Positions 1 through 46,496 of a DNA stretch of 46,496 nt are shown here, piece after piece. The notes beneath the pieces were generated by a model. That model saw only the letters and a list, made by a program, of their open reading frames with translations. It did no database searches and had not been told where the DNA came from. Origin of the DNA: a virus; IMG/VR virus record IMGVR_UViG_3300049043_000241, positions 1-46,496 of that record; one strand, given 5' to 3'. Each line of letters begins with the position of its first letter. Position 1 is the first letter of the stretch. The position numbers and the translations under genes are program-made.

Positions 1-311
1 CAGCCATGGTTCAAGCTGCTCATGGCCAACTGTTGTCTGACTGGACGGAGTGGAAAACCAAGGTCACGTCTTCAAGGCCGTCGACAAGCAAGCCAAGGTG
101 CTAGTGGAGCAATGGGAAAAAGACGAAAGGGAGCAGAAGGCTGCGATGCTTGCCGCAAAGGCTCAGGAGCTTTTCCCGCAGTCCACAGTTGTTCCGGTGC
201 CAGATGCTCCAGTGCCAAGCGTGATGATCATCACGGAAAGCTCCTGCCAGTGCCTCCGACGAGGTGAAGGCACTGGGAGGAGAACTGCGCATCACCTATC
301 AGCTTGACTGA
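1..311 (+). CDS. 3' part of an unknown protein, frameshifted
   Basis: This is the C-terminal part of a plus-strand gene cut by the window edge. The frame starting at 50 encodes a charged, helix-prone stretch rich in K, E, Q and A, then a V/P-rich linker (VVPVPDAPVPSVMIITESS). Near 245-255 the coherent reading moves to another frame and ends SASDEVKALGGELRITYQLD before TGA at 309-311. A second indel near 45-50 probably joins the upstream reading WFKLL or LLSDWTEWK. I do not recognise the family; a single-strand annealing or other replication protein is conceivable, but nothing in the sequence shows it. Its end overlaps convergently with the next minus-strand gene. Confidence 0.5.
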
Positions 312-504
312 CTCCCGACACTTTCTCCCGAAGCATCAACCACTGTAATCTTTTCTTCAGAATGGTAAACTAGCCATCCATCAATTGCCTTCAAGATGGA
401 GCAATAAGCGGCTTCGCTGGCATCCTCCCCGACGCCATCAGTTCAGACAGTGCCTCAGCAATCGCTTCTTCCTGGGCTTTTTCGTGGCTGTATGGGCTGA
501 TCAT
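299..504 (-). CDS. small acidic hypothetical protein (about 66 aa, one frameshift)
   Basis: The ATG at 504 begins MISPYSHEKAQEEAIAEAL, and the reading SELMAS continues after a one-base shift near 430 into a coherent acidic tail that includes AIDGWLVYHSEEKITVVDAS and ends at TGA (299-301). It is the last gene of the leftward late region and overlaps the plus-strand gene ending at 311, so the two transcripts converge here. The family is not recognised. Confidence rests on the coherent composition on both sides of the shift. Confidence 0.45.
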
Positions 505-643
505 AATAGTTGACAAGCAAGCCACACGATACAAGCTCCCTCCATCCAATTAGCCCCGTAGCATTCTCGGAAGAGCTGCATTGCACTGTCAAAGCCAGCA
601 CATCACTCGTTCCATCAACTTCGCGCCCCAAGCTCAAGGCCAA
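455..643 (-). CDS. possible small ORF, 62 codons
   Basis: This open frame lies between the structural gene ending at 669 and the ATG at 504. Its product would read LGREVDGTSDVLALTVQCSS and later LVSCGLLVNYYDQP. It overlaps the start of the next gene in a different frame, so only the part above about 505 would be unique. No family is recognised. It may be a real small gene or a shadow in indel-damaged sequence. Confidence 0.25.
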   Translation of the reverse strand: MALSLGREVDGTSDVLALTVQCSSSENATGLIGWRELVSCGLLVNYYDQPIQPRKSPGRSDC

Positions 644-668
644 GGATTGTCAGGACCAAAGTGCCACG

Positions 669-1760
669 TCAGATCGAGGATGCCACCAATCCGCCTCCAA
701 CAATTGTGCCACCACTAACCGTGCCGCTGCTCATCACTTCCACATTGCCTCGGCCATTGTCAGCAGCAATCCACGATCCACTAATGGTTGGATCGAGCCG
801 CAGGCGCCATTGAGCCACAACATTTGAGGCTGGATTACCTCCAATACTCACATCCACTTGTGCGGGCATAATCACATTGTCAGTGCGGCCACTGGCCATT
901 CGAATGGCAGCGACAAGTGTTTCACTGGTAATGGAAGCAAAAGAGCCGGCTCCTCTTCCGCCAAGATAAATGGCCCCTGCCGGCTGATAACCGCCTTCGC
1001 TAATGACTGTTGAGCAAACTTGCGTTAGCGCAGCATTGGAAGCAATGGAGGAAGAATTGTAAATGCGATAAGAAACCGGCAGAATGGCCGAGCTCATATA
1101 AACTGCATCAACGGCATTGGCATGATTGAACTCATGGCAATAGCGAATTTCCCCGTCAATAACAAAACCTGCTCTCACGCGCGCCACGCCAAGCCATTCC
1201 AAGTCGGCAACAAAAATGTTGGCCTTAGCGAAATTGAGAGCAGAGAAGGTGTCGATGTTCCATGCAGATTGATTGACGACAGTCTCCTGCATGCTTCCGC
1301 TTGCCGAACTGCGAATGACCAGTTGGATGGTGGTTCCGCTTGCTCTCAAGATGATGCCATTGTTGCCATCAAAGTATCCCACCTCCTGCACCAAGCCCGC
1401 AATGGGAGTGTTGCCAACAAAGCTGGCAAAAATCAGAAGGCTCTTTCCTGGCTGGCAAGGAGATAGCGTTTGCTTCTGCGAAGTGCCGTATCACCAGAGG
1501 CGGTGGTAGTTCTAAGCTCTGCAGAGCTTTCGTAAGGAAGAAAGCTTACACTGCTACTACCAACCAACTGTTCCGCCCATAGGTCAGTGCGCTTTGAATG
1601 GCGCATCATACTTTCGAAAAGCGTATAGGGGCTGGCTGAAACGCTGCCGGGCAAAGGCATCAAAAAGCCCACTATCAGGCCCGCTTTGCAATAATTGCCC
1701 GCGATGATCTGCCTCTATATGAGTTTCAAACTGCTCGCCATTACGAACGACTTGCCCCAT
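669..1760 (-). CDS. tail-associated structural protein (frameshifted)
   Basis: The inferred protein of about 360 codons starts MGQVVRNGEQFETHIEADHR at 1760. It shifts frame near 1640 (FESMMRHSKRTDLWAEQL) and again near 1400, then runs uninterrupted from VQEVGYFDGNNG to a glycine-rich end, SGGTIVGGGLVASS. The second half is rich in S, A, G, V and I with alternating beta-strand character, as in phage tail-tip and fibre accessory proteins. Its position downstream of the fibres supports a virion role, for example a receptor-binding accessory protein; this is inference and the family is not recognised. It overlaps the preceding gene by 20 bp. Confidence 0.6.
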
Positions 1761-2019
1761 GATCAACGACTTTATTTCCTTCCATTGAGTCCTCCTTGCA
1801 ATGGGCTTCGCCATACTCCTCCGCCAATGCACTGAAGGCATCGACAATGTTTTGGGGAGCAAAGCCACAGCCCAGTGCAAATTGATAAAACTGTCTAGTC
1901 AAGCCAGTTGCATTCACTCCATTGCATTGATGAATGATTTCGTGATAGGCGGCAACGTCTGCTGGAGCGCCATCATCAGTGAAACGATGGGAAAAGGAAT
2001 AAGAATCGACGAAAGCCAT
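1741..2019 (-). CDS. hypothetical protein, 92 aa
   Basis: I chose the ATG at 2019 (MAFVDSYSFSHRFTDDGAPA), which follows directly after a terminator-like hairpin. The frame is open further upstream, but that stretch would lie inside the hairpin. The protein is mixed alpha with an aromatic and histidine-rich core (AAYHEIIHQCNG, QFYQFALGCGF). The family is not recognised. It overlaps the start of the next structural gene by 20 bp, suggesting translational coupling. Confidence 0.55.
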   Translation of the reverse strand: MAFVDSYSFSHRFTDDGAPADVAAYHEIIHQCNGVNATGLTRQFYQFALGCGFAPQNIVDAFSALAEEYGEAHCKEDSMEGNKVVDHGASRS

Positions 2020-2025
2020 GGCACG

Positions 2026-2053
2026 AAAAAGGCCAGCCCAAAGGCTAGCCTCT
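2026..2053 (-). terminator. rho-independent terminator, leftward
   Basis: On the minus strand the sequence reads AGGCTAGCC-TTT(G)-GGCTGGCCT followed by TTTTT: a 9-bp stem with one G-T pair, a short loop and a U-tract. It follows the small gene ending at 2067 and sits directly before the ATG at 2019, so it would separate the fibre transcript from the last genes. Confidence 0.7.
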
Positions 2054-2066
2054 CTTGAAGCCTGTG

Positions 2067-2210
2067 TCAATCAGGCTTTGCCTTGCCCCCTCGAAAGCTT
2101 CCTCCCGTGACTCGGCTTGCTATCGGGTCCATCCCCTGTCTAGTGCCCTTGGGGCGAGAGATGATAATGCGTTTGGTGCTTGAGGCTCCTGCTTTGCTTT
2201 TAACTGCCAC
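2067..2210 (-). CDS. small basic protein, 47 aa
   Basis: A complete frame without an indel runs from GTG at 2210 to TGA at 2067-2069. The product begins MAVKSKAGASSTKRIIISRP and ends GGSFRGGKAKPD. It is strongly basic and glycine-rich with no predicted membrane segment. It lies between the DUF7936 gene and a terminator, so it is the last gene of that transcript. The family is not recognised; a small virion or nucleic-acid-binding protein is possible. The clean frame and the adjacent terminator are the support. Confidence 0.5.
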   Translation of the reverse strand: MAVKSKAGASSTKRIIISRPKGTRQGMDPIASRVTGGSFRGGKAKPD

Positions 2211-2233
2211 GGAAGAAAGGCGAAAGACCTAGC

Positions 2234-2549
2234 TTAACCTTGCCAAGGCAAGCCTGCTGCTTTTGTGGGCGTGCGTTGTTCGTCAATTTGAGCCTGGAGG
2301 GCGGCCTCAACTTCCGCCACTTTCTCCTCCGTAAGCTTGTCCTTCACCCATTGCACGACGATTTCTTCCGTGAGCTGGTTGAAAGGAATCATCTCGTCGT
2401 CTTCGGGACGCTCAAGACTGAAGGAACCATAGGCACTGCTGGAATAGGTGCCGTCATCGGCGCTGATAGTGTAATGAGCAGTGAAGACAGAAACCATCAG
2501 AGGTTTCGCGCTCAAGATTGGCGATGGCCCAAGTGAAAACAGTTGCCAT
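2234..2549 (-). CDS. DUF7936-like tail-associated protein (about 105 aa)
   Basis: The ATG at 2549 gives MATVFTWAIANLERETSDG, then a one-base shift near 2490 leads to VFTAHYTISADDGTYSSSAY and a C-terminal half with PFNQLTEEIVVQWVKDKL and an A/E-rich helix ending at LPWQG. The arrangement (short beta N-terminus, ADDGTYSSSAYGS strand, a TEEIVVQWVK-type helix, final PW) matches the DUF7936 family common near phage tail-fibre genes. Its function is unknown. It lies just after the fibre genes and has a candidate -10 box upstream. Confidence 0.75.
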
Positions 2550-2580
2550 GGATAAAAAACGGATGGCTGCAATGAGTCTA

Positions 2581-2589
2581 CATTATATA
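2581..2589 (-). promoter_or_regulatory. candidate -10 element for the DUF7936 gene
   Basis: The 86-bp gap between the genes at 2549 and 2636 contains TATATAATG on the minus strand, a near-perfect -10 box about 32 bases before the ATG. No clear -35 is seen. The surrounding sequence has an imperfect direct repeat (GACATTGCAGCC and GACTCATTGCAGCC) flanking the box, which could bind an activator. Confidence 0.4.
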
Positions 2590-2635
2590 TGTACGGCGCA
2601 TGCGTAGACTTCACGGCTGCAATGTCTATTGGCAA

Positions 2636-2935
2636 TCACGCAAATACCCTCCGAGGCCGCTTAGGTTCCACCACATACTGCTCCCAGGCTTCCGGCAACT
2701 CACCGATCATGTTGACGTGCCAGCCGGGTAGTGCGGTGGGTGGTGTGAGCACCTCGCCGGTGTCGTGGTCGTAGGTGCCGCCTTCGACGATGATGCCCAC
2801 CACGTCGATTGCGTGGGTGTGGCTGGCGGTGAGCACCGTCGTGGCGCCGTCCTCATCGGTGGTGGTGAAGCCAGCAGCGGTCAGGGCGGCCATGCCGGTG
2901 GCTTCAGAGGGGAAGCGGAGGTAGGTGGTTGTCAT
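2636..2935 (-). CDS. conserved phage tail-associated protein, 99 aa
   Basis: An intact frame begins MTTTYLRFPSEATGMAALTA and contains GFTTTDEDGATTVLTASHTHAIDV and GWHVNMIGELPEAWEQYVV in separate blocks. This layout (YLRFP...EA near the start, SHTHAIDVVG, a PPTALPGWHVN strand, EAWEQY, C-terminal RVFA) is one I associate with short proteins encoded after LamG or collagen-type fibres in aquatic phages; the function is unknown. Its ATG overlaps the TGA of the upstream fibre gene as ATGA. It is more GC-rich than most of the window. Confidence 0.7.
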   Translation of the reverse strand: MTTTYLRFPSEATGMAALTAAGFTTTDEDGATTVLTASHTHAIDVVGIIVEGGTYDHDTGEVLTPPTALPGWHVNMIGELPEAWEQYVVEPKRPRRVFA

Positions 2936-5900
2936 CGGGGGTGATGGCCTGCAGGGTGGTGTTGGCAGGCGTCGGGCCAGTAGGTGAGGCGGCGGATGGT
3001 GCCATTAAACGCAAACGTGCTTGATCCACCCAAAGCGTGAAGTCGAAGACGATCAGCAGTTGGAATGGTTGCACTTGTATCTGACCCAGGCGAAGTCCCG
3101 TTAAAGGACGCGCCGATATTGTTTATTGCATACGATATCGCACCAGCAGACTGTGACCCCACAGAAACTAGTCCCTAGTAATCGATGCTTGAGTAACGCC
3201 ACCATTATCTATGCGAGCAAACCTATTGCCAGCAGAATCAAAGCCAAATCCAATAAAGTTGTTTGTTGTCCCATCATCTATTGACAACGGATAACTTGTT
3301 CTCAGTCCGATAGGCAAAAATGCCTGAAACACCGTCCCCCTCATCCTGCCGATACCAGGAGCTGAACGCAGTGCCACTGATGCTGGCCACGTCTGCGCTG
3401 CGGGTGGCGGCGGCTGTCGTGGTGGGGATGTAGCTGGTGGGAAACGCTCCGGCTTCTGCGTCGGGCGCCCCAGATTAGGACGGTGCCGGTGCCGGTGCCG
3501 ATGTTAGGTGGTTCCACGATTCATTGGACGAATTTGGATATTACCGCTAGCCGTTGCCGTCCGCAGTGGCAACCAATGCTATTCGACGCCAACGATCAGG
3601 ATATAAGGTTAGCGATGCCGGCAGTTGAGTTTATGGAATGTACCGATAGCCGCGCCTGTTGTCAGATTCACACGGTTAATAAAGAACAGCGCCAAAGCGG
3701 CGCTTGGCGTCGAAATGCCACCTTCCGTTAAAGTGCCCGCTTTCATCCAAATGCTGAACGCATAAGTAGTTCCAGACGTAAACGAAATGCTCTGTTGAAG
3801 GTTATGCGCTTGAGCCGGTGTAACATCGCTGAATCCTTTAACTCCCATGCAGTATTTGTACCATCAGGAGCGGTGCCAGATGCCGCCGTCTGACTGCTAT
3901 TACTGTTTACCCGAATCCCGGATCGAACCCGTTGCTTTGCAGCAGCAGATTGCTACGGCTTTCTTCCACCAGCAGGCCCAGGCTTCTCGCCCGTCGTTGG
4001 GTTGTGGTCGAAGCGGGGGGCAGAGTTGATCGTGCTGGTGGTGGGGACGCATCTGCTGCCCACAGTAGATGACTGCTCTACTTGGGCGCCCCCAGATAAT
4101 CATGGTCGCGAGCCTCGGCGGGATTGTAGAGTTACGCACCGAAAACATTACCAGACAGCGGCGCCAGTAAACCGCAACAGGCAACAGCGCTGCCACTGCG
4201 TAGTTGCAACTTGCTCAGACGAGAACAAGCCACTCGTCCCGTCTGTAACACTTTAGGCGAAACTCTTTTGTGCCAGAAGACGCTTTTGCCCAAACGGAAA
4301 ATACGTAAGGTGCCGATGCTAACGCTGACCGCCTGATAACAAGGCCCTCTGCTGTTTGCAAGGCGCCCAGGTAAGCGTGTCGGCGGTCAGCGTTCCATTT
4401 TGGCGCCAATTCAGAGTTGGCCGCAATCGTCGCGCTGGTTTCCGACCAGCTCGCCGCATTATCAAACTCCTCATCTCCGACAAGCCGGCACCGTCGGTCG
4501 TTGCCGTCTGATCACCCTGGCTGTCAGCACGTGCGTCCCAGAGCTCGGCGGCGGGCGAAGGTGACCAGCGGTTGCCCCGTCACTGCATCCACCAGCGCTA
4601 CTTGTTGGTCGGCAAACCGCAGGTCCAAGTGCATGGCACCCGCACGGGCACGACGCCATAGAGCTCGTTCCTGACCCATGGGCCAGCCAGCACGCCAGCC
4701 TGTCAGTGACGGCAGGCCTGGTAGCGCTGCAACTGGTGCCGACTGCCCAGAGACGAGCCTTTCCAGCGCCTGGCGACATCCGGAAGGAGTACCAGCCAGG
4801 CGCCGGGGTACAAGCTGCCTTCCGGTTTCCAGCTCGGCGTACAGCGTTGCGCCTTACTAGCCGCCAGCTTGATCAGTCGCCCTGGGTAGTCGGTCTGGGT
4901 GTCGAGGCTACTGCCAAAATCCACAGGTGCTGCCAAGTCCACAAGAGCCCACGCAGCGAGCGCGTTGCACCGCTGACCAGATCAAACACAGCATCGTCAG
5001 CAACGGCAGTAGGGCTGGCGCTGTCGAAATGCAGCCTGATGCACCCATACCGCTGATCACTGTACTGTCCGAAAAGAGCACAACGACACCGACTGCACCA
5101 GCACATAACGACCGCTGGGGCCGATGTTGCTGAGCGTGATGATGGCGCTGCCGCTGGTGTCGCCAACCACATCACCAGCCGTATAGGCGGTGGTATTGCT
5201 CGGGCGGGTAAAGAGTGACAGACGAGCGATACAGTCCTGCCGTCAACAGTGAGGCTGCCGGAAGCGTCACTAACCGGCTGCGCTACGACTCCAGAACCAT
5301 CCACCAGTAGTCTAGCGCTGGCGACAGCGAGGAGCGCCGCGGATACGAGCCAGCAACGTCGTCCAGTTCTGCAGGTGCCACGCTTCACCAGGGCAATCAG
5401 ACTGAATGTGCCGGTATCACTGCTTGCTGCGGCATCACTCTGGAGCCCCTAGCCGGCATCAGATGTTGCTCAATGACCCCTCAATGCCATCAACATGGCC
5501 AATAATCGCACTCCGTTGTCTCGCGGCGGTAGCGGCACCAGACGGCAGAGGCAGAACGCGATGCAGTGATCTCGCCACATCAGACGCCCCATCGCCTCGT
5601 AAACAATCAGCATACCGATCCGTGTTGCTATGGCCGCTAGTCGTCGCCGCAAGCGTCAGTGTAGGAGAGCTATATGTGCCAGACAGAGACTGACCCAGCT
5701 CTGTGGCTGGAAGTATAAAACGCCACGAGCGACGTTGGTTACGTGCACCGACATCGCGAATATCAGCGGGAACCACCCCCTGGAAATGTGATAGTCTCTG
5801 GCCGAAGCATTAAAACGATAAAAAGAGGACGAGAGTGGATACTTCATGATGATTAACCAAGGGCAATGGAAAGGCCGGCTGCTAGGCCGATTGACGCCTA

Positions 5901-6855
5901 TATCACTCCAAGTGACATCGTAATCAGCGCCTGATTGTTTTGTAAGTGCTTGTCCAGCAATTCCCCTGCGGCCACGCCAGGATAGCGTCCACTGGTCCCT
6001 GTACGCCGGGCACGGCAATGTTCACTTCAGTCTCGGCCGGAGCCGTTAACGCAATTTGCGTATCTTCGCTGATCAATGATTGCAATTTGTACGTCCGCCA
6101 TTGGTCAGTTCCGCGAATCAGGTGCGATTGGACAGTGGCTACTCCCGTGAGCCAGTAGGAAGGCGTTCCCCAGACCGCCGAAGTAAGGCTTCACATCGTC
6201 GCTATAGCGCCCAGACGCCAGTTTCCCCAGACGAACACGCCGGGAGCCATGGACATTTGAAAACAGACGAAGGGGCAAGTCAACTCCAGAGCAAACAAAC
6301 GTGGCCACTCGCGCATTATCAAGAATGCCAGTCACATCAGCGTTACTAACTGGTAAATCGCCGCTCAGTTGACTGGCTTTGCCAGGTAAAATGTGCCACT
6401 GGCCGTATTGTCAATGGCAATGCCACTCCCACTAACAGTGTGCCACGCCACTGGGAACTGATCGGCAGTGAGCCCGCTTGCAATGACGTCAGTAAACGGT
6501 ATTGAGGGCTAAGTCCGCAAGGAACAACTGTCCCCGCTTGGCTGGGCAAGACTGAATCACCGAAGGGGAACGTTAATCCGCTTGTGGCTTTGCGCTGTAA
6601 ACACCACTGGATCGTTAACTGCGAGTTTATGGCAGTTAGCTGTGAAATAGGCCGCAGAGCCTGCCGCTTGGAACAACGCCACTGAAGCGTTCGGCGCTGT
6701 TCCTGCCGACTCGCAAAGTATGCCTTCCATGTGGCATTTTGCAAGATGGTGGCGACACTCGTTAAGTGGCTGGATAAATCATTCCACCTTGCGAGACGCT
6801 TTGTCCTTCCATCATAATGCTAAACACGATTGTCTCACGGGCTAACTGCCGGCAA
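2932..6855 (-). CDS. second tail fibre or adhesin, LamG/sialidase-like C-terminal region, heavily frameshifted
   Basis: The inferred product is about 1,300 codons. A strong AGGAGG lies just before a TTG start near 6855, and the first coherent peptide is FSIMMEGQSVSQGGMIYPAT. Next come SSGIAIDNTASGTFYLAKP-type fibre strands, ITGILDNARVATFVCSGV, and a GIAGQALTKQSGADYDVTW linker near 5.95 kb. The GC-rich half holds LLVDGSGVVAQPVSDASG (about 5.3 kb) and two blocks with FSVWAKASSGTKEFRL and FSIWMKAGTLTEGG, typical of lectin-like carbohydrate-binding domains. It ends SSTFAFNGTIRRLTYWP. At least ten frame changes are needed, all plausibly sequencing indels. Likely role: a virion fibre binding host polysaccharide. 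The GC-rich half from about 5.8 kb down may be recently acquired. Confidence 0.65.
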
Positions 6856-6876
6856 TGTGGCGCCCTCCTATTGTTT

Positions 6877-6954
6877 TTAATCAGGGCTTTTCGGCAAACC
6901 GTAAGGCGAGGTGGACAACGCTGCTCTCCTTCTGCGCCACCAGATCGGCTTCAT
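6877..6954 (-). CDS. tiny gene between the two fibres (25 codons as sequenced)
   Basis: The ATG at 6954 (MKPIWW...) follows the fibre stop at 6960 with a TAAGG Shine-Dalgarno-like stretch. As sequenced it stops at 6877. A one-base shift after MKPI would instead give VAQKESSVVHLALRFAEK, a convincing amphipathic helix that would end close to the next fibre start. I think a helical peptide of about 35-40 aa is the true product, possibly a fibre assembly factor; the function is inferred from position only. Confidence 0.35.
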   Translation of the reverse strand: MKPIWWRRRRAALSTSPYGLPKSPD

Positions 6955-6959
6955 GCGCC

Positions 6960-9900
6960 TTACAGCAAGCGCATCGACACGCAGGGCACGCAGTAGCTGC
7001 CGTCTTCGTAGGTGCAAGTGACGTGCGTTGAAGTCACCTTTGCGACGGTCTTGCTGCGAATGATGTCGTCATCCTGTGGCTTGGCGGTGCCATCACCGGC
7101 GGACATCAGCAGATCGCCACGCTGGACGGTGACTCCTTCTGCAATGCGGATGATGAAGTCACCAGTCATTGCACAGTAGAAGTCGTCGGTGTAGGTATCA
7201 TCGTCATCGTCCCAGGCTTGGAAGACGCCGGAGACATTCGGATCACCCTCAACGTCACTCACCTTCATGCGGTTGAGCTGTTCGTTGTCTTCATCGACCC
7301 AGCCGCACATCTCGTCAATGTTGGAAAGGACGGTGCCGCGCAAGATTTCGTGTGCGTTCTGCGCCACCAGGAAGTTGAGACCAGCGGCTTAGGTGCGCAC
7401 CGTTGTAGCTGACGGTGGTGCCAGAAACAAGAATGCTTCCTCCACCTGACGCCATCCTGCCTGAAGACAACCAATCCGCCATCATTTGTATTTCTTCCTA
7501 CGAAATAATCCGATATCTCCGCTCCGGGTAAATGCTGCGGAACCTACACTGTTCGCTCGTGAACCAGCTACATTTATATCGGTGCTAACCTTTCCTACAA
7601 GTAGATAACCATCTGACGTTATACGCGCTCTGCTCCGTCGGAGAAGCGCCATTCGCCGTAGTGCTGAACGCTCAGGCGGCCAGGCATATCGTTAGCGCCC
7701 GGGGTAACCGTCTGACTGCGGCGGTAATAGAAGCTGCGGAAACAAGTTCAGATCCATCAGCACCCATAAAGCTGATTTCACCAAGTTCGTCGTCGCCAGA
7801 CACAACTTGATACGCAGCGCCATCTGGTTTTCCAAGCGAAAACTGTGGCCCAGGAATTCATTTGCACTTGTTCGCGTAATACTTGCTCTTGTGTTACCTG
7901 ACGTTTCTATTTGGAATATGAGGATCTGTTCCGCGCCAAAATTCGCCCAATTACTACGACTCGTGGACGCGCACCACAAGAGCCTGCCGGAGCTATCTAC
8001 AAAGAACCTTCCCGCGCCATTAGTCGCAAGGGCGTACATTATTCGCGGCAGGGACAGCATAAATGCCATTCGTTGGAACATGTGACTGCTTGTCGGGATG
8101 AAAGCTTGCCGCAGTGCCAGTGCCAGTGGTAACAACATTTTGACTGGCCAGAAATCAGGGCTGATCTTGGTGCCGGCAATAGCAGCACTTGCCACTCACG
8201 CTCGGCATTGACGATCTGCCCCGTCAACAATCTTTGCAGAAGTGACCGTATTGTCGGCAATGGCACCAGCGGCGCCAGAGAGCGTTGCCGTGATGACATT
8301 GGCAGAGAAATTGCCGCTTGCGTCCCTTGCGACAATAGCGTTTGCAGTGTTAGCGCTGGTGGCGGTAGTGGCGCTATTGCTTACTTTTCCTGCCGTAGAG
8401 TGGTGGCAAGTTTGGTGTCGGCAATGGAGGGCAGAGGCGTTGATGTCGGCATCGACAATCGTGCCATCCGCGATCATCGTGCTCGTGACAGTGCCAGAGT
8501 CTCCTGTGGTAACAACGGAGCCAGTACGTATTCGGAAAAGTGATGGTTCTATCGGCCGTTGGATTGGCCACGGCAATTGTGGTTTCAAAACTATCGTCAC
8601 TACTGCCTTCAAACACTAAACTCCAGAAGGAGCAATCAGCAGTTCGCCAGTAATAGATCCTCCGCTTTTGGGCGGCGCGCGGCATTGGCAAGATCGTAAG
8701 CGGCCTTGCACGGCAGTTGCGGAAGCAATGGTAGTGGAGCTAAGTGGTGCTCTCGTGCTATCACTAACCTTGCTTTGCAGTCCAGAAGGCGTCACCACGC
8801 GAACTTGGTCGGTGCCCGCCTGCACTTCCGCGCTCATCGCCAGTCTGACCATGCAGCCAGCGGCAGATAATGAAGTGCCTGAAGGAAGTGCAGACTGACA
8901 AAAGCGGAACCGCCGCAGTAGTTCAAGCCATGAATGGTCTGAAAACGATCATCCACCGACCAATTCGCCCGCGCTATTTCCCTGCGCTACCAAGCGGGAG
9001 AGACGATCGGAGAAGCGCTAGTGTCACAACACGAACCGGCCCCACCTTGACAATTGTCCCTGCACTATCCTCGAAAAACAATCCAGGCGTTTCAGTAAGC
9101 CGTGTTAATGGCAGGCTGTCCGTCTGCAAGGCCAGATGCAGTAGGACGCTTATCTGGCCAGTAGAGGAACTGAAGTATGTCGAAGAGTGGAATGCCATGA
9201 GAAGATCTCGGAACGCTCTACTGGAGGAGCAACGATGTTCGCATTCTAAGACGGTAATCGTACTCGCCTTCGTCTTATTTCCGCCTCGCTATCGTTGAGT
9301 AAGCTTGTCAACGTCTTCCCATGTGGTGTAATAGAAAGCACTTGCGGTTTTCACTAGCACCGTGTGCGGGCTGGCGCGTATGGAAAGGCACTCTTCCTTG
9401 CCGAATAACGCCACGCGCCCCGGAACATAAGCCATCTACCTATTCCGATTGCTAAAAAAATCAGTCGGTGCCATGGTACCACTCGTTCCAATGGACATAA
9501 TGCCGGTTCCAGATGCCACTACAACCTCTGTTGAGGCTCGAACAATACCGGCAGTAGCTGGCGGTGGCAACTTGGACCTTAGGCCAACACCGACGCATCG
9601 AGGTCCTCTCGGCCAGCAATGCCTGACGCCGCCGGCACCAGTGACGCCCCAGCGACCAACACATCTTGGTCGCCAATGCCGGCTACTGGCACTGCTCAAG
9701 TTAACCTTTGTCCAATTCGCGCCGATTCCCTGAGAAAGCACCCAGTTGCCCACGGAAAGCGCCTCGGTAGGCGCCGGAGCGGTGCCTGTCCCCGAGGCTG
9801 TGACAATCAAATAGACGCCATTGTTGCTTGCATTCGGCGCGGAAAGCGCTTGTCCAACTGTTAGGCCAGCTTCAATACGCGTAACTATTGATACTGGAAA

Positions 9901-11992
9901 CTGTATTCCCAGAGGCGTTGTAAGCGCCACCAAATCGAAGATTGATTTGAGTGGGGCTGCCATAACCAAGATTGAGCCAATAACCATTGGGCTGTGGCGT
10001 CACTCTCGCCCACCCAGATATAGGCCGAGCGATCATTGGGATTGATCGACCATTGTCCGCCAAACTCGGGCGTCGGAGCGCTTTCGCTTACCTGTGCAAT
10101 TCCATAATCTGCTAATTGCTGAGCAGTGACGCTATTTGGCGCCGAAGAAGGAGCTGACTGAAAGAGCCAGTGGTGATCTTGCTGGCATCAAGACTGAGGA
10201 ATGTCTGATGCTTGTAGGGCGGCTTGTGCCGATACAATATGACCTTGTGAGTCGATGGTGACGGCGCGCCGTATAAGTGCCTGCCCACCGCAGAATCGAG
10301 AGTCGGTTAAGCGTTGCCATTGCCGGTGACCGCCAAGCCAGCCCCTGGAATCATTGCACCTCGCGCAGAGACGGTTGCAATGGGCAGGTCAGAGGCAGTG
10401 AGAGCCCTGAACGAGAGGTGCAGTGGCGCTGCCTGATGCAGGACCAGCAAACACTGCATTGGCCGTTTGGCTATCAAGCGAAGAAGTGATGGTTGCCGAG
10501 AATTGATCGGGATAGGCAACGCTAAACGCAAAGTGGTGTTGAATCAGAAAATGCAATGGAAGTAATGCCCGCAGCTCGCGACCAAGCACTTCCATTCCAC
10601 GCATATCATATCCCGTCACTGAATCCATATAGCCTTGACCGATAAAACTTCCGTTTGCAATGGGCGCTCCAGCAGCAACGATTGTGGCAGAATATATCTG
10701 CCATCTTGTCGGCGGTTACGGCATCATCGCTGATCTTGGCAGTGGTGACAGCAGAGCTAGCAATGGAAGAAGCAATTACATTGCCAGAAGCAATCTTGAC
10801 TGACGTGACCGCTCCATCAGCAATGGCACCGCTCACCACTGCGCCAGTGGCAATAAAGGCGCTTGTTACAATTTCCAGAGCGCCTACTGCCCCCACTCCC
10901 ATATAAGAGCGAGAATTTGCCGCACTTGTGCCGCTTGCCAAGAATGTTCGTGCAAAGCTGGCAATGCTTCCTGCTGCATGAGTGTCAGCGTCAGTAGTGT
11001 AGAGAAACTGGTCTACGGAAGTGGTGAGCCCAGCAATGGAAGCGAGGGCAGGATCGTAGGCCTGCACGTCAGTGCCAATGGTCAGTCCGAGATTGGCGCG
11101 GGCTCCAGAAGCCGTAGAGGCGCCTGTGCCACCATCGGCCACTGCTCAGGTCAGTAATGCCACTGATAGTGCCACCACTGATTGCCACTGCCCCATTGCT
11201 TCGCACTGCCATTGAGCCGAGGCCCAGAGTGCTCCTCACGCCACTAGCAGTAGAGCCAGAAACCGATGGATCGAGACAAGGCCTTGTGAATGGAGCGGAG
11301 CTGACCACTCCAGAAGCGCTTGCGTAAATCAGTTGGTCGGCGGCAGTAAACCGTCCAGCCACGCCAGAAAGCACAGAGCTATATGCCTGTACGTTGCTTC
11401 CAATGTCTGAGGCCAAGATTGGCGCGGGCTCCAGAAGCCGTGGATGCGCCCGTACCACCATCGGCAACAGCCAAGTCGGTGATAGCGAAAATAGTGCCGC
11501 CACTAATCGTTACGCCACTGGCATTGAGCACAACTCCACTAATCGTGCCCCCACTGAATGGCAACATTACCCGCACTTTGAGAAGCAATGCTTCCAAGGG
11601 ACGGAAGCCCAGACAAGCTTGCATAGGTGCCGCTTGTTGCCACTGGTGCTAGTCCAGTGACGCCTGACGCTGCAATTGAAATGGCAATGCCAGAAGCAAA
11701 AGTGATGAGACCCTTGCTGTTGACAGTAAATTGCGGAACTGTTGATGCCGTGCCGTAGGTGCCAGAAGCGACAGTCGTATTGGCAAGCGCCGTAGCAGAA
11801 AGCTTGGTGGCAGACGCTTGATTGAGCTTGGCTAGATCAATGAACGATGACGGTGCTCCACTAATGCCAATGGAGATAAGCGTGCCCGCTTGAATCTTTC
11901 GTCTCGCCACCACTTAAATCGACAATTGGCAGCACATCTGCTTGCGCCAAGTCGCCGGAAAGTTCGTTCAGCTCAGAAATACGGACCGTCAT
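6960..11992 (-). CDS. long tail fibre protein (about 1,675 codons, frameshifted)
   Basis: The gene starts MTVRISELNELSGDLAQADV at 11992, the N-terminus of a fibre family common in aquatic phages. A shift near 11900 leads to LISIGISGAPSSFIDLAKLN. Then come low-complexity modules (LSATALANTTVASGTYGT, SGGTISGITDL) and two copies of ADGGTGASTASGARANLGL near 11.46 and 11.11 kb. Further modules include AVTTAKISDDAVTADKMA and VTSAKIVDGA near 8.2 kb, and DSSGRLL near 8.0 kb. The C-terminal domain, with SYNGAHLSRWSQLPGG and DPNVSGVFQAWDDDDDTY, ends at 6960 with a Cys-containing tail. The repeats suggest a trimeric beta-helical shaft and the last 200 residues the receptor-proximal tip. At least eight indels break the frame. 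It follows the tube-like gene by 2 bp. Confidence 0.8.
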
Positions 11993-11994
11993 GA

Positions 11995-13771
11995 TTAGTT
12001 TGTTTCCACTATGAGCCCAAGCTCTGTCAAGTCGGCATCAGTGCCAAGTCTAACGCCAGCCTCTGTAGCGATGTCAACAGGCGCAACGCCACTCTTCAGC
12101 GCAAATGCACCGGCGCTGATGAAGTCAAAGCTACACTCAACAAGCTGATCGGAACGAACAGTAATGCCAGCTTTTGTCATGATACCATTCACTTCATACC
12201 ATACTCCCTCCAAAGTGTTATAGCCAGGAATCTGCTGCACTCTTGGCTCTAAAAGATAAAACTTCCCCGCAAACTTGGCACCAGTTTCTATTTTCTGGAC
12301 AAGTTCGCACAGTGCCAAGGGAATCTCCTCATCGCTCAGGCTCTTGAAGCTAAACAGGCAATCAACGGAGCCACTGCCAGAAATGCCTGATTGAGCGAAA
12401 TTCTTGAATCGTTCCCCTAGAGAAGTGATGTCAGTGGATTCCCTGTCGGTGGAGAAGGTGAAACCTTGCACTTTCCCCACCTTATGGAATCCGCCCTCCA
12501 CAATGGTCATTGTCAACGACCATGGCGCAGATGATGCGCTTACAGCCAGAGGCACTGCTACAAAACCAGTGCCAGTATTATTGATGGCATCGCCAAAAGA
12601 GCGATACATCCGCACCGCTCCCATTGCATCTACATTTGCAAAAAACTCAATGGGAAGAACGCCGGCGCCGGGATTGTCAATGTAGGTGGTGTTGGCTGCA
12701 TCCGTGTAGAGCCTTAACGGAAGACCACGAGCATCGTCAGTGGTGAGGCGAATACGATCGCCAGTGGTGATGGTGCCATTCGGCAAGTCAATGCCACTGG
12801 TATCGCCAATATTGATACGCTTTCGGCTGACAAGTAAGTTGATAGGGCTAAGGCGTGCATTGATGGTGCCGCCACCGCCCCGCTTCAGTTCTACCTGCCC
12901 GTAATGACCAGCAAAGATCGTCATGCCATCATCAGTAGAGGCTGACCGCCCCTCCATGGGCGATCTACCAGCGGACCGTTGACTGTGAAGTTGGTTTCGA
13001 CTGTCACCACTTCTCCATAGGACACGCCAATTCGCGCTCCAGTTACAAAGGCATTGAATGAAAAATTAGTTTTCCACACATCGTTTCCATCTCTCGAAAA
13101 AGTGCCCTTGCTAATCAGCAGATTCATTCGCACTTCTCGCGGAGATGCCACGGAAACAGAATGTCAGATATACTCATAGATGTCGCCAAACTGCTCAAAC
13201 CCACTGTCTTGCTCGTAGAACAAAAGCGTTGCAGTGCCGTCGTTGGAAGTGACTGAAGGTGCATATGTTTTGCAGTGTATCACCGAGACTTGTCGTTTCA
13301 ATCACATCCGACGTGCTGTTTAACGTCCAGCCACGAATCTTGGCCACTCGATAAGGGTCTTCAGTAATGTCAACAACGTTTTCAATGGTCGCAGTATTCG
13401 TGCAATTCCTACGACTGTGGGCAGTCGTCTTCCAGCCGCAATGGCCAACCGGATGCGTCCGATCGAAGGCCATGCCAAACTCGTCACCACTTGCGTAGCC
13501 GAGTTGCCACGCGCTCCGACTGACCTCGAAGCGGCAAGGTAGTGCCGCCGGCGGATGCCCAGTAGTCGGCAATAGCATCCAGGGCTCTCACTTGCGCTCC
13601 GCGACCATTGCCCTGGAAACGTGGCCACCTGAAACACTCTCGCCGACACTGATCGCGGGAGCCGGCGCTCCACTGTTCCACGCAATGGCTACCGTAAAAA
13701 CACCAGTTAGGCCAGTGCCTCCCTTGGGAGCCAAAAACATGGTGCCATCATTTCCTGTGTGAGACAGCCAT
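11995..13771 (-). CDS. tail tube-like structural protein with two related domains
   Basis: The inferred product is about 590 codons and begins MAVSHTGNDGTMFLAPKGGT. Frameshifts near 13.6, 13.25 and 13.16 kb interrupt the first half; the second half (12957-11995) is open throughout. The first domain contains YRVAKIRGWTLNSTSDVIET and TSLGDT, the second HKVGKVQGFTFSTDRESTDI and TSLGER. These align by eye and resemble the beta-sandwich of phage tail-tube proteins, so the gene appears to carry a duplicated tube-like fold. Between the tip protein and the fibre it may form the distal tube, a hub or a fibre-attachment ring. I judge the domain similarity from sequence pattern only. Confidence 0.65.
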
Positions 13772-13820
13772 GACTAATTGCGTTTCTCTTCAGTATAGAC
13801 GCATTGTAACAAACAACGCC

Positions 13821-16800
13821 CTATTCAAGGCGGCCATCAATCTTGAACAAACCCGCCACTTTTGAAGCAATGCCCCTTGAAATGAGGGGAAGAACCAGTT
13901 TGATCGGCATGCTCTACGCCTCGCACTGTCGTCTCCCCTTCTTCGTCCATCGTCACCTCTGTCACCCTGAAAATCCGCTTATTCTGCACTGATTTTGCCA
14001 AGCACAAAAAGATAGCCCTTCCAGTCGGCAATGCTCCATTCCCCTCCGTTCTCTAGGCGCACGGCACTTTCCACTTCGCACTCTCACCCGGAGGAAGCGA
14101 CGTCGGCCAGCTTCCAAGTTGCTTCGGGAATGTGGAGGATGATCGCGGGCGAGTAGATGATCATCGAATAGTCGCCATCAGGAAGCTCTCCCGCCAGTGG
14201 AGTGTTCGAGATGCCGTTTTCCTCGATAATCCCACTGTAAATATCCTGCCACTTATTTTGCGCTAGCTCTACATCAGATGTTAGGCTGCAGGAACACACG
14301 GGACTGTCCGCTAGGGAAAGGTTTTGAACTCAATGGCCCGACGAGAATGACGACGCACATTGCAAAGATACTTGAGCGCCTTGATGCACTGTTCTTTCGT
14401 GGTGACAAACCTCGACATGTCTATAGTCTCTTGCAGTGCAACTTCTTCAATGGTGTCGGCTCAGTTGCACTTGCACGCTTGCGTTTTTGGCGAAAGCACT
14501 GTCGCCTTCCAAGGTGCGGTAGATGCCAGTAAGCACTACATCTTGCGTGCCGCTTCCATAGTCAATGAACTCTTCCTTGTAACTGTCTTCAAGAATGTTT
14601 CCCTGGTTGAATAGTGCTGAAAGCAAGAATGGTGCTTCTGATGGCGCCTGTGGTTTGATCGTAAGGCACGGCTGGAACCAGCGTGTCCTTGCCGCCAATA
14701 CGAGCCAGTTCAAGCAAGCTAAAGCCAGCGTTTGCTGCCCAGAACTCGTCGCCATGCGGTGGGTTTCTGCAATCACTCCATCCATAAACGAGGCGTTGGC
14801 TTCGCAAAACTTCTTGCTGTACGACAGTTTGTCCTCTACTTCCACTGAATGCAAACTAGCAAACTGGCCAATGCCATCCCGGTCGGCTGTCCAAAATAGT
14901 ATCAAGGAAGATGTCCGGGGCGTTGCACGGGCATTGATTGGGCGATGGAGAAATGGCTCCTGGGGACGTCGTGCTAAGCGTGCCAGGCATTCGCGTCCCT
15001 GATTGACGAACAATGTAAACGAACGCAAGTACTTGAATGGTCTTGCCTGGAGTGCATATCGAGGCCGAACAACGATAGTCCCTTGTGTATAAACCCTCGA
15101 AGTCGGAAAATGGCTGAGCAATCTGCTCTGTCACTGCAGCCAGGGAGAACTCTGGTCCATTGTCAAAGGAATGCTGCAACTGCGTGTCAGTTGTATCTGG
15201 CGAACCGCGCCGATTCGGTTGTACCACGGAGGGTTGTTGCCTCCGCCAAATGCCGGCCAGCCCTTATTGCCCGAAACGTAGAGACGCTGCCCCTGTATTC
15301 AAAAAACTCTGGGCTTACATTATTCGCCTGAGAGCGTTGCGCTGCGATGGCGGTAGATCTGGCCCGAGTTTCTCCAGGAAATAGCACACGCGATCGCCAT
15401 AGTAGTCCAATAGTTCTGGGCGTGCATCAAACTCAGAAGGTGCATCTACCACTGGCTCGAAGACAAACTGCCAGTTTGAACCTTCCGTATTTGAGATGAA
15501 GCGAAGGTAGATAAAGTTTTCAATGTCGGCGGCCCTTGCCACTACAAAAATGCCAGTGGCAGTGCGATAATTTGCCTCCGAAGTGCGCTTGAAATGAACA
15601 ATGAACATAGCAGAGCGCCGTTTGATGCCATTGTCTGAGCTTGCATAGCCAGAAAGGCGCTTGCTGCCATATTCTGCTGTCTTCCCGAGATACGCTTGAA
15701 CACTTTTGCCTTGATTGAAAAGTCAACAATGTTGCATGCCGAAACTGTTTCGTAAAGAGCTTTTTCAATGCGAACCAATGCCTTCACAAAGAAATCAGCA
15801 GGATTGGCATCTTGCTCGGCGGAGCTATCATGCTCAACAATTGGCAGCACACCAGCCTTTGTGCATTCAAGCAGTACGACCATGTCTTCATTGAAAATGT
15901 CGCTTCTTATTAATAGACAGTATGCGATATTCGGCAGAGCCAAGCTTGAACAAACTGGCGTTGTCAAATACATTGACTAGCGTTTGCCTAAGATTATTGG
16001 CCTGATCAGTTGCTTCTGGGAAGTGCCCCTCCCGAGGTCCAGACCACTTCTCAGACAACAGTACGGCGATCTCCAACATCACAATTCTGGACGGCCTTGT
16101 CCACACTGGCTCCATGCGAATGCGATTGAAGTCCCAGCGATATTCACCCTCAGGATCCCTTACGGCATATTCCACGTAGATGGGCACAACGCCATATAAG
16201 CCGAATGCAGCAGAAGCTGCAGGAGAATAGGCATGGCTGAAGCCGTCGTTTTTCTCCATTGACGGCATCCCTAATGCGGTAGGGGTTTTGCCATGGGGAG
16301 CCAGCGGACGATGGATCGGAAAGCGCAGGACCGGGCAATGGAGGGAGAAGGGAGGCGTTCTGTAAGGCTCCCGTGTCATTGGCCTTGAAATAGGTCCAAT
16401 ACGCTTGTGCCATGAGGTCGCGCAAGGGCACTTGTCCAAAAGCACTCTTTGCTAGATCAATAGAGACGATGCCTCCTGCTCCATTGACAAACAAAAGCTG
16501 AACAAACTGACTGCTTCCATAACTCTGCACTGCAGACCACACGAGGTCAGTGGCAACTCGCACGCTCCTGATGGATTGATGGCAGTGTTGGTAGAAATTA
16601 GCGGAATGGAGTACACCAGTAGGCAGCTAGTTGCTGGGTGCTGTTGAAGCCAAATCGCGGCGCGAACACATCGTCTCGTGATGCGGTGCCTTGGCCGCCT
16701 GGCATGTTTGGCGCTTTTGGCTTGGGAGCAGCAACGCTGACGCCACTTGAAAGAGGGTGCCAACAATTGTCAGAACAAGGGCAACCACCCCAAAGTCGTT

Positions 16801-16914
16801 AGTGATCTCAAGCGATGTCCCTATTTTCTCGTCTTTGTAAATATGCTGCTGAGCAACAAAACCAAGATAGTCTTCCTTGGTAATTCCAAGAGCTTCAATC
16901 AGGTTGATGCTCAT
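13821..16914 (-). CDS. tail tip / host-specificity-type protein (about 1,030 codons, frameshifted)
   Basis: The gene begins MSINLIEALGITKEDYLGFV at 16914 with a hydrophobic segment (GVVALVLTIVGTLFQVASAL) about 45 residues in, as in baseplate-hub proteins that meet the membrane or tape measure. Later blocks include VRVATDLVWSAVQSYGSSQF, LYGVVPIYVEYAVRDPEG, WQFVFEPVVDAPSEFDARP, and near the end KSVQNKRIFRVTEVTMDEEG. The C-terminal part resembles the tip-attachment region of lambda J-like central fibre/hub proteins. About ten indels are needed. The stop is TAG at 13821-13823. The position between the NlpC/P60 gene and the tube-like/fibre genes matches a siphovirus tail-tip cassette. Role: nucleates the tail tip and anchors the fibre. 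Confidence 0.7.
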
Positions 16915-17338
16915 TCAGGGAAGAAGCTTGCGTTCGTCGCTCATCATTCCGTCCAAAAAATCTCTTTGGCCGCACCATTGACAATGGCGCTGCAACCACC
17001 ATCTTACTCGGACCAAGGAACAGGCAGTTCCCATCATCAGCTACTACTGCCATGGCCAGCAGCGAGTTACCGCCGGGCAAGTAAAAAATAGCCCCTGGCC
17101 TTGGTTCGTTTAGCTTTTCTCCATAATTCAAGAGCCAACGTAAGATGCGGCGAATTGTCAGCTCCTCTTCTTTGTAATCGTCGTAAACAAAGGGAAACAC
17201 TTCCCTCAAGTCTCTGAGGCCAAGCCTTCGCCTCACCTCCACGCATAGAAGCCAGCAGTCCGTAAAGCCTTCTCCGTCCTCTGGAGAAGCAGCGTATTTA
17301 TGCTTCAGGCCAATGAGATCGGAATAATCAATGGCCAT
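16915..17338 (-). CDS. NlpC/P60-like tail tip peptidase
   Basis: The ATG at 17338 gives MAIDYSDLIGLKHKYAASPE and then GFTDCWLLCVEVRRRLGL. The TDCWLL block has the Cys at the position of the NlpC/P60 nucleophile, and FYLPGGNSLLAMAVVADDG fits the later strand region, although the usual HxG-type histidine motif is not obvious. These proteins cleave peptidoglycan peptides during DNA entry or tail assembly. One indel near 16.95 kb breaks the end; the true stop is probably TGA at 16915-16917, immediately before the ATG of the tip protein. The start overlaps the upstream stop as TAATG. The context (minor tail, P60, tip) is classic for siphoviruses. Confidence 0.75.
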
Positions 17339-17853
17339 TAGCGAGAGAGATGTCTGCACTCAATGGTAAGATGCCAACGTTATTGCGGCTTAACTTACGA
17401 GCAGGAAACCTCGCTCCCACGCTGTCCATTTGCGCTTCTAAAACGGAGTTCAATGGTAGTGTCAGAAAAGCTGGCACCAATGCCCACATAACGCTCCTCG
17501 TAGGCTTTGATTTGATTCAAGGCTTCATTAAGCCACACGGTAGATAGGGTTAAGCGACTAAGCCTACTTCCATTGGCCTGTTCTACCAAACGAATGGCCA
17601 CTTCCACGTTAGGAAACAGAAGTTGGACGATGGGGTTGTCACCACCAAGGGCAGACGTGGTGCCTTCCCCTCGAAATGGAGCAAAGGCATATTGGTTCCC
17701 ATTCCATTGCCTCGTTTCATTGACGAAGAAGTTTTGATAGAAGTGTGAATATACCTTGTCCTTGTTGAAGCCGCTATTCTCCGGTTGCGACCAATCAAAG
17801 CTGCTGGAATAGCCTTTAAGCGCAAAGTATTGTGCAATGCGAACGGTTTGCAT
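17338..17853 (-). CDS. minor tail protein, DUF1833 / gpL-like
   Basis: The gene starts MQTVRIAQYFALKGYSSSFD and contains NPIVQLLFPNVEVAIRLVEQ and TLSTVWLNEALNQIKAYEE, then an IELRFRSA strand. After an indel near 17.41 kb it ends with RKLSRNNVGILPLSADIS before TAA. The pattern (two beta halves with a central LPN/LFPN...VVE-type strand and a C-terminal ARFP..L....VG.LP motif) is typical of minor tail proteins next to NlpC/P60 genes. Likely role: part of the distal tail ring. Confidence 0.7.
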
Positions 17854-18237
17854 TAGACAAACTCTCCGATCAGTTTGATCGTTACATTGCTTCGCTCGTT
17901 GTAGACGCTTTCAACATTTGGCGTTTCCGCATAGAGCCATTCAATGGAGGACGGGGCCTTCAGTCTACTTCGCAGCTCAACACTGATGCCAGAAAACACT
18001 TCATCCGGCAGCGTAAAGCCAATCGTAACTCCCTGCTGACCATGGTAATGATCGAACAACTGATTGACGATGCCATCGCCAACGCCTTCAAAAGAGAAGC
18101 TCTAGCAGATGACCGTAGGGCCTACTGCCAAAGCTTCTCCGCACTACTTTCCCAGACAAGGCACGATAAGCCTTCACTGGATAATCCCCAAAGCTGAAGG
18201 ATCGTCTTGTGGGCTTGATTGCAGGAAAGACTGCCAT
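17853..18237 (-). CDS. minor tail protein downstream of tape measure
   Basis: The inferred 127-residue protein begins MAVFPAIKPTRRSFSFGDYP at 18237, continues after an indel near 18.15 kb with SFGSRPYGHLLELLFEG, and ends with a clean frame (HYHGQQGVTIGFTLPDEVF, NERSNVTIKLIGEFV). The pattern PxxxPTRRSFxxGxYPVK and a final NVTIKLIGEF strand recurs in phage distal-tail accessory proteins encoded right after tape measures. Its start overlaps the tape measure stop as TAATG. Confidence 0.7.
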
Positions 18238-21200
18238 TATGAAAGTCCAATCCTTCTGCGAGTGCTAGGGCTTTGCTGCAGTTTATCAATGGCAAGTGTG
18301 GCGCCACGAGAAGCGCCTTCTCTTGCCGCTGCCTTGCGTGTGTCCATCATAGCCTGCTCCAATTGATCCCGGCTTACATATTCCACCCCATTGATAGTGG
18401 TGCTTTCAAAGCTCATGTTGAGGATTGGCGCCATTGCGCTGCCCATGGCGCCTCCGCCGATGAGATCGCGGGAACTTGGCTGCTCGCCACGCATCATCAC
18501 GGGAATGCTCTTGCCATCGGGAAGAGGACAATGGCTTCGTTGTAACGCCCCTCGCCAATGAGGCCAAGCGTGGGGCCATTGACAACACCGCCATTAGCGA
18601 AAGGAGTGAAACCTCCTTGCCATACAGCACCGTTGGCGGCAAGCCTAGGGGTACTAAAAGCAATGGGGTTGAATCCAGCTTGACCAGATCCAAATACGGA
18701 GGATCCAGATACGGGCCCGGCCCCCTTGAACGAGAATCCACCACCAAGACCTGCAAACATCTTTGCAATGCCAATGGCAATGTAAGTGGCAATCATCTGT
18801 TGAGCCGCCTGCAGGAGCGTCTGACCAATGGTTTTCAAGAAGCTTGAGAACACCTCCTGAGCCGTTGCAGTGCCATCGACAAGGCTGGCAATGCCAGTGG
18901 TCATTGCCGTACCAAAGGCATCACCAATGCCCATGATTGAAGACTTCACCGCGTTATTACGCGTCTCAAGAAGCGTGAGCTGGTTTTGAAGCTCAGCAAA
19001 TCTTGACGCTTCCTGTTTAGAGGCTCCTTTGCCAATAGCTTCTTCGTATTTGGACGCTGCATCACCAATGAAGCCAGCGAGAGAAGCCCCATTCCACCAA
19101 GAGGAGTGGCTCGCTTGATTTGCCCCTGTAGTGTTGCCTCTGCAGATGCCTGCTCTAGGCGGAGCTTTTCCTTGAGGAGCGGAATGTAATCAACTAAGGC
19201 TTTGCCTTGCTTTTCAATGATGTCAAGCTGGGTCTTGTTGAGATTGGCCGCTTCTCCAGCCGTTATTTTGCCTTCTTTTCGCGGCCGCGTTATTCTCTTC
19301 GATTTTACTTTTTGCCAAGCCGATATTCAATTCGGCCTTTGCCCTGGCTTCGGCAATTTCTCTTCCGTGTCTCAGCGCATCGCCAAACACGCCAGAAGAT
19401 AGAAGTCCAATTCTTTGCTGGAGCAGTTGATTTTGAAGCTTTTGCTCTTCCACTGGAGTGACTAGCGCCACTTGTTCTTTGATTAGGGCTAGCGTTTTCT
19501 GTTGTGCAATGGAGTTGGCAATGGCAACTGAAACGCGATCCTTTTCCTTGGCATTGATTGCGCCCTGAGCTGCAAGAGCTGCGTTGTAGTCTTGCTTTTG
19601 CTCTGCCCTAACTCGCGATGCAGGTAAGTTGCCGCTTGGCTGTTGCAAGTGCCCCACCTTGTACATTTGTCCTTGCGGACCGGCGATGGTGGCCGCATAG
19701 CCAAGGCCACCCTCCTGTGCTACTCCCTTGAGAGAATAGCCTTGCGCGAGATTTAGGGGCGTATTAGCGGGACCGGCCAGATCAATGCCGCGATGGAACG
19801 TGCTCGCTCCGGGAATACCAGTATCTGCGAGGGCCATAGCCGCTCGTCATCTGAAGACGCCTTTGCACATCCGCCGAGAACAGGGCACGAGCCTCTGCCT
19901 CCTGTAAATTCGGCCTCCATCGAGTCTTCTTACGTCGAAGTGCGGACCACTAGAAATGCCAGTGCTGCCCTGCAAGAGGCCCGTTTTGCTTCCTGGACCA
20001 GGGGTGCCCATTTGACCAGTTACGCCTCCGGCAATGTACGATTTTGCTCCAGCTTCAATTTCTGCCTTTGCAGACGCATCACGAGCTTTTCTAACCGCTT
20101 CAATGCGACCAATCTCAATGTCTTGCAGATCTTTCTGGAACTTAATAGCCTGAGACAGCCATGAGTTTTCGCCCGCCATGAGGATGTTACATTTTTCTTG
20201 TTGCAGACTTTTCCAATGCTCAAAGCGGATGTCGTCTAGTTCGAGAGCCTGCAAGCTGTTCATCTTCAGCAGATCGGCCTCGTACTTGGCCTTGTCGTCG
20301 GCAAGCTTGCGAGCTTCTTCGGCCGCTTTGGCTTGAGCGCGAAGAGCTTTTTCGTCCGGGTCAGTCGCGCCCAATTTACCTTGTTCTTGTAGTTTTTTTT
20401 GCTTCTCAATGGCTTGATCAATATAAGTCTGCCCTCGTCCGGCCATAGGGGCCAGGGATTCAATTTGCTTATCAATAAGAGAATTGGCCTGCTTTAAGGA
20501 GGCAACATGCAGTTTATATCCCCGACCCGTTTTCGTTAATCCATCGCTACGCAGCAGTCCAATTTCCTTCGCTTTATCGCCAAACTCTTTGCTAAGTTGC
20601 AAGAACTCTGGGGCTCTTTAAGCGGATCGTTCATGAAAGCATTAAACGCCGCTTCATGAACACTTTGTAGTTCTTTTTTCAACTTTTTGTAGGTTTCAAG
20701 TCTGTCTTTGATGTTGCCGACCGCTTCCTTTGTTCCGCCAATGTCGCCAAGTTTTGCGGAACTCTTTGCCACGTCCTCCATTGCTTTGGCGTTGCCCGAT
20801 ACCGCCGCCAGTTGGCCACGCAACTCGACAATGCGTCCAATAAGTGCGCTAATGGCGACCAGCGCAATTCCAATGACGCTCTTGATCATTGTCGTCTGTA
20901 CTGCAGTGCCAAATTGATACATGGCGAAGGTTGTTTGCTGCGTTTGTACTCGCAGTCCCAACATCACCTGACTAAGAAATAATACCTTGAGCAATAAATC
21001 TTCCAATGGCAACAATAGCCGCTCCGATTCCGCTAGCGGCTAGCGCTTGCCATGCTGAAGTCACCAGGATCACTTGCGCGTAAGTAGCAGCAAGTTGGCC
21101 GACAATTGGAAGGGCCAGGAGCTTGGACACTTGCAGCACAATGCTGCCAATAAATCCAGCTAGCGGCATCAACTGACTGATAACAGTTTGAAGATTTTTG

Positions 21201-23739
21201 CCAATGCCGGAAATTGTTGGAACCAAAGTTTTCAGCAGATTGGCGAAGTCTTGAGCAGACGATGTAGATGCTTCTTGTCCGCTTGTATAGGCTTTTACTC
21301 CGTCAGTAACATTTTTGATTGTGTCAACAAGTGGCACCATAACTGCATTTAGCACGCTAATTGCCGCCGGTTCAAATGATTCGTAAAACTTGGTTAAAGC
21401 GGTATCCATGCGATTAAACGCGCCTTGGAAAGTCTTGGCGGCACCTTCGGCTCCCGGACCAAACTCTTTGTTCATTTCATTGCCAACATTACGCAGTAAC
21501 TCGCGCATTTTGCCGCCCTTATATACGCCATCTTCCAATGCTTTGCTAAATTTTTGGATTGCATCAGGCCCCTTGAATCCAGCCGCAGCAGCGAAGATGC
21601 TCATAGCACCCGGCAGTACATCACCCAACTGTCCTTTCAGCTCTTCGCTCATGACTTGCCCCTTGCTGGCCATTTGAGCAAAGGCATAATTCACGCGATC
21701 CACTTTGTCCGCACTCATCCCATAAGTTGCAGCAGCTTTTGTAATACCAAGAAACAAGTTTTGGATTTCGCCGGCAGCGAATCCAGCGGGTTCCATGGAG
21801 GCAAACAATTTTACAAAGCCATCGCGTGCCGATTGCAGTGGAACGCTATATTTTTCAACAGCCGCAAGAATGAACTCATTGGAATCTGCGGCCACTGTTG
21901 CACTGCCGGAAACACTGAGAAGAGTGTTCCTGAAGCTTTGCAGTTGTGACACTGCTGCGGCCACTTGCCCTGGAAAATCTTGAATGAAAGCCAATGCCTT
22001 GTAAGCCTGTCCGTACAAAAGCACCTGTTTTGTCGCAAAGGCAAACTCACTGCCAAGTTCTCCTGACTGCGCCTGCGCCAGGAACACTGATTCCCCCAAT
22101 GCGCGACCAAAACCGCCCAGGCCGCCCATGCCGCCGCCTCCGGGGGTGTCGGAGGCGCACCACGCCCCGCCCGCCATAGACGGTTGGCGAACCAACGCGC
22201 CACCTGCTGCGTATGGAACAATGGCGCTAAGAGGCTTGGCGCTGCGATAGGCGTAACTGTACGGAGCCGCTGGACGGCCGGTTCCGCCAGTTTCAGTCAT
22301 CACATCAATGCCACGCAATGCCGAACGCATACGGGCCTCTCGTTCGCGCCTGGCAATCATTTCTGCCCTTGTTTCTCCATCGCGTCCAAGCCTTCCAGAA
22401 GAATAAACGGCCGATGTCCTGCCAATTCCGGCTGGCAATAGACCGGCGATTCGCCCAGGAGCAAGAGCAGCTTGCATTCTGTTTCCCAGGTCTCTTACAG
22501 ACGACCTCACCGCACTATTAAGCTCGTGTTCTTACGCCATCAACAAAAGCATTTGCGGCTCCTCTTAGTGCCTCCTTGAGCGATGGAGAAAGAATATCGC
22601 CAACTAAGCGCTTTTGATTAAGAGAAGAAATGCCCGGAAAGTGCCGCAGGAATGGTTCCCGCCTGAAGCAGTCTTCCCGTTGACGATGGGCCGGAGAATG
22701 GGCGTTGTGGCGGCCCTTGAGCAGGCCAGTCGATAGCGGGAGGCAATCGCCTCTGTTTGCTTGTTCTTTTAATCAGTCCAGGATCTACGCCGGCAAGCCT
22801 AAAAACGCCCCTTGCAATGGTGTCCAACACTCTCATGCGTTGCCGCATCAAAGCTTCAATGGCATCAAAAGCTTTATCCATGGCACTCGTGGCACCAATT
22901 TCAAAGCCCTTGCCAACGTCTTCGCCAAAGCCTTTGAACACCTTGGATGGCGAGGCGATGCCCAGCAGCGTCTTAAACGTTGTGATCAACGTCGTACCAA
23001 GTCCTTCCGCTACGGCTTTAATCCGAGGATTTTCACTCTTCAATCCATTTAGCAAGCCTGCAATGACATCCTGCCCAATATCCGCAAGTGCTTTGACTAT
23101 CTTTCCCTTGTTGTTTGCAATGGATTGATCAAACTCAATAAGTCCAGCGTCACCAAGAGCTTTGTATAGGGTTTTGATGTCATCTCCCAGCGTCTTTAAT
23201 TTTGCCTGTGTAAAACTATTGCCCTGTCCACCAGTAGTAGGCTTGCCGCTTACCAAAGGCTCCACTCCGACCGCAACTTTAAGACCGGCAAGTTTTGACT
23301 TGACGGCATTCTCAAAGTCTCTTGCATCAGCTCTGGAGATCTTGGGCTTAATAGATGCCCCAAGGTAAATCTTGTTTTCGCCTCCTAGAATTTCACTTGC
23401 GATGTCGGAACGAACTTTTGCCGCGTCTCGCTTACTAAGACTTTTGACTGCCCCAACACCCACGTCAATCTTTGCCTTTTCAAGCTCTGCCAGTTGAGCT
23501 TTGAGCGTTTCAATTTTCTTGGGCAACAAGTCCAAGTTGCCCTCGACGTTAATGCGTAATGTTTTATTAAGGAAGCGAGATAACTTTCTGTATTCAGCTT
23601 CAATTGCACTTTTATCAAACTTGACAGCAAGAGGCAGCGCCTGCCCTGATAATTGAGTGCCAATGGTATTGAGCTGATTCCGCAAGGCGGCCAGGTCAAG
23701 ACTTACCCTGAGCTTCAGTTCAGCACCTTGAGCCGCCAT
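18237..23739 (-). CDS. tape measure protein with embedded M23-like domain
   Basis: The inferred product is about 1,830 codons and sets tail length. The N-terminus (MAAQGAELKLRVSLDLAAL) is followed by a helical region to about 22.6 kb, then a 512-codon open block with the tape-measure N-terminal core (EFILAAVEKYSVPLQSARDG, AFAQMASKGQVMSEELKGQL) and hydrophobic segments (LAGFIGSIVLQVSKLLALPI, SVIGIALVAISALIGRIV). A long coiled-coil region follows (about 20.5-20.1 kb), then a peptidase-like domain (SSGPHFDVR and FHRGIDLAGPANTPL), more coiled coil, and the C-terminus with NGGVVNGPTLGLIGEGRYNE. About seven indels break it. Size and gene order firmly support the call. Confidence 0.85.
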
Positions 23740-23803
23740 TGCATACTGCCACTATTCTTTTCATTCTATAATCACGAATCTTGGTTTCGTCCGGCAAAAG
23801 CCT

Positions 23804-24160
23804 TTACTCATCGGCCAGCAAGGCAATCACCCTGCCATTCATGGATCTTGTCTTCATTAGCTGCTGCAGCACTAACAGGCTTTCATCTGTCACGCCTTCT
23901 TCTTTCTTGATGGCGCTAGTGTCAAATGGAAGGAAGTCATTGGGCTTAACATTGCTCTTCTTGCCTGCCATCATGCCTGCAACCATCGTTGCAAACTTGG
24001 CAATAGCTACGCTTCCAATGTTGTGCTTGCCGATGTCGTGTTTCTCTAAATACTTCAGCGCAGCTTGCATGTCGGCAATCTTTTGCTTGCCAAACTGATC
24101 CGCCTCCCATCGCCTATCCCTTAAGTCGGAAGCGCTAAGGCGGAAGTATATTTCATTCAC
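23804..24160 (-). CDS. second tail assembly chaperone-like protein, 118 aa
   Basis: The start is GTG at 24160 (MNEIYFRLSASDLRDRRWEA), overlapping the TGA of the upstream chaperone as GTGA in one frame. The middle is helical (KQKIADMQAALKYLEKHD, SVAIAKFATMVAGMMAGKK) and the end is SLLVLQQLMKTRSMNGRV. Position just before the tape measure gene and the size fit the GT-type tail assembly chaperone pair of siphoviruses. The family is not directly recognised, so the function rests on synteny. Confidence 0.6.
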   Translation of the reverse strand: MNEIYFRLSASDLRDRRWEADQFGKQKIADMQAALKYLEKHDIGKHNIGSVAIAKFATMVAGMMAGKKSNVKPNDFLPFDTSAIKKEEGVTDESLLVLQQLMKTRSMNGRVIALLADE

Positions 24161-24730
24161 GTAAGATTCTTCAGAAAATTACGCGCTTGATGCTTGAAGC
24201 GTTCGGCAGTGCTTCCTGAAGCTTCTTCTGGGATTTTTTTGCCCGCGCTCCCTTGGCTTCCGCCTCTGTTCTGCACTGATGAACTCAACCACCTTGGCAA
24301 TAGCACGCGGAAGTCCTTCGGGATGTTCCAGTTCGTATCCCCGCGAGATCAGTCCATTCGCCGTCGATGAGACCCTGCCCTCGCGAGCGCATGAAGGCTG
24401 TGACCATGCGAGCATTGGTGGCTTCCATGGAGGCGCCACTGGTGATCATGGCCATGTTTTGTCCGTGAAGCTGGCCAGCAATTCTGTTTCTGAAATGGCT
24501 TCACCACCTTGCAACATCCCAAAGGCTTCATCCAACGGAATGTCTTTGGTGAGAGCGATCTTCTTTGCCAGTTGCACGGCGCGAATCGTCGCTTGGCTTG
24601 TGCGCACCAATTTCCTCTTGTTCAATGGCTTCTGCAACAAGCCAGCCGCCATATTTCTTCAGGCGGATCTGGGCAGCAGTTCAAAGTAGTCTTGCGCCTT
24701 AGTTTGAACCAGGAAGCTGTATTTGCTCAT
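24157..24730 (-). CDS. tail assembly chaperone (frameshifted; A7 run near 3' end)
   Basis: The ATG at 24730 begins MSKYSFLVQTKAQDYFELLP. After indels near 24665 and 24610 it reads TIRAVQLAKKIALTKDIPLD and GGEAISETELLASFTDKT, then an M-rich section (SMEATNARMVTAFMRSR). The 3' end contains CAAAAAAAT near 24234-24242. One frame stops at 24179; the other frame gives KKIPEEASGSTAERFKHQAR and a TGA at 24157-24159 that overlaps the next start. Tail assembly chaperones often use such slippery sequences for programmed frameshifting, but here an ordinary sequencing indel is equally possible. Confidence 0.6.
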
Positions 24731-24957
24731 GATCGAGGACGTTCAGTAAAGCATTAAACACTTTCACCCTTTCGTGGCTTGAGCGAAACTCCTTAGGAAT
24801 CTCCACCAAGAAGAGAATGGTCGTCGTTTGAGATTCTAATGGTAGTCTCGCGGCAGGAAACAAGACAAAGGATGCCCACTTGCAAAGACGTGCCGTCTAG
24901 TTCGCTGTTGATGGCATGCACCGTTTGATCGGCACTATATAGGTAGTCGATCTTCAT
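24699..24957 (-). CDS. small hypothetical tail protein (about 85 aa)
   Basis: The start MKIDYLYSADQTVHAINSEL at 24957 leads to LQVGILCLVSCRETTIRIS; an indel near 24805 then gives VEIPKEFRSSHERVKVFNAL and a stop at 24699. The ATG overlaps the upstream gene's TGA in the other frame (ATGA). As sequenced it is joined in frame to the preceding gene, which I interpret as an artefact. It overlaps the chaperone start by about 30 bp. The family is not recognised. Confidence 0.5.
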
Positions 24958-25425
24958 TTGACAGAGATAGGCCGCTTGTATGCGCCTCGTGAGAAGTGGC
25001 TTGAGCATACTGCTATCAAACTTTTGCGGAATCCTTACGTCATCTGTCCATCGTCGTGGATTGCCAGCACTAGTACCTAGCCCTTCATGAACATCCACTG
25101 CATAGCAATAGCCGGAGTCTCCACGTGCGTCCCAAGACCAATCAGCAAACGAGCCTAACGCAGAGGCCGTAAGCTTGAAACTCTCCTTTCCGCTCCTGTA
25201 TAGATCTCCGTAGTCAATGATGTCACGAGGACTGCCTGCATCGCGAATGGGAGCCTGCGGATTTTTTCTTCTCGTCTCTCCGCCGTAGTCCCACTTCTCG
25301 TCGTGAAACTCATCATGAAAATGATCGTTCACGTCTTCTTTTGCCCATTCGTCAAAAGCCTTGATGATTTGTGCCTCTAGCTCCCGTCCTCCAAAGAACT
25401 GCCCGCCAGTGATTGTAAGACTCAT
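24954..25425 (-). CDS. HK97 gp10-like tail completion protein
   Basis: The ATG at 25425 begins MSLTITGGQFFGGRELEAQI and continues with a helix (IKAFDEWAKEDVNDHFHDEF), then DIIDYGDLYRSGKESFKL and a late YAVDVHEGLGTSAGNPRRWT block. That order (helix binding the ring, I(V)DYGxLYxSGxxSF strand, HEG...RxW near the end) matches gp10-like neck/tail-completion proteins. It starts with an ATGA overlap with the upstream tail gene. As sequenced both neighbours are fused to it by frameshifts. Confidence 0.6.
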
Positions 25426-25834
25426 GACGAATACAATGGTCGAAAGAATCATATCGGGAATCGTGATACGGCAACGCTCGTAAGCCACATCATTGCCTCG
25501 CACAAAGGCCATGGAACAGTCTGGGAAGCGACGCATCATCCTGTCCATCGCATCGCCGATCTGCTTCCCATCTGGATTGTACTGAACAAGCACCACTTCC
25601 CATAGTTGCTGCACCTTGACTGTTCCTCCCATGGGGGAACCAGGGAGAGGCTCGGGATATTGAGAGATGGTCACCTCTAGGCCAGTCACCTTCCACTCTG
25701 AAGGCACGCTTTTCTGTCCCACCACATACACTGCCGGAATCGTGCTGTTGTTCGGGAGGATATAGGTGCCGATTAAATTAGGGGCGGCGCCAAGGAGATC
25801 GGTGACCACCTCTCTGAAGCTGAAGAATGTTCAT
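25422..25834 (-). CDS. tail completion / minor tail protein
   Basis: The ATG at 25834 follows the terminator hairpin directly, and the coherent protein reads FREVVTDLLGAAPNLIGTYI after one early indel. Later blocks are VYVVGQKSVPSEWKVTGLEV, VKVQQLWEVVLVQYNPDGKQ and RITIPDMILSTIV. Mixed alpha/beta sequence with a VQQLWEVVLVQYN strand followed by a helix is typical of tail-terminator and tail-completion proteins between the tube and connector genes. The exact family is uncertain. Confidence 0.55.
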
Positions 25835-25863
25835 AAAAAAAGCCCCTCCATATGGAGAGGCTA
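25835..25863 (-). terminator. rho-independent terminator after tail tube gene
   Basis: On the minus strand the sequence reads AGCCTCTCC-ATAT-GGAGGGGCT with a one-base mismatch, followed by seven T residues. It lies 22-50 bp after the tail tube stop (25885) and immediately before the ATG at 25834, so genes downstream depend on read-through. This is a common way to give the tube gene higher transcript levels. Confidence 0.8.
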
Positions 25864-25884
25864 GCAAGAAAAACGATGGAAAGA

Positions 25885-26463
25885 TCAGTTGGGAGCTGAC
25901 GGAATGATGCTGCCCGATGAGGTGGCGGCCTGGTGAATGCCAATACGACCGCGACTGATCAAATCAAAGGTGACCTCCACGAGGTTATCGGCAGGATAAT
26001 TCTCGTTGTAGTTCATCACGCGACCCACATAGGCCACGCGATCGTAGTAAAACGTGGTGCCGCTTGAGCCAAGTTGCTTGTTGATTTCGACATACACTTC
26101 AGCAGTCTTGTCGTAACGACCGGTGGCGATCACCTGGAAGGCTTCGTCGAAACTATCGGGTACGAAGGTCGTACCGTCCACATCCTTCTGAAAATAAGAA
26201 GTGATAGAGGCAGTGGCCTGCGAAGTGACGATCACGCTGTCCGAGAAGCCGCCGCCGCCCAGCAGATAGAACTCTGTGTTGCCATCGTTGAAGGCAACAG
26301 AAGCTGTGGTGGCAGCTTGAAGAGTGTAGAGGGTGGGAGCGCCGCTAACAGTAAAAGTGGCGCCACTCTGGGTGATAACGGGACGACCAGAAGCAGTGAT
26401 AACGGAGCCAACGCGCACAATAACGTCTTGGCTCTTAACCAGCTCGGTGGGATGATAGAGCAT
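25885..26463 (-). CDS. major tail (tube) protein, 192 aa
   Basis: An intact frame begins MLYHPTELVKSQDVIVRVGS after a GAGGATC Shine-Dalgarno. It is beta-rich with a Thr/Ser/Gly core (TASVAFNDGNTEFYLLGGGG) and ends with YDRVAYVGRVMNYNENYPAD and LVEVTFDLISRGRIGI. The late VTFDLISRGRIG strand and the NYNENYPADN turn resemble siphovirus tail tube proteins. Position between connector genes and the tape measure, and a dedicated terminator afterwards, agree with a highly expressed tube subunit. Confidence 0.7.
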   Translation of the reverse strand: MLYHPTELVKSQDVIVRVGSVITASGRPVITQSGATFTVSGAPTLYTLQAATTASVAFNDGNTEFYLLGGGGFSDSVIVTSQATASITSYFQKDVDGTTFVPDSFDEAFQVIATGRYDKTAEVYVEINKQLGSSGTTFYYDRVAYVGRVMNYNENYPADNLVEVTFDLISRGRIGIHQAATSSGSIIPSAPN

Positions 26464-26500
26464 GAGAAGATCCTCAATGGAAAGAGAAAGTGGTTAAGCG

Positions 26501-26890
26501 TCAGACGTTCTGAACGCTTCCTTTGCCAACCAGTCTAAAAATGCCCCGGATTGGCGTGCCGAGAAACTGCCAATAGTGTTCAGCAATTTGCTCGTTGGGC
26601 AACAGTTCAAACCGTCCTTCCCTCCCATTGATTGTTGCTGCAGCGGAGCTTCCAGGAGTGATGCCGGAAAGGGCTAATGGTGAAGTTAGCCTTCCTTCCA
26701 TGTACACTGCCGTATTATCAGCCCCAAGCAAATAATCAAAACGAGGATTCTGCTTTTGCTTCAACGAGGCATGGTATGTGATGCCAGTTGCCATGGCCAC
26801 ATAATTGCCAGTGGTATTGTCGGCCACATACCCAGACGCAACTTGCCACACCAGGGTGGCATTAGCAAGTGGCGCAAGGGAGTTGGTCAT
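26501..26890 (-). CDS. head-tail joining protein, 129 aa
   Basis: An intact frame, MTNSLAPLANATLVWQVASG, with a beta-strand-rich body (ATGITYHASLKQKQNPRFDY, NTAVYMEGRLTSPLAL) and an end with QFLGTPIRGIFRLVGKGSV. The size, all-beta character and position after the DUF4054 gene suggest a head-closure (gp16/gpFII-type) protein. The family is not directly recognised. The start overlaps the upstream stop by 4 bp. Confidence 0.55.
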   Translation of the reverse strand: MTNSLAPLANATLVWQVASGYVADNTTGNYVAMATGITYHASLKQKQNPRFDYLLGADNTAVYMEGRLTSPLALSGITPGSSAAATINGREGRFELLPNEQIAEHYWQFLGTPIRGIFRLVGKGSVQNV

Positions 26891-27198
26891 ACAACAAAAC
26901 CAATTGAAGAAGCACCAACGACGGTTTCAAGCATGCGTTTGAACTCTTGGCCATATTGAGTGGCTTCAAGTCCTTTGCCATAAACCTTGCCATCCGTGGC
27001 ACCAATTTGAATGCCCATTTGTGCAAGTTGAATGGCAATAATGTGTGCGGCTAGGTGCTTGGTTGCGCGATCGGCTTGATTGCCGAAAACGTCGCCAACA
27101 TCAGCCGCTGCCTCTGTGATGGCCCCATTCACAATGCCCGATGGATGGGGAGTGAATTCGGGGAAGCGATCTAAGAAGCTGGCATAGGTGACGGCCAT
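26887..27198 (-). CDS. DUF4054-like head-tail connector, 103 aa
   Basis: MAVTYASFLDRFPEFTPHPS is followed by GIVNGAITEAAADVGDVFG, NQADRATKHLAAHIIAIQLA and a C-terminal helix. The F..RFPEF, A(I)xEA, AD.A..(H)LAAHI pattern matches DUF4054 proteins, small helical connectors attached to the portal that guide head completion. The frame is intact and the gene is coupled to neighbours on both sides. Confidence 0.75.
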   Translation of the reverse strand: MAVTYASFLDRFPEFTPHPSGIVNGAITEAAADVGDVFGNQADRATKHLAAHIIAIQLAQMGIQIGATDGKVYGKGLEATQYGQEFKRMLETVVGASSIGFVV

Positions 27199-27200
27199 GA

Positions 27201-27586
27201 TTAGGCTTTCCCAATGCGAATGGCCTCAAGACGCTTGCTGATGGCATTGCGCACCCTCACCCGCCCTTCCACTTTTTCCAGCTTTGAAGCTGTTCTTCAT
27301 CGTGCATGATTTCAATCATGCGGATTGCGTCGGAAAGTGAAAGATCGACAAGGGTGGATACCTTCTGGGGGATGTCCTGAACAGTGGGAGTGTCTTTCAG
27401 CTCTTCAATGGCGCCAATCGCCAGAAGACGCTTGACGGTTGCATTGCTACGTGCCTGAGCCCATTTGGTTTCTGGCACGTCTGAATTCACTCCCGGACTG
27501 AGCTGGATCATGCCAACGTCTGTAATGACGCCGAGTCCCCCTTCACGAGGCGGATTTTCGAGCTCGGGGCGATAAGCGATCAACAT
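27201..27586 (-). CDS. conserved head-region protein (about 128 aa)
   Basis: MLIAYRPELENPPREGGLGV leads to IQLSPGVNSDVPETKWAQAR, NATVKRLLAIGAIEELKD and IRMIEIMHDEEQLQSWKKW. A one-base indel near 27265 then yields a basic tail, VRNAISKRLEAIRIGKA, and a stop at 27201-27203. The N-terminal part (LSPGVN..VPE..W, then a LL..GAIEE helix) resembles small proteins found after capsid genes in several phages. The role is unknown; the WKKW...RVRN basic tail could bind DNA or the capsid. Confidence 0.6.
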
Positions 27587-27634
27587 GGAAATGTTCGATA
27601 AGAACTGCTAATCAGCTTAACGCCCCTTTCATGC

Positions 27635-28540
27635 TCAGTTATCTTGAACGTAAATGACGCTCTTGGGGTAGTAGAGGGCCACGCCACCCACGCGAGCATG
27701 GGCGGGAACGATGAATTCCAGACCGCGCTGTTGAGGGGGGAACAGTTCAAGGGGTTGGGGCAGGTGCAGTTGCACCTTCTGAGGATCGCGCTTGTACACG
27801 ACCATGCGGTTCTTGGTAAGCGAGCCGTTGCCAGCTTTGAGCTGGTTGATGGGCTCAACGTTGCGGATGTAAGGGTTGGTGCGCAGGAAATATTCCAGCA
27901 CAGTGACATCCGAAGAATCGCTATTACGAGTGGTGCTCACCTTGCTGTAATCCTCAAAGGGCATGAGGATAGTGTCGGGCTCTTCTTTCATTTGCGAGCC
28001 ATTGACAATGGCAGTCACGCCATAGTTCAAAAGCTCAAGCATTTCCTGAGCAGTGGTGCCGCTATCGGTGAACCACTTATCGGCAACCACAAGGTCAACC
28101 GTGGAATTGTTGAAGAAACCAGCCAAGCCAACGGAGGACTCACCGAACATGGCAATGCCTTCCACTTTCTCTTCGTAAGCACGACGAACGGCGGAAGCGC
28201 GACGCTGCTCAAGGGCGATATTCGCCATTTGTGCAGCACGAAGTTCTTGAACGGTGTAGCCAAACGAACCACCGATCGAGCGGATGTTGATGCTCTTCTC
28301 GGTTTGGCTGATGTCGGCACGAGGCAGATCATCGGCGGCGTCGGAAATCACCTTGAAATCACCCGTGGCATCCATGATGCGGTAGGTGAAGGTTTGTGCG
28401 CCAGGACCAGCCTCGCTGGTCACGGGCAGGATAGTGGGGTATTTGATGTCAGCGTACTGAATCTCAAACACCTGCGGGCGGATGTACTCAAGCTGACGCG
28501 AGAGAAACAGACCCGCTTCATCCATACGAAAATCAGACAT
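27635..28540 (-). CDS. major capsid protein, DUF2184 family
   Basis: A complete 301-residue frame preceded by TAGGAGG. It begins MSDFRMDEAGLFLSRQLEYI and contains PVTSEAGPGAQTFTYRIMDA, IGGSFGYTVQELRAAQMAN, EEKVEGIAMFGESSVGLAGF and a C-terminal VPAHARVGGVALYYPKSV strand. A GYTVQELRAA spine helix followed by a FGESSVGLAGFFN segment and a final GG(V/I)..YYP is characteristic of DUF2184 capsid proteins with the HK97 fold. The upstream DUF2213 and cement genes complete the usual set. The absence of indels is notable for this sequence. Confidence 0.9.
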   Translation of the reverse strand: MSDFRMDEAGLFLSRQLEYIRPQVFEIQYADIKYPTILPVTSEAGPGAQTFTYRIMDATGDFKVISDAADDLPRADISQTEKSINIRSIGGSFGYTVQELRAAQMANIALEQRRASAVRRAYEEKVEGIAMFGESSVGLAGFFNNSTVDLVVADKWFTDSGTTAQEMLELLNYGVTAIVNGSQMKEEPDTILMPFEDYSKVSTTRNSDSSDVTVLEYFLRTNPYIRNVEPINQLKAGNGSLTKNRMVVYKRDPQKVQLHLPQPLELFPPQQRGLEFIVPAHARVGGVALYYPKSVIYVQDN

Positions 28541-28554
28541 GGGAGGGCCTCCTA

Positions 28555-29119
28555 TCAGGAATTGTCAGCGGTGAGGGTGAAGGCAGGACCGTTAAACTCA
28601 ACGATCGCCAGGCCAGAGCCGGTGACGGAAGTGAGATAAGCGAGCGTTCGAGAGAACAGCAGTCTTGCCCGAAAGCGATGCGCTACGCAGTTGACCCGCG
28701 TACTGCACGCCAGTGGCTGTGTGGATCACACGCACGGCAGTAGCCGGGGTGACGGAACCATGCACATACATGGCCACTGCACCTTCGTTAGCCACGTTCA
28801 TTGCCTGAGCGGCTTTCACGCCGGGACGGCTGTTGGCGTCGGCAGCTTTCTCGTCTACATAGGTGAGAACATTAACACCCACCACGGTTTCAGAGGTGCC
28901 ACTGATGGTCTTAGCGGAGTTGGCAACAGTGCCGCCACTAGCAAAGGTGACGATATTGCCAAAGGGAATGACAGCACCCGTCTCATTGATATAGGTGCCA
29001 ATGGTGTTGTCGCGGATGTCGGACAGTTGGCCTTCCTGAAGGGCAGTCAGCTCAAGCGCATAGCTTTGCTGAACACCACCTGCAGCAGCCGTGCCCGAAG
29101 GGGTAAAAGTGACGGCCAT
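28555..29119 (-). CDS. capsid cement protein (Gp24/DUF2190-like)
   Basis: MAVTFTPSGTAAAGGVQQSY is followed by beta-rich sequence (TGAVIPFGNIVTFASGGTVA, EGAVAMYVHGSVTPATAVR, GVQYAGQLRSASLSGKTAVL). An indel near 28.63 kb leads to VTGSGLAIVEFNGPAFTL and a TGA at 28555-28557. The features VNEGAVAMYVHGSV and a final GLAIVEFNGPA fit the structural cement family that decorates HK97-type capsids between the protease/scaffold and major capsid genes. Confidence 0.8.
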
Positions 29120-29122
29120 GGA

Positions 29123-30312
29123 TCAGCGCTCCTTGGAGATGGAAAGGGGGGTCTTCCAGGCGTTCTGCAGGCGCTCCATGTAGGAAGACGGTGCAGAAGC
29201 AGGAGTGGCGATGGAAGCAACGGCTTTGCGCAGCTCATCGGTGGTGGCAGAATCGCTATGAGCGGACTCGGCCAGAGTGTCAAACATGGCTTCCACGTAA
29301 TCGTCGGAACGCTCCGACAGATCGAAAGAGTCGCCACGCACCGCCTTAATGGCGGCTTCCATGATTTCACGAGCTTTTTTGCCGGTGAAATCAAACTCGC
29401 TATCCAGGGTGGCGCGAGCTTTATCAATCAGAGCAAAACGCTCCTCAACAAGCGAATCAACATTCACTTGAGCAGCAGCTTCCAGATCGGCCTTGGCGGC
29501 TTCCAGTTCTTGCTCCAAGGCATCAGCGCGACCTTCAGCGGCATCGCATTTGCCCTTCATCTCTTTGCCCATGGCATCCATTTCTTCCTTCATTTTGGAA
29601 GCTTCGGCCATCATGGCATCGTACTTCTTCTTCATGTCCTCGTAGGACATCTTGGCGTCTTCGCGTTCTTTAGTGATCGCCAGAGCAACGCTCTCGCTCA
29701 CCTCAAACTCGGCGCCATCAAAATTGACTTTTGCAGTCATAGATGGGTCCTCAATGGAAAGTAATGATGGATCTGCGGCATCTAGACGATCTAGATGAAG
29801 CTTCACCTGTGGGCCAGCCCGACCCCTGCGAACCACGGCAATGTGATTACCATTGATCATCCGTTGGATGCCATCGTAATTCTCGCCTGTATCCGCAACG
29901 CCGGGCGTAGGGTCAAATTCAACCCTATAGCCGGCACTGACTTCTTTTGCATCGCCGCGCATGATCTTTTCGATGGCGTCCTTATCCGTAATGGTCATGA
30001 CAGCACGAACAAAGCCGTTGTCATAAACCACTTCAGTGCCAGAAAAACCAATTTGATAGTTTTTCGTGTTGGCGCTATCAAGAAGAATGGGGGATGTTCG
30101 AGAGTGACAGCCTTGCCCGCAAAGGAAGCGAGGCTCTCTGGCGAACTTACTTCTTCCGCTGGACGATATTCGCGACGAACGGAACCATCGGCATCGGTGT
30201 ACATTTGCACACCAGTGCGTGCGATGGTTGCCCAAGCGCGGAGATAACCCTCAGGGGTCATCTCATAACGCTCGATCGGCGCAACATCGTAACGAAAAGA
30301 AGTTTCGCTCAT
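29123..30312 (-). CDS. DUF2213 capsid maturation protease / scaffold
   Basis: The ATG at 30312 begins MSETSFRYDVAPIERYEMTP, with EGYLRAWATIARTGVQMYTD and FAGKAVTLEHPPFFL. After an indel near 30.1 kb it continues NYQIGFSGTEVVYDNGFVRA, VTDKD/ITDKDAIEKI and EVSAGYRVEFDPTPGV. A long E/K-rich coiled coil (about 29.65-29.45 kb) follows, then a C-terminal helix region. The N-terminal half is the DUF2213 domain (RV.AT.AR.GVQ.Y, TLEHPP, VSAGY), linked to phage prohead proteases, and the coiled coil is scaffold-like. Likely one fused protease-scaffold. Confidence 0.8.
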
Positions 30313-30374
30313 GGTATAAAACTAGCCAATGGTTTACAATAATCAAAACATTTGTCCCATAGGCGGCACAGAAA
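30313..30374. promoter_or_regulatory. divergent intergenic region between DUF2213 gene and XRE regulator
   Basis: This 62-bp AT-rich gap separates two genes that start back to back. It contains TTTACAATAATCAAAACATTTG on the plus strand in two overlapping blocks, and TTTTATACC next to the minus-strand ATG. No full -35/-10 pair with standard spacing is evident. If the regulator controls anything locally, its operator should be here. Confidence 0.35.
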
Positions 30375-30671
30375 ATGCGGTTTTTGATGGCCAGCAGCAC
30401 CAACGCTCTGCGGATGCCTCATCACCAGCGCAAGCTAGTCGTGGCCGAACGGCTACGAGATGCGCGACTAAACAGTGGACTTTCTCAGCGAGCCATTGCC
30501 AAGGAGCTTCATATTGGGGCAAGCACTTACTGCCGCATGGAACGAGCCGAAACAGAACCCTCGGCAGTGCAACTTGCCACCCTCAGTGGCGTATATGGAG
30601 TGTCGGTGCTTTGGCTATTGGGAATGCCTAGTTTTGTTTTGAACGCTGGTCAGTCATCGTCATCGTCTTGA
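30375..30671 (+). CDS. XRE-family transcriptional regulator, 98 aa
   Basis: An intact plus-strand frame inside an otherwise minus-strand head operon. After an N-terminal basic lead (MRFLMASSTNALRMPHHQRK) it shows a clear HTH_3 domain at residues about 24-82: LRDARLNSGLSQRAIAKEL, then GASTYCRMERAETEPSAVQL and YGVSVLWLLGMPS. GLSQ..IA..L..G.ST..R.E is the classic Cro/C1 helix-turn-helix signature. The gene ends in a serine run and overlaps the convergent gene at 30650 by 22 bp. Likely a moron: an independently transcribed regulator able to repress its own promoter and perhaps reduce late transcription by antisense. Confidence 0.85.
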   Translation: MRFLMASSTNALRMPHHQRKLVVAERLRDARLNSGLSQRAIAKELHIGASTYCRMERAETEPSAVQLATLSGVYGVSVLWLLGMPSFVLNAGQSSSSS

Positions 30672-30958
30672 AGATCACGAATTTGAGCCTCAATGCTTTC
30701 CATGACATAAGCCTTGGCAATGGCCTCGGCCTCGAAGGTAAGCATCTTTACTGGTTCAAAGTGTTCGTCGGGCTTCTCGTAGAAGGTTTCCACAAAAATA
30801 TGAGTTTCGTCAAGACGCCCATTCTTGAAATGCTGTTGTTCAATCAATCGCCAATGAGAAGTGCCGCGATGTTCGTGAGCGGACAAAATGGCAAGCGCCT
30901 TCATTAGGCCAATGCCATCTTCTTCTTCTTCCTCAATCACCCGGACGTATTCGCTCAT
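30650..30958 (-). CDS. acidic hypothetical protein, 102 aa
   Basis: An intact frame, MSEYVRVIEEEEEDGIGLMK, then AILSAHEHRGTSHWRLIEQQ, DETHIFVETFYEKPDEHFEP and an A/E/D-rich helix ending DLQDDDDD. It starts with an ATGA overlap and so belongs to the head operon. Very acidic ends flank a small alpha/beta core. The family is not recognised; an acidic head or assembly accessory is plausible. Confidence 0.6.
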   Translation of the reverse strand: MSEYVRVIEEEEEDGIGLMKALAILSAHEHRGTSHWRLIEQQHFKNGRLDETHIFVETFYEKPDEHFEPVKMLTFEAEAIAKAYVMESIEAQIRDLQDDDDD

Positions 30959-31587
30959 TGTCCTTGACGACGACTTTCCACCATCTTAATGATGCGTGAC
31001 GCCCACGACCTTCCCGCGTTTCCGCCCCATAATTCCCACGCTATATATCCAGCGTCATTTTCTCCTCCACCTTTATTCTTTTCGTGGCGAGAGAAGAATG
31101 CGGCCATGCGCTTAATCGTCTCGTAACTCACGGCTTCGCCATTGGCCAAGCTAGTGGCTCTTGCCACGCCACTACCAATGCCCTGCTTGCCTGCCTCCTG
31201 AGTGGTCAGTCCGCCTTTGCCATATTTCCTGCGAAGTTCGAGGCCACGACGCGCTGCGGCACGAACAGACGATGGAGGGGAAAATGATTCGGCGTCGCCC
31301 CTCAGTCCTTTGGGCAGGTATTATCGCCTTCTTCCTGCATGGCCTCTTCTTCCTGTAAAATTTGCTGGATGAATCCACGCAAATAGTCTTCACTGGCGTC
31401 CTTTTTCTTCATTGCCATGCCCGCTTCTGACAGGGCTACGGCCACGGCCTGTTTGTAATTCAGTAATTGGTTGACCGCTGCTGCTTTTAAGTTTTCCCTC
31501 TTTGAACTCACGCATAACCTCAGAAATCTTCTTCTGCTTTGCAGACATCTTTTTGGCGTCTGCGCGATCGTTTGTCGCTTCTTCCAT
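30955..31587 (-). CDS. DUF6496-like plus conserved phage C-terminal domain protein (about 210 codons)
   Basis: The ATG at 31587 gives MEEATNDRADAKKMSAKQKK. The DUF6496-like segment is KISEVMREFKEGKLKSSSGQ and, after an indel near 31.48 kb, NYKQAVAVALSEAGMAMKKK. An acidic linker follows, then a second domain: SFSPPSSVRAAARRGLELRR, GVARATSLANGEAVSYETI, MAAFFSRHEKNKGG, and AWELWGGNAGRSWASRI near the end. The second module (PP..VR..ARRGLELR...GVARA..L..G..VS..TI.RM..FF.RH...W.LWGG.AG..WA) recurs in phage head-region proteins, sometimes fused to proteases. The function is unknown. At least three indels. Confidence 0.65.
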
Positions 31588-31603
31588 GGCGCTTGATCCT
31601 TCT

Positions 31604-31982
31604 TTAAAAGTGGTAATGGGTCCACCAGCTTCCCAGTCTACACAAACCCTGCTTGCTGTACAGGTGATGTCATAAAGCGTGCAATATCCACTAGCGTCTC
31701 CCATGTCGCGAAAGGCTCACCAAGACTTGTAATGTCAAACGATCCATGTCGTTGAATACATTCTTGAATTTGCTGCGTGTCAATATAGTTTTCGCAGTTG
31801 TTGCAACGACGAGAAAGAGCATCTGCCAGCCCCACTTCCCATCGCTTTGCCAGTTCTTTCCAGAAGGCGGCATTAGGGAGCGATGGATCAGCGGGGCCAA
31901 GCATTGCGTTGGCAATGGCATATCGATGGTGTTCACGGTTGACCGAGGAGTCGACAATGCAAGAAGGACACTCCATGGTCAC
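31604..31982 (-). CDS. small cysteine-rich head-region protein
   Basis: It starts GTG (31982) or ATG (31976), MECPSCIVDSSVNREHHRYA, followed by ANAMLGPADPSLPNAAFWKE, LADALSRRCNNCENYI and, after an indel near 31.69 kb, GYCTLYDITCTASRVCVDW and GGPITTF. CPSC, CNNC and two later Cys pairs suggest a zinc-binding or disulphide-stabilised fold. The order (N..FW..LA..W.....A...RC.NC..Y, then GYC..Y...C...R.C..W..GG) is that of a family often found between minor head and capsid genes in aquatic phages. The role is unknown. Confidence 0.65.
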
Positions 31983-32605
31983 ACCCAATCGTAGTAGCAG
32001 CGACTTCAGCTAAGATGGCCTGTTCATGAATGTTTTCCTTAGTCTTCAAAATGAACGCATGATTTTCCTTGCCGACCCAGAACCTATCGTGCCATTCCAC
32101 GAACACCTGCTTCACCCATTGTCCCACATTCTCCAGCTCAAACAAGCGAGGTAGAACCGTAAACTCACTTCCCTCAACATCACACTTGATTGTTATTGTA
32201 CTGCTTGCGGATCCTTGTCTGCAATGCCTTTCACAAGATAGTAGATGTCAATAGCGTCCACCACATACGGTTTCGGCACCCATCTCGCCAATCTCTGCAC
32301 ACTTGCTCGTCAATGGCAATTGGATCCGGCTTCGTTTTGCGGGCACCACTTAAACTTAATTTTGCCGTCAAAAGACGCCACTGCTGCATTGCGAGTTTCA
32401 AAGCTTTGGAAGCGAGAAGCAATGGGGGGAACATGCGGGGAATTGGCCTCGTAAGCCCGCTTGGACGGCTCTAAAACGTCTTGAACGTGCCAATCGTACG
32501 GAGCCTTATCCCCAAAGTAACGTCTTGCTCTCGAATGAAAGCAGGCCATTCTTGTGAATGGTCCCATGGAATAGTGGGTGCCTGCATCGAGAAAGTATTT
32601 CATTG
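31979..32605 (-). CDS. FkbM-like SAM-dependent methyltransferase (about 205 codons, frameshifted)
   Basis: The ATG at 32605 overlaps the glycosyltransferase stop (ATGA) and begins MKYFLDAGTHYSMG, the short beta1-loop of FkbM enzymes. After indels come LEPSKRAYEANSPHVPP (SAM-binding acidic loop), FETRNAAVASFDGKIKFKW, VPKPYVVDAIDIYYLVKGI, then the hallmark TIKCDVEGSEFTVLPRL and VKQVFVEWHDRFW. FkbM enzymes O-methylate sugars or polyketides. The catalytic-region motif KCDVEGSEF is intact. Next to two glycosyltransferases it probably methylates the sugar they add. The end is ambiguous because of indels; a TGA at 31979-31981 would overlap the next GTG. Confidence 0.7.
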
Positions 32606-33311
32606 CGCGGTACACTTTGCGTTGAGCCCAGAGATCATTGTAGTTATTGACGCCCTTGGCCCCTAGCGCAGTAAGGTCGCCACCACCGGACGGCTTGCTC
32701 CAGGCCATGATTGTTCCATCAGGCAGGACAAAGGCTCTGTTCTTCTGCTCGTAAGTGGGCGTCAGTTCAAGATAGTCACCATAAACAAAATCAGACTGAC
32801 TTCCATTGCTAGCCAAAGCCTTGCCAAGCAGCGTAGGGCCGGTCGGGCACAGTGGCGTGATGCCATAGTATTGCTCTGTGCAATTGGCTGTGATCATTTC
32901 AATGGCAGTCTGCAATGCAGAGTTTTCTGGCTGTGAATAAAGAACAGTGGTGGCACATGCCCAGGAAGTAAAACTGAAACGTTGAATGTCTCGGAATGCA
33001 AGAAACTTGATGCGCGGGCCAATCTCCACTGGATTGACCACTCTGACGCCAATGTCAAAATACCATCCGCCAAGTTTATGCAGCAAGCAAAAGCGACCAA
33101 GATCTGCCTTGTACGAATAGGGCACGAGGGAATCATAGGCCCGTGTCACTTCTTCTCCATACTTTTCCTGAATGAACTGGCGAAGCGTTTCCTTCGTGTA
33201 GATAACATGCGAAGCATTGGGGAATGCTGCTTTTACCGTGCCAGTGGCATGTTGCAGGAATGGCGACAGCTCGTCACCTTCGTCGCTTAGGAAGATTTGC
33301 GAAAGTTGCAT
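32602..33311 (-). CDS. GT32-like glycosyltransferase
   Basis: MQLSQIFLSDEGDELSPFLQ, then a Rossmann-like region (FPNASHVIYTKETLRQFIQE) and the family hallmark YKADLGRFCLLHKLGGWYFD. This matches the DXD sugar-binding region of capsular and initiating mannosyl-type transferases (A D..R...L...GG.Y.D). The second acid of DXD is replaced: the sequence reads DIG. The C-terminal half (ENSALQTAIEMITANCTEQY, LCPTGPTLLGKAL) also fits GT32. The inferred stop overlaps the methyltransferase ATG; as sequenced an indel carries the frame through. Cytoplasmic transfer of a sugar from a nucleotide donor to a virion or host glycan is the likely role. Confidence 0.7.
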
Positions 33312-33313
33312 GA

Positions 33314-34578
33314 TCAATCAATCCTCGTGGGGGTGCCAAAGCCTTTGAACGGCTTAGAAGGGGCTGGTCGTTTCAACAGGTCATCAACAATGGAAAGCAT
33401 TTGCCTCTGAATAAAGGGCCAAGTGAATGGTTCCTCGTGAAGCCTGTTGTAGCACCATTTGCCGGCATCTGCCAGTGCTTTTCGCTCGTTGTAATAGTAG
33501 TCGAGGATGCCCGCCGCCGAATATGGACAAGGCAGCGGACGTTCTAGTCCATAATTCCGATCGGTTTCACTGCCAATGCAGTCAATGCGTGGCAATTCAT
33601 CAAAGATTTCCGCAAGGCTTGTATGATACTGGCACCAACTGTGCCACGCCTGCGGCCCCATGTTCAGTGTTGACCAGCCCCCAACCCTCGCCAATGCAAG
33701 TGTTAATGCCAATGTCCGCCGCATTGTACACCTTGTTCAGTTGTTCAATGGGAAGACAGTTGTGAGTGGAGAAGTGTGGACTCGTGAGGATAAAGCTTGC
33801 CTGTGGGGTCATAGCCACAATCGCGAGCCACCCGCTTGAAGAGTGGAATAACCTCCCACCCCATATCCTTACTTCCCATGTTTAGCCATAGTCGCGCGTC
33901 GTCTTTGTCTTGCGCAAAGTCAATAAAAGCTTTGATGGTCAGGTCAATACGCTTACGAGGCTGATTCCTGTTGCCATTGAAGACGATAAACACGTCATCC
34001 GGCACGCCAAGTTCCTTTCGACATGCGGCTTTGTCCATAGGAAAGAAGTGGTTGAAGTTAGTGCCATGACCAACCACGTCAATGGGCTTTTCGTAGCCCA
34101 TTTTCTCAATCTCCTTTTTGCCGAATTCAGTGTATGTAATCAAACGGTCCCACTTGTTGATGGCAGGAAGAAGCTCTGGAATAGACCGTAGGAGTCAATA
34201 GGAGTGTAAACGCAAGTCTTGAAGCCAATGCTTTCCTTGAATGGCTCGATCCGTCTACCAGCGAAATTGCCACCCAGATGTCGTTGACAATGAACACTAC
34301 GTCCGGTTTGACAATCTGCACAAGTTCGCCAATGCGATGGGACCCGAACGGATCGGAGCCATGCGCCATGGCCGGATACATGCGACAATGCTCCTGCATG
34401 GGCGATGGGTCACCATGCCAGTTGACACAAAGTGCATGCACTTCGTGGTGTTCGGCTAGTGCGGGGATGAGTTGCTGGGCTACGCGCCCAAACCCAGTTT
34501 CCACACCCACATCACCGCGATAAAGAATGGTTGCCGCAGCAGAAAACAAGCTGCAACAATCTTAATGGCCAGGATCAC
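33314..34578 (-). CDS. GT4-family glycosyltransferase (about 420 codons, frameshifted)
   Basis: GTG at 34578 overlaps the MuF-like gene stop; the coherent start is AIKIVAA then ATILYRGDVGVETGFGRVAQ. Further blocks are VHALCVNWHGDPSPMQEHCR, VKPDVVFIVNDIWVAISLVD, YTEFGKKEIEKMGYEKPIDV, FIVFNGNRNQPRKRIDLTIK and NTCIGEGWGLVNTEHGAAG. The G-x-GFGR loop, the RNQPRKR nucleotide-binding segment and the E-x7-E motif (EGWGLVNTE) are those of retaining GT-B enzymes of family GT4. It ends at TGA 33314-33316, 2 bp before the next start. Four or more indels. Confidence 0.85.
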
Positions 34579-35253
34579 ACTGGCACTGTCGCTGGTTGCT
34601 GCCTGTAGTACGCAACAGAACAGCGGCATCTTGCTCCGCATTCACAGCGGCTTCCGGGAAGCGGCAGTGTGCCAATCGAGACAATACCTTGAGCCGCATA
34701 CCGCAAGCAGTCGGCACAGTGCTGCGCTTGATTGTCCAAAATGCGTCTCATGAGACTGTACCCCTGCTGCTGCTGGCGGAGTTCTGCACCCTGCCAATAG
34801 GACCCGCGAACACTTTGAGCATAAAGACCAATGCGAGCAAGGGCCATGGGAGCGGAAATGGATCGCAGAAAGCAACTGCCCAGCGAAGTTTTGTAGATAG
34901 GTGTATTCTTCGCGAAGACGCTGGCCAATACGCCCATATTCAGCACTGCCCATGTTTGCTTTGCCCCCATAGCCAATGATTGCGGCTTGAATGTGAGCAG
35001 CCTTTAGAGATTCGCGGACGCTGGACTGCCATTGATCGAGCGTGATTTGCTCGTTGATCAACATGCGCGTGAAGCGCCGAAGCAATCCATCCAGCTTGTC
35101 AATGCGGGCATCCACTAGCTTTTCGATGGACGCCTTGCTCAAAAAGCGCCCACGTTCGTCGCGATAACGTCCGCTTTTCTGGTCGTACGACCACGTTGCG
35201 TCCATCCTGGTGGACATTACAGCGTCAGTGAAGCCTGCTAGATCATTCAGCAT
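34575..35253 (-). CDS. MuF/SPP1 gp7-like minor head protein
   Basis: ATG at 35253 (MLNDLAGFTDAVMSTRMDAT), overlapping the upstream stop by 11 bp. The N-terminal part is helical (VDARIDKLDGLLRRFTRMLI, EQITLDQWQSSVRESLKAAH), then IGYGGKANMGSAEYGRIGQR, and after an indel near 34.85 kb SVRGSYWQGAELRQQQQGYS and a Cys-rich end (AQHCADCLRYA, CECGARCRCS). The order helix bundle, IGYGGKA, R.L..Q..YL..FA, then C..C...C.C..RC is that of MuF-like head morphogenesis proteins, injected or portal-associated minor head components. Confidence 0.7.
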
Positions 35254-35943
35254 TGTCGGCTTCCAGCAGGTCCTTGAAACGCGACGGAGCCTCCTCCTTC
35301 CATTGCTGAAGAGCCGCATCAACGTCGGCTTCGGAAACGAAAGCAGCTTCGTCAATGCCGCCAAGCACAATCCCGTTGATTTCCACGGGATTGATGGCGT
35401 CCACCTTGCTGCTAACCATTTTGGCTGCCCCCTTGCGCTCTGGATCGGGGTCGGCCTTACGCTTGCGAGCGACAATGGTCTGACGCTCTTCCTTGCTCAT
35501 TGCCTCGGCCTTTGCCTTTGGCAGGCACTTTGGTTTGCCTTCTTTTTCGCTGCGCCCACCACATGCCCCGAATGATCTCCCCATTGGCGCCAATTCTCAC
35601 CCATTCCTCCTTGAACCATTGATCAAGGTCGTCCATGGCAACATCGCCATCATCTCCCTTGAAGCCGCTGCCAGAACCATGCTTCTGCTTGTATAGCTCT
35701 TTGTACTTTTGAACCATGTAGCCACTTGCGTAAGCGCTTGGCCACACCTTGAACTTGGCCTTGGCTGCTGCGATGGCTTGTTGGTGAAGGTCTTTGTCCT
35801 TGAATTGGATGTCGCCGCGTTGATGCTCTAGATCCTTTTCGAGGAAAAGGCCAGCCGCGTCTAGCCACTTCTCTAGTGCCGTCCATGGGAAGAGTGCCAT
35901 TCTTCTCATCGAGCGGATCGCGGCCGCCAGGAGGCACCTTCAA
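35243..35943 (-). CDS. DUF5872-containing head-region protein
   Basis: It starts TTG or GTG just after the portal stop (KVPPGGRDPLDEKNGTLP), then in another frame GLFLEKDLEHQRGDIQFKDK, AAAKAKFKVWPSAYASGYMV, KYKELYKQKHGSGSGF and WFKEEWVRIGANGEII. An indel near 35.57 kb leads to ACGGRSEKEGKPKCLPKAKA and SKEERQTIVARKRKADPDPE. The W..E.WV.....G...(C)GGR...G.PKC.P..KA..MS..E....V.RKR pattern is the DUF5872 signature. An acidic C-terminal tail follows. Function unknown; the synteny with portal and MuF suggests a virion or packaging role. Confidence 0.65.
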
Positions 35944-35944
35944 C

Positions 35945-37316
35945 TCACCCCTTTCTGAGTGGAGCCACCCCTTGTGGAGCAGGAAGCTCGCGTACTACGG
36001 ATGGGTCGAGGGTGAGTTCCATTGACCATTCAGAGCCTCCGTAACGGGCGTCTGCCACCTCCTTAGGACTCAGCACTCCAAGTTGGATGTAACGTCCATC
36101 CACGGCGGCCACGCGGGCTCGTACATCCGCTTTCTCCCTTTCGTTCAGCTCAAACAAGTCATTGAACTTGATGCGCCATGACTCAGGCACGCGTCCATTG
36201 GTCGGTCCCATCTTGCCGAGCATGATGTAGGTCATCAGCTTCTTGAGAAGGCGATGGAAAGTGGACTGTTGGTAGTCCGCGAGCATCTTGGCGAAGTCTC
36301 GCTCCTCGCTCCTACCAGTGGAACCAAGGCCGCTCGGGCTCTCGCCAAACAATACAGTATGAGGAATCTTTGACGCCCCGATGATGTCCACGCGCATCTT
36401 TTCAAGGATTTCACCTACGCCTCCAAAGTTCCTGCTAATGAAAGCAAGCTCTTCTTTCTCCGCGTCAATGGCATAGCCGCGATAGCACGCTCTTACTCAT
36501 ATCGTTCAGCACCAAACGATCACGCACATCTTTCTCTTTGCCGGCGGCCAGCATTTGCGACAGGCCGCGAATCTTGTGGACAAAAATGTCAAACTCGCTC
36601 AGTAGCGTAGCAGCGCTGTTTAACCCTGTCCAATAATGCCTAAAGCTTTCGTAAACAGTTTGCAAACTACTCATTCCCCATCCATAGTTCCTTTGTCGAA
36701 TGCGATAGGGGAGCCAGTCGCCATCAAACCTCAGAATCCTATCCTTGTGGATTTTTGTTAACTGTGGCTGGTTAATGAGATCGCCAGAGATGATTTGATA
36801 GTAAGTTGCCTTGGCATAGTCGTAAGATTGTCTTCGTTAATAACCGGTGCAATCTGCCACCGATCCAATACTTCCATGCCCTCCACTTGATAGATCTTGC
36901 TTTTATCTACTGGTTGATCCGCACTGCGCCCATCGTCGATATAGAGCAACAAAACTGCACCTCCATAAAGGCGGGAGTTCTTAGAGGCAAGCATGAAGTT
37001 TTCAAGGATGTGCATATCCTCGATAACTTGCTCAATACCAACCACTTCTTCCGCCGCTGCGCCTTCGCCACCAAACAATACTTTGAAGCCCTTACGAGTG
37101 GCCTGCTCTGCATAGATGTCCACGATGCGCCTGTGGCAGCCATTCGCCATATAGTCCCTCTAGCTCTTCCTGGCCCAAGAAGATGATGGGCTGGGTTTGA
37201 GTGGACATGCTTTTATCTCTGCCCGCGATTCCCATGCCCGTGAGAGCGTTGGCTAAACCATCGCTGCGCAAGCCATCCGCCGTAGCGTGGCCCAAATCTA
37301 CGGTTTCTTCAGACAT
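35945..37316 (-). CDS. portal protein, DUF1073 family (about 457 codons)
   Basis: MSEETVDLGHATADGLRSDG at 37316, then QPIIFLGQEELEGLYGEWLP, RIVDIYAEQATRKGFKVLF and ASKNSRLYGGAVLLLYIDDG. After an indel near 36.83 kb come IISGDLINQPQLTKIHKDRI, WLPYRIRQRNYGWGMSSLQT, and FVHKIRGLSQMLAAGKEKDV. A further indel near 36.49 kb leads to IPHTVLFGESPSGLGSTGRS and RIKFNDLFELNEREKADVRA. LYGGAV..L.DDG, P..I.H..R...FDG..LP and HT.LFG.SP.GL..TG.SE are typical of DUF1073 portals, the 12-mer DNA channel at the head vertex. The Pfam family shares its name with the anti-CBASS protein Acb1, but the portal core is present here. Confidence 0.85.
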
Positions 37317-37349
37317 CATCCACACAAAAGGCTTGTCCTCATTCTAAAT

Positions 37350-37870
37350 GTGGCTACCATTGGTGCGGTGTTTCATTTTCCTACGCCCACGCCCATTGAG
37401 TTTGTCTTCTCCGAAGAAGAAAGAACGCAGGCAATGGAGGAGGGAATGAGGAGGCAGGCCGTTAACGAGGCCAAGGGGCTGCGTGGCCGGAATAAGGGGC
37501 CACGCTTTGGCGACAAGGCTTTGGAAGTGCATTTACTTGGCGCGGCAGGGAAGTTGCCGTGGCTAGTTACCTTGGTCTAAAGCATGAGCTGTTCAAAGAG
37601 ACCGAGGCAAGGCAAGGCAGTGATGATCTTCCCGGTGGCATTGATGTAAAAACTCGTTCAAAACACTCGTACGATTTAATAGTCCAAAAACGAGAAAATC
37701 CAGAAAAGCGTTTTGTACTTGTGACGATCGAAAGTCAAAAGACTCTCATCCATGGTTGGTGCTACGGAAGAGAGGCGATGGATGGAAGGTATTGGGCTGA
37801 TCCCGCGCGAGGCAGGCCGGCCTATTTTGTTCCTAAAGAGTATCTTCACCCTATGGAGACGTTGAAGTGA
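37350..37870 (+). CDS. PD-(D/E)XK nuclease-like protein (about 173 codons)
   Basis: I chose GTG at 37350; an earlier start at 37287 would overlap the portal gene. The sequence is IGAVFHFPTPTPIEFVFSEE, EERTQAMEEGMRRQAVNEAK, FGDKALEVHLLGAAG and, after an indel near 37.55 kb, VASYLGLKHELFKE, DDLPGGIDVKTRSKHSYDLI, FVLVTIESQKTLIHGWCYG and PAYFVPKEYLHPMETL. G(A)AGE.A.A.YLGL, then GGIDVKT and a LI.GW strand fit the restriction-endonuclease-like fold, where the IDVK block would hold the catalytic D and K. No partner indicates its substrate. It ends in a GTGA overlap with the homing endonuclease gene. Confidence 0.6.
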
Positions 37871-38497
37871 CCGAGAAGCAAGAAAAAACTTTTTATACCT
37901 ACGCCTATCTCAGGAGTAAAGACTCGCCCAGGGAAAGAAAGGAAGTCCCTATTATGTAGGTAAAGGTAGCGGTCGCAGGGCTTGGTCCAATACTGGCCGT
38001 CAGATAAGAAAACCGGTAGATGCAAGTCTTATCGTATTATTAAGACAGGACTTGACCAGAGGCAGAGGCATTCCAGTGGGAAATTTTTTACATTAAGCAT
38101 TATGGTCGCGTTGACAAGGGCACGGGAATATTGCACAACAAAACAGATGGAGGCGAAGGTGTTGCGGGGTTTGATTTTTCCAATGAGCGCAATAACTTTT
38201 ATGGTAAAAAGCATTCCGAGGCTACCAAGCGTAAATATTTCGCGGCAAGAGCGGGAGCTGGCAATGCGCACTATGGCAAAAAGCATTCTGTGCGAGCTAG
38301 GGGGATGATAGCCGCTCGTCACGCAAAGTATTTGTATCAATTAATTGATCCAGCAGGAGAGGTGCATATGACCGAAAGCCTTCGCGACTTTTGTGGCCAG
38401 TACGGTCTTGATCGTCGGTCGCTAACCAAGCTTCTTGCTGGCGAAAAAAATTTCTACAGGGGCTGGAAGAATTTGCGTGGCGGAAACCCTCCGATGA
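37867..38497 (+). CDS. GIY-YIG homing endonuclease with NUMOD3 and HTH modules
   Basis: GTG at 37867 (MTEKQEKTFYTYAYLRSKDS), then after an indel near 37.94 kb PYYVGKGSGRRAW. YAYLR...PYYVGKGSGRRAW is the GIY-YIG catalytic strand pair with the conserved glycines and arginine. Further on are GEGVAGFDFSNERNNFYGKK and GNAHYGKKHS (two NUMOD3 repeats, DNA-contacting) and a HTH-type end, TESLRDFCGQYGLDRRSLTK with FYRGWKNLR. At least two indels. As sequenced the frame runs straight into TerL; the likely true stop is the TGA inside CCGATGACC at 38495-38497. A mobile element, presumably inserted at a conserved packaging-gene site. Confidence 0.8.
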
Positions 38498-39877
38498 CCG
38501 AACTTTCTTGCTCGCAATTTGCAAAGCATGCACTTGGCGTGGAACTGTGGCCTAAGCAACGGGAAATTCTTGATAAATTTGTTCGAGAAAAATATCAATC
38601 ATGCCATTTGGGCGCTAGGTAGACGTAGCGGCAAAACATTTATGGCTGCAGTTGCTGCTGTCTACATGTGTTTTGTCCAAGATGAATTTTTCACGAGAAA
38701 AGTCCGAAAAAGGAGAAAAGTGGTACATCATTGCCGTAGCCAACGATTTGGGTCAGTCAAAAATTGCCCTCGATAATATCAGGCAGCTCATTCTAAATAG
38801 CCCTTTCCGCGAAGAAATTACCAGGGAGACATCGCTTGATATTGAAATAAGCAACGGATGCGTCTTCCAAGCAATTCCCGCTAGCGCACGTGCGTCTCGC
38901 GGTAAAGCAGTCGTAGCAATTTTGCAGGACGAGCTTGCCTTCAGCATCGAAGGTGACATGAACAGGGGGGCGGAAGCCATGTACAACGCACTATCTCCTT
39001 CCATCGCTCAGTTTGGGAAGCACGGCAAAATCATTGAACTATCTTCTCCGTGGCTCACGTCTGGGCTGTTTTTTGATCATTTCAAACAGGCGGAAAGCGG
39101 TGAATTTCCTGGGATGGAGGCCCGGCAAATTCCAACGTGGGAAATCAATCCATCGCTGCCCTTTGGTTGTGATTTTTTAGAAAGAGCAAGAAAGAAAGAC
39201 GAAGAAAGTTTCATGGTCGAGTTTGGCGCTCAATTTCGCCGCGACAATTCAGTGCTTATTGCTCCGGAGATTGTCGATACAGCAGTGAACAAAGAGCGCA
39301 ATATTCTACTGCCAAGCAAAGAATTTATGGGCACCTATGTATTGGCACTAGACCCCGCACGTGGCGGCGTGGGGAGGGATTCCTATGTGGCGTGCATTGT
39401 TCATTATGAAGGCGAGCGTTTAATAGTAGACAAGTTCCATACATTTGATGCTGATTTTGAAATTGCCGGAAAGAAGGAGGTGAATATCGCCCAAGTGGAG
39501 GCGTGGATTGAGGAGCACCATCGTATTTACGGCTTTGAGAAGTATCATCTTCGGATCAGTATAGATCTGCGGGCACCATCCAAAATATGGCGAAAAATTT
39601 TCCCGTAGCAGAGCTTACTTGGTCCGTCAGCACAAAAATGAAGGCATTTGGAAAGATGAAAGAACTCTTCAATGCCGGACTTGTCGAGCTTCCAAATCAC
39701 AAAGAAGCCATTAAACAGTTGAAGAATCTAGGCGTTATCTACAGATCCAGTGGTCAATGGTCTGTCACAGGCGGAAAGGAAAGCTCTGTGGATGACCTAG
39801 CCTTTGCGCTTGCGGCTGCCATTCTTGAAGCATCAAAAGACAATGACATTGACTGGTTGAATAGCCTGGTTCGTTAA
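38494..39877 (+). CDS. terL: terminase large subunit (about 460 codons)
   Basis: MTELSCSQFAKHALGVELWP, then WPKQREILDKF and, after an indel near 38.59 kb, the Walker A block ALGRRSGKTFMAA. A further indel near 38.68 kb leads to KWYIIAVANDLGQSKIAL. Walker B is VVAILQDELAF, with AIPASARASRGKAV just before it and IIELSSPWLTSGLFFDHF as motif III. The nuclease domain shows LALDPARGGVGRDSY (first acid) and SSVDDLAFALAAAI (last acid); a third indel near 39.56 kb affects the middle acid. ATP-driven DNA packaging motor and headful/cos nuclease. It lies divergently from the portal, and no small subunit was recognised nearby. Confidence 0.92.
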
Positions 39878-39889
39878 TCGTCCTTAGAA

Positions 39890-39926
39890 TTTTCAGCATT
39901 AACGCATTTTCACTTTTTGCTGAAAA
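39890..39926 (+). promoter_or_regulatory. inverted repeat between terL and the next gene
   Basis: TTTTCAGC (39890-39897) and GCTGAAAA (39919-39926) form an 8-bp perfect inverted repeat around a 21-base loop, ending three bases before the ATG at 39929. It could hide the ribosome binding site of the small gene or end part of the terL transcript; it lacks a U-tract. Confidence 0.4.
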
Positions 39927-39928
39927 CG

Positions 39929-40102
39929 ATGATTGTTGAATTTTCAAGGCAGGAACTGACTTTTCTCCTTACTCTTCTGCAGAGTGACAGGCAGACTGCC
40001 CTTCAACTCTTAGCGGCTGAACATGCCTACAAGCCTTCTCTTCTGCCTAAGTTAGAAAATGCTTACAAAGCATTGAAGCGCAATGAAGCGGAATCGGACT
40101 AA
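39929..40102 (+). CDS. small helical protein, 57 aa
   Basis: An intact frame, MIVEFSRQELTFLLTLLQSD followed by RQTALQLLAAEHAY and LLPKLENAYKALKRNEAESD. Entirely helical and leucine-rich with a charged end. The upstream in-frame start at 39917 would lie inside the inverted repeat. It is in the rightward operon after terL. The family is not recognised, though short phage proteins beginning with M...L...E......LL are common. Confidence 0.55.
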   Translation: MIVEFSRQELTFLLTLLQSDRQTALQLLAAEHAYKPSLLPKLENAYKALKRNEAESD

Positions 40103-40126
40103 ACTGTAGGGGACTTCTTTCTTGCC

Positions 40127-40368
40127 ATGGCCATTTCTCCTGCCGCCGAAGACGCTTTGGCATGGGCCATGCGGGCCGCTGATGCCATGGAAGAAGCTGC
40201 CAGGCTCTTTGGTCCATCAAGTGAAGATTCGCGCCTTGCGTAGAAGGCTCATGAGCACTTCATGGAAGACTACCATTCGCTGCTAAATGAAGAGCCGCAG
40301 GGTACGTTCTGGGAAAGGCGCTGTGCAGAGTGTCCCTGCTGCCTGGCTGCAAAGATTACGACGTTTGA
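40127..40368 (+). CDS. small conserved-looking protein (about 80 aa, frameshifted)
   Basis: ATG at 40127 gives MAISPAAEDALAWAMRAADA and EEAARLFGPSSEDSRLA, where a stop appears. Adding one base continues with AHEHFMEDYHSLLNEEPQGT and FWERRCAE, and a second shift near 40.34 kb gives LPGCKDYDV before TGA at 40366-40368. The FWE+RC.E(.P)...C(K/R)DYDV ending has the look of a small Cys-pair protein. No known function; confidence comes from the coherent residues on both sides of each shift. Confidence 0.5.
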
Positions 40369-40370
40369 TC

Positions 40371-40499
40371 GTGGTGCGTTTGTTTTACAGCCTCCATGGA
40401 AAGAGGCGTGAGCTTTTGGTGCCGTTTCATGAAGCTCGCAAGCATGCTCGTCGCCTGTTGGCAGAAGGAGCCGCCATCTATTGGAGCGAAGTGGTTTGA
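40371..40499 (+). CDS. small basic protein, 42 aa
   Basis: A GTG start follows the preceding stop by two bases: VVRLFYSLHGKRRELLVPFH then EARKHARRLLAEGAAIYWSE. Basic and amphipathic, rich in R, H and L. It is probably the last gene of the rightward operon. The family is not recognised. Confidence 0.4.
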   Translation: MVRLFYSLHGKRRELLVPFHEARKHARRLLAEGAAIYWSEVV

Positions 40500-40706
40500 A
40501 CTGGTGTCAGCAAACGCTGAAGAGATGCTATGCTGATGTCGCTTCCGGCTGGAGCCCATTGGCCAATGGTTGATCAGCATCCTCATCAATGCTGGTCCTT
40601 TCGTGGATTCCGTTATCAGGCGAGTTGAAGCGTCTGATTGCTTGACAGGGTGTTGGGGCCGCACTCCATTGATTCTGAATGCGGGAACACCCTGTCTCCA
40701 CTGTTT
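40500..40706. repeat. intergenic region with 11-bp perfect inverted repeat
   Basis: Between the rightward operon and the convergent gene ending at 40707 no gene is convincing. GACAGGGTGTT (40644-40654) and AACACCCTGTC (40686-40696) pair perfectly around a 31-base loop. This could be a bidirectional transcription terminator (without U-tract), a protein-binding palindrome, or a packaging or recombination site. Confidence 0.5.
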
Positions 40707-40919
40707 TCAAGAATTTTGCTGGGCTTTGTCTTCTTGAGAGTGAATGTAAGTCTTTAGCTCATGCACATAGCTTCTGAGCATTGCGGCTTTTTCCAGGTGC
40801 CAGGGGTCACGATGGAGGAAGTAAAGCTCCATGTGAGAATCAATGGCCTTTAGGCAATTATGAATGGGCGCGTTCCATCGTGAGCGGATGGGAGTGTCAA
40901 ACGTCCGACGCTCTTCCAT
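40707..40919 (-). CDS. small helical protein, 70 aa
   Basis: An intact frame, MEERRTFDTPIRSRWNAPIH then NCLKAIDSHMELYFLHRDPW and HLEKAAMLRSYVHELKTYIH. Two helices rich in H, L and E. It overlaps the 3' end of the phosphoesterase gene by 23 bp, so it is translationally coupled and ends the leftward operon. Family not recognised. Confidence 0.55.
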   Translation of the reverse strand: MEERRTFDTPIRSRWNAPIHNCLKAIDSHMELYFLHRDPWHLEKAAMLRSYVHELKTYIHSQEDKAQQNS

Positions 40920-41454
40920 TGGCTTTGAAATAAGCCTTTATGCTCTCCAATGCTACCGGCTCAAAGTCGTTTCTTTCTAGACAGGCGTTGAAATAACGAC
41001 GATCCGCTTGTTCGCCTTTCATCACTTGATGGCAGTGCAAGTGGCCATGCACGTTGCCTAGGTAGTGACCCTGCAGATTGTCGGGATGCACGGGAATGTG
41101 AGTGAAGATGAGCCCTCCTGGCATGGTGCTATCACCACTCCGAAAGAAAGCCCCTCGAATGTCCTCAAAGTAAGGAAGGTAGTCTTTCAGCTTGTAAATG
41201 TCATGATTACCCCGTACCAAGATCTTCGTGCCATTTAGTTCATTGAGCAATGGCAGAGCATTGCGAGAAATGGCCACGTCACCAAGAATGTACACTCTGT
41301 CCTTCTGGTGGATCTTCTTGTTCCATTTTGCAATGAGTGTCTCGTGCATCTCATCTAGAGACGAGAATGGTCTCAATGGCTCGCCGTCGGGACGCACAAA
41401 GTCGAGCATCTTCGCGTGGCCGAGATGCAAGTCTGAAGTGACAAAGGCGCTCAT
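40897..41454 (-). CDS. calcineurin-like metallophosphoesterase, 185 aa
   Basis: All metal-ligand motifs are present in an intact frame: TSDLHLGH (DxH), YILGDVA (GD), ILVRGNHD (GNHD), LIFTHIPVH (H) and NVHGHLH (GHxH). Compact phage and bacterial enzymes of this type hydrolyse phosphoesters or diesters, including nucleotides and 2',3'-cyclic ends; the substrate cannot be told from sequence. A tRNA-like sequence lies 16 bp upstream, so both may share a transcript, and a role in RNA end processing is possible but unproven. Confidence 0.88.
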   Translation of the reverse strand: MSAFVTSDLHLGHAKMLDFVRPDGEPLRPFSSLDEMHETLIAKWNKKIHQKDRVYILGDVAISRNALPLLNELNGTKILVRGNHDIYKLKDYLPYFEDIRGAFFRSGDSTMPGGLIFTHIPVHPDNLQGHYLGNVHGHLHCHQVMKGEQADRRYFNACLERNDFEPVALESIKAYFKANGRASDV

Positions 41455-41470
41455 GAGAGGGCTATGGAAA

Positions 41471-41539
41471 GGACTCTTCCAGGAATCGAACCTGGCATTC
41501 TGGGCTATCTGCCCAACGTGTATCCAACACTAAAGAGCC
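41471..41539 (-). tRNA. tRNA-like sequence, anticodon GAU (Ile) by position
   Basis: On the minus strand: acceptor GGCTCTT pairs with AAGAGTC (one G-T), D arm GTG-TTGGATA-CAC, anticodon stem TTGGG/CCCAG with loop CAGATAG, variable AATG, T arm CCAGG-TTCGATT-CCTGG, discriminator C. All four arms form. The loop places GAT at 34-36 (41507-41509), but position 33 is A rather than the near-universal U, and the D loop is short. CCA is not encoded. Either a sequencing error or a degenerate or unusual tRNA. Confidence 0.65.
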
Positions 41540-41940
41540 AGTGACCCCCAGGTTTGAGCATCGTTGAGAGGCTTAGGGGGTGTTGCTTCGTTCTCCCTCG
41601 GCGATCCGAAGAACGCGGGACGGTGATTGCAGACCGCATAATGGTAGGAGGGACCCGGATCAAGTGCACCAGGAATCCTCTTTTGCGTCACCCAGCAGCG
41701 CTGGGGAGAGGCATTGCACTTCCTACAAATTGGAACGATGGCAACTGCCCGCCATCGCGACCCGGCAGTGGGTCAGCCCGATGCCGAAGCAGAGCGGGAA
41801 CGCGAACCAGCAAGCTGGTCGCTCCCTGCCGACAGAGCAGCAGGGGGAGGAACGATGGAGCAAGCGTGAAGGTCATCCAACAATGGGGATGCCAGTGACG
41901 AACAGAGGCTTGCCCTCCGTCGCTTGAAACTATAGCACAA
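41540..41940. other. gene-poor, GC-rich stretch with several short hairpins
   Basis: About 400 bases upstream of the tRNA contain no convincing gene; the open frames present have unphage-like composition and no start context. Small perfect hairpins are visible, for example CCCAGCAGCGCTGGG (41691-41705) and CCAGCAAGCTGG (41807-41818), and the decamer GGAACGATGG occurs twice (41732-41741 and 41849-41858). The stretch may hold degenerate tRNAs or a structured RNA, but I cannot fold a second complete tRNA. Confidence 0.4.
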
Positions 41941-41965
41941 AGCCCCCTGTGCGAACAGAGGGCCT
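41941..41965 (-). terminator. probable terminator of the ribonucleotide reductase operon
   Basis: Minus strand: GGCCCTCTGT-TCGC-ACAGGGGGC followed by TTTGTG. A stem of about nine pairs with one mismatch, a UUCG-like tetraloop and a short T-run. It lies 18 bp after the stop at 41983. Confidence 0.6.
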
Positions 41966-41982
41966 TGGCGGGAGAAATGCTG

Positions 41983-42135
41983 CTATTTCGACGGTAAGTG
42001 TCCTTTTATCTGAACCTTGATCGCCACTGGCCGGTGGCATAGTGACCAAGGGAAGGTCTTTTCCGCTGGCGCCGCTGCATTTCCCAGTAAAGCGTAGCCC
42101 AAGCCAAGTCCGAAGTCAAGGCTGGTACTAGGCAC
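41983..42135 (-). CDS. small gene coupled to the RNR beta subunit, 50 aa
   Basis: GTG at 42135 shares a base with the TAG of the beta-subunit gene (TAGTG). It reads PSTSLDFGLGLGYALLGNAA then APAEKTFPWSLCHRP and a basic end. The G/L-rich segment (FGLGLGYALLG) could be a short membrane helix. It is the last frame before a terminator. No family recognised; a small RNR-linked or host-takeover peptide is only a guess. Confidence 0.4.
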   Translation of the reverse strand: MPSTSLDFGLGLGYALLGNAAAPAEKTFPWSLCHRPVAIKVQIKGHLPSK

Positions 42136-42878
42136 TATTGCCTAGAGTAGTTAGGGAGTGAAGTGTTGGGGCTTTCAAAGAAGGCAATCGCCCTGCTGCT
42201 GCGCGTGGCAGCCATCTCAGGAGCCTTACCAGTCCCAGAACAGGCTTTGCGACTGACGCAGCCAGAAGTCCTTCTCTAGCCATTGATTGGAAGAAGTGCT
42301 GAGATCGTCAAAGAGCCATGCCACAGTGGCGGCACGAAGCCTGTCAAGACTCTGGCTTTCCTTCTCGCCCAGTTCCTTGCTGACCATGGCATTGATCACC
42401 GGTGTGAACCCTCTCATCTCTGACTTATGTCTTGCGAGACAGTGCGCATACCCACATCGCCCGTTTGCCGGAAGAAAGGAAGCGCCACAAAAAAGACAGA
42501 ACGCTCAAGGATGCCTGCCTTAAGGATGGGGTGGGCAGGATGCTGATTCCATGCGCTCAAGATGCTCAGCACTTCCCGCTCGGCCTTGGCATTGGTGCCA
42601 TGAGCTGCAGCAACGTAATCAAGAGCTTCAAGGTGGCGGTCTTCGTCCTCTTGGTTGGAGCGCAGTGCTTCGATGATGCCAGGAGTGGAAGGCAGTTCCT
42701 TTTGCATGCCTTCCTCAAGAAGCTCTTTCACGGGAATCTCTAGATGGCGCAAAGCAAGAGCCTTGAACAGCGTGTCTTCGGCTCCTTCCGTCACAGTGCC
42801 CTTCGCCACTGGCACGGCCTGCCATGCACGCTTTTTCTCAAGAACATTGGCATAAGGAGATTTTTGAGCAGCAGCCAT
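42135..42878 (-). CDS. ferritin-like diiron protein, probable class I RNR beta subunit (248 codons)
   Basis: ATG at 42878, MAAAQKSPYANVLEKKRAWQ, then FKALALRHLEIPVKELLEEG and IIEALRSNQEDEDRHLEALD. EDEDRH supplies a first ExxH iron motif and LERSVFFVALPFFRQTGDVG the next helix. The second ExxH motif is visible only in a shifted frame near 42405-42425, as DERVH. After that come INAMVSKELGEKESQSLDRL, EKDFWLRQSQSLF and, after another indel near 42.24 kb, APEMAATRSSRAIAFFE and SLPNYSRQ. Much shorter than standard NrdB (about 350 aa). Directly downstream of the alpha subunit; likely its radical-generating partner. Confidence 0.7.
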
Positions 42879-42951
42879 TTTTGAGCAAGCAATGGGAAAA
42901 GAATGAAAAAGGGGAGACAACTCCCCTCATGACTGAACTATGGAGAGAAAA

Positions 42952-44396
42952 TCATTCAGCGCATGCACTGCAGAAGCCAGCTTCCACATTGCAAACGACA
43001 GGCTCTCCCTCGGCTTCGTCATCGAAGCCAAACATGCTCTTAAAGGAATCGTCTAGGGCAGCGTAAGCATCGTCTTTCCTTTGCATGTCTGGGAGGACTT
43101 GCAAGGAATAGTACATGCTTGTCTGAGGAGATTCTAGCCAATCACGAAGAAACTCTTCGTCGTAAGTGACCATATCGCCCCAAGTGTTAAACGAATAGCC
43201 GTGGAAAAGGCCAGTGCGTTGATACAGCTCAACAATGCCATTCGCTACTTTCTTATATGCTTCCCAGCCCACTTCAGCGGCAATTTCTACTTCCCCATAG
43301 TCAAAACTCTCTACGCCGAAGGTGCCGGAATCTTGATGCAACAATTCGCCCAATGGGAGGGGCAATTTCAGGAGCAGTTGTAAAGCCTTTGGAATCGACA
43401 TAGCGGTAGGAGCAAGACGCCGTAGGAGCAATGCAGAAGGCGCGTTCCATGCCGTGCTCGCGAGCCACTTCAGCAGCAGCCCAAATGCCATTGCGCAGGG
43501 CCTTCACGGCTTCACCAGCAGGCTTCTCGCCCCAGTGGTGACACCAAGGGTGAGGGTCGTCATCCAAGAATGCTTCAAGGGCATCGCCAAAGTCTTTATA
43601 GGAGATGCCATGGAGGGCAAGAAAATTGGCAAGGCCAAGCATGCCAAGGCCCACCTGCTTGTCAATGCAAGGGGGAGATATTCGCCAGTATCCCCAACGC
43701 CAGTGCGAGGATGAAGGGCGCATAGCTGCTTCATCGCATCAACAAACACTTCTCCTGAGATCTCCAACAGAACAAGCGCCCATATTGACATGCTGAAGGA
43801 GACAAGTGCCGCGATGAAGATAGTACTTCCAGGCAAACGTTTGGACGAATGCGCTTTCCATTGTGGTCGTGGCGAATCTTGTTGAGCCAAATACTGCCAG
43901 AGGCAATGCCCTTTAACAGCTCTTCAATCAATTGTCCAGAAGCCCGTTCAAGAAACTGTTTATCAACATTCACACACCTTTTCACCCATGGAAGCTCTTG
44001 GTTGGAAGCCTTAATGAAATCAATGATATCAGGATGATTGTAGTCAAGATGAAGAACTACGGCGCCGTTTTTATAGCGACCACCACGACGAAGGATTTCA
44101 TTGAGCGTGGAATAAATCTTGCCGAAGCTAACGGGACCACTCGCGACTAGGCCTTTGCCATTTTCTTCGCCTTTCCCTCGCAGCTCAGACAAATGCACTG
44201 CCACGCCAGCGCCATTGCGAAGACCATGGGAAACAAAACGCCACGACGCTTCAATGCCATCTTCCCCTTCCATTGAATCTTCTACCACAAAGACAGTGCA
44301 ACTCACCGGGAGCCTGCCCTCCAAATCATCCATCCAACTTTGCACTCGTCCTGTGCGAGCAATCTTTTCGCACTTTGCTTGTTCCTTGAGCTTCAT
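42952..44396 (-). CDS. nrdA: ribonucleotide reductase alpha subunit, short phage form (about 480 codons)
   Basis: MKLKEQAKCEKIARTGRVQS at 44396. Active-site elements in order: LPVSCTVFVV (first redox Cys), GLRNGAGVAVHLSELRGKG, GGRYKNGAVVLHLDYNHPDI, IRPNVCLEV (N-x-C-x-E radical site), and after an indel near 43.8 kb LLQHVNMGACS (second redox Cys), then IAPTASCSYRYVDSKG. Near the end TSMYYSLQVLPDM carries a YY pair like the class I radical-transfer tyrosines, and the C-terminus has CNVEAGFCSACAE, a reducible Cys tail. Reduces ribonucleotides for phage DNA synthesis. It lacks the N-terminal ATP cone and is about two thirds of the usual length. Confidence 0.88.
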
Positions 44397-44404
44397 GAGA
44401 CAAC

Positions 44405-44424
44405 AAAAGCCCGCTTAGCGGGCC
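44405..44424 (-). terminator. terminator/attenuator hairpin just before the RNR alpha gene
   Basis: Minus strand: GCCCGC-TAA-GCGGGC followed by TTTTG. The perfect 6-bp GC stem ends 13 bp before the ATG at 44396. It follows the small gene ending at 44472. A terminator this close to a start codon could attenuate RNR expression or occupy its ribosome-binding region. Confidence 0.65.
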
Positions 44425-44471
44425 GTGATCAGCAAAAGGAAGGCTAGCGCAGATCCCCTCCTCTCAACTGG

Positions 44472-44660
44472 CTAGTCGCAAAGAAATTCTGCATCATCAA
44501 TGGACTGGCGATCACGAGCAAAAAGCAAAGCTTCATTCTTGCTGCGAAAGTAATAGGGATTGCCTTCATGAGCAATGAACCATTGATAGTCGGGCCGAGA
44601 ATGAACTGGCCAAATCTTGATGGCTCCCGCCATAAAAGGCGCTGGTAGATCGTCAAACAC
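44472..44660 (-). CDS. small hypothetical protein, 62 aa
   Basis: GTG at 44660 opens FDDLPAPFMAGAIKIWPVHS, RPDYQWFIAHEGNPYYFRSK and NEALLFARDRQSIDDAEFL. The in-frame upstream residues SKDWGFIV suggest the true start may lie a few codons earlier. Aromatic-rich alpha/beta sequence of unknown family (a short strand-helix protein with DYQWFI..EGN.YYF). In the leftward operon before RNR. Confidence 0.55.
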   Translation of the reverse strand: MFDDLPAPFMAGAIKIWPVHSRPDYQWFIAHEGNPYYFRSKNEALLFARDRQSIDDAEFLCD

Positions 44661-44725
44661 AATAAAGCCCCAGTCTTTTGATAAGACTCAGGGCAAAACA
44701 ATGGGGAAGAATGGAAGCAATTGTC

Positions 44726-45097
44726 TTACGAAACCACGCCAGGCTTTACGAGAGAACTAAAGAGATCATCAATGGAACAGAGGATGCTTCCTTCGTAGCC
44801 TTTTGCCACAAGGCCTTCATTTAGCCAGTGGTAGATTTTCTCAAAGAGCAAGCTCAGTGGCGTTCTCATGAGACAGGAAGCCTTCATGGACGTCAGCAAG
44901 CATGTCGGCAATGCAGTCGTAAATGCCGTCTTGCTTTTCCTTTCTACTTCCCGCATGGCAGCTAGGTAGCCGAATGCAGCAGCAGTGGCATGGTCCTTGC
45001 AAGTTGACCATTCCTTGAAGCGTTCCTTTAGGGCTGGTAGTTCCGTGCCATTGGAGAAGTCCATGGCAAGGGCAAATAACTCTTCGCTGAAAGGCAT
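44726..45097 (-). CDS. hypothetical protein, about 123 aa, frameshifted
   Basis: MPFSEELFALAMDFSNGTEL then ERFKEWSTCKDHATAAAFGY and LAAMREVER. A shift near 44.94 kb gives DGIYDCIADMLADVHEGFLS, and a shift near 44.85 kb returns to EKIYHWLNEGLVAKGYEGS and a hydrophobic end. Predominantly helical. No family recognised; a plausible early/middle accessory gene. Confidence 0.5.
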   Translation of the reverse strand: MPFSEELFALAMDFSNGTELPALKERFKEWSTCKDHATAAAFGYLAAMREVERKSKTAFTTALPTCLLTSMKASCLMRTPLSLLFEKIYHWLNEGLVAKGYEGSILCSIDDLFSSLVKPGVVS

Positions 45098-45127
45098 GGT
45101 AAGAGTGCGGAAGGCGTCCTGATGGTT

Positions 45128-45372
45128 CTACCAGTCAGGGTACGAACAGGGTAGCTGGTCTTCGCCTTTTGTCAATTCCCAGCTCATGAGGGTCATTTGA
45201 TGGCCTTGCTTGCCCGTGTAGGCGCCTGGCTGGTAGCAGCTTGTCTTCCCTGGCCTAATGGCCTTCTCAAGCTCCCTTACAGCCTTGTCCCAGGAGCGCT
45301 CAGAAGTGCACATACACCCTCCATTGCTCTCTCACTTCTACTAGGTCGCAGCGACTGTCTGTGTAGGCCATG
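45128..45372 (-). CDS. small hypothetical protein (about 81 aa, one frameshift)
   Basis: ATG at 45372 gives MAYTDSRCDLVEVREQWRVY and VHF; one base added near 45.3 kb continues SERSWDKAVRELEKAIRPGK and GHQMTLMSWELTKGEDQLP to a stop at 45128. The start is 24 bp downstream of a palindromic operator-like site (45397-45412). The EVREQWRVYV strand followed by a SW.KAVRELEKA helix gives a simple beta-alpha layout. Family unknown. Confidence 0.5.
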
Positions 45373-45642
45373 GGAAATGATCAAGATAAAGTAACAGTCT
45401 CGTTTGAGACTCGCTTGATCAGAGATAAGACAATCCTGATGCTTGGACTCTGCAAAGTATGGTTGCGTGCCATTGTCCCTGTAGTACCACCCAAGTCCTT
45501 TCATAAACGCTTTTACGACCACGGTGGCCATTCGACACCTGTGCTTTTTAAGACGCGGAAGACCAGCCGCTTCATAAATGTCTCCCGCTGGAATCCTCGT
45601 ACGTTTATCAAGCGCCACAAAAGACCAACTCTTGATTCCCAT
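45277..45642 (-). CDS. hypothetical protein, up to 121 codons
   Basis: ATG at 45642, MGIKSWSFVALDKRTRIPAG, then DIYEAAGLPRLKKHRCRMA, KAFMKGLGWYYRDNGTQPYF and a less convincing end that overlaps the next gene and its operator. The true stop is probably earlier and masked by an indel near 45.42 kb. A basic central part is followed by GWYYRDNGTQPYF, a short beta hairpin. Two GTCTCA half-sites lie directly upstream of the ATG. Family unknown. Confidence 0.45.
   Translation of the reverse strand: MGIKSWSFVALDKRTRIPAGDIYEAAGLPRLKKHRCRMATVVVKAFMKGLGWYYRDNGTQPYFAESKHQDCLISDQASLKRDCYFILIISHGLHRQSLRPSRSERAMEGVCALLSAPGTRL
45397..45412. promoter_or_regulatory. operator-like palindrome AGTCTC-N4-GAGACT
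   Basis: A 16-bp inverted repeat, AGTCTCGTTTGAGACT, 25-40 bp upstream of the gene starting at 45372. It has the same half-sites as the palindrome at 46052-46067. Confidence 0.5.
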
Positions 45643-45644
45643 CC

Positions 45645-45767
45645 TGAGACTAATGAGACCATGAATGAGAGCAACTCCGCCTTCCAGAACGCAGTCTACG
45701 CCCTTTCGTCCCCTTCGTCTGTCTCACCATGAGACTCGCGCGCTTTGATGAGACTGGACGTTATAAT
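45645..45767. promoter_or_regulatory. cluster of TGAGAC/GTCTCA half-sites with a TATAAT box
   Basis: TGAGAC occurs at 45645, 45654, 45730 and 45749, with GTCTCA at 45721 facing the 45730 copy (GTCTCA-CCA-TGAGAC). TATAAT lies at 45762-45767 on the plus strand, read as ATTATA on the minus strand. This gap of about 150 bp between the gene starting at 45642 and the micro-ORF ending at 45795 looks regulatory. A basic 26-codon frame at 45650-45730 (minus) is probably incidental. Confidence 0.5.
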
Positions 45768-45794
45768 AGCAATAGGCGCAGCGTGCATGCGTTG

Positions 45795-45887
45795 TTACGA
45801 GAGGCTGGTAGCGAGCAGTTCAGCAACCTTCGCCTGAGCCGCTTCGAGAGGGAGCCCCCAAGGCGTCATTTCATAGCGGCTCTTCAT
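45795..45887 (-). CDS. micro-ORF 2, 30 aa
   Basis: ATG at 45887 with an excellent GAGAGGAGGG ribosome binding site 6 bases upstream. The product is MKSRYEMTPWGLPLEAAQAK followed by VAELLATSLS: an aromatic start and an amphipathic helix. It is the downstream member of a diverged tandem pair: the nucleotide blocks GGAGGGTTGTGA and GGCGAAGGTTGCT also occur in micro-ORF 1. Function unknown; such peptides can be leader peptides or small host-protein inhibitors. Confidence 0.6.
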   Translation of the reverse strand: MKSRYEMTPWGLPLEAAQAKVAELLATSLS

Positions 45888-45913
45888 CACAACCCTCCTC
45901 TCGACTTACTTCT

Positions 45914-45985
45914 TTAAGCAACCTTCGCCAGGAGCCCGTACGAGCTGAGCCCCAAGCGACCACCGTCATAGGGCTCCCTCTTCAC
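45914..45985 (-). CDS. micro-ORF 1, 23 aa
   Basis: GTG at 45985 preceded by AAGGAGGGTT. The product reads KREPYDGGRLGLSSYGLLAK then VA and stops at TAA. Compared with micro-ORF 2 the peptides share K-R/S-x-Y near the start and GL...(A)AKVA at the end, as expected of a duplicated gene. The short SD-to-start spacing and the missing ATG suggest one lost base or a recent degeneration. Confidence 0.5.
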   Translation of the reverse strand: MKREPYDGGRLGLSSYGLLAKVA

Positions 45986-46032
45986 AACCCTCCTTTCAAT
46001 CCTTCTTCTTTAACAGTAGTTTGATCGCCCAT
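45982..46032 (-). CDS. leader-like ORF, 16 aa, coupled to micro-ORF 1
   Basis: ATG at 46032: MGDQTTVKEEGLKGGL, whose TGA overlaps the GTG of micro-ORF 1. The last codons encode the Shine-Dalgarno of the next frame (GGAGGG), so translation of this leader would pass directly into it. It begins 20 bp downstream of the operator palindrome at 46052. Confidence 0.4.
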   Translation of the reverse strand: MGDQTTVKEEGLKGGL

Positions 46033-46051
46033 GGTGTGCGCAGCTACGACC

Positions 46052-46088
46052 AGTCTCACTTGAGACTAGCTTGAGACGATAATGAGAC
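46052..46088. promoter_or_regulatory. operator palindrome and phased TGAGAC repeats
   Basis: AGTCTCA-CT-TGAGACT (46052-46067) is a perfect 7-bp palindrome; additional TGAGAC copies start at 46072 and 46083, giving three copies (46061, 46072, 46083) spaced exactly 11 bp. On the minus strand CATTAT (46081-46086) could be a weak -10, with TTGTTC 18 bp upstream as -35, so binding here would block leftward transcription into the micro-ORF operon. Confidence 0.55.
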
Positions 46089-46146
46089 AAAGAAGGGGCG
46101 ACGAACAACGCCGCTTGAGGCGGCTCCTGAACTAAGCCCCTTCTTT
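46089..46146. terminator. nested hairpin: 11-bp stem around an inner 5-bp stem
   Basis: AAAGAAGGGGC (46089-46099) pairs perfectly with GCCCCTTCTTT (46136-46146). Inside, GCCGC-TTGAG-GCGGC (46110-46124) forms a second hairpin. T-runs follow on both strands (CTTTTCG rightward, CTTTGTC leftward). It may be a bidirectional terminator or a cruciform or structured RNA element at the edge of the control region. Confidence 0.55.
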
Positions 46147-46165
46147 TCGAGCACTTACTAACCAC

Positions 46166-46204
46166 TTACGAACGTGCTCGTAACAGTTACGAACGTGCTC
46201 GTAA
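46166..46204. repeat. two tandem copies of an 18-bp imperfect palindrome, 21-bp period
   Basis: TTACGAACGTGCTCGTAA occurs at 46166-46183 and again, identical, at 46187-46204. Each copy has TTACGA/TCGTAA arms. The 21-bp spacing places both on the same face of the helix, as expected for cooperative binding of a dimeric repressor or an initiator protein. Confidence 0.7.
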
Positions 46205-46496
46205 ATCTTTTCCTTGCGTCCATCTCAGTGCGCTCACTCCTGATCGTTCAGCTTTAGATCGTTCGCGCAGTGCGCACTAGCTTCGCCCTCCCATTGTGAA
46301 ATGTGTCGTAGCGAACAGGGCAAAAAAGTCGTTCAAAAATTACGTCGCTCCTAAAAGGGGATGCCCGCCCCCACCCTGCCTAGTACGTCCGTACTACTGC
46401 TCTGTAACGATTTGTAACTGATCAGCATTCCTGATCGATTAGCATTGTTAATTGATACGAATTCGTATCGTTAGCGTTTGCTGAGAATAGCAATAC
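46205..46496. other. gene-free control region with further palindromes
   Basis: No credible gene. Visible elements: GATCGTTC twice (46243-46250, 46258-46265), AGTGCGCACT (46270-46279, perfect), AGTACG-TC-CGTACT (46382-46395, perfect), GTAAC twice (46406-46410, 46416-46420), TGATCAGCATT and GATCGATTAGCATT, and GATACGAATTCGTATC (46454-46469, perfect 16-bp palindrome). Alternating AT-rich blocks, short direct repeats and palindromes are compatible with an origin of replication or a genetic switch. Confidence 0.5.

Follow-up and report, generated by a model that had tools for sequence, protein, structure and literature searches.

Evidence for a class Ø (Cyano SP) ribonucleotide reductase gene pair in the genome of an S-CBS4-like cyanosiphovirus

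To which class does a viral ribonucleotide reductase (RNR) belong when its alpha subunit is unusually short, its presumed partner is a small ferritin-like protein, and both reading frames are broken? The question is raised by a locus in IMG/VR virus record IMGVR_UViG_3300049043_000241, the whole 46,496-nucleotide stretch of which was analysed and is called the window here. An initial annotation had read the two genes as a minimal class I RNR. The capsid, portal, terminase and tape-measure genes of the window match those of Synechococcus phage S-CBS4, and the source phage is an S-CBS4-like cyanosiphovirus, that is, a cyanobacterial virus with a siphovirus-type genome. A megablast search against phages gave no near match, and relatives surfaced in a distant search; the closest isolate to the RNR pair is S-CBS4.

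The gene pair and its broken reading frames

Both genes are visible only as pieces in the open reading frame listing, and their frames were recovered by frameshift-aware alignment to the RNR of S-CBS4 (NC_016766). Alpha aligned from 44369 to 42955 at 76.4% identity with four frameshifts, an in-frame ATG lying upstream at 44396, and beta aligned from 42878 to 42138 at 69.1% identity with three. Beta starts 73 nt downstream of alpha on the minus strand. The positions and lengths (about 480 and 248 codons) of the initial annotation were borne out by this alignment.

42952..44396, minus strand: RNR alpha (catalytic) subunit, about 480 codons including the stop at 42954-42952 (frameshift-aware alignment)
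42135..42878, minus strand: small ferritin-like RNR beta subunit, 246 aa, stop at 42137-42135 (frameshift-aware alignment)
about 43826, 43750, 43671 and 43342, minus strand: frameshifts in alpha (alignment to S-CBS4)
about 42425, 42403 and 42237, minus strand: frameshifts in beta (alignment to S-CBS4)
35246-37307: portal, an essential gene, broken in several places
38503-39871: terL (terminase), an essential gene, broken

Seven frameshifts within 2.3 kb might suggest a degenerating pseudogene, in which the shifts are biological and the enzyme of this individual phage has been inactivated. However, when substitutions were counted against the three nearest relatives, the third-codon-position bias persisted in every frame block and continued after each shift (50, 35 and 214 substitutions at codon positions 1, 2 and 3 within the frame blocks relative to L004), and the same kind of damage is seen in the essential portal, terL and prohead protease genes of this contig. 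Six of the seven shifts read as single-base insertions in the frameshift-aware alignment. One long frame is found for alpha in 129 of 143 related loci and for beta in 137 of 142; a single base is missing from beta in L004/L077, the nearest relative, too. Because of the third-position bias, the intact relatives and the equally broken portal, terminase and protease genes, the seven RNR frameshifts are most likely assembly or sequencing indels and not decay, and we consider a pseudogene exceedingly improbable. The bias within frame blocks, together with the single-frame relatives, argues that the RNR genes are under selection.

Frameshifts occur across the whole window, in essential genes as well, and gene-level readings of this contig must allow for them. 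The concern over indels voiced in the initial annotation was justified, as the last EXXH motif of beta (DERVH) is legible only with the shift at 42425.

Class assignment of the two subunits

The RNR pair is real and complete, and it adds another member to a known enzyme family. Conservation of the alpha features listed below was counted over 89 relatives.

43827..43841, minus strand: finger loop NVCLE, with the codon of the predicted catalytic C188 at 43835-43833; NVC and the final E in 89/89 relatives, NVCLE in 77/89
43802..44300, minus strand: putative active-site redox pair C33 (44300-44298) and C198 (43804-43802); 89/89 relatives, aligned with C30/C196 of 7URG
43108..43113, minus strand: YY dyad Y428-Y429 in TSMYYSLQ, the predicted radical-transfer tyrosines; 89/89 relatives, Y420/Y421 in S-CBP4
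42955..42972, minus strand: putative C-terminal redox tail CSACAE, of the CXXC type (alignment and motif reading)

These motifs had been recognized from the start, as had the shortening of alpha and the loss of its ATP cone; no ATP cone was found in alpha by Pfam, which returned only the barrel domain Ribonuc_red_lgC. The best PDB match of alpha was 7URG, the class Ø alpha of phage S-CBP4 (E 2.9e-197, spanning residues 10-451), followed by class II and class I chains at about 1e-8. The best NCBIfam model was the class II model NrdJ_Z, at 65 bits with a cut-off of 400, and the class I model NrdE_NrdA gave 44 bits with a cut-off of 341.

For beta, conservation was counted over 91 distinct relatives.

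42822..42824, minus strand: W19, candidate radical-transfer Trp (W48-like); 91/91
42738..42740, minus strand: metal ligand E47; 91/91
42633..42647, minus strand: D78 (second sphere), E79 and H82 (metal ligands); 91/91
42621..42623, minus strand: L86 (His+4), a redox-inert Leu where most class I beta subunits have the radical tyrosine; Leu in 91/91
42504..42506, minus strand: metal ligand E125; 90/91
42404..42418, minus strand: D154-E155-R-V-H158, the second-sphere Asp and the last two metal ligands; 91/91
42147..42149, minus strand: C-terminal Y243, with a putative Y356-like role, the chain ending three residues later (SRQ); 91/91

The adjacent ferritin-like protein with ExxH motifs (E79xxH82 and E155xxH158) is as initially described, and its set of dimetal ligands is complete once the shifts are allowed for, these being E47, E79, H82, E125, E155 and H158 (E/E/H/E/E/H) with D78/D154 in the second sphere. 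Both beta pieces matched PHROG 6799 (E 1e-62 for the first piece and 1e-17), a family named 'ribonucleotide reductase class Ia beta subunit'; the class Ia name is unfitting because Leu occupies the radical-Tyr site. The window beta gave no Pfam R2 match, and 25 of 36 beta relatives matched Ribonuc_red_sm weakly (best 7e-7). Since a sequence search of the PDB with beta gave only chance-level matches, a fold search was used. The AlphaFold model, a single chain of the closest intact beta orthologue (L070, 85% identical) built from 36 aligned sequences, had a mean pLDDT of 89.4. Its best PDB folds in Foldseek were class I R2 subunits, the Chlamydia class Ic R2 being one of the top five; the match was modest (E about 1e-3, TM-score about 0.55), which is to be expected of a protein so much shorter.

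S-CBS4 is already a reference member of the Cyano SP clade (Harrison et al. 2019, PMC6370689, Table 1), for which Harrison et al. argued class I chemistry (PMC6370689). Burnim et al. 2022 renamed the clade class Ø and solved an alpha structure (PMC9531940), and in the alpha phylogeny of that study class Ø is well supported as lying outside class I. The pair is not an undescribed minimal RNR, given this reference member and the class Ø alpha structure 7URG. The features that mark class Ø recur in the window: an alpha of about 410-470 aa without an ATP cone (here about 480 aa, barrel domain only); the finger loop NVCLE, present in 30 of 35 class Ø sequences (PMC9669993); the YY dyad (Y428/Y429); a CXXC or CXC tail (CSAC); a ferritin-like gene of about 240 aa immediately downstream (246 aa, after 73 nt); beta ligands E,E,H,E,E,H with a D,D second sphere, the pattern given for Cyano SP in PMC6370689; and Phe or Leu in place of the radical Tyr, together with a Tyr shortly before the C-terminus (L86 and Y243), Leu and the C-terminal Tyr being described for class Ø beta in PMC9531940. 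The CXXC tail is a feature of the more ancestral class Ø sequences (PMC9531940), and the branch to which the window belongs has it.

An ML tree was built from 24 phage alphas; its taxa are few, its branches are long, and its class II members are all phage enzymes. In it a single branch cuts off each of class Ø, class I (NLCxE) and class II (NPCxE) from the rest, with 100/100 support for class Ø. This result agrees with the published phylogeny, for which it is no replacement. The window alpha stood apart from the phage class II sequences, in keeping with the initial annotation.

A conventional class I RNR of subclass Ia-Ie, merely shrunk and with its ATP cone lost, would also account for the YY dyad, the CXXC tail and an adjacent ferritin-like beta with EXXH motifs, and class I R2 is the best fold for the L070 beta model. 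Nevertheless, the finger loop is NVCLE and not NLCxE, the form shown by class I controls; alpha scores far under the NrdE_NrdA cut-off and higher with the class II model; the tree sets the class I references apart; and the window beta lacks a Pfam R2 match, though relatives match Ribonuc_red_sm weakly. Beta also has Leu86 in place of the radical-site Tyr of Ia/Ib/Id/Ie. We judge such an enzyme very unlikely. There is virtually no chance, in our estimation, that a B12-dependent class II alpha happens to lie next to an unrelated ferritin-like gene, even though NrdJ_Z is the best NCBIfam model and relatives are labelled 'class II' in older phage records, a misfiling to which the initial annotation had correctly pointed. 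The class II motif NPCxE is absent from alpha; the YY dyad of 7URG is stacked beside the catalytic Cys, in the place where class II holds its adenosyl group (PMC9531940); in relatives the next gene downstream is beta, whose metal ligands are invariant but for E125 in a single sequence; and the tree separates off the class II phage enzymes. We conclude that the identity of the pair is very probably that of a class Ø (Cyano SP) RNR of an S-CBS4-like cyanosiphovirus. What stands of the class I assignment is the YY dyad and the dimetal beta, whereas every feature tested (7URG, NVCLE and the tree) points to class Ø.

The class Ø system of S-CBP4 (7URG) resembles that of the window in alpha length (470 vs about 480), the absence of an ATP cone, NVCLE, the positions of C30/C185/C196 and YY, and a small ferritin-like beta downstream. 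S-CBP4, however, is a podovirus with a CXC tail and with alpha and beta genes that overlap or adjoin, whereas the window has a siphovirus-type genome, a CXXC tail, a 73-nt spacer with a hairpin, and a 6-residue insert near alpha residue 290. S-CBS4 shares with the window the gene pair and its architecture, a nearby phosphoesterase, the CXXC tail and 76%/69% protein identity; unlike the window it has intact frames, and its beta ends in SYGRE instead of NYSRQ.

Among known RNRs those of class Ø are the smallest, and an ancestral position relative to classes I and II has been assigned to them. The pair in the window adds no new kind of enzyme. What the locus and its intact relatives (91 distinct betas) provide is a set in which the ligands, the radical-site Leu, W19 and the terminal Tyr are essentially invariant, and the intact relatives are orthologues to try where published beta proteins are unstable.

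Radical chemistry and the hairpins around alpha

The class Ø literature (PMC6370689, PMC9531940, PMC9669993) contains no biochemically characterised beta and has not worked out the radical cofactor, and class Ø is still called uncharacterised in PMC12918982 (2026). By homology to 7URG and to class I and II RNRs, alpha would be a minimal catalytic barrel that reduces ribonucleotides by way of a thiyl radical on C188, the C33/C198 pair acting as reductant and being re-reduced by the CSAC tail. Beta would bind two metals through E47, E79/H82, E125 and E155/H158. Because Leu86 replaces the usual tyrosine, the oxidising equivalent would most likely be stored on the metal site itself, in a class Ic-like manner and possibly on Mn/Fe, from which it may pass through D154-W19...Y243 to the Y428/Y429 dyad and on to C188. 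Such an enzyme would be active in dNTP synthesis by the phage without host cobalamin. The Chlamydia trachomatis class Ic R2 (1syy) likewise has an E/E/H/E/E/H first sphere and no radical tyrosine (PMC6370689, Tables 3-4), but its solved chain of 317 residues is about 70 longer than the window beta, and it has E at the second-sphere position where the window beta has D (PMC6370689, Tables 3-4). Taken by itself, we give the Ic-like metal-centred mechanism an even chance.

Another tyrosine of beta, Y88 (His+6, 42615-42617), is invariant in 91/91 relatives and is also found in NrdB of Microcystis phage Mic1. It was set aside as an alternative radical tyrosine, since an ideal-helix estimate points it about 180 degrees away from E79; by this geometry it probably faces away from the metals. 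Class Ø-like beta genes (L162-L169) were also met on contigs from MAGs labelled Verrucomicrobia, Planctomycetota, Bacteroidetes and others, contigs that are possibly binned phage.

Terminator-like hairpins were found on both sides of alpha.

44394..44450, minus strand: alpha leader, a promoter-like GCGCTAGCCT block, then a covarying terminator-like hairpin (44424-44408), then TTTTGTTGTCTCATG; putative regulatory element
42909..42928, minus strand: terminator-like hairpin between alpha and beta; in 69/78 distinct relatives, with differing stem sequences

A hairpin lies within 90 nt upstream of alpha in 52 of 73 relatives, and among the matches listed a hairpin with a T-rich tail stands 10-12 nt before the alpha start. 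Its stem covaries, with 26 double-sided changes vs 8.1 in shuffles and none of 500 shuffles as high, a comparison among related sequences that is not a probability. The promoter-like GCTAG block was judged by eye and by conservation, and a sigma-70 scan before alpha found no site. The window has a single copy of the leader, and the scanned part of S-CBS4 has a single similar one; it is absent from the podovirus members compared (P-SSP7, S-CBP1, S-CBP4 and Syn5). In cyanosiphovirus relatives the leader is conserved as the GCGCTAGCCT block, the hairpin and then TTTTGTTGTCTYATG. The hairpins around alpha may be terminators of the upstream gene, stabilisers of the 5' end, or attenuators.

A broader proposal, which we advance tentatively and which is somewhat doubtful as a whole, is that class Ø represents a biochemically new subclass, in which a beta without a tyrosyl radical would keep the equivalent on a metal centre that is heterodinuclear (Mn/Fe-type) or new in some other way, its D/D second sphere being seen in no other subclass, and that in the siphovirus branch the expression of alpha and beta would in addition be tuned by the covarying terminator-like hairpins before alpha and between the two genes.

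An abiF RNA and other RNA elements

An RNA element and a tRNA gene, the latter starting 5 nt after the former, lie on the minus strand.

41580-41544, minus strand: abiF RNA (Rfam RF03085), 55.7 bits with a gathering score of 37
41539-41471, minus strand: tRNA-Ile(gat)

No Abi_2/AbiF protein was found in the window. The abiF RNA core is present in 109 IMG/VR stretches, with close matches in cyanophages S-SZBM1 and S-CREM1, in the latter of which the RNA had been noted earlier (PMC9964418). An Abi_2 match was found in 1 of 81 records searched (80 virus records with the exact 22-nt core and the L020 record), many of which are fragments. Of 89 distinct copies, 21 have the start of a tRNA no more than 25 nt from the core, usually at 13-18, and in the isolate S-SZBM1 the abiF RNA is likewise beside a tRNA, tRNA-Ala. 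The abiF RNA of C. difficile acts in trans, binding the AbiF toxin directly and thereby neutralising it (PMC12373285). The orphan abiF RNA is possibly a phage-borne RNA antitoxin against host AbiF, and a reasonable guess is that it is a counter-defence RNA delivered on the tRNA transcript.

In related phages, matches to the glutamine-II riboswitch (Rfam RF01704) above the gathering score occur a few kb downstream of the RNR genes.

L043 9947-10002, minus strand: glutamine-II riboswitch match (RF01704)
L030 10140-10195, minus strand: glutamine-II riboswitch match (RF01704)
L056 10352-10404, minus strand: glutamine-II riboswitch match (RF01704)
L014 8838-8891, minus strand: glutamine-II riboswitch match (RF01704)
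L005 10489-10542, minus strand: glutamine-II riboswitch match (RF01704)
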